From positions 16,706 through 80,705 of the forward strand of contig CACLVA010000006.1 of assembly GCA_902610315.1 (NCBI GenBank): a stretch of DNA of 64,000 nt. Reading direction: 5' to 3'. Positions 1 through 64,000 of the stretch are shown one piece after another. The position numbers and the translations under genes are program-made. This DNA comes from an uncultured Pelagibacteraceae bacterium (GTDB lineage Bacteria; Pseudomonadota; Alphaproteobacteria; Pelagibacterales; Pelagibacteraceae). Numbering within the stretch: position 1 is the stretch's first letter; every line of letters begins with the position of its first letter. The notes below the pieces were generated by a model. That model saw only the letters and a program-made list of their open reading frames with translations. It had not been told where the DNA came from and searched no databases.

Positions 1-2779
1 ATATCCCATTTTTTGTGGCTAAACCTATAAGAATGATTAACGCTATTTGACTATAAACATTTATTGAACTCCCTACTAATAACAAACCGACCAAACCACC
101 TAAAATAGCTAGTGGAACTGTTAACATTATGGTTAACGGATGTTTGAAACTTTCAAATTGGGCAGCCATTACTAAATAAGCAGTTATTAATGCTAAAACA
201 AATATTAAATATATTTGATAACTAATTTCCTTTATTTGCTCACTTTCACCCTTAAATTCAACCCTGGCTTCTGGGGTATTCTTCTTTACAACATCTTCTA
301 AAAAATTAAGTGCTGATACTAATGTGTAATCACCAACAATATTCGCAGATATTGTTACAGCTTTTTGTCTATTATATCTCGATAAAAATGGAGCAGTGCC
401 TTCCTCTCCAATTGTAACTAAATTAGAAAGAGAAATAAGCTTATTAGTATTTTTTGATCTTACATAAACTTTATTTAAACTTGATGGCTCATTTCTATTA
501 GATATATCTCCCTGCAATATTATAGAATATTCTTTTCCGTCTTTAGTAAAGTTAGTAACATTTTTTGAACCAAAAATTGTTTCAATAGTTTTTCCTATCT
601 CCACAGTCGAGATACCTAAGTCAGAGGTTTTTTTTTGATCAATCTTTACATTTAAAATTGGTTTATTTAGTTCAAAATCATCCTCAATATTAGTAAGATT
701 TTTATTTTTTCTTGCCTCCAATTTTATTATTTCTTTCCATCTTATTAATTCTTCATAAGTATTTCCTTGAATTACAAATTGAATAGGTTTTTCTACACCA
801 CCAGTTCTAATTCCTTGTGGCATTATTGGAAAAGCTAAAACTCCAGGCACTTTAGAAATTTCTTTAAAGGATTCCATCATAATTTTTTGACCACTTCTGT
901 CTCTTTTTTCCCAACTCTCTAGTAAAGCGATTATGAATGCAGAGTTTACTTGTTTACTACTTTTTCCAAACCCAGGTACTCTTAATATCACTCTTCTGTA
1001 CTCTCCTTTACCAATTTTAGGGAGGAGAAATCCTTCAATTTCTTGAGCTTTGTTTGATGTAAAATCAAAGCCAGAACTTTGTGGCGCTTTTACAATTACA
1101 AAAAAAGCTCCTCTATCTTCTTTTGGAATTAGTTGTTTGGGAGCATAAAGAAATGCTGCTATTGTTAATATTAATACAGAAATCAAAAAAAATATAACTG
1201 TCTTTTTCTTATCGATCCAGTATGAAAGCGAGTCCTTATAAAATATTTTAAAGTCTTTTAGTTTTTTCTCGAAACTATAAGTTAATTTATTTTTTTTATC
1301 ATTTTGACCTAGAACCTTACTTGCTAGCATAGGGCTTAGCGACAAAGCTACAAAACTAGAAATTATCACTGCAAAGCTTAAGGTAACAGCAGTTTCCATA
1401 TATAGAACGCTTGATAATCCCTTAACAAAAATTAGAGGAATAAAAACAGCTACAAGAACTAACGTTGTTGCAATAATTGCAAATGAAACTTGTTTCGAAC
1501 CTTTGTAAGCCGCAACTAATGGTGACTCTCCAAGCTCAATTCTTCTTACAATATTTTCTAACATTACTATGGCATCGTCTACTACAATTCCAATAGCAAG
1601 TACTAGTGCCATTAATGTGAAAAGATTTATTGAGAAATCGAAAAAATATATTGCTAGAAACGTAGAAATTAGTGAAACGGGCAAAGCTACAATAGGTACT
1701 ACTAATGACCTAAAATTACCTAAAAAAGAATAAATTATAAATGATACAAGTATTAAGGCTACAAAAAGTGTTTTATAAACCTCTTTAATTGCACTTGAAA
1801 TGTAATTACTCCTATCAAAAGAAACTTCTAATTTTGTTCCATCTGGAAGACTGGGTTCAATTTGTTTTATTTTTTTCTTTATTCTGTTTGCTACTGAAAT
1901 AGTGTTTGCATCTGAGTTTTGATAAATACCTATACCAACTACTTGTCTACCATTTCCTTTAAATAATGTTCTTGTTGATACTGGACCGAATTCTATTCTT
2001 GCAACATCTTCAAGTTTGGTAATAGATCCATCTATCGATTTTTTTAATGGCAATTTTTTAAAAGATTCAAGTGATTCATATGCATTTTCGAGTTTAATTG
2101 TTAAATCAACATCTTTAGACTCTATTTTTCCAGCAGGAAATTCTACATTTTCCTGCCTAAGGACATTTTCTATATCTTGAGTTGTAAGATCTCTAGCTGC
2201 TAATGACAGTGGATCTAGCCAGACTCTAAGAGAAAGTTCCCTCTCTCCGCCCAGCCTTACTCTTCCAACCCCTTCAACTGTTGAAAAGTAGTCGGTTAAA
2301 TACCTATCCGCATAATCTGTCAACTCAAGATCAGACATAAAGTCAGAACTAAAACTTAACCACATGGTTGTTCTAAAACCAGCTGATTGTTTGAATATTT
2401 CAGGTGCATCGGACTCAGTAGGTAAATTATCTAATACTCTTGCAATCGAACTTCTCACATCATTTGCCACATCATCAATATCAAGATTATCTTTGAATGT
2501 TAGATCAATTCTTGACCTTTCATCTTCACTCATTGACTCTATAGAGACTAATCCGGCGGTACCTCCAACAAAGTCCTCAATTTTTTGAGTAATTTGTTTA
2601 TCAACAACATTTGCAGACGCTCCTTTATAATCTGTTTGTATTGATACTACTGGTCTATCAATATCTGGAATTTCATTAGTAGGGATATCAAAAAAAACTA
2701 GACCTCCAAATATTACTAATACTAAACTCATCACTGAGGCAATGACAGGTCTTTTAATAGATAAATCAGTTAGAAACAT
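1..2779 (-). CDS. RND-family efflux transporter permease (AcrB/MexB-like), runs off the left edge
   Basis: Reverse strand is open from ATG at 2779 to the edge: MFLTDLSIKRPVIASVMSLVLVIFGGLVFFDIPTNEIPDIDRPVVSIQTDYKGASANVVD..., typical RND N-terminus. Confidence 0.93.
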   Translation of the reverse strand, partial: MFLTDLSIKRPVIASVMSLVLVIFGGLVFFDIPTNEIPDIDRPVVSIQTDYKGASANVVDKQITQKIEDFVGGTAGLVSIESMSEDERSRIDLTFKDNLDIDDVANDVRSSIARVLDNLPTESDAPEIFKQSAGFRTTMWLSFSSDFMSDLELTDYADRYLTDYFSTVEGVGRVRLGGERELSLRVWLDPLSLAARDLTTQDIENVLRQENVEFPAGKIESKDVDLTIKLENAYESLESFKKLPLKKSIDGSITKLEDVARIEFGPVSTRTLFKGNGRQVVGIGIYQNSDANTISVANRIKKKIKQIEPSLPDGTKLEVSFDRSNYISSAIKEVYKTLFVALILVSFIIYSFLGNFRSLVVPIVALPVSLISTFLAIYFFDFSINLFTLMALVLAIGIVVDDAIVMLENIVRRIELGESPLVAAYKGSKQVSFAIIATTLVLVAVFIPLIFVKGLSSVLYMETAVTLSFAVIISSFVALSLSPMLASKVLGQNDKKNKLTYSFEKKLKDFKIFYKDSLSYWIDKKKTVIFFLISVLILTIAAFLYAPKQLIPKEDRGAFFVIVKAPQSSGFDFTSNKAQEIEGFLLPKIGKGEYRRVILRVPGFGKSSKQVNSAFIIALLESWEKRDRSGQKIMMESFKEISKVPGVLAFPIMPQGIRTGGVEKPIQFVIQGNTYEELIRWKEIIKLEARKNKNLTNIEDDFELNKPILNVKIDQKKTSDLGISTVEIGKTIETIFGSKNVTNFTKDGKEYSIILQGDISNRNEPSSLNKVYVRSKNTNKLISLSNLVTIGEEGTAPFLSRYNRQKAVTISANIVGDYTLVSALNFLEDVVKKNTPEARVEFKGESEQIKEISYQIYLIFVLALITAYLVMAAQFESFKHPLTIMLTVPLAILGGLVGLLLVGSSINVYSQIALIILIGLATKNGI

Positions 2780-2780
2780 T

Positions 2781-3644
2781 TTAATTTAAAATTTTTATTT
2801 TAATTTTGTCTCTTACCTTTGATATTCCTTCGGTAACTATTTTGTCTCCTAAAGACAATCCATCAATTATCGAAACTTTACCAAAGTTTCTCTTTCCAAT
2901 TTTCACTTTGATCTTATTGACCGTATTATCTTCCAGAACTTTGTAGACAAAAGCTGTTTCACCTTGAATTAAAAGCGAATTTTCAGGAATTCCTAATTGT
3001 TCTTTCTTATCGTAAATAATTTTTATATCTAAAAGCATACCTGGAATTAACTTTAAGTCTTTATTTTCAACAATTATACTTGCAAGCACAGATCTTGTAC
3101 TGGGGTCTACCCTTGAACTGACAGACTCTATAGTACCGTAAAATTTTTTTTCAAACGAATCTGATTTAACTTCAGCTGAAAGCCCAGGTTTTAATATGTT
3201 TAAATATATTTCAGGAACTTTAATATTTAGCAATATTGATGTTGTATCATCTAAAGTTAATATAAAAGACTCAGTTCCCAAAACTCCTTGTGCTATTTCT
3301 CTTTTCCCTAAAATACCTTTAAAAGGTGCAACAATTTTTTTATCTGAAGTTTCAAAAATAACCTCTCCCTCTTCAACAACCTTACCTATAATTATATTTT
3401 CGTTTAATATTTCACTTTTTTTAATTCTATAATTTTTATTTTTAAGAGATAATGCAGTTCCAAAAGTTTCTATACTTTCATAAAATGTGGACTTGCTTAC
3501 AGCGTTAACTATTACACCTGGCGGTGGCATCTTAGAAAATTTCTTTACAAAGTGTTTAGTAACAAAATGCCTACCAACTATTACTGAAATAATAATAATT
3601 AATAAAACTAATAAAAAAAATTGAATTTTTTTCGATTTAATCAT
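2781..3644 (-). CDS. RND efflux periplasmic adaptor (membrane fusion protein, HlyD/AcrA-like)
   Basis: N-terminal TM, lipoyl/barrel-sandwich pattern, adjacent to RND permease. Confidence 0.88.
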   Translation of the reverse strand: MIKSKKIQFFLLVLLIIIISVIVGRHFVTKHFVKKFSKMPPPGVIVNAVSKSTFYESIETFGTALSLKNKNYRIKKSEILNENIIIGKVVEEGEVIFETSDKKIVAPFKGILGKREIAQGVLGTESFILTLDDTTSILLNIKVPEIYLNILKPGLSAEVKSDSFEKKFYGTIESVSSRVDPSTRSVLASIIVENKDLKLIPGMLLDIKIIYDKKEQLGIPENSLLIQGETAFVYKVLEDNTVNKIKVKIGKRNFGKVSIIDGLSLGDKIVTEGISKVRDKIKIKILN

Positions 3645-4465
3645 GGTGAATACTTACCATATTCACTCCAAGATCCATCATAAATAATTGGCTGGTAGTC
3701 TTTATTTACTATCTTATAAGCATATGCTAGCACTGAGGCAGTGACTCCTGATCCACAAGTAAAAACAAATTTATTATTGTTCTTTGTTTTTATTATTTTT
3801 TCAAAAATTAAATTAAGCTCGTCCTTGGTTTTTAATTCGTTTGTAATTTGATTTATACATTCTCCATAAGGCAAACATAAAGAATTTTTGATACTTCCTC
3901 TTCTTAATCCTTTTCTAGGTTCATCTATTTCTCCGTTAAATCTTTTAAGACTTCTTGCATCAATAACTGCAAAATTATTTGAGTCAATATTTTCATTTAT
4001 TTGGCTCATATTAAAAACATAATTTTCTTTTTTAATTGCTTTGTAATTTGAAGTTACGATATTGGTTTTCTCATTAGTTAAAGCTTTATTTTCTTGTTTC
4101 CATTTTTTCAATCCTCCGTTTAAAATATATAATTTTCCAATGTCATGCCCAAAATACAATAAAGAAAACCAACATCTGCAAGCAGAATATAATCTTGAGT
4201 TATCGTATATAAGAATTTTATCATTATTAGAAATGCCCAACTTAGAAATACTTTTGCTCCATTGATCCTCAGAGGGTAACATGTGAGGGAGATCAGTATT
4301 TTTTTCAGATGTATTGTCTAGGTCGAAAAAAACAGAGTTAGGAATATGACTCTCCTTATATTCTAAATAAGGATCCCTATTTTCAGTTGGTAAATGCCAT
4401 GAAGCATCAATTATTTTAAATTCTTTCAAATTTTTTTCTGCAAAGTCTGTTGATATTAGGCTCAT
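3641..4465 (-). CDS. sseA: Sulfurtransferase (3-mercaptopyruvate sulfurtransferase-like, tandem rhodanese)
   Basis: DASWHLP...YKESHIPNSVFFDLD...; C-terminal CGSGVTAS active-site loop. Confidence 0.9.
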   Translation of the reverse strand: MSLISTDFAEKNLKEFKIIDASWHLPTENRDPYLEYKESHIPNSVFFDLDNTSEKNTDLPHMLPSEDQWSKSISKLGISNNDKILIYDNSRLYSACRCWFSLLYFGHDIGKLYILNGGLKKWKQENKALTNEKTNIVTSNYKAIKKENYVFNMSQINENIDSNNFAVIDARSLKRFNGEIDEPRKGLRRGSIKNSLCLPYGECINQITNELKTKDELNLIFEKIIKTKNNNKFVFTCGSGVTASVLAYAYKIVNKDYQPIIYDGSWSEYGKYSP

Positions 4466-4908
4466 AAATTTTTCATAAGATATTTTTGATGATATTCCTC
4501 TGCCTTACAATAATTTAAAACCTCAGTAATTTTTGTAACAATCCTGCCTTTAAAATCTAAATTTCTCTTATCTAAAACTTTTCTAGCTACTTTTTTTTGG
4601 ATTTCATTTAAATAGAAAATTTCACTTCTATACTGAGTTCCTATATCTGGACCTTGTCGGTCAAGAGTTGTTGGATCATGAAAATCAAAAAATAGATTTA
4701 TTATTTTTTCGTATGAAATAATATTTTCATCAAACTCAATTTTTACTACTTCAGCATGTCCAGTGGTACCAGTGCAAACTTCTTGATAATTTGTATCTTT
4801 ATTTTTTCCACCGCAGTATCCTACTTCAGTATCAGTTACACCGTCTATTTCACCGAATTTTCTTTCTGGTCCCCAAAAACATCCTAAACCTAATATTGCT
4901 ATTTCCAT
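4462..4908 (-). CDS. msrA: Peptide-methionine (S)-S-oxide reductase
   Basis: GLGCFWGPERKF, GTTGHAEVV motifs. Confidence 0.95.
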   Translation of the reverse strand: MEIAILGLGCFWGPERKFGEIDGVTDTEVGYCGGKNKDTNYQEVCTGTTGHAEVVKIEFDENIISYEKIINLFFDFHDPTTLDRQGPDIGTQYRSEIFYLNEIQKKVARKVLDKRNLDFKGRIVTKITEVLNYCKAEEYHQKYLMKNL

Positions 4909-4952
4909 TGATTATTAAATTAAAGTATCTAAAAGTATGTTGAGTAAATCAT

Positions 4953-5834
4953 ATGCTCAGTAAAAATCAATTAGGTTTTTTGTACATGTTTCTATCAGTG
5001 TGCGCCTTCTCACTAATGGATTTAATAATAAAATGGACTGCAGATTACCCACTTGGTCAAGTTGTTTTTTTTAGAGGTTTTTTTGGGGTAGTATTTTATT
5101 TTTTTGTAATACCTAAAAATAGAATAAATAATTTTTATCAAACAAAAAGAGCATTTTTACATTTTTTAAGGTGTTTTGTGGGTCTTATAGCAATGGTAGC
5201 AATATTTATTGCACTAAGAAATTTACCTTTAGCTACAGTAGTTAGCATATCATTTGCTGCACCTATATTTACAACTATTTTTTCAATATTTTTTTTAAGT
5301 GAGAGGGTTGGTATCTATAGATGGCTCGCTGTAGTAATTGGATTTGTAGGAATTCTAATTATTACAGAACCAGGTTTTGAAAGTTTAAATATTTATTACA
5401 TCTTCCCAATAATTTTTTGTATTGGTCTTTCATATGTTGCAATTGCAATAAGACAGCTTTCTTCAACTGAACCAGTTTGGTTAATTTCATTAAATTTTTC
5501 AATAGCAATTACAATTGCTGGATTATGTACTTTACCTTATGGTTGGAAAATACCTTCCTTTTTTGATTTTTTTGTTTTGTCTCTAGTTGGTTTGTTTGGT
5601 GGTGTTGCAAACCTCTGGCTAAGCCAATCTTATAAATTTTCTGAGGTATCTTTAGTTACTCCATTAAAATATTTAGGATTAGTATTTGCTATTTTTTTTG
5701 GTTATTTAATATGGGGTGAAGTTCCATCTTTGAAATCATTAATTGGTGGATTATTAGTAATCTTATCTTCAATTATAATTTTTAGACGTGAAATAATAAT
5801 TAAAAAAGCACCCACAATACAAAGACATGACTAA
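4953..5834 (+). CDS. DMT/EamA family transporter
   Basis: Ten-TM EamA-like ORF. Confidence 0.85.
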   Translation: MLSKNQLGFLYMFLSVCAFSLMDLIIKWTADYPLGQVVFFRGFFGVVFYFFVIPKNRINNFYQTKRAFLHFLRCFVGLIAMVAIFIALRNLPLATVVSISFAAPIFTTIFSIFFLSERVGIYRWLAVVIGFVGILIITEPGFESLNIYYIFPIIFCIGLSYVAIAIRQLSSTEPVWLISLNFSIAITIAGLCTLPYGWKIPSFFDFFVLSLVGLFGGVANLWLSQSYKFSEVSLVTPLKYLGLVFAIFFGYLIWGEVPSLKSLIGGLLVILSSIIIFRREIIIKKAPTIQRHD

Positions 5835-6453
5835 AAAACCGCATTATTGGAATAAAGCAATAAAAGTTTTATCAAAAAAAGATAAAATAATGAGAGGGTT
5901 AATATTAAAATATCCTGATAAGACCTTAACAACCCGTAAAGATTTGTTTTATTCTTTATGTAAAAGCATTATTGGTCAACAAATAAGTGTCGCAGCCGCT
6001 AACTCGGTCTTTAAAAAATTTTCAAAAGTATGTAAAGGAAAAATAAAGCCCGGAAATGTTGCAGTATTAAATAAATTAAAACTTAAAAAGTGTGGTTTAA
6101 GTAGACAAAAAATAAAAGGTATTCAAGAACTTGCAAAAAAAATTAAGAATAAAACCTTTGATGCAAAAAAAATTAAATATATGAGCGATGAAGAAGCAAT
6201 TGAATATCTGTCTGATTTACGTCAAATTGGGAGATGGTCTGCAGAAATGATACTTATTTTTAATTTAAATAGATCAAACATTTGGCCAATACAAGACATT
6301 GGCCTTTTAAGAGCTATTTCAAATAACTACAAAAAAAAATATCATCCTCCAAAAAATTTTGTTAATAAGCTAAATAAAAAATTTACTCCTTATTGTACTG
6401 TAGCTACCTGGTATTTATGGAGATCAATAGATGATGAGCCAATACAATATTAG
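5827..6453 (+). CDS. DNA-3-methyladenine glycosylase II-like (HhH-GPD)
   Basis: SIIGQQISVAAANSVF...LRQIGRWSAEMILIF HhH-GPD signature. Confidence 0.88.
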   Translation: MTKKPHYWNKAIKVLSKKDKIMRGLILKYPDKTLTTRKDLFYSLCKSIIGQQISVAAANSVFKKFSKVCKGKIKPGNVAVLNKLKLKKCGLSRQKIKGIQELAKKIKNKTFDAKKIKYMSDEEAIEYLSDLRQIGRWSAEMILIFNLNRSNIWPIQDIGLLRAISNNYKKKYHPPKNFVNKLNKKFTPYCTVATWYLWRSIDDEPIQY

Positions 6454-6503
6454 AAAAATTTCTTTACTTTTTCTGAATTTTTTCATGTAATTATATTTTT
6501 TAA

Positions 6504-7034
6504 ATGTCAAAGAAACTTATTATTGATTGGGATACATACAATAAGTCCATAGATAATCTGGCTATCCAAATTAGTGACAGCGGCTTCAAACCTAGTTTTA
6601 TAATATGTATTGCAAGAGGTGGTCTTAGAGTAGGTGATATTTTAAGTAGAATCTTCAATGTAAAATGTGGATATTTAGGTGTTGAGAGTTATTCAGCAGA
6701 AAAAAATAATCAATTTGCTGATAAACAAAATGAATTGACTTTTGCAAGAGATTTGTCAACTACCTCAAGGAGTTATGGAGAAAATATATTAGTAACTGAC
6801 GACCTAATTGATACAGGTGTAACTCTAGAAAAAACTTTAAAATGGCTAGAAAATTATAAAGATTTTAAGGATAAAAAAATTAATTTCAAATCAGCTGTGC
6901 TTTATAAAAAAGAAAAATCTAACTTTAAATCAGATTATATAGTTCACAATTTACAAGATAATCCTTGGATTGTGTTTCCTTACGAATTAAGAGAATTAAT
7001 TTCTATAGAAGATTTAAAAAAAGAATTAAAGTAA
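6504..7034 (+). CDS. Phosphoribosyltransferase (purine type)
   Basis: IARGGLRVGDIL; PRPP loop ILVTDDLIDTGVTL. Confidence 0.85.
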   Translation: MSKKLIIDWDTYNKSIDNLAIQISDSGFKPSFIICIARGGLRVGDILSRIFNVKCGYLGVESYSAEKNNQFADKQNELTFARDLSTTSRSYGENILVTDDLIDTGVTLEKTLKWLENYKDFKDKKINFKSAVLYKKEKSNFKSDYIVHNLQDNPWIVFPYELRELISIEDLKKELK

Positions 7035-7062
7035 GGGGCTAGTTTATTGGCTAGCCCCTTTT
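7034..7062. terminator. Bidirectional intrinsic terminator between convergent genes
   Basis: GGGGCTAG-tttattgg-CTAGCCCC followed by TTTT. Confidence 0.8.
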
Positions 7063-7067
7063 AAATT

Positions 7068-8378
7068 TTAAGCTACAAGAAAACTTATTACACTCAAAAC
7101 TGCTATTAACCAAATAGCAGGAGAAGTATTAGATATTTTTCCAGTAAATATTTTAATCAAAGCATAAGATATAAAAGCTAAAGCAATTCCATTACTAATA
7201 CTATAAGTAAGTGGCATTGTTATCATTGCTACGATTGAGGGAGCAGATTCTGCTATATCATTCCACTCAATATCTGTAATGTTTCTCACAAAAAGAACAG
7301 CAACATATAGAAGTGCAGCTCCGTCAATTTCCTTAGGCAAACTTGTTGCAAGAGGAGAAAAGAATAAGCATGATAAAAACAGGATTCCAATTACTAAAGA
7401 GGTCATACCTGTTCTTCCACCCGCCTTAACACCAGCACCTGACTCTACATAACTTGTTACAGTCGTTGTGCCCATCATAGCACCAGCAACTGTAGCGACA
7501 CTATCAGACATCATGGCTTTATTTATATCTGTAACTCTACCTTTACTATCTACTTTTCCAGCAACATTAGCAACAGATGTTAATGTTCCTGCAGTATCAA
7601 AAAAATCGATAAATAACAACGTAAAGACTACAGTTGACATACTTGCTGATAACGCTGCTTTTAAATCAAAATCAAATAAATATGTCATTGGCGGAGGTGA
7701 ACTTACTACTCCATTAAATTTTGCTAAACCAGTTACCCATGCAATTATACTAAAAGCAATAATTCCAATTATAATATTTCCTTTAACTTTAAGTTTTTCA
7801 AGAACAACCATAGCAACAAATGCCAAGCACCCTAATAGCACTAAAGGATTTTTTAAATCGCCGAGAGTTACTAAAGTAACTGGATGATCTCCAACAACTC
7901 CCATAATTTCCAATCCTATTATAGCTAAAAACAATCCTATACCTGCTCCAATTCCTAATTTTAAACTTTTTGGAATTGAGTTTATTAACCATGCTCTTAA
8001 AGGTGTAAGAGAAATAATCAAAAATAATACTCCAGCTACTAAAACTGCACCTAAAGCAGCTTGTGGAGTGTAACCCATACCCGCAACTACACCAAAAGCT
8101 ACAAAAGCATTTATTCCCATTCCTGGAGCAAGTCCTATTGGCCAAGTTTTTCCGTAAAAAGCCATTATGAAACAAGCAAGAGCGGTTGCTAAAATTGTGG
8201 CCGTAAATACTGCGCCAAAATCAAAAAAACCTTTTTCAGGTCCAGCGAATTCCCCCGATAAAATAAAAGGGTTTAGGAACATTATATAGGCCATTGTTAG
8301 AAATGTAGTCACACCCGCAATAACCTCAGTTCTAAAATCTGTTTTATGTTTTTTGTATTCGAAATATTTATCTAGCAT
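7068..8378 (-). CDS. NCS2 family permease (AzgA/PbuG-like purine permease)
   Basis: EVIAGVTTFLTMAYIMFLNPFIL; FIDFFDTAGTLTSVA. Confidence 0.92.
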   Translation of the reverse strand: MLDKYFEYKKHKTDFRTEVIAGVTTFLTMAYIMFLNPFILSGEFAGPEKGFFDFGAVFTATILATALACFIMAFYGKTWPIGLAPGMGINAFVAFGVVAGMGYTPQAALGAVLVAGVLFLIISLTPLRAWLINSIPKSLKLGIGAGIGLFLAIIGLEIMGVVGDHPVTLVTLGDLKNPLVLLGCLAFVAMVVLEKLKVKGNIIIGIIAFSIIAWVTGLAKFNGVVSSPPPMTYLFDFDLKAALSASMSTVVFTLLFIDFFDTAGTLTSVANVAGKVDSKGRVTDINKAMMSDSVATVAGAMMGTTTVTSYVESGAGVKAGGRTGMTSLVIGILFLSCLFFSPLATSLPKEIDGAALLYVAVLFVRNITDIEWNDIAESAPSIVAMITMPLTYSISNGIALAFISYALIKIFTGKISNTSPAIWLIAVLSVISFLVA

Positions 8379-8503
8379 AATTCCTCCCGTTAAAAAAAAA
8401 TTATCAGATTAATAAAATAATTCCTTAATAAAATATTCTTTATTCACAATATTCAACTACAAGTTTATTTTTAATAATTTCTCCTATGCTAATATTCCGC
8501 CTA

Positions 8504-8815
8504 ATGAAAAATATAATTAATATATTTTTGATTTTGTCATTTGTCTCTTTATCGTCTTGTAAAACGGTACAGAATAAAGCTAATGAAGTTATTCAAAAAG
8601 AAGATAAGTATTTAATGAAATTTCTAAACAAAAAAAAAGATTTGTTGATTGCAGAATTTGGATACCCAGATTTGACAATGCCAAATGATGGAGAACCACC
8701 TGGTTCAGGAAAAATTATATATATTTCAAAAAAATACGGGATTAAATGCCAAAGAAGTTTTGAAATTGATGAAAGTGATTTTGTTGTAGGTTATTCTTCA
8801 AAAGGATGTTTTTAA
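8504..8815 (+). CDS. Small putative lipoprotein
   Basis: MKNIINIFLILSFVSLSSC signal peptide with lipobox; ORF open from 8486. Confidence 0.6.
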   Translation: MKNIINIFLILSFVSLSSCKTVQNKANEVIQKEDKYLMKFLNKKKDLLIAEFGYPDLTMPNDGEPPGSGKIIYISKKYGIKCQRSFEIDESDFVVGYSSKGCF

Positions 8816-8837
8816 CTTGTGGGGTTTACCCCACAAG
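8816..8837. terminator. Hairpin between convergent genes
   Basis: CTTGTGGGG-ttta-CCCCACAAG perfect stem. Confidence 0.65.
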
Positions 8838-8848
8838 CAAGGTTTAGG

Positions 8849-9295
8849 TTATTTAATTTGAATTAATTTCTTTTTCTTAAAGTCTGGGACTATTCTTTCA
8901 CATTCAATAGTTAAAAGCCCATCTTTCAAATTTGCTTCACCAACTTTTACGTCTTCAGCAATTTTAAATGATCTAGTAAATTGTCTTTGAGATATTCCTT
9001 TGTGTATAATCTCTCCATTTTCGACAGTATTATCAGATTTTTCAACTTGCTTAGTTCTTACAGTTAAAAGATTGTCTTCATATTCTACTTCAACATCTTT
9101 TTTGTTAAATCCCGCAAGAGCTACCTCAATTGAGTATCTGTCTTTACCAGTTTTCCTAATGTTATATGGTGGATAATTTGACTGAGTTGTCAAACTTCCA
9201 TTTCCTAACATGTTTTCAAATTGCTCAAACATATCATCAAAACCAACAGAAAATGGTCTCAATGAATTAAAGATTGATAGATCCTTACTTGTCAT
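8849..9295 (-). CDS. Small heat-shock protein Hsp20 (IbpA-like)
   Basis: Alpha-crystallin domain; start MTSKDLSIFNSLRPFSVGFDDMFEQ after strong SD AAAGGAGG. Confidence 0.92.
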   Translation of the reverse strand: MTSKDLSIFNSLRPFSVGFDDMFEQFENMLGNGSLTTQSNYPPYNIRKTGKDRYSIEVALAGFNKKDVEVEYEDNLLTVRTKQVEKSDNTVENGEIIHKGISQRQFTRSFKIAEDVKVGEANLKDGLLTIECERIVPDFKKKKLIQIK

Positions 9296-9388
9296 TTTTC
9301 CTCCTTTGTTAGCAAGGTTATTTGGTGTCCCATTAGGCAACACTTAACTGATATGGTAACTATTTTTTAATTTTCAATATGTAATTTT

Positions 9389-10312
9389 TTATTTATTTTG
9401 CTGTAATGCTTTAACATGTTCTTCAGCACTTTCTGCTAGTGCATTTAAATCATAACCACCTTCTAAGATCGAAATTACTTTTTTATTATTATATTTATTT
9501 GTTGCAAGAAGTGTTCTTCTTGTAATTTCATAAAAATCTTTCGACTTTAGTTTAAATTGTGCAAGAGGGTCATCCTGATGTGCATCGAAACCCGCTGAAA
9601 AAATTAAAAACTCAGGTTTAAATTCATCTAACTTTTTTAAGACATGATTATATGCATCAAAATAATTTTCAGATGATGTGCCAGCTGGCAAAGGTATATT
9701 GAATATGTTATTAAACTTGCCCTTCTCATTCTCAGATCCGGTCCCAGGATAAAAAGGATACTGATGAGTTGATATATATAAAACTTTATTATTATCGTGA
9801 AAAATATCTTGGGTGCCATTACCATGATGAACATCAAAATCTATAATACATACTTTATTGTAATTATACTTTTCAATTAAATATTGAGCCCCTATTGCTG
9901 CGTTATTAAAAATACAAAAACCCATAGCTTTATTTTTTTCACAATGATGCCCAGGAGGCCTGACAGCACAAAATACATTATTAAATTTTTTGCTCTCCAC
10001 ACCATCTACTGCTTTAATTACAGCACCTACAGCATCGTATGTTGCGCTCTTACTTCCAGGAGATATGATAGTATCTCCATCCAAAAATTTTAAACCACTA
10101 GATGGAAAAGAATTTTCTATGCTATCAACATAATCAGACTCATGAACTTTTTTTAATATTTCTCTGTCAAAGCTCTCTGACTTAACCCATAATAAATTTT
10201 TAACCTTTTTTAACTTCTTTACAACCGCCGAAACCCTTTTCGGTTGTTCTGGATGACCATCTCCAGTAATGTGATTTTCTGATGTATCGGATGTTACTAT
10301 TGCAGTACTCAC
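9389..10312 (-). CDS. Histone deacetylase/acetoin-utilisation family deacetylase
   Basis: RPPGHHCEKNKAMGFCIFNN; DFDVHHGNGTQ. Confidence 0.93.
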   Translation of the reverse strand: MSTAIVTSDTSENHITGDGHPEQPKRVSAVVKKLKKVKNLLWVKSESFDREILKKVHESDYVDSIENSFPSSGLKFLDGDTIISPGSKSATYDAVGAVIKAVDGVESKKFNNVFCAVRPPGHHCEKNKAMGFCIFNNAAIGAQYLIEKYNYNKVCIIDFDVHHGNGTQDIFHDNNKVLYISTHQYPFYPGTGSENEKGKFNNIFNIPLPAGTSSENYFDAYNHVLKKLDEFKPEFLIFSAGFDAHQDDPLAQFKLKSKDFYEITRRTLLATNKYNNKKVISILEGGYDLNALAESAEEHVKALQQNK

Positions 10313-11466
10313 TTAAAGTATTCTTCTAATATTTCTGCATAAATTTTAGTTAAATTTTTTAAATCTTTTAAGGATACTGCCTCATCTATTTTATGCATAG
10401 TTTTGCCTACTAAACCAAACTCAAGGCAAGGTGATATCTTTCTTATAAATCTTGCATCAGATGTACCACCAGATGTTGATAGTTTAGGTTTAATTTTTGT
10501 ATTCTTTTTAATAATATTCTGAATCTTATAAACAAAACTACTCGGTTCACACAAAAATGCCTCTCCAGATACTTTATATTCAATTTCATATCTAGAATTT
10601 TTCTTTCCACATATCTTTGAAAATATAGTATTTAGTTTTTTCTTTAAAGATTTTGACTCATGTTTATTATTAAATCGTATGTTAAAAGTGGCTTCCGCAG
10701 AACCTGGAATAATATTATCTATATTATTATTTATATTTATACTTGTAACCTCTAGATTAGTTGCTTGAAAATTCTTTGTGCCACTATCAAATTTTATATC
10801 TTTTAATTTTTTTAAAATTTCTATTATAGTAGTAGATGGATTATTGGCTCGGTGTGGATATGCAACATGCCCTTGTATACCATTAATAACTAACTTTCCA
10901 GTTAAACTACCCCTTCTACCAATTTTAACCATTTCTCCCAATTTATTAGGATTGGTTGGTTCCCCAACTAAACAAAAATTTATTTTTTCTTTTTTCTTTT
11001 TTAAATAATCTACTAGCTTTTTTGTTCCATTAACCGCATCGCCTTCTTCATCCCCTGTAATCAAAAAGCTTATTGAACCTTTTAAATTTTTATTTTTTGT
11101 CAAAAAAATACTTACAGCAGATACAAAAGCTGCAATTGAACTTTTCATATCATTAGCACCCCTGCCAATTAAATGACCATTTTTAACTTTTGGTTTAAAT
11201 GGGTTCACGGTCCAGTCATTTAAATTACCTGGAGGCACAACATCCAAATGTCCAGCATAACAAAAATTTGGACCTTTATTTCCTAATCTTGCATACAAAT
11301 TTTTTACGGGTTTATGTGTTTTATCTTTAAAGGTAATTATCTTAGTTTTAAAACCTAATTTTGTTAATTTTTTTTCAAGAAAACTCATCACACCTGCGTC
11401 CATAGGTGTAATAGATGGAAATCTAATTAGCTCTTTTGCTAACTCAAGCTCATTTATTTTTTGCAT
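10309..11466 (-). CDS. dapE: Succinyl-diaminopimelate desuccinylase
   Basis: M20 peptidase motifs; adjacent dapD. Confidence 0.93.
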   Translation of the reverse strand: MQKINELELAKELIRFPSITPMDAGVMSFLEKKLTKLGFKTKIITFKDKTHKPVKNLYARLGNKGPNFCYAGHLDVVPPGNLNDWTVNPFKPKVKNGHLIGRGANDMKSSIAAFVSAVSIFLTKNKNLKGSISFLITGDEEGDAVNGTKKLVDYLKKKKEKINFCLVGEPTNPNKLGEMVKIGRRGSLTGKLVINGIQGHVAYPHRANNPSTTIIEILKKLKDIKFDSGTKNFQATNLEVTSININNNIDNIIPGSAEATFNIRFNNKHESKSLKKKLNTIFSKICGKKNSRYEIEYKVSGEAFLCEPSSFVYKIQNIIKKNTKIKPKLSTSGGTSDARFIRKISPCLEFGLVGKTMHKIDEAVSLKDLKNLTKIYAEILEEYFK

Positions 11467-11468
11467 TT

Positions 11469-12296
11469 CTATTCTCTTAAAAGATCGTTTACCGAAGTTT
11501 TAGATCTTGTTTTTTCATCAACTTGTTTAATTATTACCGCACAGTATAGTGATGCGGCTGATGAATTATTTTTATCTGGTAAGGTCCCTGGTACAACAAC
11601 TGAGTAAGGAGGTATTTTACCATAAGATATTTTTCCTGACTTCCGGTCTACAATTTTAGTTGATTGACCAATGTACATTCCCATGCTCAAAACCGATCCT
11701 TCACCAACGATCACTCCCTCAACTACTTCGGACATTGCACCTAAAAAAACGTTATCTTCAATAATTGTAGGCAATGCTTGAGCTGGTTCCAAAACTCCGC
11801 CAACTCCAGACCCTGCGGATATATGACAATTTTTTCCAATTTGACAACAACTGCCAGCTCTTGCGAAAGTGTCTATCATCGTCCCTTCATCAATGTATGC
11901 ACCTATGTTTACATAGCAAGGCATTAATACTGCATTTTTACCGACGAAAGATCCTTTTCTAACTGGAGAATTAGGAACCATTCTAAAGCCAGCTTTTTCA
12001 TGATCCTCTTTAGACCAACCAGCAGTTTTACCTTTTAACAAATGAGCTTTGTCATACCAACTACTATAAGGACCATTTAAATTTTCCATTGGATATATTC
12101 TAAAACTAAGCATTATTGCTTTCTTAATGTGTTGATGAGCAATCCATTGACCATTTATTTTTTCAGCGGCTCTAACTTTTCCACTATCCAAGTCCGCAAT
12201 TATTTGATTAATTGCATCTTTAAGCTTTGGATCTGAGCTAGGGCTAATTTTATCCTTAATTTCCCAGGCATCGTTAATAATTTTTTCTAAAGACAT
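11469..12296 (-). CDS. dapD: 2,3,4,5-tetrahydropyridine-2,6-dicarboxylate N-succinyltransferase
   Basis: Left-handed beta-helix; NIGAYIDEGTMIDTFARAGSCCQIGKN. Confidence 0.95.
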   Translation of the reverse strand: MSLEKIINDAWEIKDKISPSSDPKLKDAINQIIADLDSGKVRAAEKINGQWIAHQHIKKAIMLSFRIYPMENLNGPYSSWYDKAHLLKGKTAGWSKEDHEKAGFRMVPNSPVRKGSFVGKNAVLMPCYVNIGAYIDEGTMIDTFARAGSCCQIGKNCHISAGSGVGGVLEPAQALPTIIEDNVFLGAMSEVVEGVIVGEGSVLSMGMYIGQSTKIVDRKSGKISYGKIPPYSVVVPGTLPDKNNSSAASLYCAVIIKQVDEKTRSKTSVNDLLRE

Positions 12297-12299
12297 AAT

Positions 12300-12992
12300 T
12301 TACTTGTTTTTTAATAGCCTTATTTCTTTAAGAAATAAAGACAGATTTTCTATTTTATGAGAAATATAATCTTTATTAGAGTCTATCTTGCCAAAATGCT
12401 CATCATTAATTAGCCAAACTGTATAGCATCCTCTTTCGTGACCAATACCTAAATTTTTTGCAATATCTTCAATATAGATCGTTTCTTTCGGATTTATCTT
12501 AAATTTATTGAGCATTAGATCAAAAGTCTTTGCCTCAGGTTTTGGGACATATCCAGCATCTTGAATATCGAACACTTTATCTCTTCCAAAAAGATCATAT
12601 ACTCCAAGGTGTGATAATATATTTTCAGCGTGTTCAGCACTCCCATTAGTGAAAATAAACTTTTCCATATCTAAATTAATCAATTCATCTCTCATAATTT
12701 TATCTTCTTTCATAAAAGAGAGATCGATTGTGTGTACATATTTCAAAAATTCTTGAGGTGGTATGTCATGATGTATCATCAGCCCATTTAAACTTGTGTT
12801 ATACTTATAAAAATAATCAGTTTGCAATTTTTTAGCTTCATCTCGATTTATTTTAAGTCTTTCAGAAATAAATTGTGTCATACGATTGGATACTTGGCCA
12901 AATACTTTTTCTAATGAATAATTATTATGTTTCCCGTAACATACTCCATCAAGATCTAATAATAGATATTTCATTTTTTTTAAATCTTTCAT
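12300..12992 (-). CDS. HAD family hydrolase (pyrimidine 5'-nucleotidase-like)
   Basis: LLLDLDGVCYG; IFTNGSAEHAENIL. Confidence 0.85.
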   Translation of the reverse strand: MKDLKKMKYLLLDLDGVCYGKHNNYSLEKVFGQVSNRMTQFISERLKINRDEAKKLQTDYFYKYNTSLNGLMIHHDIPPQEFLKYVHTIDLSFMKEDKIMRDELINLDMEKFIFTNGSAEHAENILSHLGVYDLFGRDKVFDIQDAGYVPKPEAKTFDLMLNKFKINPKETIYIEDIAKNLGIGHERGCYTVWLINDEHFGKIDSNKDYISHKIENLSLFLKEIRLLKNK

Positions 12993-13837
12993 TTTCTTAT
13001 TAAAGTTCCTGATCCTTTATCTGAAAAAATTTCAAATAATATTGAATGTTTTTTTCTACCATCAATTATTGCAACAGCGGTTACTCCATTATTAATAGCG
13101 TCTAAACATGTATTTATCTTTGGTATCATTCCCTCAGTTATTGTCTCATCTTTGATCATCTCTAAAATTTTGGAAGAGGAAATTTCTTGTATTAGCTTTT
13201 TATTTTTGTCTAAAACTCCTTCTACATTTGTCATTAAAAGCAATCTTCTTGATTTGAGCGATTTAGCTATTGCCCCTGCAGCAGTGTCTCCGTTTATATT
13301 ATAAGTTTGTAGATCTTTTCCTAATCCTAAAGGAGAAATTACAGGAATAAAATTTTCATTTAATATCTTATTAATAACATCAGACTCAATTTTTTTAGGC
13401 ACACCAACAAAGCCCAATTCACTTGACTCTGGATCGACATGAATAACATTATTATCTTTTGTATTAATTGAAACTCCTTTTGTCCCTTTTTCTTCTAATG
13501 ATTTAACAATATCATTATTAAAATCTATAAGAACATTTTCTACAATATTTATGATTTTTTTGTCGGTTACCCTTAAACCTCTTATAAACTTTGATTTTAT
13601 TTTTGATTTATCTAATTCTCTTTTTATTCTAGGACCTCCACCATGAACTACAATAACAGAAAGCCCTAAATCGTTTAAAATTTTTAAATCAGATATAAAA
13701 TTATTAAATATTTCTCTGTCAATAAATACGTTACCGCCATATTTAATTACTATTAATTCATTTTTATATTTCTTGACGTATTTCTGAACTTCCTCAATAG
13801 GAGGACCATCTTTAGGTAAAATTTTTTCTAGTTCCAT
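12989..13837 (-). CDS. argB: Acetylglutamate kinase
   Basis: VIKYGGNVFID; VIVVHGGGPRI. Confidence 0.95.
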   Translation of the reverse strand: MELEKILPKDGPPIEEVQKYVKKYKNELIVIKYGGNVFIDREIFNNFISDLKILNDLGLSVIVVHGGGPRIKRELDKSKIKSKFIRGLRVTDKKIINIVENVLIDFNNDIVKSLEEKGTKGVSINTKDNNVIHVDPESSELGFVGVPKKIESDVINKILNENFIPVISPLGLGKDLQTYNINGDTAAGAIAKSLKSRRLLLMTNVEGVLDKNKKLIQEISSSKILEMIKDETITEGMIPKINTCLDAINNGVTAVAIIDGRKKHSILFEIFSDKGSGTLIRK

Positions 13838-15514
13838 TTAAGAAGCGGTTTTAACAGTAGTTCTTTTCATAATTACATACTGTTGAGCCATAGTAAGAAT
13901 ATTGTTTGCGGTCCAATACAGCACAAGTCCAGATGGAAAAGGAGCTAAAATTATTGTTAAAAATAATGGAAAGAACATAAAAATTTTTTTTTGTATTTCG
14001 TCCTGAGGGGCTGGATTTAGTTTCTGCTGCAGCCACATTGTAAAACCCATCATTACGGGAAGAGCCCCAATAATCATGAAAGATGGTGGATCCCATGGTA
14101 TTAGACCAAATAAATTAAAAATTGAAGTTGGGTCCTTTTCAGACAAATCTTTTATCCATCCAAAAAATGGCTGATGTCTCATTTCAATTGTTACAAATAA
14201 CATTTTGTAAATTGCAAAGAAGAAGGGTATAGAGATCAAAATTGGCAAACAGCCTGATACTGGGTTAATGCCTTCTTTCTTATATAGTTGCATCATTGCC
14301 TGTTGTAATTTCATTTTATCGTCTTTGTGAATTTCTTTTAGACGAGCCATTTCGGGTTGAACTAACTTCATACGGCTCATTGACTTAAAAGCATAATTAT
14401 TTAACGGAAAAAATGCTAATCTTAAACAGACAGTTATTAGTATTATTGCAATTCCATAATTACCTGCGAGCTTAAAAAAATAATCATTTAAAAAAAATAG
14501 AGGTTTTACTATCCAATAAAACCAACCCCAATCAATTACAAGATCAAACTTTTTAAGACCTAAGCTTTCATTATAACCATCAATAACATTTACCTCTTTT
14601 GCTGCAACAACCACATTAACAATATTACTAATTTGGGCATTTGGTTTAGCTTCGTAGGAGTCTGTTTCTATGTAGTTTACTTTGAATTTTTTATTATATT
14701 CAAAGTCAGCTCTAAATTTTTTATTTTTTTGTGGAATTATACTTGTTAACCAATATTTATCAGTTATCCCTAAAAATCCATTATTAGCATTTTTTGAATA
14801 TTTTTTGTCTAAGATATCTTTGTAATCTTTCTCGATTAGTTGATCATCTAAAACTCCAAGAGGCCCCTCATGTAAAATAAAAAAGTCTATAATCTCTGGA
14901 ATTTTAGTTCTAATAATTTGTGCGTATGGATAAAAACTATAAATCTTATCTGAACTATTTTTAATTCTTTGTTCAATAGTGAATAAATATTGATTGTCAA
15001 TTTTTAAAATTTTCTCAAAAGTTAGTCCCTGATTATTTTTCCAAATAAGAGTGACATCATCATTTGGTGTAAGTTTTGAATTACCTTCAATTTTCCAAAT
15101 TGTTTTATTATCAGGAATATCTATATTTTTATTGTTAGATGCCCAACCAGACTCAACATAATAACCATTTGAAGTTGATTTGGGATTTAATAAAGTTACG
15201 AATTGATCAGAATTAAGTTGAGTTTTATATTTTTTGAAAATTAAATCATCTATTGTTGCACCCTTTAATGAAATTGAGCCCTTAATACTCTCATTTTCAA
15301 AATAAAATCTGTCATCTAATTTTAATGCTTCTTCTCTAGAGAGATTGGTAATTTTTTCAGTAGCGTCTATATTTGGAGCATCACTGCTGTTAACAATTTT
15401 TTCTTTTTCTTTTCTTTTTTTTATTTCTTCCGGTGATGGTTGAAAAAATAAGCTCCACATTACTATGATAGCTAAACTAAGCGATATAGCGGCTATTATA
15501 TTTTTTGTATCCAT
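13838..15514 (-). CDS. yidC: Membrane protein insertase
   Basis: YidC/Oxa1 core; neighbours yidD-rnpA-rpmH. Confidence 0.96.
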   Translation of the reverse strand: MDTKNIIAAISLSLAIIVMWSLFFQPSPEEIKKRKEKEKIVNSSDAPNIDATEKITNLSREEALKLDDRFYFENESIKGSISLKGATIDDLIFKKYKTQLNSDQFVTLLNPKSTSNGYYVESGWASNNKNIDIPDNKTIWKIEGNSKLTPNDDVTLIWKNNQGLTFEKILKIDNQYLFTIEQRIKNSSDKIYSFYPYAQIIRTKIPEIIDFFILHEGPLGVLDDQLIEKDYKDILDKKYSKNANNGFLGITDKYWLTSIIPQKNKKFRADFEYNKKFKVNYIETDSYEAKPNAQISNIVNVVVAAKEVNVIDGYNESLGLKKFDLVIDWGWFYWIVKPLFFLNDYFFKLAGNYGIAIILITVCLRLAFFPLNNYAFKSMSRMKLVQPEMARLKEIHKDDKMKLQQAMMQLYKKEGINPVSGCLPILISIPFFFAIYKMLFVTIEMRHQPFFGWIKDLSEKDPTSIFNLFGLIPWDPPSFMIIGALPVMMGFTMWLQQKLNPAPQDEIQKKIFMFFPLFLTIILAPFPSGLVLYWTANNILTMAQQYVIMKRTTVKTAS

Positions 15515-15516
15515 AT

Positions 15517-15759
15517 TTATTTTTTATTTTTTAACGGTCTGTAACCTTCTCCTCCACCTAAAAATTTAATTGGGTGGCAAGTTATCAGTCTTAAAAACCC
15601 TTTAATAGATCCTTTTAAAGGTCCATAAGTTTTTAAACAATCAATAAAGTAATCTGAACAAGATGGAAAATATCTACAGTTATTTCCTAGCAACGGGGAA
15701 ATAAGATATTGATAAAATTTGATAATTTTTATTAGTATTATATTAATTAATTTGATCAT
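15517..15759 (-). CDS. yidD: Membrane protein insertion efficiency factor
   Basis: YQYLISPLLGNNCRYFPSCSDYFI. Confidence 0.93.
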   Translation of the reverse strand: MIKLINIILIKIIKFYQYLISPLLGNNCRYFPSCSDYFIDCLKTYGPLKGSIKGFLRLITCHPIKFLGGGEGYRPLKNKK

Positions 15760-16097
15760 AAAATTTTTTTAAAATCTACAAGCATTGTTTCTTTAATTTC
15801 ACTGTACTTACTATCTAATACATTTTTTTTAGCAATAATTAAGTATGAATATTTTAAATTTATTTTAATAGATTTCAGAATATAGTTAATTATATTTTTC
15901 AATCTTCTTTTAATTTTGTTTCTTTGTACTGCTTTTCCAAGTTTCCTTTTTGTGATAATGCTTAAATTCAATGAATTATTGTTTTTATATGACAATTTTT
16001 TAAAAAAAATTGTGGAGTAATAATTATTTATTTTTCTGCCGGACAAAATTTTTTTGAAATCTTCGTTTTTAGAAAGACTTAAAATTTTAATACCCAT
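15756..16097 (-). CDS. rnpA: Ribonuclease P protein component
   Basis: RNase P pattern (KRKLGKAVQRNKIKRRLK) and synteny. Confidence 0.9.
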   Translation of the reverse strand: MGIKILSLSKNEDFKKILSGRKINNYYSTIFFKKLSYKNNNSLNLSIITKRKLGKAVQRNKIKRRLKNIINYILKSIKINLKYSYLIIAKKNVLDSKYSEIKETMLVDFKKIL

Positions 16098-16231
16098 TAT
16101 ACGGTTAGTTTTTTTCTACCTTTTTTCCTTCTCCTTGATAGTAGTTTTCTCCCACCTTTTGTTTTCATTTTAGATCTGAAGCCGTGTCGCCTTTTTCTAA
16201 CAAGTCTGCTTGGTTGATATGTTCTTTTCAT
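16097..16231 (-). CDS. rpmH: 50S ribosomal protein L34
   Basis: My translation: [44 protein letters not shown]; absent from ORF track; 1-nt overlap with rnpA start. Confidence 0.96.
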
Positions 16232-16316
16232 AGGTAATATTAAATATTAAAATTTTCGGGTAGTTATAGAAAATATATATGTATAAGTACAGAAAATTTT
16301 TATATTACTTAAATAT

Positions 16317-17033
16317 ATGGAAAATATAAAAAAGTTTAAAATTTATTTGGGTATTTTATATGTACTTTTAATATCAACGTTCTTATATTTTTTTTTTAGC
16401 AAGTTTACCCTTCAGGAGTTATCAAGTTATGAATTTATAAAAAATAACGTTGATTATTTCTCGAGTCTTAAAGATAAAAATTATTATACCCTGTTATTAA
16501 CCTTCTTTCTATTTGTTGTATTTTGGGTTTTATTACTTGGATTTGGATCACCTGTAGCTCTAGCATCAGGTTTTATATTTGGAAAATGGATTGGAACAAT
16601 TATAATTGCTACATCCTTATCAGTAGGCTCTCTATTACTTTATTTAATTGCAAATTTTTTTTTTAGAGACTTGGTTCAACAAAAACTTGGAAATAGAATG
16701 GTTTTCTTAAAAGATTTATTTAAGAAAAACGAATTCTTATACTTCTTAATTTATAGGTTTATTGGTGGCTTACCTTTTTTTATTCATAACACTCTACCAG
16801 TAATTTTTAACATAAGAATTATAAATTATTTTTTTGGAACTTTATTAGGAATGATACCACAATTATTTATAATGGTTTCAATTGGTAGTGGATTGGAAAA
16901 AATCATAAAAACAAATAATAGTCCACCTTCATTTTTTGAAATTATTGCTTCGAAAGATATATATCTGCCTTTAATAGCTTTTATAGCAATAGTCGTAATT
17001 AGTATCTTTTTAAAAAAGAAATTCTATAAATAG
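16317..17033 (+). CDS. TVP38/TMEM64 (VTT domain) membrane protein
   Basis: GSPVALASGFIFGKWIGTI; YRFIGGLPFFIHN. Confidence 0.8.
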   Translation: MENIKKFKIYLGILYVLLISTFLYFFFSKFTLQELSSYEFIKNNVDYFSSLKDKNYYTLLLTFFLFVVFWVLLLGFGSPVALASGFIFGKWIGTIIIATSLSVGSLLLYLIANFFFRDLVQQKLGNRMVFLKDLFKKNEFLYFLIYRFIGGLPFFIHNTLPVIFNIRIINYFFGTLLGMIPQLFIMVSIGSGLEKIIKTNNSPPSFFEIIASKDIYLPLIAFIAIVVISIFLKKKFYK

Positions 17034-17039
17034 AAAGTT

Positions 17040-17114
17040 TGGTGCCCTCGATGAGAATCTAACTCATGACTGACCCTTACCAAGGGCCTGTTTTAACACT
17101 AAAACTACAAGGGC
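17040..17114 (-). tRNA. tRNA-Thr(GGT), structurally divergent
   Basis: Reverse strand GCCCTTG.../CGAGGGC acceptor + A + CCA; anticodon stem GGCCC-TTGGTAA-GGGTC; T stem ATGAG-TTAGATT-CTCAT. Confidence 0.7.
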
Positions 17115-17205
17115 CTATATTTAAAATAGTGTAAAAAATTAAATTATTCAAATTATTGCCTTAATTTTTTTTTTTAATATAAGTATAATTCAGTTAAGAT
17201 AATTT

Positions 17206-17400
17206 ATGGGAATTCATTACGATTATAAATCAACTAGAGGCGCTAAGGCTATGGAGAAGCAAGCTAAAAGAGAAAAAAAGCTTGCAGAAAAAAGAGCTAA
17301 AAAACAACTTAAATCTGGCTTGAATAAAAAAGTTGATGAAACAATCCCTATAGATCAAGTAGTCACGTTAGATCACTTAACGAATCCTGAAAAAAAATAA
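17206..17400 (+). CDS. Small basic protein, unknown function
   Basis: 64-aa Lys-rich ORF. Confidence 0.5.
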   Translation: MGIHYDYKSTRGAKAMEKQAKREKKLAEKRAKKQLKSGLNKKVDETIPIDQVVTLDHLTNPEKK

Positions 17401-17405
17401 TTAAA

Positions 17406-17519
17406 ATGAGCAGCAAAAGAAAGCCCTCAAAGCTTGATCTTGAAAGGGCATTACGTCTAAATTTAAGAAAAAGGAAAATTGTTAAAAAAACAAAAAAAAA
17501 TAAAAATGATACTAAATGA
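17406..17519 (+). CDS. Candidate 37-aa basic protein
   Basis: MSSKRKPSKLDLERALRLNLRKRKIVKKTKKNKNDTK*; overlaps dcd start by 14 nt; not in ORF track. Confidence 0.4.
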   Translation: MSSKRKPSKLDLERALRLNLRKRKIVKKTKKNKNDTK

Positions 17520-18057
17520 TAAACAAATAAAGAAATTATCGGAAGAGGAAGAGATGATCACCCCTTTTGTTGCAGAAAGTGTTTCCAAAGGCATAAGTCA
17601 TGGCCTAAATTCTTTCGGTTATGATTTAAGATGTGGTGCAGAATTTAAGATATTTACGAATATTAAAGGTGCTACAGCAGATCCGAAAAATTTTAGTGAA
17701 GATAATTTTATAACAGTAAAAGGAGAAGAGTCTATATTAATACCACCAAACTCCTTCGCGCTAGCAAGTAGTTTAGAATATTTTAAGATGCCAAGAGATG
17801 TTACAGGACTTGTTACAGCTAAATCTACTTATGCAAGATGCGGACTAGGTACTCCTCCAACAGTTTTAGAAGCAGGATGGCATGGAAATTTAGTTTTAGA
17901 GTTTTCTAATCACACAAGCAATTCTATAAAACTTTATGCCAATAGTGGCGCTGCACAGATATTATTTTTTAAAGGTGATCAACCTGAGGTCTCTTACTCA
18001 GATAGAAAAGGTAAGTATCAAGGCCAAGTTGGAATTACTCTAGCAAAATCAAAATAA
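17506..18057 (+). CDS. dcd: dCTP deaminase
   Basis: MILNDKQI...SFGYDLR; STYARCGL; ORF open from 17479. Confidence 0.93.
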   Translation: MILNDKQIKKLSEEEEMITPFVAESVSKGISHGLNSFGYDLRCGAEFKIFTNIKGATADPKNFSEDNFITVKGEESILIPPNSFALASSLEYFKMPRDVTGLVTAKSTYARCGLGTPPTVLEAGWHGNLVLEFSNHTSNSIKLYANSGAAQILFFKGDQPEVSYSDRKGKYQGQVGITLAKSK

Positions 18058-19326
18058 ATGAAAAGATTTTTAATAAATGGCCCTAATAAAGGTGTTAAGG
18101 GCGAAATTAATGTAAGTGGCGCTAAAAATTCTTGTTTGCCTTTAATGGCAGCTTCAATTTTGTTTAAGAAAAAGGTTATTTTGAGAAATGTACCTTTTGT
18201 GAAGGATGTTTTCACCATGAAAGATTTACTTATATCTTTAGGTTCAAAAGTTGAGCTCATAAAAGAAAAAAAAATTATTAAAATCACAAATAACAAAAAA
18301 CATAAATTAATTGTTCCATATAATTTAGTTTCTACTATGAGAGCAGGTGTTTTAACAATGGGACCTTTATTAGCTAGATACCCAAAAAGTAAAATTAGAG
18401 TTGCTTTAGGTGGCGGGTGTGCTTTAGGTATCAGAGACACTTCTTGGCATCTCTCAGGATTTAAAAGTCTTGGTGCAGATAATACTCTTAACAGAGGTTA
18501 TGTGAACATTTATTCAAAAAATGGTTTAAAGGGAAACATTTTTAAATTTCCAAAAGTTACTGTTACTGGAAGTTCAAATTTGATAATGGCATCAGTACTT
18601 ATAAAAGGAGAACACATAATCAAAAATATTTCAATAGAACCTGAAGTGAAAGATTTGATTAAATTTTTAAATAATTCTGGGGCTCAAATAAAGTTTATAG
18701 GAAAAAGATCTATAAAAATTCAAGGGGTTAATGAACTTGTAAATGGCGATCATACTATTATCGGTGATAGGATCGAAGCTTTTAGTTACTTATGCGTTGC
18801 AGCGATAACGAATGGAAGAATTAAAGTAAAAAAAATTGATCCTAAATATTTAAATGCAGAATTAAGAATATTAAAAAAAATCGGATACAAAATAGAAATT
18901 AATGTAAACTCAATCATGATTTCACCAGGTAAAAAAACAAAACCTGTATTAATTAGAACTGGTCCTTGGCCACAATTTGCCACCGACAACATGCCAATTA
19001 TTCTTGCAGTTTTAACAAAGGTTTCTGGAAAAAGTATAATTGAAGAAACAATATTCTCAAATAGATTTATGGCAGTCCCAGAGTTAAAAAGAATGGGCGC
19101 AAAAATATCAATAAAGAAAAATAAGGCATTTATTATTGGACAAAAAAAATTAAATGCTGCAGATTGTATTTCATCAGATTTAAGAACTACATTTTCAATA
19201 ATCTTAGGAGCAATATCAGCCGAGGGATCTTCTACAATATCCCGAATTTATCATGGTTTAAGAGGATATGAAAACTTACAAATTAAGCTCAAAAAATTAG
19301 GAATTAAAATTAAACTAAAAAAATAA
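18058..19326 (+). CDS. murA: UDP-N-acetylglucosamine 1-carboxyvinyltransferase
   Basis: EPSP-synthase-fold; GAKNSCLPLMAASIL; FATDNMPI. Confidence 0.96.
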   Translation: MKRFLINGPNKGVKGEINVSGAKNSCLPLMAASILFKKKVILRNVPFVKDVFTMKDLLISLGSKVELIKEKKIIKITNNKKHKLIVPYNLVSTMRAGVLTMGPLLARYPKSKIRVALGGGCALGIRDTSWHLSGFKSLGADNTLNRGYVNIYSKNGLKGNIFKFPKVTVTGSSNLIMASVLIKGEHIIKNISIEPEVKDLIKFLNNSGAQIKFIGKRSIKIQGVNELVNGDHTIIGDRIEAFSYLCVAAITNGRIKVKKIDPKYLNAELRILKKIGYKIEINVNSIMISPGKKTKPVLIRTGPWPQFATDNMPIILAVLTKVSGKSIIEETIFSNRFMAVPELKRMGAKISIKKNKAFIIGQKKLNAADCISSDLRTTFSIILGAISAEGSSTISRIYHGLRGYENLQIKLKKLGIKIKLKK

Positions 19327-19727
19327 TGTCCAAAAAATATTTAGCTAAAATTTTAGCAAGGGATTTGAATGGATTAAACCTAATTTCTTTATATTGTCAC
19401 AAATCGATTTTAAAAGTATCAGACATTAAATTTCTGAAAAAAAATAAGATTTTTTTATTATCTTTACAGAGAAACTCAATTAAAGCCAAAAATAAAAATA
19501 AAGTATTAAGCATATGTAAGTTCGAATTTATTGATCAAGCTAGGTCAAAAAATATTAATCAATATTCATCAAAAAAAAATTTGTCACTTCTTGCTATCGA
19601 TACTATTAAAACCAAAAAGGGCTTCGAATTTAATTTGTTATTTTCTAATAATGGCTTTATAACGTTATCTTCAGAAATTATAGAAGTTACACTTGAAGAT
19701 TTAAAGGAAATTAAAAATGACTTATAG
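19326..19727 (+). CDS. DUF2948-like protein
   Basis: Position between murA and hisD, ALLAIDTI.../EIIEVTLEDL C-terminus pattern. Confidence 0.6.
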   Translation: MSKKYLAKILARDLNGLNLISLYCHKSILKVSDIKFLKKNKIFLLSLQRNSIKAKNKNKVLSICKFEFIDQARSKNINQYSSKKNLSLLAIDTIKTKKGFEFNLLFSNNGFITLSSEIIEVTLEDLKEIKNDL

Positions 19728-20997
19728 ATTAAATGCAAATAGTAAAAATTTTCAAAAGGATCTAATAAAAAAAATAAATAAAAGATCGGTTTTTTCTGAC
19801 AAGGATTATGATGTTGCAAAAAAAATTGTTTCAGATGTAAAAAAAAATGGGGATAAAGCGGTGCTTAAATACGAAAAAAAATTTAATAAAAATTATAAGC
19901 TTAAAACAAACTATAACAATATAATTAAAAATATTAAAAAATTAAATCCAAAAGTAAAAAAATCTATAGACTTCGCATTCCAAAGAATTCTATCATTTCA
20001 TAAAAATCAAAAGTCAAAAGATATTAAATTTTCAGATAAATTAGATAACAAAATTGATTACAAGTACAAACCGCTGAATTCAGTTGGGATTTATATACCT
20101 GGTGGCAATGCAAGTTTTCCATCTACGGTTTTAATGAATGCAATTCCTGCTATGCTGGCAGGCGTCAAAAGAATTGTTATTGCTAATCCTGTAAGAGGTA
20201 AAGATCAAAGCGCCGCTGTTTTATACGCTGCTAAAAAATGTGGTGTAAAAGAAATTTATAGAGTAGGTGGAGCACAGGCTATAGCTGCTCTTGCTTATGG
20301 GACAAAAACAATTAAACGAGTAGATAAAATAGTTGGACCAGGAAATATTTACGTTGCAGCAGCAAAAAAAATAGTTTTTGGTGAAGTTGGTATTGATATG
20401 ATTGCTGGTCCATCAGAGATAACAGTAGTTGCTGACAAAAGTTCAAATGTAAAATGGGTTGCAGCAGATTTAATTGGTCAAGCAGAACATGATATTAATG
20501 CTCAATGTATCCTTATCTCAAAGAATAAAGAATTAATTGATAAAGTTCAAAAAGAATTAGAAATACAGTTACAAAGTTTACCACGTAGAAAAATTGCATT
20601 AGGTAGCTTAAAAAAAAATGGTTTATTAATTTTTGCAAATTCAGATAAAAAAATTTCTAATATTATAAACATTATAGCTCCAGAGCATTTAGAACTTAGT
20701 GTAGATAAATATAAATCTATTTTAAAAAATGTAAAAAATGCAGGGTCGATATGCACAGGTAAATATTCAGCAATGGCCGTAACAGATTATTGTGCGGGCA
20801 GTAATCACACTTTACCAACACACTCCTCTGCAAAATTTTTCAGTGGACTGTCTGTTTTTGATTTTTTTAAAAGAATTTCTTATATAAATTTATCAAAAAA
20901 GGGTATTGAAACTATCGGTGAAAAAGTTATAAATCTTGCAACTTATGAAGGTTTAGATGGACATGCTAAATCAGTTAAATTAAGAATAGGAGAATAA
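19717..20997 (+). CDS. hisD: Histidinol dehydrogenase
   Basis: VGIYIPGGNASFPSTVLMNAIPA; GPGNIYVAAAKK. Confidence 0.97.
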   Translation: MTYRLNANSKNFQKDLIKKINKRSVFSDKDYDVAKKIVSDVKKNGDKAVLKYEKKFNKNYKLKTNYNNIIKNIKKLNPKVKKSIDFAFQRILSFHKNQKSKDIKFSDKLDNKIDYKYKPLNSVGIYIPGGNASFPSTVLMNAIPAMLAGVKRIVIANPVRGKDQSAAVLYAAKKCGVKEIYRVGGAQAIAALAYGTKTIKRVDKIVGPGNIYVAAAKKIVFGEVGIDMIAGPSEITVVADKSSNVKWVAADLIGQAEHDINAQCILISKNKELIDKVQKELEIQLQSLPRRKIALGSLKKNGLLIFANSDKKISNIINIIAPEHLELSVDKYKSILKNVKNAGSICTGKYSAMAVTDYCAGSNHTLPTHSSAKFFSGLSVFDFFKRISYINLSKKGIETIGEKVINLATYEGLDGHAKSVKLRIGE

Positions 20998-21000
20998 AAT

Positions 21001-21216
21001 TTGTCAAAGCAAGACTCTTTAGAATTTAAGGGAAAAGTTATAGATCTTTTACCCAATGCAATGTTTAGAGTAAAGTTAGAAAACAATCATATTGTAACTG
21101 CACACACTGCAGGAAAGTTGAGAAAAAATAGAATTCGGGTCTTGCAGGGAGATAATGTTACAGTAGAAGTAACCCCATACGATCTTACAAAAGGTCGTAT
21201 TATATTTCGGTTTTAA
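21001..21216 (+). CDS. infA: Translation initiation factor IF-1 (TTG start)
   Basis: [60 protein letters not shown]. Confidence 0.97.
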
Positions 21217-21219
21217 AAA

Positions 21220-21292
21220 GGGTACCTGGTGTATGTGGTCGGCACAAACGCCTGAAAAGCGTTAGGTCCTGGTTCGATTCCAGGGGTACCCA
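21220..21292 (+). tRNA. tRNA-Phe(GAA)
   Basis: GGGTACC/GGTACCC acceptor, AACGC-CTGAAAA-GCGTT anticodon arm, CCTGG-TTCGATT-CCAGG T arm; no encoded CCA. Confidence 0.85.
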
Positions 21293-21404
21293 CCTTAAAT
21301 ATAAATTTGAAAAGTCAAATTAACATCTTGCATTAAATTTAGAAATCTAATAACTACCCTCTAAGCTTAATAAGCTTAAGTATAATAACTAACGAAAGAG
21401 TAAA

Positions 21405-21614
21405 ATGAGTCTAAAAGGTAAAGTAAAGTGGTTCAATGGAAAAAAAGGTTATGGTTTCATTGAGCGTGAAGACAAAGAAAAAGATGTATTCGTACATGCT
21501 TCAGCTGTAAGAGAAGCAGGTTTAAGATTCTTAAACGAAGGTGACGAACTTACATTTGAAGTTGAAGACGGAGAAAAAGGTCCTGCCGCAGTAAAACTGC
21601 AAAAAACCTCTTAA
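21405..21614 (+). CDS. Cold-shock protein
   Basis: [30 protein letters not shown]. Confidence 0.97.
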
Positions 21615-21632
21615 TTCTAATTCATCAAAATA

Positions 21633-21679
21633 ATTGTATAGGGATAGGCAAGCTTAAATCTGATTTATTCCTATACAAT
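21633..21679 (+). terminator. Stem-loop downstream of csp gene, T-rich tail
   Basis: ATTGTATAGGGATA ... TATTCCTATACAAT (14-bp stem incl. one G-U), then TTGATTTTTTT. Confidence 0.5.
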
Positions 21680-21720
21680 CAACTGTTGATTTTTTTGATT
21701 AAACTGTTAATTAAATCACA

Positions 21721-21795
21721 ATGATTAAAATTGTTAAAACTTTAGTATTAACTCACAGACACCATTTTCATGCTGGCTGCACGCTAGCTATTTAA
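21721..21795 (+). promoter_or_regulatory. Candidate histidine leader peptide / attenuator of the tRNA-His-hisS-hisZ-hisG unit
   Basis: MIKIVKTLVLTHRHHFHAGCTLAI*; hairpin GCTGGC-tgcac-GCTAGC at 21772-21788 right after the His codons. Confidence 0.5.
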
Positions 21796-21846
21796 TCATT
21801 ATATAAATTTAAAAATATCCACAATTAGTATAAAACAAAGTAAGGA

Positions 21847-21923
21847 GCACGGGTAGCTCAGTTGGTTAGAGCAGCGGTTTGTGGAACCGAAGGTCGACAG
21901 TTCGAGTCTGTCCCCGTGTACCA
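21847..21923 (+). tRNA. tRNA-His(GTG)
   Basis: GCACGGG/CCCGTGT acceptor, GCGGT-TTGTGGA-ACCGA anticodon arm, GACAG-TTCGAGT-CTGTC T arm, A73-CCA. Confidence 0.95.
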
Positions 21924-21926
21924 AAA

Positions 21927-23261
21927 ATGGAAAAACAGAAAAAAATAAAACCTCTAAAGGAATTACCTTCAGGTTTTGAAGATAGACAAGAAAAAGAACT
22001 TTTAGTTAGAGATTTTGTAATATCCAATATTAAAGAGGTAATGATTAAGTATGGATTTCAGTATTTGGAAACGCCAAGTTTCGAGTATACAGAAAGCATA
22101 GGAAAATATTTACCGGATAAGGAAAGACCAGGGGAGGGTATATTTTCTTTTAAAGATGAAAATAAGTGGGTCTCGCTTAGATATGACCTCACAGCTCCTT
22201 TAGCAAGATATGTTGCAAAAAATTTCAACGAAATCTCCAAACCTTTTAAACGATATCAATTAGGAAGAGTTTGGAGAAATGAAAAACCAGGGCCAGGCAG
22301 GTATAGAGAATTTTTACAATTTGATGCAGATTGTGTTGGGACAAAGAATTTACAAGCAGATGCAGAGTTGTGCATTTTGATATCAGAAATTTTGGAAAAA
22401 TGTGGCCTTGAGAAAAAAGATTACACAATAAAGATTTCATCAAGAAATTTTACTAATGAAATTTTTAATAAACTTAAAATTACCTCAAAAGAACAAATAT
22501 CTATGACAATACGTTCTCTTGATAAGGTTAAAAGACTAGGTTGGACGGAAGTTAAAAAACTTTTAGGGAAGGGAAGAAAAGATAAATCAGGTGATTTTAC
22601 TAAAGGCGCAGAATTAAATGAGTCCCAAATCAACTATTTAGAGAAAAAGATAAATGAAACTAAACCTGAAACTGACGATGTTATAGAGGTTACAAAAATT
22701 TTTGACTTTTATGAATTCGATAATTATGAATTTGATCCTTCATTAGTAAGAGGTTTAGAATATTATACTGGTCCAATTTTTGAAATTGATCTTAATTTTG
22801 ATGTTAAAAACTCAAAAGGACAAATAATTCAATTTGGATCTGTGGGTGGAGGCGGCAGGTACGACAATCTGGTCAATAATTTTGGAAACTTTGAATGTCC
22901 TGCAACAGGAATATCCATTGGTTTGGATAGGCTAGTTTATGCATTAATGCAAAAAAAAGATTTCAAAATAGAAACAGTTAAACCAGTGATGATTTGTGTT
23001 TTTGATAAAAAAAACATGGGTGAATATATTAAGATTTTAAAAAAAATAAGATCAGCAAATATTAATTCAGAAATTTATCCAGGAGAAGGTAAACTTAAAA
23101 AACAGATGGAATATGCTAACAAAATTCAATCTCCTTGTGTAATCTTTTATGGTGATGATGAAGTTAAAAATAAAGAGGTGAAATTAAGAAACCTAAAAAC
23201 AGGGGACGAAACTCTTATTAAAATTGAGGATTTAACCAATGAAATTAATAAAATTATCTGA
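21927..23261 (+). CDS. hisS: Histidyl-tRNA synthetase
   Basis: Class II aaRS; RYDLTAPLARYVA; RGLEYYTGPIFEI; ORF track start at 21879 lies inside tRNA, real start at 21927. Confidence 0.95.
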   Translation: MEKQKKIKPLKELPSGFEDRQEKELLVRDFVISNIKEVMIKYGFQYLETPSFEYTESIGKYLPDKERPGEGIFSFKDENKWVSLRYDLTAPLARYVAKNFNEISKPFKRYQLGRVWRNEKPGPGRYREFLQFDADCVGTKNLQADAELCILISEILEKCGLEKKDYTIKISSRNFTNEIFNKLKITSKEQISMTIRSLDKVKRLGWTEVKKLLGKGRKDKSGDFTKGAELNESQINYLEKKINETKPETDDVIEVTKIFDFYEFDNYEFDPSLVRGLEYYTGPIFEIDLNFDVKNSKGQIIQFGSVGGGGRYDNLVNNFGNFECPATGISIGLDRLVYALMQKKDFKIETVKPVMICVFDKKNMGEYIKILKKIRSANINSEIYPGEGKLKKQMEYANKIQSPCVIFYGDDEVKNKEVKLRNLKTGDETLIKIEDLTNEINKII

Positions 23262-24285
23262 CAAAATTTTAAAATCCATAAAATCAAGAGGATTTAAACA
23301 AATTAATTTAGAACCAGTTCTTGAGACCAAGTATATTCTTCAAAGATCAGGAGAAAACTTTAAAAGATTTCTTTTCTCATTTCATGATTTAAATGGTAAT
23401 GAATTATGTTTAAGACCAGACTTAACTATATCGTCTGTATTACGCTATATAAAAAATAAAACAAAAAACAAAGAAAAGGTTTTTTATAGCGGCGAAGCTT
23501 TTAGAAAAACCTATACTAAACAAGAAAGCATTATAAAAAACCAGATAGGATATGAAATTTTAGGGTCTAATAATAAAAAAAAAGATGATCAAGATATAAT
23601 CTATACATCTTTAAAAATAATTAAAAACAGCGGATATAAAAAATCAAAGTTAAAGTTGGGAAATGTTGAACTATTTAATTTAGTAATTGACAAACTCAAT
23701 ATTCCAAAAAGATGGAAAGGCAGATTAAAAAGACACTATTGGAATGTTAAATACTTTAATGATTTATTAAAAAGATTAGAAACAAATTCAGATATAGACC
23801 CAATTTTTGTTGAAACAGATAAAACGAGATTTCAAAATATGAGAAAAGATAATCCTAACAAGGTCATTGCTGGTAGAACATTTAAAGAAATTCTAGACAG
23901 ATTTGAAATGAAAATTAAAGACCCAAGAAGATCATCTAAAGGAAAAAAAAATACAAAAATAATTAGAGATTTTCTAAATATAAAATGTTCGTTAGACAAA
24001 GCGCACAAAGTTTTAAATTCTTTTTTTAAAAAAAATAAAATTAATATTGTTGTTGGAAAAGGATATTTTCCTATTAATAAAAACAAAGATAAAAATATTG
24101 AATTAGAATTTTCTGCATCCAATGGTCGTGAAGTCGAGTTTTACAGCTCTATGGTTTTTTCAATTGATGTTAAAATTAAATCTAAATCTAAAACTTTAGT
24201 ACAAGGTGGTAGATATGACTATTTAACTTCTGACCTAGGGTTTAAAAAAGTTTCAGCTGTCGGTGCAGCTATAAACATGAATTAA
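23239..24285 (+). CDS. hisZ: ATP phosphoribosyltransferase regulatory subunit
   Basis: HisRS-like paralogue between hisS and short-form hisG. Confidence 0.87.
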   Translation: MKLIKLSDKILKSIKSRGFKQINLEPVLETKYILQRSGENFKRFLFSFHDLNGNELCLRPDLTISSVLRYIKNKTKNKEKVFYSGEAFRKTYTKQESIIKNQIGYEILGSNNKKKDDQDIIYTSLKIIKNSGYKKSKLKLGNVELFNLVIDKLNIPKRWKGRLKRHYWNVKYFNDLLKRLETNSDIDPIFVETDKTRFQNMRKDNPNKVIAGRTFKEILDRFEMKIKDPRRSSKGKKNTKIIRDFLNIKCSLDKAHKVLNSFFKKNKINIVVGKGYFPINKNKDKNIELEFSASNGREVEFYSSMVFSIDVKIKSKSKTLVQGGRYDYLTSDLGFKKVSAVGAAINMN

Positions 24286-24981
24286 ATGAAAAATAAATAT
24301 ATTAACATTGGAATTCCATCTAAAGGAAGATTAAAACAAGAAACCATATTAGTTTTTAATAAAAGAAAACTAAATTTTTCAAAAGATAAAAGAAACCTTA
24401 TAGGTAAAATTATAAACCAACCAAAAAATTTACCAGAGATTAGAATTGTTTATTTACACGCTAGAGAATGTATAGACCAATTATCGTTAAACAATTTAGA
24501 TTTATGTTTTAGTGGATTGGATCTTTTAAAAGAAAGCGAAGTTAATGTACAAAAAAACATTATAATTCAAAAAAAACTTAACTTTGGTAAAGCAACTTTA
24601 GTATTAGCTATTCCTGATATTTGGATTGATGTGCAAACTTTACTGGATTTAGATGAAGTTGCAGAAGAGTTTAGAAAAAAAAAGAAAAGGCTTTTAAGAA
24701 TAGCAACTAAATATCCAAATTTAACAAGACAATTTTTATACTCAAAAGGTTTGACCCAGTTTGAGTTGGTTAAAAGTCTCGGTAGCACAGAGGTGGCACC
24801 GTATACTGGCACAGCAGAGATTGTATCTGATATAACTAGTTCTGGATCAACACTTGCATCTAATAATTTAAGAGTACTAAAAGATGGAAAAATTTTACAA
24901 TCTGAAGCTTGCATCTTTGTCAATAAGCAAAGTTTTAAATCTCAAAGTATTAAAAGAATTATAAAAATACTTTCAAAATAA
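24286..24981 (+). CDS. hisG: ATP phosphoribosyltransferase (short form)
   Basis: NIGIPSKGRLK...; GTAEIVSDITSSGSTLASNNL. Confidence 0.93.
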   Translation: MKNKYINIGIPSKGRLKQETILVFNKRKLNFSKDKRNLIGKIINQPKNLPEIRIVYLHARECIDQLSLNNLDLCFSGLDLLKESEVNVQKNIIIQKKLNFGKATLVLAIPDIWIDVQTLLDLDEVAEEFRKKKKRLLRIATKYPNLTRQFLYSKGLTQFELVKSLGSTEVAPYTGTAEIVSDITSSGSTLASNNLRVLKDGKILQSEACIFVNKQSFKSQSIKRIIKILSK

Positions 24982-26958
24982 CTAAGAACTTAAATTCGAA
25001 AATAAATTTAGATTTTGATCATCAGATGAATACTTATAAACAATTTTGTCAAATTTAGATGATACTGTCTGAGAATTAAGTGATTTAAGTTTGTCTAGAG
25101 TTTCTTTTCTTTTAATTCTTTCTACTAACCATCTTTTCATCCAAGCCTCAGTTATTGCAAATTCCGAACTACAATGATTAAAGTTTTCAATTTTTTTTAT
25201 CCCGTAAAGAAATTTAATCATGTCTTTTTGTTTTTTGTGAAAAAAAACATAATTTCTTCTTCTTTGATTATGCATCATAATATCATCAGTTTTTAAATTT
25301 AGTATACGTAGTCCAATTATAATTTTTCTTATTTTGTGACTAGGACCTTTACCCGATATACTTTGTTTTTTAAATTTTTTCACTTTTGCAGTTAATTCAT
25401 TAATAAGATCACTAGTATTTTGGCTAATATGATAACTACCAAGTCCTTCGGTCAGACCTGCTTCATACCATATAAGATCAGATTTAAGTTTAGGAAAATC
25501 TTTTTTATAAAGTTTTAATCTATTGTATTGACTGCTTGTAATATCATACAAACTCGAAACAGTTAAAAATAATAATTTTGAGGGCTTTATTAGATCACGT
25601 CCTGCCACTGCAGAAGAAATTATACTTTTTTCTTTTTTATAGTTTTCGTTATATTTTTCGATTACATTTCTAGAGGTAGATAGTAAGGTTACCAATTTAC
25701 CTCCAATTATCTCATTATATGGAGCAATCGCTCCACAAACATTTAGATCAGCTGCTTGAGTACTGTAAATACTTTGCCTCATGTACTCAAGAGCTATGTT
25801 CATCGCTCTTTTTCCATCATTAGTTTGAAGCATTATGGTTATTGCGCGTTTTGGATTTTTTTTTAAATTACACTCATTAAAAATCATTCTAGCAAAAAGT
25901 AATTTAGACAATCTTTTTGATCTTTTTTTTAAATACATTTTTTCCTCAGATCTCGATTTTGAAGTGCTTACCTCAAGTCTAGTTTTGATCTTAATTTTTT
26001 TTTTATAATAAGTTTTTTCCTCCTCTTTTTCCTCAGATCTATATTTTTCTGATAAATTAGTTAAATTTGTGATTATTTTATTATTAGGTTTTTTTATTTG
26101 ATTTTCTTCTAAATTAAAGTCATCGTACCTTGTTTCTTTTAATCCTTTTTCAATAGATTTCAGAAAAGAATTTCCAAGCTCATCTACAGTTAAGTTTTTA
26201 TTTTTAATTTCTTGAACTGCTGATAAATAATTATCCCATTTTAAAAAGTTATTTCTACCTGTGTTGTTAAAAAAAGGATTAACTAATTGAAATATTCCAA
26301 TTACTGGTTTGTTCTTTCTTGCACCATTTCTTACTAAGAAAGGCATCGTCCTAGCATTAGATGTTTGGTAAGGCATAGACCAAGTAAGTCTAAAATACTT
26401 CCATATATCCATCAATCTTATTCCTGAATGTTCACATGTCTCATCAAGGAAGCAGTGTTGTATCTCTGGTTTAATTATTTTCTTTAATTCCTCAATTTTT
26501 TTATCTTCGCTTTTAATAATATTTATTTTTTCAAATAAATTTTTTAATTCTTTTCCATCATCGATTAAAGCATCTATAGATTTTAATTTCGAACCAACCG
26601 GAGGGTTTCTAAGTTTTTTTAAAAAATTTGCATCTTGAAGATTGCTTATATCTGTTTCTGCCGCTTTTTGATTAGACTCTCTTGCTCTTATTTTTGCTTC
26701 ATCAGACTTTATGTACTTTGGTGGAGAAATGTCGAAACCTTTTCTTGTGATTTCGATTGACCAATTCAAATCAACTAAATCTGCTAATAAACTACAAACT
26801 GTTCTAAATTTAAGTGAGTCTGTTGTGGTGCTAGGTTGATCACTTTTAAACCTGAGCTCAGATACCAAATCAAAAGAGGGGTCTTCCTTACTTTCAATAA
26901 CTTTATCTTGAATAAAGTTAAGATCTTCTAATTTGATATCTGGCTCTATAAGAGACAT
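24982..26958 (-). CDS. DruA-like DUF4338-domain protein
   Basis: WSMPYQTSNARTMPFLVRNGARKNKPVIGIFQL; ADLNVCGAIAPYNEIIGGKLVTLLSTS; SSQYNRLKL; EGLGSYHIS - motif order as I recall for DUF4338/DruA. Confidence 0.78.
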   Translation of the reverse strand: MSLIEPDIKLEDLNFIQDKVIESKEDPSFDLVSELRFKSDQPSTTTDSLKFRTVCSLLADLVDLNWSIEITRKGFDISPPKYIKSDEAKIRARESNQKAAETDISNLQDANFLKKLRNPPVGSKLKSIDALIDDGKELKNLFEKINIIKSEDKKIEELKKIIKPEIQHCFLDETCEHSGIRLMDIWKYFRLTWSMPYQTSNARTMPFLVRNGARKNKPVIGIFQLVNPFFNNTGRNNFLKWDNYLSAVQEIKNKNLTVDELGNSFLKSIEKGLKETRYDDFNLEENQIKKPNNKIITNLTNLSEKYRSEEKEEEKTYYKKKIKIKTRLEVSTSKSRSEEKMYLKKRSKRLSKLLFARMIFNECNLKKNPKRAITIMLQTNDGKRAMNIALEYMRQSIYSTQAADLNVCGAIAPYNEIIGGKLVTLLSTSRNVIEKYNENYKKEKSIISSAVAGRDLIKPSKLLFLTVSSLYDITSSQYNRLKLYKKDFPKLKSDLIWYEAGLTEGLGSYHISQNTSDLINELTAKVKKFKKQSISGKGPSHKIRKIIIGLRILNLKTDDIMMHNQRRRNYVFFHKKQKDMIKFLYGIKKIENFNHCSSEFAITEAWMKRWLVERIKRKETLDKLKSLNSQTVSSKFDKIVYKYSSDDQNLNLFSNLSS

Positions 26959-26970
26959 ACAGATAAATAC

Positions 26971-28776
26971 TTAATTTGGTAGTTTATCATCAAGCTCTTT
27001 ATCATCATCTAGATTAAACTTCTCCACAAACGTGTCAGCTGTAACATGAAGATGTCTAGACCACTCAGTCATTTCTGTAAAATACCATCTTTTACCTTCA
27101 TCAGCTGCTCCTAATGAAGACTCACCGATTGCAGATATTAGAAGTTTAAAAGACTCTTTCATAAAATCATTACAACGTGGATTCATCCATATCTTTTTAA
27201 AGAAATTATGATCTTTGTTGATAAAGTATTCTCTAATACCACCAACAGGGTTGCATCTAAAGAAAGGAGCATGTTCACCCGCTTCTTCATAATTGAAGTT
27301 TCTTTTTGATGAAGCATATTGGGGAGTAATTTCTGCTTTAACTTTTTCCCTATCAACATCTTCAGTATTGAGAGCTTTTTTTCTTCTCTCAACTTCAAGG
27401 TCGATTACTTTTTCAAGATTTTTAGCTGCTAGTTCCTCAGTTCTTTGCTTCTTTTTTTCTTGAACAGGATCTGACCCTTCTCTGTTAAGTATTGGATCAG
27501 AGGCATCAATTGCTTGTATTGCAGCATTTGCATCTTCTAGTTTATTTATCTCCTCATTCATAAATGATTTTTGAACATCTTTATATAAATTTGCAGATTC
27601 AGTCATAATTTTAACCCAACCATCTGAGTTTAAAGTTTTAAAGGGTAGGTTAACGTATTGTTTGTTAGTTGAGATGCCAAACGACTCATCCAAAGAAGAT
27701 GGAAAATTTATTTCAATTTTATAATTAACGTCATAAGTTTGAAACACTCTTGACTTTTTAGCTTCACTTGGAATATGCCTCATACAATCAATAAATCTTC
27801 CTTGTCTATAAAAAAGTAGACCATTATGCTCTCTTAAGATTTTTTGTCTTATAGAACTGTTTCTACCTATAGGAGGATTTTGACCATCTTTTGATCCAAA
27901 TTTAGGAGGAAACCTAGACATTCTTACTTCTGCATTAATAGTTTTCTCTTCACCCTCTGATGAAACTTTAAAGGGCCATAGCCAAGTTTCATATTCAATT
28001 GCTTTAACATTACTTGACTCACAACTTTCAACATGTTCACACGCAGTATCTAAAAATAACGGGTCTATTGGTTTCACTAGATTCCCTAGCACAGATATTG
28101 TAAGACCGTCTTTGAGATTTCTCCAATAAGACATAGAAACTCTCCAACCTAGATTATTTCTAATTGCTTCATCAGTTTTCCATGTCATTCGATCACATTT
28201 ATTCCAAACAACTATTGTACCTGTCATATCTTCAGAAAAATTTTCATCTAAACATTCTTGAACAAAATCTGGAAGACTGTTCACTTCTTTTTCTAAGGGA
28301 AGTTGAGTAGTATTTAATTTAATCAACTCATCTATATCTACTGTAAGTGCTCTCCATTTTTGGTCATTTTCATTTTTTGTGAATACAGAAAATGATCTTG
28401 TTTGGCTGATTGAAGATTTAGGTAAACCGTGACCAAAACGCCCGTAACCTCTTCTTCTCAGAGGCGTATTAGCCGATGGTCTATGTGTCCCCCCAATCTT
28501 ACATGCTGTATGTAAAAAATCTTTTGGCATACCTGTGCCATTATCAATAACTGCTAAAGACTCAGGCTGATTTGTTCCTGTTTTATTTTTTGCAGCAATA
28601 AAAATCTTAGTAGCATTTGCCTCGTATGCGTTATCAATTATTTCATACAAAGCATTACCTGTATTTTTATAACCTGAGTTTCTTTCACTTTCATAAAAGT
28701 TTGCTGGATCAATAAATGATCTGTCATCTTTAGTCTTTATAGCTACTTCTGTTTGTGCTTTTAGTTCTGGGTGCAT
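26971..28776 (-). CDS. GHKL (HSP90/MutL/MORC-like) ATPase
   Basis: NALYEIIDNAYEANATKI (N box), AVIDNGTGMP (G1), RRGYGRFGHGLPKSSISQ (G2); likely start MHPELKAQ at 28776. Confidence 0.85.
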   Translation of the reverse strand: MHPELKAQTEVAIKTKDDRSFIDPANFYESERNSGYKNTGNALYEIIDNAYEANATKIFIAAKNKTGTNQPESLAVIDNGTGMPKDFLHTACKIGGTHRPSANTPLRRRGYGRFGHGLPKSSISQTRSFSVFTKNENDQKWRALTVDIDELIKLNTTQLPLEKEVNSLPDFVQECLDENFSEDMTGTIVVWNKCDRMTWKTDEAIRNNLGWRVSMSYWRNLKDGLTISVLGNLVKPIDPLFLDTACEHVESCESSNVKAIEYETWLWPFKVSSEGEEKTINAEVRMSRFPPKFGSKDGQNPPIGRNSSIRQKILREHNGLLFYRQGRFIDCMRHIPSEAKKSRVFQTYDVNYKIEINFPSSLDESFGISTNKQYVNLPFKTLNSDGWVKIMTESANLYKDVQKSFMNEEINKLEDANAAIQAIDASDPILNREGSDPVQEKKKQRTEELAAKNLEKVIDLEVERRKKALNTEDVDREKVKAEITPQYASSKRNFNYEEAGEHAPFFRCNPVGGIREYFINKDHNFFKKIWMNPRCNDFMKESFKLLISAIGESSLGAADEGKRWYFTEMTEWSRHLHVTADTFVEKFNLDDDKELDDKLPN

Positions 28777-28792
28777 TTTTTTCTCCTTTTGT

Positions 28793-29581
28793 TTATGCTG
28801 CTTTCCAACAGATTTGTTTAGATTTTGGTAATATAATTGAAGACATGTTTGTATTTTTTGCAAACAGATCATAAATGGTAGCAGAGGATTTCTCCTCTGC
28901 TGCTATCACTATATTTTCTGGGTCATGATCTTTTAGTTTCTCTAGACAAGCTTGTTGATCACCTGAAACTACGTTTGATCCTATTTTATACTTGGGAAGG
29001 GCAGAACAACCTTTGTTAGATTGGTATGATTTTTGATTTATCCAATCTGACAAAGAACCATCTGATCTTTTCTGTTTACCGTTTTTAGAGTCTCCACCTA
29101 TGTATTTATCTTCTTCAACATCTTTTTTGTAAGCCTTTATTGTTTGTTCATCAGCTTGAACATAAATACTCATATCCATACCTGATCTAAGAGCTTCAAT
29201 ATAAGATGAAACTGCATTAGCCATTCTTTTGCAGCCTCTGAAGAAGTGGTAAACTTTTGTTTGTATTACCTTAGAAAAAGATTTGATAATACAAGGTAGT
29301 TTATATAGTCCTAATGCTTTAGGATTATATTTGTAGATAGATCTACCAGACTTACTTTTTTCGCAATAATTTTCGTAAGTTTTCGCTTCTAGCAGATAAA
29401 TGATTGCTGAAGACAAGATGTCCTCAGCATCTAGTTGCTTAACACCTTTTTTCATCAAGATATTAAGCCACATGTTTCTTTGATTAGCATATAATTCGCC
29501 AACCATAGTCTTATACTCATTTAGTGTTGCTGGTTTAAGAGTATTTAACTCTGATGCAACATTACACATTACTTTCGCCAT
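28793..29581 (-). CDS. Sigma-70/ECF-like protein (region-2-like N-terminus), operon leader gene
   Basis: LDAEDILSSAIIYLLEA...FSKVIQTKVYHFFRGCKR resembles ECF region 2; strong SD AAGGAGG; no clear region 4. Confidence 0.4.
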   Translation of the reverse strand: MAKVMCNVASELNTLKPATLNEYKTMVGELYANQRNMWLNILMKKGVKQLDAEDILSSAIIYLLEAKTYENYCEKSKSGRSIYKYNPKALGLYKLPCIIKSFSKVIQTKVYHFFRGCKRMANAVSSYIEALRSGMDMSIYVQADEQTIKAYKKDVEEDKYIGGDSKNGKQKRSDGSLSDWINQKSYQSNKGCSALPKYKIGSNVVSGDQQACLEKLKDHDPENIVIAAEEKSSATIYDLFAKNTNMSSIILPKSKQICWKAA

Positions 29582-29604
29582 TTTTCCTCCTTGGTTATTG
29601 GCTC

Positions 29605-29683
29605 AAACCGAGGAAATTTGGCATGTGCAATTCGCATCTTTTAGGAACCAGAGGGCTCCTGTTGCGCAAACCACCTGCGGTTT
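29605..29683 (-). promoter_or_regulatory. Structured 5' leader of the sigma-like/GHKL/DruA operon
   Basis: Minus strand AAACCG(C)AGG ... CCTCGGTTT closing stem with inner hairpin GGAGCC-CTCT-GGTTCC. Confidence 0.45.
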
Positions 29684-29695
29684 ACTTGTTTATGT

Positions 29696-29715
29696 TATAT
29701 ATATATACCCCGGAC
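29696..29715 (-). promoter_or_regulatory. Island motif copy 1
   Basis: Minus-strand GTCCGGGGTATATATATATA. Confidence 0.65.
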
Positions 29716-29744
29716 GAAAAATCAAGGAAAATCAATGCTTATCT

Positions 29745-29768
29745 AACTATTCCAACGTTGGAATAGTT
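29745..29768. repeat. 24-bp perfect palindrome
   Basis: AACTATTCCAACGTTGGAATAGTT. Confidence 0.9.
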
Positions 29769-29773
29769 TTAAT

Positions 29774-30340
29774 TTATGAGGCTTTTCTTGTATTTACCTC
29801 AAACCAATAGGGATGTGTGTTGATAAAATTTGTTTTTTTACCAAATTTCTTTACCACTAGAAAACAAACAATACACCTTTTACGAGAATTCTTAGAATAT
29901 GTGATTAACTGCTTTTGAACTCTGTTTGGAACTTTTTTGGGGATTTTCCAAACTACCTTTAATTCAAGGATAATATTTTTTAGTTTTTTTGAATAAGGAA
30001 TAAATTCAAAGTCAAATCTAATATGTCTTTTATCTTTTGTATTTATTACAGACCATTTGTTATTATTTACAAAATTAAGCTTAAAATTATTTATTTTTTT
30101 TGTTTTTTGATAATTTACGATTTGTCCTAGTTTACTAAATTCAAAATAACCTCTTTTTATTATTGATTCTAATTGTTTAGAACAATTGATTAATTCCTTA
30201 GATCTTATTTTTTTTGTACTATATTTGAACATCAACTGAGCTTCAGTTATAGAGTCTTTTAAATTTTTCTCTTTAGCAAGTGCAAGGAAAATACCACGCT
30301 GTGCAGCATTTCCTATCTGAGGATATATTATCTTATTCAT
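29774..30340 (-). CDS. Unknown protein, possible PD-(D/E)XK nuclease core
   Basis: FDFEFIPYSKKLKNIILELKVVW (D...ExK) followed by QKQLITYSKNS helix. Confidence 0.45.
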   Translation of the reverse strand: MNKIIYPQIGNAAQRGIFLALAKEKNLKDSITEAQLMFKYSTKKIRSKELINCSKQLESIIKRGYFEFSKLGQIVNYQKTKKINNFKLNFVNNNKWSVINTKDKRHIRFDFEFIPYSKKLKNIILELKVVWKIPKKVPNRVQKQLITYSKNSRKRCIVCFLVVKKFGKKTNFINTHPYWFEVNTRKAS

Positions 30341-30343
30341 ATT

Positions 30344-30359
30344 TATATATACCCCGGAA
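30344..30359 (-). promoter_or_regulatory. Island motif copy 2
   Basis: Minus-strand TTCCGGGGTATATATA, 3 nt before the ATG at 30340. Confidence 0.6.
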
Positions 30360-30374
30360 ATACCAACAAAATAT

Positions 30375-30394
30375 GTCCGGGGTATATATATATA
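30375..30394 (+). promoter_or_regulatory. Island motif copy 3
   Basis: GTCCGGGGTATATATATATA, identical 20-mer to copy 1. Confidence 0.65.
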
Positions 30395-30524
30395 CGTTGG
30401 AGCTAATTTAAAGTTCTTTCAACTCAGATGTGAGATATAGCGATATACTCAAAGGTAACCTTTCTCCTAAGCCTCCTTTGTTATCATCTGAATGTCCTTT
30501 CTAGCTTTAGTTAGCTTCAACGTA
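30393..30524 (+). ncRNA. Candidate novel structured RNA (~132 nt)
   Basis: P1 TACGTTGGAGCTAA/TTAGCTTCAACGTA (13 of 14), P2 TCAGATG/CATCTGA, P3 TGAG(A)TATA-GCGA-TATACTCA, P4 AAGG-TAA-CCTT; starts at motif copy 3. Confidence 0.5.
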
Positions 30525-30543
30525 ATTTTAAAAATGGAGTTAT

Positions 30544-30744
30544 ATGAAAAAAAAATATTGTTCAAATCCGATATGTAATAATGAAATTAAAGGAATGGGT
30601 AATAATCCTCAACCTCTTTTAAATTTAAAAGTGACAGATTCTGTGTGTGATAGTTGTAATGAAGAATATGTTATACCCGCAAGGTTAGGCGAACCAGTTT
30701 CTGAATTTTTAAAGTTAATGATTTTAGGTTTCCAGAAAAATTAA
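30544..30744 (+). CDS. Small zinc-ribbon-like protein
   Basis: CSNPIC ... CDSC paired cysteines, 66 aa. Confidence 0.55.
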   Translation: MKKKYCSNPICNNEIKGMGNNPQPLLNLKVTDSVCDSCNEEYVIPARLGEPVSEFLKLMILGFQKN

Positions 30745-30748
30745 TTTT

Positions 30749-30847
30749 ATGTTTAGTTTTATATGGCAAATTTTAACAAGTATAATTTTAGTAATAATTC
30801 TTGGATTTGGAATATTTTATTTAGGGAGAATATTTTTAGGAGTTTAA
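30749..30847 (+). CDS. 32-aa single-TM peptide
   Basis: MFSFIWQILTSIILVIILGFGIFYLGRIFLGV*; TAATG overlap with next ORF; not in ORF track. Confidence 0.4.
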   Translation: MFSFIWQILTSIILVIILGFGIFYLGRIFLGV

Positions 30848-31008
30848 TGAAAAAAAATTTATATGCTCAAATGGCGAAACAGTTAGACGCGACAAGTAAA
30901 ACTTGTTCCACTACGGTGGGTACCAGTGCAAATCTGGTTTTGGGCACCATAGATGACTATATCTTGCAGGAAGAGATAGTTCCTCTTTCTGCAAAAAAAA
31001 ACTATTAA
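30847..31008 (+). CDS. 53-aa ORF (MKKNLYAQMAKQLDATS...) containing the tRNA-like element
   Basis: TAATG overlaps at both ends; may instead be chance read-through of the tRNA-like sequence. Confidence 0.3.
   Translation: MKKNLYAQMAKQLDATSKTCSTTVGTSANLVLGTIDDYILQEEIVPLSAKKNY
30865..30949 (+). tRNA. tRNA-Leu-like (type II) with aberrant anticodon loop; function uncertain
   Basis: GCTCAAA/TTTGGGC acceptor + A-CCA, GCG...CGC D stem, ACAAG-TAAAA-CTTGT, variable arm CCAC-TACG-GTGG, T arm ACCAG-TGCAAAT-CTGGT. Confidence 0.6.
30964..30994. repeat. 12-bp stem-loop after the tRNA-like element
   Basis: TTGCAGGAAGAG-atagttc-CTCTTTCTGCAA (one G-U). Confidence 0.7.
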
Positions 31009-31175
31009 TGAAAAAAATTGATAAAATAACCGAGATAAGGATTGAAGAGGTGATTGATCAGGAAAATAATGAGAACTATTATTGGATATATTTTGTTCGA
31101 AATGGCAAAATTGAAATTATAGGTAAATCATCAGAAAAACCTCAATGTTACAGACAGGTTGCAGTTTACCAATGA
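31008..31175 (+). CDS. 55-aa unknown protein
   Basis: MKKIDKITEIRIEEVIDQENNENYYWIYFVRNGKIEIIGKSSEKPQCYRQVAVYQ*; TAATG before, ATGA after. Confidence 0.4.
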   Translation: MKKIDKITEIRIEEVIDQENNENYYWIYFVRNGKIEIIGKSSEKPQCYRQVAVYQ

Positions 31176-31444
31176 ATTACTTTTTAAAAGAAAAATTAGA
31201 AGATAGGCTTGAGTATTGTATTGGTTGGAGAAAAGAAACTGAAATATATTTATTATATAAAAACCTTAATGATACTGTAAATTATGAATATTACAAAAAA
31301 AGACCATTATCAAAATTTTTATTGATGATTTTAAATCTCCCCGTAAATATTTTGAGTTTTATTCATTCTTTAAAAATAAGAAGAGATTTGGAAAAAAATT
31401 TAATAGAAATCGAGTACATTCATAATCAATTAAATGAAAAATAA
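31172..31444 (+). CDS. 90-aa unknown protein
   Basis: MNYFLKEKLEDRLEYCIGWRKETEIYLLYK...; start overlaps upstream stop. Confidence 0.45.
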   Translation: MNYFLKEKLEDRLEYCIGWRKETEIYLLYKNLNDTVNYEYYKKRPLSKFLLMILNLPVNILSFIHSLKIRRDLEKNLIEIEYIHNQLNEK

Positions 31445-31487
31445 AATTAAAACAAAAAATAATATTATTATATTTTCTGAATATTTT

Positions 31488-31655
31488 ATGAAAAAAAGAA
31501 TTATTAAAGAAGGTAAAATCTACAATAATAAAATAGTTGGAGAATGTTGTGAATGTGGTGGAAATGGAATTATTTTTGACCCTCACATAGATATGGTCTG
31601 CATAGGTTGTGATGGAACAGGTATAACTTACTTTGGTGAAGTAAATATAAATTGA
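31488..31655 (+). CDS. Small DnaJ-type zinc-finger-like protein
   Basis: CCECGGNG ... CIGCDGTG paired CxxCxGxG; ORF open from 31434. Confidence 0.5.
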   Translation: MKKRIIKEGKIYNNKIVGECCECGGNGIIFDPHIDMVCIGCDGTGITYFGEVNIN

Positions 31656-31687
31656 AATTTAATTATAGGAGTATAACGTAAAGAATC

Positions 31688-32740
31688 ATGGATATTTTAT
31701 TAATAATTTTAGTTTTAGCAGTATTAGTTCTTAATGTAATTTTTTTAATAAAACTCAAAAAAGAACCAAAAAAAGAGGATAATGAGTTAGAAAAAATTAA
31801 ACAAAATTTTGACGGCCTAAAAGACTCTCTAAACCAATCTTTCAATGAAATGAGCAAAGAAGTTGCTAAAGATATGACTGGAACTTTGACACGTGTTGAT
31901 GAAAAAGTAGCATCTTTTAATGACCAAGTTAAAGAAATACAAACAACTCAAAATAATTTCAGTAGAATACTTGCGGGGGTAAAACAGTACGGTGGACTTA
32001 GTGAATTTTCGCTCGCAACGTTGCTACAAGATTTATTACCCGCATCACAATATATAGCAAATGCAAAAATGAAACCTGATGAGACTAGGGATTTGGTAGA
32101 ATTTGCTGTTAAACTCCAAAACGATGTCCTTTGTCCCATAGACAGTCATTGGCCAATTGAAAAATATAAAGCGGTTGATGAAGCTTTTCAAAATAAGGAT
32201 AAAGAGGCTCTTGTATCTGCGAGACACGAACTTGCTTCAGCATTTAGAACTAAATCAAAAACTGTTAACCAAAAGTACATTAATCCTCCAGTTACATGTG
32301 ATTTCGCAATAATCTTTGTACCAACCGAAGGTCTTTATGCTGAACTTGTAAGCTATAGAGATCCTAAAACAAAAGAATTGTTAATTGAAGAATTGAGAAA
32401 GAAGTACAAAGTTACTATTGCTGGACCAAATACAATTTGTGCAATTATTCAATCTTTTCATCTTGGGTTCACCAGTCTTAAAATACAAAAAAATGCTACT
32501 CAAATATTTAATGATCTTAATACTATTTCTACGCGATTTTCGAAACATTTCGATAATGTCTTTGTGTTAAGAAAAAAATTAGAAGAAGCCATGTCGGTAG
32601 TTGATAGTTTTGGAAAAGACGCAAGATCAATATTTCGGTCACTTGAACATATTAAAAATAAAGATGATGATGATCCAGACCCAAGTTCACCATCCCCACT
32701 TGGTTCATACGGACAAGTAGATAAAAGAAAAGTATCCTGA
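31688..32740 (+). CDS. rmuC: RmuC family DNA recombination protein
   Basis: N-terminal TM + coiled coil + RmuC core (ILAGVKQYGGLSEFSLATLLQDLLP; DFAIIFVPTEGLYAEL). Confidence 0.9.
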   Translation: MDILLIILVLAVLVLNVIFLIKLKKEPKKEDNELEKIKQNFDGLKDSLNQSFNEMSKEVAKDMTGTLTRVDEKVASFNDQVKEIQTTQNNFSRILAGVKQYGGLSEFSLATLLQDLLPASQYIANAKMKPDETRDLVEFAVKLQNDVLCPIDSHWPIEKYKAVDEAFQNKDKEALVSARHELASAFRTKSKTVNQKYINPPVTCDFAIIFVPTEGLYAELVSYRDPKTKELLIEELRKKYKVTIAGPNTICAIIQSFHLGFTSLKIQKNATQIFNDLNTISTRFSKHFDNVFVLRKKLEEAMSVVDSFGKDARSIFRSLEHIKNKDDDDPDPSSPSPLGSYGQVDKRKVS

Positions 32741-32753
32741 TAAAATATTATGA

Positions 32754-33437
32754 ATGAAATGGAATAATAAATTTGATTACCCAAAATCTACTAGATCTTT
32801 GGTTAATGGTTCAAGACACTACTCTTTAGACGGATCAAGCTTACCATCTGTTACAACAATTTTGTCAGCCACTAAAAGTGAAGAAGACAAAGCTGCCATT
32901 CTTGCTTGGAAACAAAGGGTAGGGAATGTTGAAGCAGAGAGAATTAAGAAAGAGGCCTCAGCTAGAGGAAGTTCTATGCACTCTTATATTGAACAGTTTT
33001 TATACGGAAAATTAAATCAAGAACTATTAGAGGACAATAACAAATCTAAAAAAATGGCAGAAGAAATTATTGATAATGGTTTAAAAAATAAATTGCTAGA
33101 GATTTGGGGGTCTGAAGCTACAATATATTATCCTGGTAAATACGCAGGTACAGCAGACTGTATAGGAGTTTATGAAGGCAAAGAATCTATTTTAGACTTT
33201 AAACAGAGCAATAAACCAAAAAAAGAGGAATACATAGAGGATTACTTTTTACAAATTGGAGCTTATTCTTTAGCCCACAATACTGTTTATAATTCAAATA
33301 TCACCCAAGGTGTAATTTTACTATGTACTGTAGATAGATTATTTCAGGATTTTAAAATTGAAGGTAATGAACTAATAAATTTTCAAAACAAGTTTCTTGA
33401 GAGAGTTGAAAAATTTTATCACTTAATCAACAAATAA
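32754..33437 (+). CDS. Phage-type PD-(D/E)XK exonuclease (MGME1/RecB-like)
   Basis: SLPSVTTILSATKS...RGSSMHSYIEQFL...GTADCIGVYEGKESILDFKQS...YFLQIGAYSLA. Confidence 0.75.
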   Translation: MKWNNKFDYPKSTRSLVNGSRHYSLDGSSLPSVTTILSATKSEEDKAAILAWKQRVGNVEAERIKKEASARGSSMHSYIEQFLYGKLNQELLEDNNKSKKMAEEIIDNGLKNKLLEIWGSEATIYYPGKYAGTADCIGVYEGKESILDFKQSNKPKKEEYIEDYFLQIGAYSLAHNTVYNSNITQGVILLCTVDRLFQDFKIEGNELINFQNKFLERVEKFYHLINK

Positions 33438-33536
33438 TTATTTGACTTCGCTTGAGATTAATATATTAAAAAACTTACTTGCTACTTGTTTAGATGCGAG
33501 CCTTCATGCTTTCCAATTAGCATTAATTATTAAATT

Positions 33537-34967
33537 ATGAACATAGTAATTTGGGATATAGAATCTTCAAGCTCTAGCACTGACTTCGGAAGTATTATTG
33601 AAATTGGTGGAATCTTGGTAGATCAAAACTTAGCAGAAAAAGAAAGATTTAATTTAAGATGCAGGTTACCAGAGGGAGAAATTCCTCAATGTATGGCTCT
33701 TCTTGTTAACAAAACTGATGTTAACATGTTAACAAAAGCAAATCTAAGTCATTATCAAATGTTATCTCAAGTTGAGATGATTTTTAAAAAGTGGAGCCCG
33801 GCTATATTCTTAGGCTGGTCCAATATAGGTTTTGACGATGAAATGATCAGAAAAGAGTTCTTCAAAGGATTAAGATATCCATACATCACAAATTCATCCC
33901 CCAACAAAAGACATGATGGTTTAAATATTGCTCGAGGAGCGTTTGCTCTAGATAATAAAATTTTAAAAACTGAGATTAATGAAAAAGGAAACGCCGTGAT
34001 GAAATTAGAATCTTTAGCTAGGATGAACGGTTTTGAGACTAAAGGAGCTCATAGCGCCTTGTTTGATGCAGAACTGACCCATAAAGTTTTAGGTCTAATA
34101 AAGAATAAACAACAAGATACATGGGACAATTTTTTAAAGACTTCAAATAAGCTTGATACAGAAACAATAATAAAAAAAGAAAAGATTATTACTCTTAATG
34201 AGTACTTTTACGGAAAATCAAGACTTTATCTTTGTGCGCCTCTTCATCCAAAATTTTGCATTCATCCAATATATCAATGGGGACAGGCTGTTGATCTAAG
34301 AGTTGATGTCGAACCTCTCCTAAAAATGTCTATCAATGAACTAAAATCTGAGATGAAAAAAACACCAAAATTTTTAAGAACTATTAGGTCAAATAAAGCG
34401 CCAATAATAATAGGCAAAGAGTATGGTATGAAAGCTGAACCTTATAGCGCTATGGATATTTCTTTAATTAATAAAAGAGCAGAACTAGTAAACACTAATG
34501 AAAAATTTTCTGAGAATATCTTAACTGCATTAAGAGAAATTGCTGAAGAAAAAGAGCAATCAAAATCTCAAGAAGATATAGAACCAGAGGAAAGTATTTA
34601 TGTGAAATTTACGCCTAACAAAGATACTAATTTATTTCAAAAATGGCATGAAGCACCCTGGAATGATAAATTGAGATTGTTAGATAAATTTGAAGATGAA
34701 AGAATGGTAGGATTTGGAAAAAAAATCATATTTCAAGAAGCTCCTCATGTTTTACCAGAGTCTATGTTGAAAAAAATCAAGATGGAAATTGCTAAAAGAA
34801 TTCTAAGTGAAAAAAAGGAAAAATGGTGGACATGTAAAGAATTTTATCATGAGTGCGACAATCTCAGGGATAAATTTACTAATGAATCTAACGAGGAAAG
34901 TTTAAAATTTTTAGACCAACTTAATAATTATGTAATGTCAATTGAAAAAAAATATAAAAATATATGA
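33537..34967 (+). CDS. sbcB: Exodeoxyribonuclease I-like (DEDD) nuclease
   Basis: IWDIESSS...IIEIGGILVD; GWSNIGFDDEMIRKEFF; HSALFDAELTHKV. Confidence 0.8.
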   Translation: MNIVIWDIESSSSSTDFGSIIEIGGILVDQNLAEKERFNLRCRLPEGEIPQCMALLVNKTDVNMLTKANLSHYQMLSQVEMIFKKWSPAIFLGWSNIGFDDEMIRKEFFKGLRYPYITNSSPNKRHDGLNIARGAFALDNKILKTEINEKGNAVMKLESLARMNGFETKGAHSALFDAELTHKVLGLIKNKQQDTWDNFLKTSNKLDTETIIKKEKIITLNEYFYGKSRLYLCAPLHPKFCIHPIYQWGQAVDLRVDVEPLLKMSINELKSEMKKTPKFLRTIRSNKAPIIIGKEYGMKAEPYSAMDISLINKRAELVNTNEKFSENILTALREIAEEKEQSKSQEDIEPEESIYVKFTPNKDTNLFQKWHEAPWNDKLRLLDKFEDERMVGFGKKIIFQEAPHVLPESMLKKIKMEIAKRILSEKKEKWWTCKEFYHECDNLRDKFTNESNEESLKFLDQLNNYVMSIEKKYKNI

Positions 34968-35033
34968 TGTGGATAAAACAATTTAAATTATTTAAGAACT
35001 TGAATATAAAAAAAAATTTTATATAAAAAACAT

Positions 35034-35379
35034 ATGGCAACAGTAAATGTAACAGATGAAAATTTTGACGGAGAAGTCCTTAAGAACACCAAGCCTGTTC
35101 TAGTGGACTTCTGGTAGCCCTTAGGGGCTACAATTAAAATGCGCTGAATGGTGTGGTCCTTGCAAACAAATTGGACCTATTTTAGAGGAAATTTCAAATG
35201 AAATGTCCGAAGTAGTTATTGCCAAACATAATATTGATAATGAACCCAATACCCCTACTAAGTATGGAGTAAGAGGAATTCCTACTATGTTACTATTTTC
35301 TGGCGGCGAACTCAAAGCGACTAAAGTTGGAGCAACTACAAAATCTAATATCGTATCTTGGATTAAAGAAAATATTTAA
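35034..35379 (+). pseudogene. trxA: Thioredoxin, interrupted by a 28-nt insertion (pseudogene or bypassed gene)
   Basis: MATVNVTDENFDGEVLKNTKPVLVDFW | 28 nt | AEWCGPCKQIGPILEE...WIKENI*; without the insertion exactly 318 nt = 105 aa. Confidence 0.88.
35115..35142 (+). other. 28-nt non-coding insertion with hairpin
   Basis: TAGCCCTTAGGGGCTACAATTAAAATGC; stem TAGCCC-TTAG-GGGCTA, first codon is in-frame TAG. Confidence 0.88.
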
Positions 35380-36641
35380 TTAAGATTTAAAATCTCACCA
35401 GCCAAATAAAGGCTTCCAGCACATAAAAAAATAGAATTTTCATCTTTATTATTCAAAATTAAAGATTCTTCAATGCTTTCCGCAGTACGAATATTCTTAT
35501 TACCTAGTTTCTTTTTAAATTCTTCTTTAGAAATAGAACCTTCTTGATTAGGAATATCTATTAGAGTTATTGAGTTTACAGATTTCTCAAATTGATCAAC
35601 AAACTCTTTATGAGGCTTGTCATTCATCATCCCACAAATAAGATGAACTTTTTCGTTTTGCTGTTTAACCCATTGAGAAATTGAAATTGCTGAATTAATA
35701 TTATGTCCCCCGTCTATTATTAGCCTATTTTCACCTATTAAATTTTTTAATTTACCTGTTTTTATTTCTTCTAAACGTCCTTTTAATCTCATTTTTTTCA
35801 TACTATTTTTGATCTTAGCATCAGATATATTAAATATTTTTCTAGCAGCTGCTATTGAGGTGGTGATATTATAAATTTGGTGATCACCCATTAAATTTGG
35901 CTGAGGTAACATTATCTCTCCTAATTCATCCTGATAATGAATAAAATTATTTTCAGATTTTGTTACATTAAAGTCGTCACCAAAGAAATATTTTTTAGAT
36001 TTATTTTTTATTAAAGATTTTTTAATTTTTGTTTTTATTTCTGAATTCATTTGATTATTAATGAATATGTTGGATACCGGTAATGAGCTAGTTTTTTCAT
36101 AAATTACACCATCAATTGTTTTATTATCCAACCAATTTAAATGATCTAAGTGAATTACTCCTAAAAGGGTGAGCAAATTTTGTTTAAACACATTTGTGCT
36201 GTCAAATCTATGAAATAGACCAGCCTCTATAATATTTACATTTTCCTTAAAATTTTCAGCATATTTTATAAAGGCGCATGTCAATATTTCAAAAACTGTT
36301 GCATTATCATCTCCTAATATTCTATCAACATCTTCCAATAGAATAGCAAGATCGTTTTCACTTATTTCATTGTTATTAAAAACAAATCTTTCTGTATATG
36401 ATTGTAAATGTGGAGAGGTATATAAATTATACTTATAACTAGACTCTTTTAAAATAGTGCTTAGAGCTGTAGCCATAGAAGCTTTTGCATTCGTCCCAAC
36501 TACTGTTACAACATTATGCAACTTATTTTGTGGATTTCCCAATTTATTGAGTAAATTAAAGGTTCTGTCTAGTGAGAGATCAATCTTCTTACTATGACGC
36601 TTCTCTATTTTCGATATTATCTTCTGAAGTTTTGTCAGCAT
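35376..36641 (-). CDS. folC: Folylpolyglutamate/dihydrofolate synthase
   Basis: Mur-ligase-like, VVTVVGTNAKASMATALSTIL; LIIDGGHNINSA. Confidence 0.9.
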   Translation of the reverse strand: MLTKLQKIISKIEKRHSKKIDLSLDRTFNLLNKLGNPQNKLHNVVTVVGTNAKASMATALSTILKESSYKYNLYTSPHLQSYTERFVFNNNEISENDLAILLEDVDRILGDDNATVFEILTCAFIKYAENFKENVNIIEAGLFHRFDSTNVFKQNLLTLLGVIHLDHLNWLDNKTIDGVIYEKTSSLPVSNIFINNQMNSEIKTKIKKSLIKNKSKKYFFGDDFNVTKSENNFIHYQDELGEIMLPQPNLMGDHQIYNITTSIAAARKIFNISDAKIKNSMKKMRLKGRLEEIKTGKLKNLIGENRLIIDGGHNINSAISISQWVKQQNEKVHLICGMMNDKPHKEFVDQFEKSVNSITLIDIPNQEGSISKEEFKKKLGNKNIRTAESIEESLILNNKDENSIFLCAGSLYLAGEILNLN

Positions 36642-37524
36642 GCTCTATTTTTACCTCAGATTGCTTCTTTAGCAAGATAGATAACAATATACCAATTTTT
36701 TCTGGTAGATCTTTCCTTTGGATTATTGTGTCAACAAAACCACAGGCTTGAACGTGCTCTGATTTTTGAAAATTTTCTGGTAACTCCTCTTTAACAGTTC
36801 CCTCAATTACACGTCTTCCAGCAAAAGCTATCAAAGCGCCTGGCTCAGCAATTTGAATATCACCAAGCATTGCATATGAAGCTGTAATTCCACCAGCAAC
36901 AGGATCAGCAAATAAAACAATATAAGGAATTTTTTTAGCCTTTAACTCATTGATAGCAAGAGTTGTTCTTGTCATTTGGTTTAACGAAATAATTGATTCT
37001 TGCATTTTCATTCCACCACCTGTTGCAACTACCAACAATGGTTGATTATTTTCTATTGAATGCTGTGCAGCAAATAAAAAGGCCTCACCTTCCGCAGCAC
37101 CAATACTAGCCCCCATGTAATTAAAATCAGATGCAATAGCTGTTAATCTTATATTATTTATTGATCCATCCGCTACTACCATACTGCAACTTAAACCAGT
37201 TTTTTTTCTAGCACTTTTTAATCTGTCTTTATATGACTTGGTGTCGGTGAAATTTAAGGGATCATCCGGTGGCATGGGTGTTCTTAAGACTTCATAACCT
37301 TCACTACCAAACAATAAATCAAATCTTTGTTTAGGACTAATCCTAAAATGTTTATGACACGGACCTGGGCACACCCATAAATTTTCTTCTAAATCTTTTT
37401 TTAAAATTGGACCTTTGCAACAAGATGTCCAATCACTTTCTTCCATGTCTTTACGAGATGGTCTTTTTTTTAATAGTCTTTTAATTTTTTGTCCAAAATC
37501 TAATGTTTTTTTTAACCAGTTCAT
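36592..37524 (-). CDS. accD: Acetyl-CoA carboxylase carboxyltransferase subunit beta
   Basis: Zn-finger region and GGGMKMQESIISLNQM. Confidence 0.95.
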   Translation of the reverse strand: MNWLKKTLDFGQKIKRLLKKRPSRKDMEESDWTSCCKGPILKKDLEENLWVCPGPCHKHFRISPKQRFDLLFGSEGYEVLRTPMPPDDPLNFTDTKSYKDRLKSARKKTGLSCSMVVADGSINNIRLTAIASDFNYMGASIGAAEGEAFLFAAQHSIENNQPLLVVATGGGMKMQESIISLNQMTRTTLAINELKAKKIPYIVLFADPVAGGITASYAMLGDIQIAEPGALIAFAGRRVIEGTVKEELPENFQKSEHVQACGFVDTIIQRKDLPEKIGILLSILLKKQSEVKIEHADKTSEDNIENREAS

Positions 37525-38321
37525 AAAATTTTATTCTTTAATTTTCTTACTAATCTACCTACATTTGTGACAGGATTTTGTCTATCTTTTAAACTCCTTG
37601 TTATTTCTCGACAAATTGTGCTTCCAACAACTAGACCGTCAGCAGATCTCAGATTCGAAATAGTTTTTTCGGTAATACCAAAACCTATTACAACATTTTT
37701 TGATGGTTTGATTTTTTTTATAACATTATAATTTTTAATGATTCTTTTTGCACTATATTTTAAAGCAGACCCTGTAGTTGATATAGTTGAAATCATATAA
37801 ATCATTTCATGTGAATATTTTATTATCTCTTTAATTCTTTTCAAAGTTGTAGTAGGGGCTATCAATTGAACGAAACAAATAGAATTTTTCTTACACAATT
37901 TGGCAAAATTTTTATTATCAGGAAATGATAAATCAACAACAATTAACCCATCAACACCAGACTCTTTACATTTTTGAATAAATTTTTTATCTCCATAATT
38001 AAATATCATTTGGTAGTAACCCATCAATATCATTGGTTTAGATGGTTTTAATTTCTTAAATCTTTTTACAAGTTTAAAAATATCATTTAATCGAATACCA
38101 TTTTGCAAGGCTCTGTAAGAACTATTTTGAATATCTTTGCCATCAGCTGTTGGACAATTGTGAGGTATTCCCCATTCTGCAATATCCAAATCTTTTGATA
38201 TTGAATTTAGTATTTGGAGAGATTTTTCCTTAGTATTATCACCGCAAACTGTATAGGATATTAACGCAGGTCTATTTTCTTTTTTTGCAATCTTAAAGGC
38301 ATTGTTAATTGAATTTTTCAT
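37521..38321 (-). CDS. trpA: Tryptophan synthase alpha
   Basis: TIM-barrel TrpA; DIAEWGIPHNCPTADGKDIQ; synteny with trpB. Confidence 0.92.
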   Translation of the reverse strand: MKNSINNAFKIAKKENRPALISYTVCGDNTKEKSLQILNSISKDLDIAEWGIPHNCPTADGKDIQNSSYRALQNGIRLNDIFKLVKRFKKLKPSKPMILMGYYQMIFNYGDKKFIQKCKESGVDGLIVVDLSFPDNKNFAKLCKKNSICFVQLIAPTTTLKRIKEIIKYSHEMIYMISTISTTGSALKYSAKRIIKNYNVIKKIKPSKNVVIGFGITEKTISNLRSADGLVVGSTICREITRSLKDRQNPVTNVGRLVRKLKNKIL

Positions 38322-39532
38322 TTGGGATAATATCCTAATTGTTCAATATAGATTTTTTTATCTTTGTAACCTTTTCCACAATTGTTGACCACAAGCACAT
38401 CACTCTTTTTCAATTTTGGAGCTAAACGAATACATTCACTCCATGCATGTGCTGGTTCTAAACTTGGTCTTATATCTTCTAGTTTAGTAATCAACTTGAA
38501 AGCGGCTAATGCTTCTTTATCTGAAGCACTCGTGTATCGTGCTCTCCCAGTGTCTTTAAGCAATCCATGCAGTGGACTTGAGCCAGGATAGTCCAAACCC
38601 GCACTTAGGGAATGTGTATCTGCGATTTGACCTTCTTTGTTAGTTAAACAATATTGTGCAGCTCCATGTAAAATAGCTACTTTTGCGTTCGTGGATAAAG
38701 GCGCAGCATACTTTGCCTCAACACCAACTAGTTCAACATGTTTTTTATCGTAGTCAATGAACTCATTCCAAAATCCTAGCGCGCTACTTCCTCCACCTAT
38801 TACATTGATTAATTTAAGTTTAGGTATTTCACCAAACTCCTTTATTAATTGTTTTTTTAATTCTCTTGAAATTTGAGAGGTTGACCATGCACAAATTTTT
38901 AAAAAAATATTGCAACCAATTGCTGAGCCTACCGCGAGATGTGTATTATCACAGTTTGAAACATAGTGGCGCATACACTCAGAAACAGCATCTACCAAAG
39001 TCTTTGAACCTGAGTCGACAGGTACAACTTCAGCACCCGCGTCACGCATGAATTTTACGTTAGGTGCTTGTCTAGAAATATCTTTTGTTCCCATAAAAAT
39101 TTTGCACTTTAAATTCATTTTTTTTGCTGCCATTGCAAGATTTTTTCCAAACATTCCGGCACCAGTATCGCCTGCTATGTAACGTTTACCACTTTCTTTA
39201 CAAATTAATGCGTTGACGGTTGCATGATACGCCTTGTGCGCATCACCGTTTATAGCAGACACGTCTTTACACCAAATTTGAGCTCCACCTAAATGTCTAG
39301 TTAAATTTTCTAATTTAAAAAAGGGTGTTTCACCTCCAAGATAATGTTTAAAATAATGATCCCTTTTTTTGAGAAATTTTCTATCTTTTCTCAATTTTTC
39401 AAAAAGCTTAGATAAATCCTCAATTGGCTTTCGCATTGTCTCTGCACAATAGTTTCCACCAAATTTATTTCCATAAAATCCAAACTTATCGTGCTGGTCA
39501 ATAAGAGGGGTCTTTTTCTTTAATTTAATCAT
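38318..39532 (-). CDS. trpB: Tryptophan synthase beta
   Basis: GGETPFFKLENLTRHLGG; GGGSSALGFW; GLDYPGSSP. Confidence 0.95.
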   Translation of the reverse strand: MIKLKKKTPLIDQHDKFGFYGNKFGGNYCAETMRKPIEDLSKLFEKLRKDRKFLKKRDHYFKHYLGGETPFFKLENLTRHLGGAQIWCKDVSAINGDAHKAYHATVNALICKESGKRYIAGDTGAGMFGKNLAMAAKKMNLKCKIFMGTKDISRQAPNVKFMRDAGAEVVPVDSGSKTLVDAVSECMRHYVSNCDNTHLAVGSAIGCNIFLKICAWSTSQISRELKKQLIKEFGEIPKLKLINVIGGGSSALGFWNEFIDYDKKHVELVGVEAKYAAPLSTNAKVAILHGAAQYCLTNKEGQIADTHSLSAGLDYPGSSPLHGLLKDTGRARYTSASDKEALAAFKLITKLEDIRPSLEPAHAWSECIRLAPKLKKSDVLVVNNCGKGYKDKKIYIEQLGYYPK

Positions 39533-40148
39533 TTAATTTTTTAACGTTGTCTAAGAAAATTTTTACTTTAGAAATATCTTTTAATCCAGATGTCTCTACA
39601 CCCCCGGATATATCAATATAATTACAAATTTTCATAAACTTATCAAGATTATCGTTGTGTTTAATGTTTCCAGCTATCATCCTATTAATATTGTCTGGCA
39701 CATTTTCCATTAAAGTGTGGTCAAATTCTAATGATTTTTCATACCCTTTACCGTCAAATAATATTATATCAGAACAATCCTCGTATTTCTTATATTTGAT
39801 AATATCTTCTTTAGTCTCGACGGTAATTGCAGAAATTATCTTTTTGTTATATTTCTTTTTTATTGATTTTATTTCATCAGGTGTACAATCGTAAATTTGA
39901 AAATAATCGAAATTTAGATTTTGCATTTCATTTAAAATTAATTGATCGGGTTTAACTAGCACAGATACAAATTGAGATTTTTTATTATCAACTTTGAGAA
40001 GTTTCTGAAGAGAATTTATATCAACAAATCTTTTTGATTTTGGATAATTACATATAAAACCAATTAATTCAGGGGGATTTTTATAGTTTATTAAAAAATT
40101 TAATGTTTTACTATCAGATATGCCACAGATTTTACATTTAAGCTTCAT
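39525..40148 (-). CDS. trpF: Phosphoribosylanthranilate isomerase
   Basis: KCKICGISD; position after trpB. Confidence 0.9.
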   Translation of the reverse strand: MKLKCKICGISDSKTLNFLINYKNPPELIGFICNYPKSKRFVDINSLQKLLKVDNKKSQFVSVLVKPDQLILNEMQNLNFDYFQIYDCTPDEIKSIKKKYNKKIISAITVETKEDIIKYKKYEDCSDIILFDGKGYEKSLEFDHTLMENVPDNINRMIAGNIKHNDNLDKFMKICNYIDISGGVETSGLKDISKVKIFLDNVKKLND

Positions 40149-40816
40149 TTACTTAAATGATCACTTAGTTTTTTAAAATTACTTTTAATATTTCCGTTGG
40201 TTAAATCTCTACCCATTACTAACCAGTCACTTCCTTGTTTAAATGCTGATTTTGGACTCATAACTCTTTTTTGGTCATTTAATTTAGAGGAAATTCTTAT
40301 TCCAGGAGTTATGATTTCTTTTTTAAAAAATTTTCTTATAAATTTTATTTCATGTGGGCTGCAAACTATGGCATCGAGTTTAGCTTTAGCAGCCAACTTT
40401 GCTTGAAGAATAACAATATCTTTTAAAGATCTTTTATGACCAATGGTTTTTAAATCTTTACTATTTAAAGAAGTTAAAGTTGTGACTCCTACTATTTTAG
40501 TTTTACCAGACACTTTTTTGACCTCTTTTAAAGCTTTTAAACCGGAAGAAATATGAACTGTGAGATAATCAATCTTTAAATCTTTTAAAGCTAATACAGC
40601 TGATGACATAGTATTTGGAATATCATGAAGTTTTAAATCAATGAAAATAATTTTTTCTTTTAGCTTTGAAATAAAATTTCTACCATTTTTAGAATTAAGA
40701 AATTGTAAACCAAATTTAAAACCAATTTTAAAACTTTTTATGTTGCTCTGTTGTATTATTGATTTTGCTTTATTTAAACTTTTCGTATCAATTGCTATAA
40801 AAATCTTATTTTTCAT
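40145..40816 (-). CDS. pyrF: Orotidine-5'-phosphate decarboxylase
   Basis: FIDLKLHDIPNTM. Confidence 0.95.
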   Translation of the reverse strand: MKNKIFIAIDTKSLNKAKSIIQQSNIKSFKIGFKFGLQFLNSKNGRNFISKLKEKIIFIDLKLHDIPNTMSSAVLALKDLKIDYLTVHISSGLKALKEVKKVSGKTKIVGVTTLTSLNSKDLKTIGHKRSLKDIVILQAKLAAKAKLDAIVCSPHEIKFIRKFFKKEIITPGIRISSKLNDQKRVMSPKSAFKQGSDWLVMGRDLTNGNIKSNFKKLSDHLSK

Positions 40817-41093
40817 TAATTATTTTAAATAGTTCTTTACTCATTTTGAAGTTTATATTTTTTTTTTCTGGAGTATAAACAGTTTCTCCAGTTTTAGGGT
40901 TCCTTGAATTTCTACCCTTTTGTGTTTTTTGATAAAATATGCCCCATCCTCTTAACTCAACTCTTTCCTCGTTCTTCAAAGCTATTTTTATTTCATTAAG
41001 AAATATATCAAAAATTTTTAGTAAATCTTTCTTTAATAAATTAGGATAAATTATTTTTAATTGTTTTATTAGTTCTGACTTTGATACTGACAA
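40806..41093 (-). CDS. ihfB: Integration host factor subunit beta / HU family
   Basis: VELRGWGIFYQKTQKGRNSRNPKTGE; next to rpsA. Confidence 0.92.
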   Translation of the reverse strand: MSVSKSELIKQLKIIYPNLLKKDLLKIFDIFLNEIKIALKNEERVELRGWGIFYQKTQKGRNSRNPKTGETVYTPEKKNINFKMSKELFKIINEK

Positions 41094-41108
41094 TTTAGTT
41101 TGTAAATA

Positions 41109-42836
41109 CTATTTTTTTTCTTTTTTATTGCTAAGTTTATCAGACAAAGATGAAAAAGGTAAGTTTTTTCCAGATAAAGGTGAACTAAATTTAGAAACTG
41201 CTTCTTTATTCTGTAATTCCTCTAATAGCTTGATGCTTAGTGCAATTTTTCTTTTTTCATAATTTAATTCTGAGATTGCCGCATCAATTCTCTCTCCACC
41301 TACAAATCTTGAAGGTCTAGCATCTGTATTTGAAACTGCAATTTGTGACTTTTTTATAAGCAAGTGTAAATCACAACCCTCAGGTTGGACCATTAGACCT
41401 TTATTATCTGAAGAAAGTACTTTTACTGTTACAGTATCATTAACCTTTTTATCTTTAAAATAATCAAATGGGTCTTTTTTAGTTTGTTTCAAGCCAACCC
41501 TAAGTTTTTGTAAGTCTTTTTTTATTTCTAAAACCTTAACTGTCAATTTATCCTTTAACTTATAATTTTTTGCGACCTCTTCCGGAACCCCAGTGTAACT
41601 TAGATCGTTAAAGTGCAAAAATGCATCAATTTCATAATTGTCTAATTTTAGATAAATAGCGTATTCGTTCATACTGCTAATTGTACCAGTTACTTCTGTA
41701 CCAACAGGGTTATTTTTTTCAAGTTGATCAAAGGGATTCTCTTTAGTCAATCTATAAGAGATTGCTATTCTTCTTTTTTCTTTGTCAATTTCGGTAATTA
41801 CACAATCAATTTTTTCGCCTACCTTGAAAATTTTTTTTGGCGAAACATTTTTTCTTGACCAACTTATTTCACTCGTGTGTAGTAGGCTAGTCAACCCTGG
41901 TTCTAATTCTGCAAAAACGCCAAAGTCCATTATTTTAATTACCTTAGCTTTATATTTTTTATTTAATTCATAGTTGGAAATTTTCTCAAAGGGATCAGGC
42001 GAAAGTTGCTTAATACTACAGCCAATTTGTAACTTCTCTTTATCAACTGTAATTACTAGAAGATCATGCTTGTCACCGATATTAAAAACTTCCTCGGGAT
42101 GATTAACTCTTGAGTAACTTATTTCTTGCAAATGCACAAGACAATCAAGTTCATTGTTGACGTTAAAAAAACAACCAAATGAACTGTATCCTTTTACAAC
42201 AGCATTTTTAATTATATCACCCTCTTTATACTTTTCTATTATTTTTGCTTTATCCTGTTTTTTACCAGATGATATAATTTGTCTTCTTGATACACATGCA
42301 TTACCTCTAACTTTGTCCATTTTTATTAATGCAAACTTCTGAGGCTCATTAATTAGATGTGATATGTCTTTAATTGGTATATCCGATATCTGTGAACCGG
42401 GGCAGAACATGAGTGATCCCGTGTCTATATGTTCAACAATAACTCCACCTTTACATTTGCTTGTTATTTTACCCATAATTGGTTCATTATTTTCAAAAGC
42501 TTTAACAAGTATATCCCATCCTTTTATTTTTTGTGCCTTACTTGCTGAAACTATAACTTCACCGTTCTTATCTTCAATTCTCTCAAGCAATACTTGAATT
42601 TTTTCTCCAACTTTCAGTTTGTTTTCTTGACCTAAAGTTTTTATTTCATTTATATCTACGAGTGGTTCAGACTTAAGGCCTTCAATAAATAAAAATATAT
42701 ATTTTTCACTGACCTTTGTTACTGTTCCCTCGACAATTTTGCCTTCAGTAAGATTTTTTGTTTTAGAAATTTGATTATTAAGAAGCTTTTCAAATTCCTT
42801 TGTTTCCGCAGTATTTGTTTCTTTATATATTTCCAT
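41109..42836 (-). CDS. rpsA: 30S ribosomal protein S1
   Basis: Multiple S1 repeats. Confidence 0.96.
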   Translation of the reverse strand: MEIYKETNTAETKEFEKLLNNQISKTKNLTEGKIVEGTVTKVSEKYIFLFIEGLKSEPLVDINEIKTLGQENKLKVGEKIQVLLERIEDKNGEVIVSASKAQKIKGWDILVKAFENNEPIMGKITSKCKGGVIVEHIDTGSLMFCPGSQISDIPIKDISHLINEPQKFALIKMDKVRGNACVSRRQIISSGKKQDKAKIIEKYKEGDIIKNAVVKGYSSFGCFFNVNNELDCLVHLQEISYSRVNHPEEVFNIGDKHDLLVITVDKEKLQIGCSIKQLSPDPFEKISNYELNKKYKAKVIKIMDFGVFAELEPGLTSLLHTSEISWSRKNVSPKKIFKVGEKIDCVITEIDKEKRRIAISYRLTKENPFDQLEKNNPVGTEVTGTISSMNEYAIYLKLDNYEIDAFLHFNDLSYTGVPEEVAKNYKLKDKLTVKVLEIKKDLQKLRVGLKQTKKDPFDYFKDKKVNDTVTVKVLSSDNKGLMVQPEGCDLHLLIKKSQIAVSNTDARPSRFVGGERIDAAISELNYEKRKIALSIKLLEELQNKEAVSKFSSPLSGKNLPFSSLSDKLSNKKEKK

Positions 42837-42951
42837 TATTATTTAAAAAAAAGCTTTTAGAGAAATTTATTAAATTAATCAAGAAACAAAAAAGTTATAT
42901 AAGTAATCGTTTACTCAATTTTTTGGGCTTTTTTTGTTATTTTAGTGATAT

Positions 42952-44274
42952 TTAAAATCTATACCCAATTTTTTTTAATATACTTAAAAAAGAGGGGAAT
43001 GAACTTACATGTGAATCCTTATCCTCAATGGTCCATTTTCCACCTAAACAAAGTGCTGCAATTATTGAAGTCATAAAAATTCTATGATCTTTGTAATAAT
43101 TATTAATTAATATCTTTTTATTTACAGTAAATTTAGGATTTCCAAATATTTTAATTGAGGCAGGGCCCGATTTAACTTTGACACCTATTTTTTTTAAAAT
43201 TTTTGATGCTAGTTTAAGTCTTGGACTTTCTTTTTTATTTAATTCTTCTAATTTTTTAAAACTAGAAATACCCGACGCTTTTGCTGCTAATAAAAAAATT
43301 ATTAAAAATTCATCTATAGCGTTACTATTTAATTCAACTGGACAATTTATAGGTTTAAAATTATTTTGACTTCTAACACAAATATCCGCTAGATTTTCCC
43401 CATATATATTCCTTTTATTAATAAACTTAACATTAGCACCCATTTTATTAATAATTTTAATAAATCCAATTCTGGTAGGGTTTACATTTACATTTTTAAT
43501 TTTAAGTTTTGAATTTTTTGAAAGAAGGGTAAGGACTATAAAAAAGGCACTAGAGCTAACATCACCTGGGATTTCATAGTCAAAAGATTTGAATTGATGT
43601 TCGCCAGATATCTCAATTTTATCATATTTTTTTTTTTTAATAACTTTAATCGGTAATTTTAAGTATTTTAAAAAAAGTTCTGTATGATCTCTCGATTTTT
43701 TGGCATATATTGTTGTCTTACCTGGTGTATTTAAGGCCGCTAAAATTACAGAACTTTTACACTGCGCAGATCCTCTTTTTTCAAAATAATTTATTGGTTT
43801 TAAATATTCTGATCCTATAACTTTTAAAGGAAGATTATTTTTGTTTCTTAATTCAAATTTTGCACCAAATTCTTTTAACGGATCAGCAATTCTTTTAAAA
43901 TCTCTTTTAGACAAGCTATCATCCCCAACAAGTTTAATCTTATATGGCGTTTTGATTATTAACCCAAGTAAAAGTCTTGCGAATGTCCCAGAATTTCCGG
44001 CATTTATTAAAATATTTTTTTTATAATTAAAACCGCTCAAGCCACTTCCATAAAGATAACAAATTTTATTTTTAAAAAATATTTTGACACCTAATTTTTT
44101 TAGCCCACTTATGGTACTTAAAATATCTCCTGATTTGGATAAGTTTTTAATTTTACATAATCCATAAGATTGTGATCCAATTAACAGTGACCTTATGGAT
44201 AAACTTTTATCACTATCAACACTTATAATTTTATTAAAACTTTTTATTTTTTTTTTAATAACTATTTTTGTCAT
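42952..44274 (-). CDS. aroA: 3-phosphoshikimate 1-carboxyvinyltransferase
   Basis: SVDSDKSLSIRSLLIGS; NAGNSGTFARLLLGL. Confidence 0.93.
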   Translation of the reverse strand: MTKIVIKKKIKSFNKIISVDSDKSLSIRSLLIGSQSYGLCKIKNLSKSGDILSTISGLKKLGVKIFFKNKICYLYGSGLSGFNYKKNILINAGNSGTFARLLLGLIIKTPYKIKLVGDDSLSKRDFKRIADPLKEFGAKFELRNKNNLPLKVIGSEYLKPINYFEKRGSAQCKSSVILAALNTPGKTTIYAKKSRDHTELFLKYLKLPIKVIKKKKYDKIEISGEHQFKSFDYEIPGDVSSSAFFIVLTLLSKNSKLKIKNVNVNPTRIGFIKIINKMGANVKFINKRNIYGENLADICVRSQNNFKPINCPVELNSNAIDEFLIIFLLAAKASGISSFKKLEELNKKESPRLKLASKILKKIGVKVKSGPASIKIFGNPKFTVNKKILINNYYKDHRIFMTSIIAALCLGGKWTIEDKDSHVSSFPSFLSILKKIGYRF

Positions 44275-44279
44275 TAAGA

Positions 44280-45056
44280 TTAATTAAATTTAAAAGATTC
44301 TCCAAAATACGCAGTTTTTGCGTTTTGATCTTTCACCAAATCAGTTGGAGTGCCTTTTGCAATAACTTTTCCTTCAGATAAAACCATCGCAACATCTACA
44401 CAAGTTAGCAAGTCTCTTGCTTGATGGTCACAAATACATATTGTTATTTGATTTTCAAATTGCAAATTTACAATTATTTGTTGAAGCATTTTAATCGTCA
44501 TAACATCTAATGCTGCAAAACACTCATCCAAAAGTAATAGCTCTGGATCACCTAGCAAAGCCATTGCAATAACCAATTTCTTTTTTTGACCACCTGACAA
44601 AAATTTTGCTTTAATATCTCTAATTTGACTCAAATCAAATTTTGATATTAAATAATTTATTTTTTCAGCTCTTTTTCTTTGATCATTTAATAAAATTTCA
44701 GCTACAGCTTTTAAATTTTCATATAAAGTTAAATCGAAGAAGTAACCACCATATTGGGGTACATAACCTATTTTAAATTTCGCCATTCTTAAAAAAATTG
44801 GATAATCATTAACTTTCTCATCTTTAATAACTATGTTACCTTTGTCTGGCTTTATTAATCCAGTGACTAAATTAAAAATAGTTGATTTTCCAACACCGTT
44901 TGGTCCTAGCATTCCAAATATTTCACCTTGATTAATTTCAAAACTTATATCTTGCAAAATTTGTCTTTTTTGAAATGAAAGACTTATATTATTAAGACTT
45001 AAGATAGTTTTTTTTTGTTTAAAACTTTTAATACGAAATTTTTTAATTATTGCCAT
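44280..45056 (-). CDS. lptB: LPS export ABC transporter ATP-binding protein
   Basis: Walker A GPNGVGKST, LSGGQKKK, adjacent LptC-like ORF. Confidence 0.92.
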   Translation of the reverse strand: MAIIKKFRIKSFKQKKTILSLNNISLSFQKRQILQDISFEINQGEIFGMLGPNGVGKSTIFNLVTGLIKPDKGNIVIKDEKVNDYPIFLRMAKFKIGYVPQYGGYFFDLTLYENLKAVAEILLNDQRKRAEKINYLISKFDLSQIRDIKAKFLSGGQKKKLVIAMALLGDPELLLLDECFAALDVMTIKMLQQIIVNLQFENQITICICDHQARDLLTCVDVAMVLSEGKVIAKGTPTDLVKDQNAKTAYFGESFKFN

Positions 45057-45642
45057 TATTTACTATGCTTTTAACTAAAATATTACTTTTATCGTCATTC
45101 ATTAGTATTTTTGTATTCTTATTTAAAAAGTTTATTAAGATTTTGTCTGCATTTAATTTTGATAAGTTACTTTTATATTTGACATTATCATAAAGTGTTG
45201 CAATTTGATTGTTAAATGACAAATCCAGAAAATCGGAGTTTATTGAGTGTTCCCCATATGTCATTTTCACGAAGCCGCTAAAAGTTGTGTCATTATTTTC
45301 TTCATTGTACTTTGCTTTATTAGAGCTAATTAGAATTTTTTCACCATTTGATAAATAAACAAAAGCTCTAACTTTATCCATAAAAATTAAATTTAATTTC
45401 TCAGGACTTATAACGCCATATTCAGAAAATATCTCATATCGATTACCTTTATTATCCTCAGAAAAATATGACATTTCTGTTATTAAATCATCAGATCCTT
45501 TCACTATTTTTTTTTCAGAGCTATCGCTTAAATTTTTAAATGATTTTTCTTTAGAACTTTTAAAATAATCAAAATACACAAAACAAATAATTAATAATAT
45601 TAATGTAACAAGTGATATCTGAATATAAGTTTTCTTATCCAT
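45043..45642 (-). CDS. lptC: LPS export protein LptC-like
   Basis: N-terminal TM and beta-rich domain, between kdsD-like and lptB. Confidence 0.7.
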   Translation of the reverse strand: MDKKTYIQISLVTLILLIICFVYFDYFKSSKEKSFKNLSDSSEKKIVKGSDDLITEMSYFSEDNKGNRYEIFSEYGVISPEKLNLIFMDKVRAFVYLSNGEKILISSNKAKYNEENNDTTFSGFVKMTYGEHSINSDFLDLSFNNQIATLYDNVKYKSNLSKLNADKILINFLNKNTKILMNDDKSNILVKSIVNNGNN

Positions 45643-46635
45643 TTATTGAATATTATTTTCCAAAATATTATGAATATGAATTACACCAATCGTTCTATTT
45701 TTAATCTTGTTATTATGAACACATAATGATGTTATTCTTCTTGAATTCATTAAAGATAAAGCTTTTGCAGCTAACATTTCTCTATCAACAGATATAGGAT
45801 TTTTAGTCATAACATTTTTAACTTTAAGATTATCTAAATTCCCTTTTTTTTCACTTATTCTTCTAATTTGACCATCTGTTATAATTCCTTTAGTTTTTTT
45901 AGAATTATTTTGAACAATTAAAACTCCAAGTTTCTTTTTGGTGATAATTTTTAAAGCTTCAAGCATTTTAACATTTTCATTTATAAATGGTATTTTTTTT
46001 CCTTTTAACATTAAATCATCTACTGTTTTTAACTTAGCACCAATACTTCCAGAAGGGTGAAATTTTTTAAATTCTTTTTCACCAAAATTCTTTTGTTTCA
46101 TGGTTGATATAGCTATTGCATCACCAATAGCTAATTGCATTATTGTTGATGATGTTGGTACAATATTACCTGGTCCCGCTTCCTTTACTTCTGGTAATAA
46201 TATTTTTAAATCTGAATTTTTGTATAATAGTGAATTTTTTTTTGAAACAATTCCTATTAAAATTATGTTTTTATTTCTATTTGCGTATTGTATAACATTT
46301 CTTAATTCAGAAGACTCTCCACTATTACTAATTAATATAAGTACATCATTAGAGCTAATTTGACCTAAATCTCCATGAGAACATGAACTAGCATCTACAA
46401 AAAAAGATGGAGTTCCTACCGATGATAGTGTAGATGAAATTTTTTTTGCAATTATTCCAGATTTCCCAACACCTGATAAGATTATTTTTCCTTTTTTACA
46501 GTTTATTATTGTTTCGATAACTTTTTGAAAATCATTATCTATAGATGTTTTTAACTTTTTTAAAGATTTTATTTCAGTTAGAATTACATCTTGTGCAATT
46601 TTTTTAAATTTATTTTTTTTCATTAGTGTGACCAA
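45643..46635 (-). CDS. kdsD: KpsF/GutQ family arabinose-5-phosphate isomerase
   Basis: SIS domain (SNSGESSELRN) + two CBS domains. Confidence 0.9.
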   Translation of the reverse strand: MVTLMKKNKFKKIAQDVILTEIKSLKKLKTSIDNDFQKVIETIINCKKGKIILSGVGKSGIIAKKISSTLSSVGTPSFFVDASSCSHGDLGQISSNDVLILISNSGESSELRNVIQYANRNKNIILIGIVSKKNSLLYKNSDLKILLPEVKEAGPGNIVPTSSTIMQLAIGDAIAISTMKQKNFGEKEFKKFHPSGSIGAKLKTVDDLMLKGKKIPFINENVKMLEALKIITKKKLGVLIVQNNSKKTKGIITDGQIRRISEKKGNLDNLKVKNVMTKNPISVDREMLAAKALSLMNSRRITSLCVHNNKIKNRTIGVIHIHNILENNIQ

Positions 46636-47228
46636 ATATCATCAGGAAAACCTTCTAAGTCTAAATTAACTCTAGTGTTTATAAATTTTAAACAATCTTT
46701 GTATAGACTCATACGGTTCTCTCTAGCCAGCATTTTATTCAATGCATCATTAATTTTGTGTAAATATATAACATCATTGGCGCAGTATTTAATTTGGGCA
46801 GAAGACAATTCTCCTCCAAAATCTGATGTTTGATGCTGCTTACTAATGTCTATTCCAATGAACTCTTTAACCAAATCTTTTAAGCCGTGTCTATCACTAT
46901 ATTTTCTTATTAATTTAGACTGTAACTTTGTGTCTTCAATATTATCTATATCAACCTGTAAGTATTTTTTTATAAAAACTAAATCAGCTCTAGCATAGTG
47001 AAAAATTTTTGGTATTGAACTGTCTGATAAAATTTTTTTTAAATTTGGGGCATTATATTTAGTTCTATCCAACTGAACTATATGTGCATCAGATTTCCCA
47101 GACGAAATTTGCACAAGGCATAGTTTATCTCTTAAAAAATTTAATCCCATAAATTCACAATCAACGGCAATCTTATTGCCAAACTGTAAATCTTTTGGTA
47201 AATCATTTTTGTGAAGTTTGATATCCAT
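46623..47228 (-). CDS. Ribonuclease D-like 3'-5' exonuclease
   Basis: IAVDCEFMGLN...; HYARADLVFI; YCANDVIYL DEDD motifs. Confidence 0.88.
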   Translation of the reverse strand: MDIKLHKNDLPKDLQFGNKIAVDCEFMGLNFLRDKLCLVQISSGKSDAHIVQLDRTKYNAPNLKKILSDSSIPKIFHYARADLVFIKKYLQVDIDNIEDTKLQSKLIRKYSDRHGLKDLVKEFIGIDISKQHQTSDFGGELSSAQIKYCANDVIYLHKINDALNKMLARENRMSLYKDCLKFINTRVNLDLEGFPDDIWSH

Positions 47229-47251
47229 AGAATTTTTTATAACTTTATATT

Positions 47252-48202
47252 ATGAAACCAAAAAATTGTCTAATTTTTGGCGCTTCTGGCCAAATCGGCA
47301 GAAACTTGATAAGAAGACTTACTGAGAAAAGTTTAAAAGTCACCGCTGTCACACGAAACCTACATCAAAAAGGTTATGTATTAAAAACACAAGCAAACCC
47401 AGGTTATATAGATATTGTAGAGTGCAATATATTTGACATTAACAAAATAGAGCAATTAATAAAAAAAGCAGATGTGTGCATAAATTTGGTTGGAATTTTA
47501 TTTGAGAAGGGCGCAAGTAATTTTACCAATATTCACGAAAAATTTCCAAGTATGATTTCTAGTCTTTGTCATAAACACAAAATAGATAAATTTATACACC
47601 TTTCGGCATTAGGAATAGAAAATGCAAAAGATTCAAAATATGCCATAAGTAAGTTAAAAGGTGAAATCGCAGTAAGAGAAAATTTTAAAGACTCTATAAT
47701 TTTAAAACCATCGATTATCTATTCTGTAGACGATAATTTCACGACAATGTTAATGGGGCTACTTAACCTATCTCCAATTTTCCCTTTGTATTATGGTGGA
47801 AAAACTAAATTTATGCCCTTACACTGTATTGATATATGTAATTTGATATTAGATTTAATTGAAAAAGATACTATTGAAAAAACAATAGAATGTGTTGGGC
47901 CAGATGAATTAACTTTTAAGGAAATTATTGAAAAATTGCTGAAATTAATTGAAAAGAAAAGATTATTTATTCCAATACCATTGTTTGTGGCAAACACAAT
48001 GGCTACCTTTTTTCAAATTTTACCTAAACCATTGATTACTAGAGATCAAATTAAATTACTTTACTATGACAACATACCTACAGGAAAATATAAAACAAAT
48101 TTTGATATCGGTAAAAATTTTAGATTAAACTTTGATAATGAAGTTGAAAAATATTGTTATATGTGGAAAGAAACTGGAGAATATGCAAAAAAAAAACCTT
48201 GA
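47252..48202 (+). CDS. NAD(P)-binding complex I NDUFA9-like protein
   Basis: FGASGQIGRNLIRRL Rossmann; HLSALGIENAKDSKYAISK. Confidence 0.82.
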   Translation: MKPKNCLIFGASGQIGRNLIRRLTEKSLKVTAVTRNLHQKGYVLKTQANPGYIDIVECNIFDINKIEQLIKKADVCINLVGILFEKGASNFTNIHEKFPSMISSLCHKHKIDKFIHLSALGIENAKDSKYAISKLKGEIAVRENFKDSIILKPSIIYSVDDNFTTMLMGLLNLSPIFPLYYGGKTKFMPLHCIDICNLILDLIEKDTIEKTIECVGPDELTFKEIIEKLLKLIEKKRLFIPIPLFVANTMATFFQILPKPLITRDQIKLLYYDNIPTGKYKTNFDIGKNFRLNFDNEVEKYCYMWKETGEYAKKKP

Positions 48203-48212
48203 TATTTAAATT

Positions 48213-48455
48213 ATGATTACTTGGATTATTTACATTATCGTTGCTGCTATATTATTTTTTGTTCTGTATTTAGCCATACTGGGAATTGATAGAGGAGTTA
48301 AAGCAAAAAATGCAAATAAATCAAATAATTCCAAAAAAAAGTCAAATTCCCCTAAGAATATAACCGGTGAATTAATAAGATTAAAAAAACTTTATGACGA
48401 TGGAACAATTGATAAAAAAGAATTTAATATTGCAAAAAAAAAATTGTTAAGCTGA
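48213..48455 (+). CDS. SHOCT-domain-like small membrane protein
   Basis: N-terminal TM; LIRLKKLYDDGTIDKKEFNIAKKKLL. Confidence 0.7.
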   Translation: MITWIIYIIVAAILFFVLYLAILGIDRGVKAKNANKSNNSKKKSNSPKNITGELIRLKKLYDDGTIDKKEFNIAKKKLLS

Positions 48456-48935
48456 CTTAATTTTCTTCTGTATAAATTTTGGAACTTCACTATCCTTATC
48501 AACAACTTCTTCCTTTTTATTTTTCGGCTGAAACGCGTAGAGCAAATGGAGACGGCAGTATGAAAAATCTTTTAGGGAAGTTCTACCGCAGAAATAAAAA
48601 CCTTCCTCATTTGGATGTCCAATAGGCCATTTACATGTATTATCATCAAGTTCCTCAAGCTGTTTTGGATTTTCCGGTTCAAAATCTTTTTCAATTACTA
48701 AAGATTTAAACTTTCCTCTTCGCGCCTTTCTAACATTTAAATTTTTTAACTTATCATTTTTTTGGTTAAGAGGCCCTTTTTTTGCAATAATTTTACCAGA
48801 TAAATTTAGTCTATGAGCCTTTCCAATTACTGCATTTCTACTGACGCCACCTAATATTTCAGCTATTTGGCTTGCAGTACTGCCTTTGCCCCAAAGCTCT
48901 TTTAATTTAGCGACCTTTTCATCTGTCCAACTCAT
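48447..48935 (-). CDS. gcrA: GcrA family cell-cycle regulator
   Basis: MSWTDEKVAKLKELWGKGSTASQIAEILGGVSRNAVIGKAHRL. Confidence 0.95.
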   Translation of the reverse strand: MSWTDEKVAKLKELWGKGSTASQIAEILGGVSRNAVIGKAHRLNLSGKIIAKKGPLNQKNDKLKNLNVRKARRGKFKSLVIEKDFEPENPKQLEELDDNTCKWPIGHPNEEGFYFCGRTSLKDFSYCRLHLLYAFQPKNKKEEVVDKDSEVPKFIQKKIKSA

Positions 48936-49057
48936 TAACTATATTTTGTTATTTAACTTTTATTAAATACAATATATAGTTTAAATATATTTAATTTTTT
49001 AACAAGCATATTATTTTATTTCCTAACAGTTTTTTTAAATTATTAAGAATTATATTT

Positions 49058-49870
49058 ATGGTTGAATTAAATAATAAATACAAAATTGGAAAAAGAAGAT
49101 TTGGATTAATAAATTGGATAGGTTTTTATTCTTTATATAAAAAAGAAACTTTACGATTTTTAATTGTATCAGGGCAAACGATATTAGGCCCAATGTTAAC
49201 AGGAATTCTATTTTTGATTGTAATATCTATTGCTTTAGGAGAAGTTAGAGGCGAAGTTTTAGGCTTACCTTTCATTGAGTTTTTAGCTCCTGGTCTAATC
49301 TCTATGCAAGTAATTCAACAATCTTTTTCCCACTCATCATCCTCGATATTAGGAGGTAAAATGATGGGAAATATCATTGATTTAATTGGAAGCCCATTGT
49401 CTGCAGGAGAAGTTACCTTAGCAATCATTTTTGCTTCAGTTACAAGAGCTTTTATAATATGCTTTGTGTCAATTGTTTGTTTTAATCTGTTTGTAAATAT
49501 AACAGTTTTAAATTATTACTATTTCATAATTTACTTATTATTTTCCTCATTTTTTATGGGATCTTTAGGTTTTATAGCTGGCTTATGGGCCGAGAGATAC
49601 GATAACATGGCCACCGTTACTAATTTTGTAATAGTGCCTTTATCTTTTTTGTCGGGAACATTTTATTCAATTGAGAGACTTCCAGATTTACTGAAAGAAA
49701 TGAGTTTTTATAATCCTTTTTTTCATATGATAGATGGTTTGAGGTTTTCGATGATTGGTATAAGCGACGGATCCACAATGTTTGGGTTAATTTACTTGTT
49801 AGTTCTAAATTTACTTTTGTGGTGGACCGCTTATTATTTGTATAAAATAGGATATAAAATAAAGACATGA
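49058..49870 (+). CDS. ABC-2 type transporter permease
   Basis: Six-TM ABC2 membrane pattern; FLAPGLISMQVIQQSFSHSSSSILGGKMMGNI. Confidence 0.88.
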   Translation: MVELNNKYKIGKRRFGLINWIGFYSLYKKETLRFLIVSGQTILGPMLTGILFLIVISIALGEVRGEVLGLPFIEFLAPGLISMQVIQQSFSHSSSSILGGKMMGNIIDLIGSPLSAGEVTLAIIFASVTRAFIICFVSIVCFNLFVNITVLNYYYFIIYLLFSSFFMGSLGFIAGLWAERYDNMATVTNFVIVPLSFLSGTFYSIERLPDLLKEMSFYNPFFHMIDGLRFSMIGISDGSTMFGLIYLLVLNLLLWWTAYYLYKIGYKIKT

Positions 49871-51033
49871 GCTATTTAGCAAAAAACTATAATAGAAAAA
49901 AAATTTCTTTTAAATTTGGAAAGGGAAGTTATTTATTTTCGTCTGACAATAAAAGGTATCTAGACTTTGTTCAAGGTATAGCTGTAAATTCTCTGGGTCA
50001 CTCACACCCTAAACTTATAAAAACGATAAAAATCCAATCAAAGAAGCTTTGGCATGTTTCAAATGCTTTTCAAATTCCAGAGGGTGAAAAACTTGCCGAA
50101 AAGTTATGTAAAAAAACTTTTGCAGATTTTGTAATGTTTCAAAATAGTGGCGCGGAGGCAACTGAAGCTGCTGTTAAAGTTGCGAGAAGATATTTTTATT
50201 CAATAGGAAAACCAAAAAAAAATAGAATATTATGTGTAAAGAATTCATTCCATGGAAGAACATTGGCTGCAATTTTTGCTAGTGGATCAAAAAAAATGAC
50301 AGAGGGATTTGGTCCTAAAATACCAGGTTTCGACCATTTTAGATTTGGAAATCATGATTCTTTAAAAAAAAAAATAAACAAGAATACTGCAGCAATAATG
50401 GTAGAAACTGTCATGGGAGAGGGAGGAATTAAAGTAATACCAGATTGGTGTTTGAGAGAATTAAGACAATTGTGCAATAAAAAAAAAATTTTATTAATTC
50501 TTGATGAAGTACAATGTGGAGTAGCAAGATCTGGTGATTTTTTTGCTTTTGAAAAATCCAAAGTAAAACCAGACATTGTACCAATTGCTAAAGGAATTGG
50601 AGGAGGATTTCCCATAGGAGCAGTTTTAATGAACAAAAAAGTTGCATCAGGCATGACTGCTGGCTCTCATGGCTCAACCTTCGGAGGAAATCCTTTAGCT
50701 ATGACTGTTGGCAACACAGTTATGGATATAGTTTCAAAAAAAAGTTTTTTAAATAATATAAAAAAATTGTCTAAATATTTTTTAGAAAAATTGAATAATA
50801 TTAAATCTAAACACCCAGATATTATAAAAGAAATAAGAGGAAGAGGATTATTGATTGGTATTCAACTTCATAATAACCCAACTTTATTTATAAAAAAACT
50901 AATGGACTATAGATTATTAACTATTCGTGCTGCTGAGAATGTTATTCGAATATTACCCCCTTTAAATGTCAAAAAAAAAGAAATAGACATTGCAGTAAAA
51001 ATCATCTCCAAAGTTTGTAATGATCTTAAGTAA
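49867..51033 (+). CDS. argD: Acetylornithine aminotransferase
   Basis: Class III aminotransferase; FQNSGAEATEAAVKVAR; next to argF. Confidence 0.93.
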   Translation: MSYLAKNYNRKKISFKFGKGSYLFSSDNKRYLDFVQGIAVNSLGHSHPKLIKTIKIQSKKLWHVSNAFQIPEGEKLAEKLCKKTFADFVMFQNSGAEATEAAVKVARRYFYSIGKPKKNRILCVKNSFHGRTLAAIFASGSKKMTEGFGPKIPGFDHFRFGNHDSLKKKINKNTAAIMVETVMGEGGIKVIPDWCLRELRQLCNKKKILLILDEVQCGVARSGDFFAFEKSKVKPDIVPIAKGIGGGFPIGAVLMNKKVASGMTAGSHGSTFGGNPLAMTVGNTVMDIVSKKSFLNNIKKLSKYFLEKLNNIKSKHPDIIKEIRGRGLLIGIQLHNNPTLFIKKLMDYRLLTIRAAENVIRILPPLNVKKKEIDIAVKIISKVCNDLK

Positions 51034-51964
51034 GATGAATCATTTTATAAATTTAAAAGATATTAAAACTAAAGATCTTAGAAAAATTATCTTAGATGCT
51101 AAAAAAAGAAAAAATTTAAGAAAGACATTAAATACATTAGAAGTTGACAAAGGAACTCCTCTCAAAGGTAAAATATTAGTGCAGATGTTTGAAAAACCAA
51201 GTTTAAGAACTCGACTAAGTTTTTATTTAGCGATCAAACAATTGGGTGGTGGCACAATTACTTTAAGATCAAACGAACTACATCTTGGTCAGGGGGGAGA
51301 AAGTATAGCAGATACAGCTAAAATTTTGTCTACCTATGGTGATGGATTTATGCTTAGAACTAATGATGATAAAAAAGTAGAAAATTTCAAAAAATATTTA
51401 TCAATTCCAATAATTAATGGTTTAAGTCCATCGTCTCATCCAACACAAGTACTATCAGATATCTTCACAGTTGAAGAGATTAAAAAACAATCTATTTCAA
51501 ATTTAAATATCTGCTGGATTGGAGATTCAAACAATGTTCTAAATAGTTTAATTGCAGCATCCGTAAAATTTTCATTTACGTTGCGAATAGGCTGTCCTAA
51601 AAAGTTTAAACCAAATTTAGATGTTTTAAATTGGGTTAAAAAAAATAAGAAAAAAATTTATATTTATGAAGACCCTAAAAAAGCAGCCTTAAATGCAGAT
51701 GTAATATTTTCTGATAAGGTTATATCTCTTAACGATAAAGTTAATAAAAAAAATAAATTAAAAGAATTTAAAAACTTTAAAATTGACAAAAAATTATTTA
51801 GCTATGCAAAAAAAGATTGTATTTTTTTACATTGCTTACCTCGTGGTAATGAAGTTTCAGATGAAATTTTTTTAGGTAATAGATCTTGCGTTTGGCAACA
51901 GGCTTCAAATAGAGTTCACGTTCAAAAAAGTATATTATTATATTGTTTTGGAAAATTAAGGTAA
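51020..51964 (+). CDS. argF: Ornithine carbamoyltransferase
   Basis: FEKPSLRTRLSF; HCLPRGNEVSDEIF. Confidence 0.95.
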   Translation: MILSKMNHFINLKDIKTKDLRKIILDAKKRKNLRKTLNTLEVDKGTPLKGKILVQMFEKPSLRTRLSFYLAIKQLGGGTITLRSNELHLGQGGESIADTAKILSTYGDGFMLRTNDDKKVENFKKYLSIPIINGLSPSSHPTQVLSDIFTVEEIKKQSISNLNICWIGDSNNVLNSLIAASVKFSFTLRIGCPKKFKPNLDVLNWVKKNKKKIYIYEDPKKAALNADVIFSDKVISLNDKVNKKNKLKEFKNFKIDKKLFSYAKKDCIFLHCLPRGNEVSDEIFLGNRSCVWQQASNRVHVQKSILLYCFGKLR

Positions 51965-52501
51965 AGGTAGTGGATTATCTGAATATTTATTTAGATATAA
52001 AATAACTGAAGCTCTATCTTTTTCTTTTCTTAATCCAGCGTAAGCCATTTTTGTACCTTTGATCCATTTTTGGGGTTTTATTAAAAAACCGTTAAGCTCT
52101 TCAAAAGACCAATTTTTTTTGTATTCGATTAATGCTTTTGAGTATTTATAATCTCCCACAGCTGCAATTTTTCTACCTACTACATTATATAATGCTGGTC
52201 CGATTTTATTACCTCCACCAGCTTCAATTGAATGACAAGCTGAACATTTTTTAAAAACTTTTTCACCATGAGCGATATCACCTAATGCCATAAGAGCCGA
52301 AATATCAACTTTATCGTCAGCTTTCATGGTTTGCTCATCACTTATTTGTTTGGCACCATCATCAGGAAGCTCTACTTTATAAGCAGAACTATCTAATTTA
52401 TCTACTTTAAATATGATGTTTGAAATTTTACTAATTCCAATTATTAATAGTGCCACGAGTAATATTGAAGCTATTATTTTGTTTATCTCAAAGGAGTCCA
52501 T
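51956..52501 (-). CDS. Membrane-anchored cytochrome c (c552/CycM-like)
   Basis: N-terminal TM; CSACHSIE haem motif; KGTKMAYAGL. Confidence 0.9.
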   Translation of the reverse strand: MDSFEINKIIASILLVALLIIGISKISNIIFKVDKLDSSAYKVELPDDGAKQISDEQTMKADDKVDISALMALGDIAHGEKVFKKCSACHSIEAGGGNKIGPALYNVVGRKIAAVGDYKYSKALIEYKKNWSFEELNGFLIKPQKWIKGTKMAYAGLRKEKDRASVILYLNKYSDNPLPLP

Positions 52502-52595
52502 TATTCTATGTATAAATTACGTATAACATGTTAATTGAAAAAAATGCTATTTAAAAAAAAGTTTGCGTCTCATAGACGCACAAATTTTACAATTT

Positions 52596-53342
52596 ATGTC
52601 TAAAACTATCATTTTAATACCGTCAAGATTGAGCGCAACCCGCCTTCCTAATAAACCTTTGCTAAAAATAGGCAATTTATCAATAATTCAGCATGTTTAT
52701 AAAAGAGCAATAGAATCTAAAGTTGGCAAGGTTTATGTAGCCACAGGAGATACGGAAATTGCTAATGAAATTTCAAAAATCAAAGGTAAATTTATTTTAA
52801 CCAAAAAAAAACACAAAACTGGCACAGATAGAATATTTGAAGCATATAAAAAAATTAGTAAAAAATTCAATTGTGAATATATTATTAATCTTCAAGGAGA
52901 CGAACCTTTTATTAATCCTAAAGATATTGTTAATTTAAATAGTAATATAATTTCAAAAAATTCAGATATTGGTACACTTGGAAATAAAATTACCAAGGTT
53001 GATTTTATAGATAAAAGTATTGTTAAAGTAATTACCAATAAGAATATAGAAAAGAAAAAAATATCTAGAGCAAAAAAATTTTTAAGAAAATGCAAATATC
53101 CCAAAAAAAATGCTTACGGTCATATTGGTATATATCAATTTAAGACATCTATTTTAAAAAAATTTGTAAATTTAAGACAATCTAAGAATGAAATTAAACA
53201 TAGACTTGAACAGTTAAGAGCTATTGAAAATGGTATTAATATTGATGTTGTATATAGTAAAAATAAGTCTTTTGGTATTGATACAGTTGAGGATTATGTG
53301 GAAATAAAAAAAATTATGGAATATAAAATCAAGAAATTATGA
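52596..53342 (+). CDS. kdsB: 3-deoxy-manno-octulosonate cytidylyltransferase
   Basis: IILIPSRLSATRLPNKPL; YIINLQGDEPFI. Confidence 0.93.
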   Translation: MSKTIILIPSRLSATRLPNKPLLKIGNLSIIQHVYKRAIESKVGKVYVATGDTEIANEISKIKGKFILTKKKHKTGTDRIFEAYKKISKKFNCEYIINLQGDEPFINPKDIVNLNSNIISKNSDIGTLGNKITKVDFIDKSIVKVITNKNIEKKKISRAKKFLRKCKYPKKNAYGHIGIYQFKTSILKKFVNLRQSKNEIKHRLEQLRAIENGINIDVVYSKNKSFGIDTVEDYVEIKKIMEYKIKKL

Positions 53343-54172
53343 AAATTGTTTATCAAGGATCTCCCGGTGCCTATTCTCATTTGGCCGCGAAGACAATTTA
53401 TCCAGAATATAAATTCATACCTTATAATACTTTTGAAGACTGTTTTAAACATTGTAACGAAAATGAAGAACATAAGACAATAATACCAGTAGAAAATTCT
53501 ATAGCTGGAAGAGTTGCTGATATACAATATTTGATTAATAAGTATAAGCTACAAATTTACGCGGAACATTTTCAGGAAATAAAACATAATTTAATGATTT
53601 TAAAAGATAATGAACTTAAAAATGTTAAGTCAGTAAGGTCACATTCTCAAGCAATTTCTCAATGTCAAAAATTAATCAATTCAAACAAATTTGAACCTAT
53701 AATTGCTGCTGATACTGCAGGCAGTGCAAAGTATATAAGTGAAAAAAAAATAAACAGTGAAGCCGCTATTGCGTCCGAACTTGCTGCTAAAATTTATGAC
53801 TTAAAAATTGTGAAAAAAAATATTGAAGATAATCGAAGTAATGTGACCAGATTTTTGATAATGGGCAAGAAAAAATCTCATCCAGAATTTGAAAATAAAA
53901 ACTATATTACAAGTTGTATATTCAAGGTCAAAAACAAACCTGCGGCCCTTTACAAATGCCTAGGTGGTTTTGCAACTAATAATGTTAATTTAAGTAAGTT
54001 AGAGAGTTTTTCAGACCAAAACAGTTTTGAACAATATTTGTTTATTTGCGATATGTACGGCCATATTGAAGATCCAAAAATCCAGAAATCTTTAGAAGAG
54101 TTGGGTTTTCATACAGTCAATCTAGATATACTTGGTGTATATGAAGCCAGCGACTATAGAAATATTAAATAA
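53339..54172 (+). CDS. pheA: Prephenate dehydratase
   Basis: VYQGSPGAYSHLAA; SNVTRFLIMG; ACT domain. Confidence 0.93.
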   Translation: MKIVYQGSPGAYSHLAAKTIYPEYKFIPYNTFEDCFKHCNENEEHKTIIPVENSIAGRVADIQYLINKYKLQIYAEHFQEIKHNLMILKDNELKNVKSVRSHSQAISQCQKLINSNKFEPIIAADTAGSAKYISEKKINSEAAIASELAAKIYDLKIVKKNIEDNRSNVTRFLIMGKKKSHPEFENKNYITSCIFKVKNKPAALYKCLGGFATNNVNLSKLESFSDQNSFEQYLFICDMYGHIEDPKIQKSLEELGFHTVNLDILGVYEASDYRNIK

Positions 54173-54220
54173 TTAAAACTTTTATTGTAGACTAGAAAAT
54201 ATAACTGTTATAATAAAATT

Positions 54221-54306
54221 GGGGCCATCCAGGTGGTATTACCATAAACTCCCCCAGGCTTGAAAGAGAGCAAGGGTAATGAGTATTTTCCAGGTTGGCT
54301 GGTCCC
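54221..54306 (+). ncRNA. ffs: SRP (4.5S-type) RNA
   Basis: GGGGCCATCCAGGTGGTATTACC...CCCCCAGGCTTGAAAGAGAGCAAGGGTAATGAG...GGTTGGCTGGTCCC; upstream of dnaX. Confidence 0.9.
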
Positions 54307-54311
54307 TTAAA

Positions 54312-55988
54312 ATGAGCACTGATAAACAAGTATTAGCGATTAAATATAGACCTCAAGTTTTTGATGAGTTGGTAGGTCAAAATATAATTGTAGAGGCAAT
54401 TAAAAAATCAATCTCCTTAGACAAAATTCCAAATGCCTATTTGTTTACAGGAATTAGAGGAGTTGGAAAAACCACAATTGCAAGAATTTTAGCTAAATCA
54501 TTAAATTGTAACAATTTAAAAGAAAATAGTTGCTTAAAAAATAAATGTGAAAATTGTGTTCAGATTTCAGAGTCTAGACACATTGATGTTCTTGAAATGG
54601 ATGCAGCTAGCAAGACTGGAGTTGATGATGTGAGAGATTTAATTGAGTTTTCAAGGTATGGACCAACATCATCAAAATATAAAATATTTATCATAGACGA
54701 AGTCCACATGCTCAGCAAGCAGGCATTCAATGCATTATTAAAAACACTTGAGGAACCACCAAGTTATTTAAAATTTATTTTTGCTACAACCGAGGTAAAT
54801 AAATTACCTGTGACAGTTCTTTCAAGATGTCAAAGATTTGATTTAATGAGAATAAAATTTGAGGAAATGCTAAATTTTTTAAAAAATGTTACTTCAAAGG
54901 AAAAAAAATATTTAAACGATGATATATTAAAGCTTATAGTGAAAATTTCAGAAGGTTCTGTAAGAGACGGTTTATCATTACTTGATAGAATTTTTTTAAG
55001 TGATAATGAAAATGGTAAAAAATTGGATTTAAAAAATGCCCAAGAAATTTTTGGTTATTACGATAAAAGTTATCTTTTAGAGCTAGTCTTTGAATTGTTA
55101 AAAGGCAATGAAGAGAAAGTTATACAACTATATAAAAATATTTATGATCAAGGAATAGAACCAAAATTATTTATTAATAATTTTTTAGAAATAATTTATT
55201 ATTTAAAAAACTTCAAAAATTTAAATAATCTTAAACAATCGATTGATTTTTCAGATGCAGACTTAAAAAAGATTGAAGAAATATCAAAACAAGTAGATGA
55301 TAGAACCTTACTTTTATTTTGGGAATTTGCTATGGAAAAAATGAGTGAAATTAACCTAGTTTCAAATCAACATTTGGCCATCGAAATGTTTTTAATAAGA
55401 ATGATATATCTAAAAAAAAAAAATACAAATAATTTTGAAAAAGTAGAGAGTTCAAACATTAGCAGCAGTGTTCACAATACACCAAAAGATGAAGATTTAT
55501 CTAAAGAATTAGATACTATTAAAAAGAATAACAAAACTATAAATCAAATTAAATTTTCCTCTCAAAAAAAAGAAAAACATTTAATACAGGATGAAAAAAA
55601 AAATAACAAAACAACAATAAATTCTTTTTCTGAATTAATTTCTATTTGTACAAAAAAAAAAGAAATAGGGCTGAAATATGAATTAGAAAATAATGTAAAT
55701 TTAATAAGTTTTAAGAATAATAATATTGAGATTTCATTTAATGAGAATCTTGATAAAAACTTTATAAAAAATATAACTTTAAAATTATTTGATTGGACAG
55801 GAGAAAGATGGATAATCTTATTATCAAAAAAAGATGGTTTAAAATCAATTAAAGAAATAAAAATAGAAAAAAAATACAACGAATTGAAAAATTTTAAAAA
55901 TTCAAAATTATATGAAAATGCAACAAATTTATTTTCAGACCTTGAGATTGTTGATATCAAAGATTTAAACAGGAGGAATGATGACTGA
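54312..55988 (+). CDS. dnaX: DNA polymerase III subunit gamma/tau
   Basis: KYRPQVFDELVGQ; FTGIRGVGKTTIARILAKSLNC; start after SRP RNA. Confidence 0.95.
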   Translation: MSTDKQVLAIKYRPQVFDELVGQNIIVEAIKKSISLDKIPNAYLFTGIRGVGKTTIARILAKSLNCNNLKENSCLKNKCENCVQISESRHIDVLEMDAASKTGVDDVRDLIEFSRYGPTSSKYKIFIIDEVHMLSKQAFNALLKTLEEPPSYLKFIFATTEVNKLPVTVLSRCQRFDLMRIKFEEMLNFLKNVTSKEKKYLNDDILKLIVKISEGSVRDGLSLLDRIFLSDNENGKKLDLKNAQEIFGYYDKSYLLELVFELLKGNEEKVIQLYKNIYDQGIEPKLFINNFLEIIYYLKNFKNLNNLKQSIDFSDADLKKIEEISKQVDDRTLLLFWEFAMEKMSEINLVSNQHLAIEMFLIRMIYLKKKNTNNFEKVESSNISSSVHNTPKDEDLSKELDTIKKNNKTINQIKFSSQKKEKHLIQDEKKNNKTTINSFSELISICTKKKEIGLKYELENNVNLISFKNNNIEISFNENLDKNFIKNITLKLFDWTGERWIILLSKKDGLKSIKEIKIEKKYNELKNFKNSKLYENATNLFSDLEIVDIKDLNRRNDD

Positions 55989-56298
55989 CTTTAACAAAAT
56001 TTTGGAGAAAGCAAAAGAGATTGAGTCAAAAGTTAAAGAAAGCCAAGAAAAAATTAAAAATATCAAAGTGGAAGGTTCCTCTGGTGGAGGTGATGTAAAA
56101 ATGGTTCTAAATGGAGATGGAGAAATTCAGAGTCTATTTATTTCTGACAAACTTTTTAAAGAAGATAAATCATTAATCGAGGATTTAATAATTGCAGCTC
56201 ATAATAATGCAAAAAGCAACCTTAAATCTAAAACATCAGATGAACTATCTAAAGCTACAGGTGGCTTTGGGATACCCGGCTTCAAATGGCCTTTATAG
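55978..56298 (+). CDS. ybaB: YbaB/EbfC nucleoid-associated protein
   Basis: Between dnaX and recR. Confidence 0.92.
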   Translation: MMTDFNKILEKAKEIESKVKESQEKIKNIKVEGSSGGGDVKMVLNGDGEIQSLFISDKLFKEDKSLIEDLIIAAHNNAKSNLKSKTSDELSKATGGFGIPGFKWPL

Positions 56299-56301
56299 AT
56301 T

Positions 56302-56907
56302 ATGATGGAGACCAAAGAAATTGAGGAATTAATAAAAGCTATATCTAAATTTCCAGGATTAGGACCAAAGTCCGCAAAAAGGATTATCTTAAAGTTAATA
56401 AACAATAAAGATGAGATTATGAAACCCACAATTAATGCATTAGTAAATGTGTATAAAAACATTTCTAAGTGTAATTATTGTGGAGTGTTAAAATCTTTAA
56501 AAAATGAGTGTAATGGATTCAGTAATTGCAACTATCTACAAAAAAAATATTCAAAAATTTGTGTTGTTGAAACTATTGCAGATCAGTGGAGCATTGAAAG
56601 CACAAATATTTATAATGGTTATTTTCATATTCTTGGTGGAACTATTTCTGGATCACTGGACAAAAGTCAAAAACTACTAGTGGATTCACTCAAAGATAGA
56701 GTAAAAAAACAAAATATCGAAGAAGTTATATTAGCTACAAGCGCTACTGTTGAAGGTCAAACTACTGCTTATTACATTGAAGAAACACTAAAAAATATGG
56801 ATATAAAAATTTCTAAATTAGCACAAGGACTTCCAGTAGGTGGAGAAATTGAAAATTTAGATGATGGCACGCTATTTTCGGCCTTTAAGAATAGGACTCA
56901 GCTTTAA
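56302..56907 (+). CDS. recR: Recombination protein RecR
   Basis: [13 protein letters not shown]; Toprim region. Confidence 0.95.
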
Positions 56908-59061
56908 TTTTTTTTAATATATCTGTTAGAGTGTAATAATGGTTCGGTATAACCAGATGGTTGATCTTTTCCTTTAAAAATTAAATCGCAAGCAGTTTTA
57001 AAGGCAATAGATTTGTCAAAATTTGTTGACATCTTTTCATATTTTAAATCATCTTTATTTTGGTCATCTACTATTTTTGCCATTTTTTTTTAATGTTTCT
57101 AAAACTTGAAAAGTAGTACATATATTGTGATGTAGCCAATTCGCTATGTGTTGAGATGATATTCTAAGAGTAGCTCTATCTTCCATCAAACCAATATTGT
57201 TAATATCTGGTACTTTTGAACAACCTACGCCACTATTAACCCATCTTACAACATATCCCAAAATCCCTTGACAGTTATTCTCCAGCTCATTTCTTATTTC
57301 GTCAATATTCCATGATGGATTTAAAATAATAGGAATAGACAGCAACTTGTCCAAATCAAATTTTATTTTTTTTCCAATCTTTTTATGAACATTAAAAACA
57401 TTTATTTTATGATAATGCATTGCGTGAAGAGTTGCTGCTGTTGGAGAGGGCGTCCAAGCGCAATTAGCACCTGATTTTGGATGATTAATTTTTTGGTTTA
57501 ACATATCCTGCATTTTATCTGGTGCAGCCCACATTCCTTTCCCAATTTGGGCTTTACCCGAAAAACCACACTCTAATCCAACTTTTACATTGTTGTTCTC
57601 ATATGCTGTTATCCAATTTGAATTCTTCATATCACCTTTTTTCATCATTGGGCCTGCCTCCATAGATGTATGCATTTCATCTCCAGTTCTATCTAAAAAC
57701 CCAGTATTAATAAAAACTACTCTATTCTTAACCTTCTTTATGCATTGTTTAAGATTTGAGCTTGTTCGTCTTTCTTCATCCATTATTCCAATTTTTATAG
57801 TATTCTTTTTTAAATTTAAAACCTCTTCAACTTTTGAGAAAATTTCATCAGCAAAGGCTACTTCGTCTGGACCATGCATTTTAGGTTTGACGATATAAAT
57901 TGAGCCAGTTCTAGAATTTTTTTTTCTTTTTAAATCATGAAGACAAGCTGCTGAAGTTATAAAAGCATCTAAAATTCCTTCTGGTATTTGGGACTTGTCT
58001 GAAAATAGAATCGCAGGTGTTTTCATTAAATGTCCAACATTTCTGTTTAGTAATAAAGCTCTTCCATGTAATTTAAGATTTTTTCCATTTGATGAAATAT
58101 AGTTTCTGTCAGAATTTAAAAATCTTTCGTATTTTTTTCCTAATTTTTCAAATTTTACTTTCAAGTCCCCTTTCATTAATCCTAGCCAATTTCTATATCC
58201 TAAAACTTTATCTTCTGCATCAACTGCTGCAACGCTATCTTCATGATCTATAATTGTAGATACTGCTGACTCTATTACTAAGTCACTAAGTCCTATAGGA
58301 TCATTATTGGCACTGAAAGCATAAGGATTTATAATTAATTCAACATGAAGGCCATTATTTACTAATAAGACACCTTTTAATTTTTTGTTGTCTGATCTAT
58401 ATCCTTTATATTGTTTTGGATACTTAAGTTTAATATTTTTATTGTCAATTTTTATTAACAATTTATTTCCAATTATTTTAAGAAAATTAACTTTTTTCCA
58501 AGATCCATTTTTTAATGGAAATATTTCATCTAGAAAATCTCTGCAGTATCTAATTACTTTTCCACCTCTTACAGGATTGTATCTATTATCTAATTTTTCG
58601 GAGCCAATAGCGTCTGTTCCATAAAGTGCATCATATAAACTTCCCCATCTAGCATTTGCTGCATTTAAAGCATATCTAGCATTTGATATCGGCACTACAA
58701 GTTGTGGACCTGGTATTTTAGCTATTTCTTCATCAACATTAATAGTTTGAATTTTAAAATTTGTGGTTTTTTTTTTTAAATATCCAATTTTTAAAAGAAA
58801 CCTTTTATACTTAATTAAATTAAATTTTTTATCTTTATTTTTTAGATGCCATTCATCTATAGAATTTTGCAGATCTTTTCTTATTTGTAATAATTTTTCA
58901 TTTTTTTCCCTTAAAAAATATAATGATTTTTCTAAACCAGACCAAAATATTTTAGGTTTAATTTTTGTTTCTTTCAAAAGCTCTTTGTTGACAAAATTAT
59001 ACAAAATTTTACTTACATATAACTTTCCGGTTAACTTATATTCATTTTTGAATTTATTCAT
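56904..59061 (-). CDS. glcB: Malate synthase G with apparent frameshift at an A9 run
   Basis: Main ORF 57064-59061 ends ...[10 protein letters not shown]; the other frame continues [59 protein letters not shown], the expected C-terminus. Confidence 0.85.
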
Positions 59062-59167
59062 AATTTAATAATATTTTATTTAATTCCATATTTACAAGGA
59101 TTATTTCAGATAATATTATCGCAATCATTATATTGCCTTTTTTAAAATATAATGAATATTTGTATTT

Positions 59168-60283
59168 ATGAAAAATTATCTAAATTTTGAAAATGAAATT
59201 AAAAACATCGAGGCAGAAATAGACAAATTAAAGGATCCCTACAACAATGAGGGTATTTCAACAGTTGATACTGGTAGAATAGATAAATTGCAATTGGATC
59301 TTGATAAAAAGTTAAAAGATATTTACTCAAAACTCGACCCCTGGCAAACAACTTTAGTTGCCAGACATGAAGACAGACCAAAATCAAAATTCTTTATTGA
59401 TAATTTGTTCGATAATTTTTTTCCTTTATCAGGAGATAGATTGTTTGGAGAGGATAAGTCCTCAATAGCTGGGCTAGCTAACTTCGAGGGGCGTTCGGTT
59501 ATGGTTATAGGTCAAGAGAAAGGCGAAGATCTTAATTCTAGAATTGAAAGAAATTTTGGCATGATGAGGCCCGAGGGTTATAGAAAGTCAATAAGATTAA
59601 TGAAAATTGCAGACAAGTTCGGATTGCCGATAATATTTTTTATTGATACTCCTGGTGCATATCCAGGTGTAGGCGCTGAGGAGAGAGGTCAGGCAGAAGC
59701 AATAGCTAAATCAATAGAGTGCTCTTTATCTTTGGGTGTCCCGACTATTTCAATAATAATTGGTGAGGGTGGATCAGGAGGAGCGATAGCTTTAGCATCG
59801 TCTAATAAAATACTAATGTTCGAAAACGCGATTTATTCTGTTATTTCACCTGAAGGGTGCGCATCTATATTGTGGAGAGATCCAAAAAAAACTCTGGAAG
59901 CTGCCACTGCAATGAAACTTACTTCTAATAACTTATTAGAACTAAAAATAATTGATGAAATAGTTAAAGAACCAAGCGGTGGGGCTCACAGAGATAAAGA
60001 CAAAATACTTCTAGACTTAAGAAAATCCATTAGTAGAAATTTAGGGGAATTAACCACAATGTCTAGACAGGAGGTAATTGATCAAAGAAAAAATAAATTT
60101 TTAAATATTGGAAGAGAAAAAAAACTTTCTAAACAAGCTCTATCGTCAGAAGAATTATTTTCAAATGGTGTTAATAAAATATTTAATACAAAAAATAGTT
60201 TCTGGAAAAATAAATTTGTGATATTCCCAACAGTTTTTATTATTTTATTTATTATTTTGACCTTCTATTTTAATATTAATTAA
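59168..60283 (+). CDS. accA: Acetyl-CoA carboxylase carboxyltransferase subunit alpha (extra C-terminal TM)
   Basis: IFFIDTPGAYPGVGAEERGQAEAIA; GEGGSGGAIAL; C-terminal FVIFPTVFIILFIILTFYF. Confidence 0.93.
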   Translation: MKNYLNFENEIKNIEAEIDKLKDPYNNEGISTVDTGRIDKLQLDLDKKLKDIYSKLDPWQTTLVARHEDRPKSKFFIDNLFDNFFPLSGDRLFGEDKSSIAGLANFEGRSVMVIGQEKGEDLNSRIERNFGMMRPEGYRKSIRLMKIADKFGLPIIFFIDTPGAYPGVGAEERGQAEAIAKSIECSLSLGVPTISIIIGEGGSGGAIALASSNKILMFENAIYSVISPEGCASILWRDPKKTLEAATAMKLTSNNLLELKIIDEIVKEPSGGAHRDKDKILLDLRKSISRNLGELTTMSRQEVIDQRKNKFLNIGREKKLSKQALSSEELFSNGVNKIFNTKNSFWKNKFVIFPTVFIILFIILTFYFNIN

Positions 60284-62677
60284 TAATAATATTGTATCTT
60301 GTCTTATTTTTTCTAACAATTTTTCGAAAAGTCCAAAAGACTCTTTTTTATATTCAAGTAATGGATCTCTTTGACCATAAGATCTTAAGCCAATTACTTG
60401 CCTTAATTGCTCTAAATACTGAATGTGATTCTTCCAATTTAAATCAATAACTTGTAAAAAAATTTTTTTTTCAAGATCATTATTACCGACTTCAGACAAA
60501 AATAAGGCTCTTTGATTTCTTTTATCCAAAAATTTATCTTTTATAGCTTTGTCTATTTCAATTTGACTAGAGGAAAAAATTTTATTAAGGTAATCTGAAT
60601 CTTTGTTTTGCAGTAAATTTTCAAATTTACTTTTCAATACTTTATTTTTTTCTAGGTTCACTGATTTATTTTTTTCTCTAATTATTTCCTTAACTTCATC
60701 ATCTAACAGTTTGTCAATAATTTGAGATATTTCATTTGAATTTAAAATTTTATTTCTTTGATTAAAAATTACTTGTCTTTGGTCATTAAGAACATTATCG
60801 AATTTCAAAAGTGACTTTCTTATATCAAAATTTCTTGCCTCCACTTTTTGTTGAGCTCTTTCAAGTGCTTTATTAATCCAAGGATGGTCAATACTTTCTC
60901 CATCTTTAAGCCCAAGCTTTTCCAACATATTATTAATGGACTCTGAACCAAATATTCTCATTAAGTCATCTTCTAGACTAACAAAAAAAATTGAATTACC
61001 CTCATCTCCTTGTCTACCAGATCTTCCTCTTGCCTGATTATCAACTCTTCTGGACTCCATTCTTTCTGTTCCAATTACATAAAGACCACCTAAAGCTTTA
61101 ACTTTAGTTTTTTCATTTTCGAGTTTAATGTTTTTACTTTCATCATTACTAATTTTTTTACCACCAAGCTGAATATCAACTCCTCTTCCTGAAATACTTG
61201 TTGTGATAATTACAGAATTTAATTTACCAGCATTTGCAATAATATCGGCCTCTTTTTCGTGGTTCTTAGCATTTAAAACTGTATGCTCAATTCTTTTTTT
61301 CTTTAAAAGTCCGGAATATATTTCTGATTTATCTACACTTGATGTAAACACCATAACAGGTTGGCCTTTTTTATTGCAATTAAGTATTAATTCAATAATT
61401 GCATTTTGTTTTTCTTTTTCGGTTCTAAAAATTTTGTCATTAAAATCTTTTCTTATCATTTTCTTATTAGTTGGAATCGAAATAACGTTTAAGTTATAGA
61501 TTTCAAAAAATTCTTGACTTTCAGTCAAAGCTGTCCCAGTGCATCCCGCAAGTTTTTCATATAGTTTAAAATAGTTTTGATAAGTAATTGAAGCCAATGT
61601 CTGATTTTCTATTTCAATCTTTACATTTTCCTTTGCTTCAATTGCTTGGTGAAGACCATCTGCATATCTTCTTCCTTCTAGCATTCTACCAGAAATTTCA
61701 TCGATAATTTTAACTTTGTTATCTACTAAAACATAGTCTTTATCTTTTTTAAAAATAAAGTTTGCTTTTAAAGCTTGATTAACGTGATGAACTATATGTA
61801 AATTGGCCGGATCGTAAAAATTATTATTTTTTAGAATACCTATGCGGATTAAAATTTTTTCAATATTATCTATACCATTGTTGGTTAACATAATAGATCT
61901 ATCTTTTTCATCTATCTCATAATCATTAGAAGTCAAACTCTTAACAAATTTATTTATTGATTTATATTGTTTGCTTATATCTTCTGCTTGACCAGAAATA
62001 ACTAAAGGTGTTCTCGCCTCATCAATTAAGCAAGAATCAATTTCATCAACAATTGCATAATGTCTATTTTTTTGAACAAGTTGATTAAGTGAAAGTTTCA
62101 TATTATCTTTCAAATAATCAAAACCTAGCTCACTGTTAGTAGCATATGTAATATCACAATTATAATTTCTTAATCGCTCCTCGTCCTCTTGATAATTATT
62201 TATGAAGCCACAACTCACTCCTAAAAAGTTATAGATTTTTGACATATTTTCACAGTCTCTCTTAGCAAGATAATCGTTTACAGTAACAATGTGCACACCT
62301 TTGCCGTAAAGTGAATTTAAGTAAGCGGCTAAAGCAATTGTGATAGTTTTACCCTCACCCGTTTTCATTTCTGCAATTTTACCTTGGTGTAAAACTATTC
62401 CACCTAGTATCTGAACATCAAAGTGTCTTTCTCCTCTTTTTCTCTTAGATGCTTCTCTAACTAACGCAAAAGCTTCACATATTATTTCGTCTGTCACTTT
62501 TCCATTATTCAATTTTAATTTTAAATCAGCAGTTTTTTTTGGAAAATCTTTATCGTCTAGGCTTGAAATTTTTTTTTCAAGATCATTTACCTTTTTCAAA
62601 AGATGTTGAATTTTCTCAATCTCCTTTTGATTGTTGCTTTTAAAAATTTTACTTATAAAACTTAGAGGATTTAACAT
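60245..62677 (-). CDS. secA: Preprotein translocase ATPase SecA (no C-terminal zinc domain)
   Basis: AEMKTGEGKTITIALAAYLN; YATNSELGFDYLKDNM; ends without CxCxxG motif. Confidence 0.96.
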   Translation of the reverse strand: MLNPLSFISKIFKSNNQKEIEKIQHLLKKVNDLEKKISSLDDKDFPKKTADLKLKLNNGKVTDEIICEAFALVREASKRKRGERHFDVQILGGIVLHQGKIAEMKTGEGKTITIALAAYLNSLYGKGVHIVTVNDYLAKRDCENMSKIYNFLGVSCGFINNYQEDEERLRNYNCDITYATNSELGFDYLKDNMKLSLNQLVQKNRHYAIVDEIDSCLIDEARTPLVISGQAEDISKQYKSINKFVKSLTSNDYEIDEKDRSIMLTNNGIDNIEKILIRIGILKNNNFYDPANLHIVHHVNQALKANFIFKKDKDYVLVDNKVKIIDEISGRMLEGRRYADGLHQAIEAKENVKIEIENQTLASITYQNYFKLYEKLAGCTGTALTESQEFFEIYNLNVISIPTNKKMIRKDFNDKIFRTEKEKQNAIIELILNCNKKGQPVMVFTSSVDKSEIYSGLLKKKRIEHTVLNAKNHEKEADIIANAGKLNSVIITTSISGRGVDIQLGGKKISNDESKNIKLENEKTKVKALGGLYVIGTERMESRRVDNQARGRSGRQGDEGNSIFFVSLEDDLMRIFGSESINNMLEKLGLKDGESIDHPWINKALERAQQKVEARNFDIRKSLLKFDNVLNDQRQVIFNQRNKILNSNEISQIIDKLLDDEVKEIIREKNKSVNLEKNKVLKSKFENLLQNKDSDYLNKIFSSSQIEIDKAIKDKFLDKRNQRALFLSEVGNNDLEKKIFLQVIDLNWKNHIQYLEQLRQVIGLRSYGQRDPLLEYKKESFGLFEKLLEKIRQDTILLLINIKIEGQNNK

Positions 62678-62745
62678 TTTTTAAATTTTCATATACATTA
62701 ATATTTAAATAAATATATAGTCATAAATTAATAATTTTAAATATT

Positions 62746-64000
62746 ATGGCTATAAATTTAAGTAATTTTCTTATTTCTAAAGAAGACAAGTCAAAAATGG
62801 CAGACTTTCAAGACTTGGACCATTTAGATGGATTGTCCATATCTGTTACATCTGCAAATTTATATAATAATAACAGAGATGATCTCGTTCTTTTTTACTT
62901 TAGAAATGGTGCCGAGTATGCATCTGTTTACACAAAGTCAAATGTAATCTCAGAAAACATAAAGTGGAACAAATCTATAAAAAGTAGAAAAGCTAAAGCA
63001 TTATTGGTAAATGCTCGTAATGCGAACTGTTTGACTGGGATGAAAGGGTTTAATTCATTAAAAGAAATTGCTGAAGAGATTGCAAAATTATTAACAGAAA
63101 AACAGAAAACAGACGAAGATACCCCACAAAGAGTAAGCACTAGTGAAATTATATTTGGGTGTACCGGAACCATTGGAGAAACTTACCCTTTACAAAAAAT
63201 TAAATCTTCAATCAATGATTTAGTTGGTAAAATAAAATATACTCAGAATAAATATTTGTGGATAAAAGCAGCAATGAGCATTTTAACAACAGATTTAAAA
63301 CCAAAGTTAGCTATGGAGGAATGTAAAATTGGTAAAACAAAAATAAAAATTTATGGAATTGCAAAAGGCTCAGGCATGATATCTCCAAATATGGCAACTA
63401 CTTTGGCATATCTTTTTACAGATGCAAATTTACCTTCGAGCACATTAAAAAAAATTTTAAACAAAAATGTGAACAATACATTTAACGCGATAACTTGTGA
63501 TGGGGACACAAGTACAAACGATATGATTACATTTTTTTCTACAGCAAGTGCGAAAAATAAATATATCAAAAATGCAAACGATTTAAATTTGAAAGAATTT
63601 GACAGGGCTGTAAATAATGTTTTACTCAATCTTGCAAAAAGAGTAGTTAGTGATGGAGAAGGTGCCTCAAAATTTATTCAAATAGAAGTTTTGAAATGTA
63701 AAACCGAAGATGATGCAAAAAAAATAAGTTTCTCAATTGCTAACTCTCCCTTGGTAAAAGCTGCTTTTGCGGGAGAAGATCCCAATTGGGGTAGAGTAAT
63801 GATGGCTGTTGGAAAAGCAAATGTTGATTTAAACGTTAATTCTATAAATTTATTAATTGGAAATAATAAGGTTTTAGACAAAGGTCAACTTTCAAAAAGT
63901 TATTCAGAACAAAATCTTAAAGAGTATATGAAAAATGATTCACTTAGAATTATTGTAGAAATGAACTTAGGAAAAAAAAATTTCACATGTTACACTATGG
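62746..64000 (+). CDS. argJ: Glutamate N-acetyltransferase/amino-acid acetyltransferase, runs off right edge
   Basis: KGSGMISPNMATTLAYLFTDA; TCDGDTSTNDM. Confidence 0.93.
   Translation, partial: MAINLSNFLISKEDKSKMADFQDLDHLDGLSISVTSANLYNNNRDDLVLFYFRNGAEYASVYTKSNVISENIKWNKSIKSRKAKALLVNARNANCLTGMKGFNSLKEIAEEIAKLLTEKQKTDEDTPQRVSTSEIIFGCTGTIGETYPLQKIKSSINDLVGKIKYTQNKYLWIKAAMSILTTDLKPKLAMEECKIGKTKIKIYGIAKGSGMISPNMATTLAYLFTDANLPSSTLKKILNKNVNNTFNAITCDGDTSTNDMITFFSTASAKNKYIKNANDLNLKEFDRAVNNVLLNLAKRVVSDGEGASKFIQIEVLKCKTEDDAKKISFSIANSPLVKAAFAGEDPNWGRVMMAVGKANVDLNVNSINLLIGNNKVLDKGQLSKSYSEQNLKEYMKNDSLRIIVEMNLGKKNFTCYTM

Follow-up and report, generated by a model that had tools for sequence, protein, structure and literature searches.

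A short element, CCGGRG abutting a TATATA box, stands at three places in a rare, defence-like genomic island of an uncultured Pelagibacteraceae bacterium, and we are fairly confident that the repeats represent a genuine, conserved promoter class serving a tiny island regulon. In the explanation that we favour, to which we give a probability of roughly 60% as a whole, the three repeats (P1, P2 and P3) would drive a private regulon of three units. Each repeat would combine a -10-type TATATA, some 5 nt ahead of the predicted start, with a CCGGRG extension upstream of it. A sigma-like protein encoded in the island (domain-2-like, without region 4) would bind RNA polymerase and read CCGGRG-TATA. 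Once active, it would boost its own operon from P1, give rise to a 188-aa protein from a leaderless mRNA at P2 and switch on a structured RNA unit at P3; a -35-like hexamer at P1 could allow the housekeeping sigma factor to give a basal supply. If true, a sigma-like factor and three-promoter regulon belonging to a defence-like island would be an unusual form of immunity control. We found no description of the promoter or of the island in the open-access papers searched.

The element and its island

In the window (the whole stretch of 64,000 nt that was analysed), the island forms an insert of ~6.7 kb (24982 to about 31687) between hisG and rmuC. It holds genes for DruA-like, GHKL ATPase, sigma-like and 188-aa proteins, a structured RNA, small ORFs and a tRNA-like gene (Table 1). 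Four complete Pelagibacter genomes show the island-free order, in which hisS-hisZ-hisG run directly into rmuC, with genes for Cas4-like and exonuclease I-like proteins and folC next in line. The rmuC, Cas4-like and exonuclease I-like genes were rejected as island genes, as island-free genomes have them at this position too. Six further islands were found, in G243 (L009/L013), AG-343-C02 (L012), AG-896-O18 (L014), G284 (L010), G145 (L011) and G550 (L053), all of them Pelagibacteraceae; as L010 and L011 are near-identical in the promoter part, the seven amount to about six independent lineages. The island is rare and defence-like, with a putative role in defence.

Table 1: Features of the island in the window (position 1 is the first letter of the window).
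Feature	Positions	Strand	Remarks
P1, GTCCGGGGTATATATATATA	29696..29715	-	exact TCCGGGGTATATATA at 29714-29700; before sigma-like/GHKL/DruA-like operon; position equal in 7/7 islands
P2, TTCCGGGGTATATATA	30344..30359	-	exact TCCGGGGTATATATA at 30358-30344; CCGGGG, 11 nt, ATG (30340) of 188-aa ORF
P3, GTCCGGGGTATATATATATA	30375..30394	+	exact TCCGGGGTATATATA at 30376-30390; predicted start ~30394, 5' helix of structured RNA
DruA-like protein, 658 aa	24982..26958	-	PF14236 E 1.1e-22; PADLOC DruA E 1.3e-121
GHKL/MutL-like ATPase, 602 aa	26971..28779	-	HATPase_c_3 E 1.5e-18; MzaB-like N-terminus
Sigma-like protein, 262 aa	28793..29581	-	domain-2-like, no region 4; candidate reader
Structured 5' leader of sigma-like operon	29582..29695	-	highly conserved; AACAGGAGCC..GTTCCTAAAAGATG
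188-aa protein, putative nuclease	29774..30340	-	conserved D..(15)..ExK in predicted beta-rich half
Structured non-coding RNA	30394..30528	+	long terminal helix, inner helix, hairpin
Small ORFs, 66, 99 and 73 aa, behind P3	30544..31655	+	together with tRNA-like gene (30865-30949)

The initial annotation had reported three copies of the repeat, each facing an island unit, with 20 of 20 nt common to copies 1 and 3 and no fourth copy seen by eye. All of this was borne out: exact matches lie at the places named, copies 1 and 3 are identical over GTCCGGGGTATATATATATA (20/20), and the units faced are the sigma-like/ATPase/DruA-like operon, the 188-aa ORF, and the structured RNA with the small ORFs. 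Across its own genome (1.06 Mb), TCCGGGGTATATATA has no exact copy beyond the three in the island, and a search allowing up to two mismatches added one weak site, against 10 for a reversed control pattern. CCGGGGTATA, found three times in the window, was absent from 60 second-order Markov simulations of it. The exact 15-mer is present in two of 297 family genomes, each time at the island, and in the sole other carrier it adjoins a homologue of the sigma-like gene. In four genomes tested for the generalised motif CCGGRGTATAWWTA, every occurrence was at an island. With the element at the same three places in 7/7 islands, the proposal that the motif tracks homologues of 28793-29581 is supported, as is the earlier reading of a -10-like TATATA with a CCGGGG extension.

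Spacing at P2 and P3 is constant. At P2, the interval of 11 nt between CCGGRG and the ATG of the putative nuclease ORF is kept in all seven islands; at P3, the 12th nucleotide after CCGGRG, a purine, opens the terminal helix of the RNA, the same distance as at P2. We infer transcription from P1-P3, its start points and its reader from such sequence features. P2 is predicted to yield a leaderless mRNA, a conventional untranslated leader being hardly possible because copy 2 ends 3 nt from the ATG, and P3 is predicted to yield a structured RNA that starts at its own helix. Neither P2 nor P3, which form an inverted, back-to-back pair, has a conserved -35 element in the seven islands. P1 keeps a TTGA-type hexamer upstream (TTGATT, TTGACT or TTGAAA; 29725-29720 in the window), in most cases with 16-18 nt separating it from a TATA box that is shifted.

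Two forms of the element and the candidate reader

The islands fall into two types: type A (window, L009, L012, L014), with CCGGGG at 12/12 sites, and type B (L053, L010, L011), with CCGGAG at P1 and P3 and CTGGAG at P2 (9/9 sites). Sigma-like proteins are 67-89% identical within type A and 64-96% within type B but 39-44% between types; for the 188-aa protein, the values are 75-96%, 51-97% and 44-48%, respectively. The form of the element follows the alleles of these two genes and not those of the ATPase, the DruA-like protein, the structured RNA or the tRNA-like gene. For example, the ATPase of the window (type A) is 93% identical to that of L011 (type B) and 63% to that of L014 (type A), and the DruA of L053 (type B) has its nearest relative in type A L014 (86%). 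The ATPase and DruA-like protein are disfavoured as readers, since their identities do not follow element type. In L053, RNA identity is 78-86% with type A and 63-65% with type B, yet the sites are of type B; this island appears to be a natural recombinant in which a type-B promoter precedes a type-A RNA and the genes for the sigma-like and 188-aa proteins are of type B. Such natural swaps of the two promoter forms represent ready-made tests of specificity.

Co-segregation partly reflects linkage, because P1-P3 lie on either side of the genes for the sigma-like and 188-aa proteins; that the three sites differ in concert carries more weight. The elements themselves are conserved although the stretch from P2 to P3 is only 52-67% identical overall between types.

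The 188-aa protein co-segregates with the element form just as well as the sigma-like protein does, which, together with the inverted arrangement of P2 and P3 and the -35-like hexamer at P1, would suit an operator: a repressor from the island, possibly the 188-aa protein, would bind CCGGRG and block TATA-box promoters of the housekeeping sigma factor. We regard this as unlikely, given that P2 and P3 lack a conserved -35 element and that two different promoters both keep 11 nt to the start, as suits a promoter element better than an operator. The structural model of the 188-aa protein, with N-terminal helices and what appears to be a nuclease-like C-terminal half, gave no fold match in Foldseek.

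A sigma-like reader is plausible, and the island protein of that kind probably reads the element. It carries the motifs DAED(I/V)(F/L)SS and FR(G/S)CKR. When short type-B members were compared with 20 alphaproteobacterial ECF sigma factors using hhalign, the score was 24.7, against a maximum of 16.7 in 40 column shuffles, with DAEDIFSS and FRTKISNYFRSCKR in register with the ECF region-2 motifs; type-A members alone gave no signal against ECF sigma factors. NCBIfam sigma70-ECF matched sigma-like proteins at E 0.003-0.008 and was the best weak match for two members; taken together, the profile matches to the sigma-70/ECF family spanned E 0.003-0.05, below every curated cut-off. Pfam Sigma70_r2 did not match these proteins and no region 4 (-35 recognition) was matched in profile searches of them; in the short type-B members, little sequence remains beyond the domain-2-like part. 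The AlphaFold model is mediocre (pLDDT 56), and its top ten Foldseek matches were all sigma factors, none of them significant (all E > 1). The sigma identity is likely but weak; we treat the protein as a divergent domain-2-only sigma-like protein and not as an established member of the family. Type A proteins contain an extra segment of several dozen residues that is missing from type B.

Related sites in pelagiphages

The element had also been called private to the island; this holds among chromosomes and fails among phages, where it precedes an accessory gene of pelagiphages. This gene encodes 57 aa and has CYGGRGTATA upstream, once or twice, in 5/5 homologues, counting the query and four relatives that are 86-40% identical. 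Three have a single form at 11 nt from the ATG (CCGGGG in L174, CCGGAG in L175, CTGGGG in L178); L176 and L177 have tandem pairs. Its neighbours match different phage types, HTVC010P-type phages in L174-L176 and an HTVC106P-type phage in L177, so that gene and promoter seem to travel together. Searches of IMG/VR with exact 15-mers returned 33 and 29 contigs, where the reversed control returned 7; these are mostly background, with ten GGAG contigs representing one pelagiphage lineage and two representing the 57-aa gene. Among 80 readable IMG/VR sites of CTGGGGTATATATA, the 11-nt spacing to an ATG occurred only at the 57-aa gene. Among the matches is a group of marine podoviruses with kinship to HTVC010P, and the L025 terL is 82-95% identical to those of most isolates in this group. 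Twelve isolate pelagiphages were without CYGGRGTATATA. At the level of sequence the phage link is solid, whereas what it means is a hypothesis; it ties the regulon to the HTVC010P group and poses the question of whether island or phage reads the promoter.

In HTVC010P-type phages (L162-L171), a single TCC-NNNN-TATATATA or close variant lies in the gap upstream of terL, facing away from terL, with CATG, GGTC or GGAG as middle letters and TCCGGAG in ten environmental contigs. This terL-side site is a candidate for the main promoter of these phages. Seven near-complete Pelagibacteraceae genomes contain no TCCSRDSTATATATA-type sites.

Both kinds of phage site—those at the 57-aa gene, three with the island's spacing, and the TCC-NNNN-TATATATA sites beside terL—would accord with a pelagiphage promoter class for which host polymerase, unaided or helped by a phage factor, is the reader; the island would have copied it for switching at the time of infection, leaving the sigma-like protein with some other task. 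However, phage and island sites need not have a common reader, L025 has TCCCATG beside terL but TCCGGGG at the 57-aa gene, and both island forms track island proteins; we therefore think this explanation improbable. Another reader may nevertheless exist, because phage sites occur where no sigma-like homologue was found: a pattern scan of IMG/VR yielded no sigma-like homologues, and searches there yielded no relatives of the 188-aa protein or ATPase. More speculatively, and with low odds, the 57-aa gene might be a conditional counter-defence gene, silent in ordinary hosts and turned on by the island sigma-like factor only in island-bearing cells; in the mirror image, the island would have borrowed a phage promoter for induction by infection.

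That the repeats are recombination or replication sites, or were kept merely by recent common descent of the islands, is very improbable: the islands are mosaic, with repeats near exchange boundaries, but the three sites change in concert, their spacing to two different starts is fixed and they are conserved within the divergent P2-P3 stretch.

Known systems and associated RNAs

A close parallel to the preferred reading, a private regulon under a sigma-like reader, is found in T4 late promoters. There, gp55, which belongs to the sigma family and resembles chiefly domain 2, recognises a -10 TATA, and the -35 is not conserved (PMC2988020). P2 and P3 are likewise -10-only TATA promoters without a conserved -35 in seven islands, whereas P1 has its -35-like hexamer. 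T4 sites have an 8-bp TATA box, unlike the CCGGRG extension abutting TATA at island sites, and no sliding-clamp co-activator was seen among the island genes here. With ECF sigma factors the island protein shares DAED..S and FR.CKR-type region 2 signatures, and control of its own operon would recall autoregulated regulons; it differs in its missing region 4, a TATA-type -10, the lack of a -35 at P2 and P3 and scores below family cut-offs.

Three defence systems offer partial likenesses. A DruA domain is present, as in Druantia, but no DruE helicase was matched among the island proteins scanned, a GHKL ATPase and sigma-like partner standing there instead. The ATPase N-terminus resembles MzaB of MZA (E 6.8e-16; 57.7 bits, where the cut-off is 850), but no other MzaA-E component was matched in the island. 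PADLOC mad5 of MADS weakly matches the window sigma-like protein (E 5.7e-4), but only this one of the seven members, and the island has no other mad protein.

An Rfam scan of the region, including the structured RNA and the P1 leader, gave no credible match. The structured RNA, present in 3/399 genomes of the genus and each time in an island, has nine pairs changed on both sides. The P1 leader has four, among them a paired change in L053, where the hairpin AGGAGCC..GTTCCT becomes AGCAGCC..GTTGCT.

The tRNA-like gene (model R2 extends to about 31005) has a class-II arm and altered D and T loops; its anticodon triplet varies (AAA, UUU, UUA), and two 3' hairpins carry complementary GACUAU/AUAG(U)C. 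It scores 130-183 bits in 7/297 genomes, other matches (≤64) being taken as ordinary tRNAs, and occurs also in L009, L010, L011, L014, L053, L152, L153 and L154. In the same rmuC/folC neighbourhood, L152 and L153 hold a different defence-like cassette, comprising a Vsr-like endonuclease, a DNA methylase and a large companion protein (which matches HATPase in L152), with the same tRNA-like gene and 73-aa ORF as the island and without the motif. In L154, the tRNA-like gene (8520-8667) is at another locus, in the groESL/typA region, where it adjoins a 340-aa ORF.
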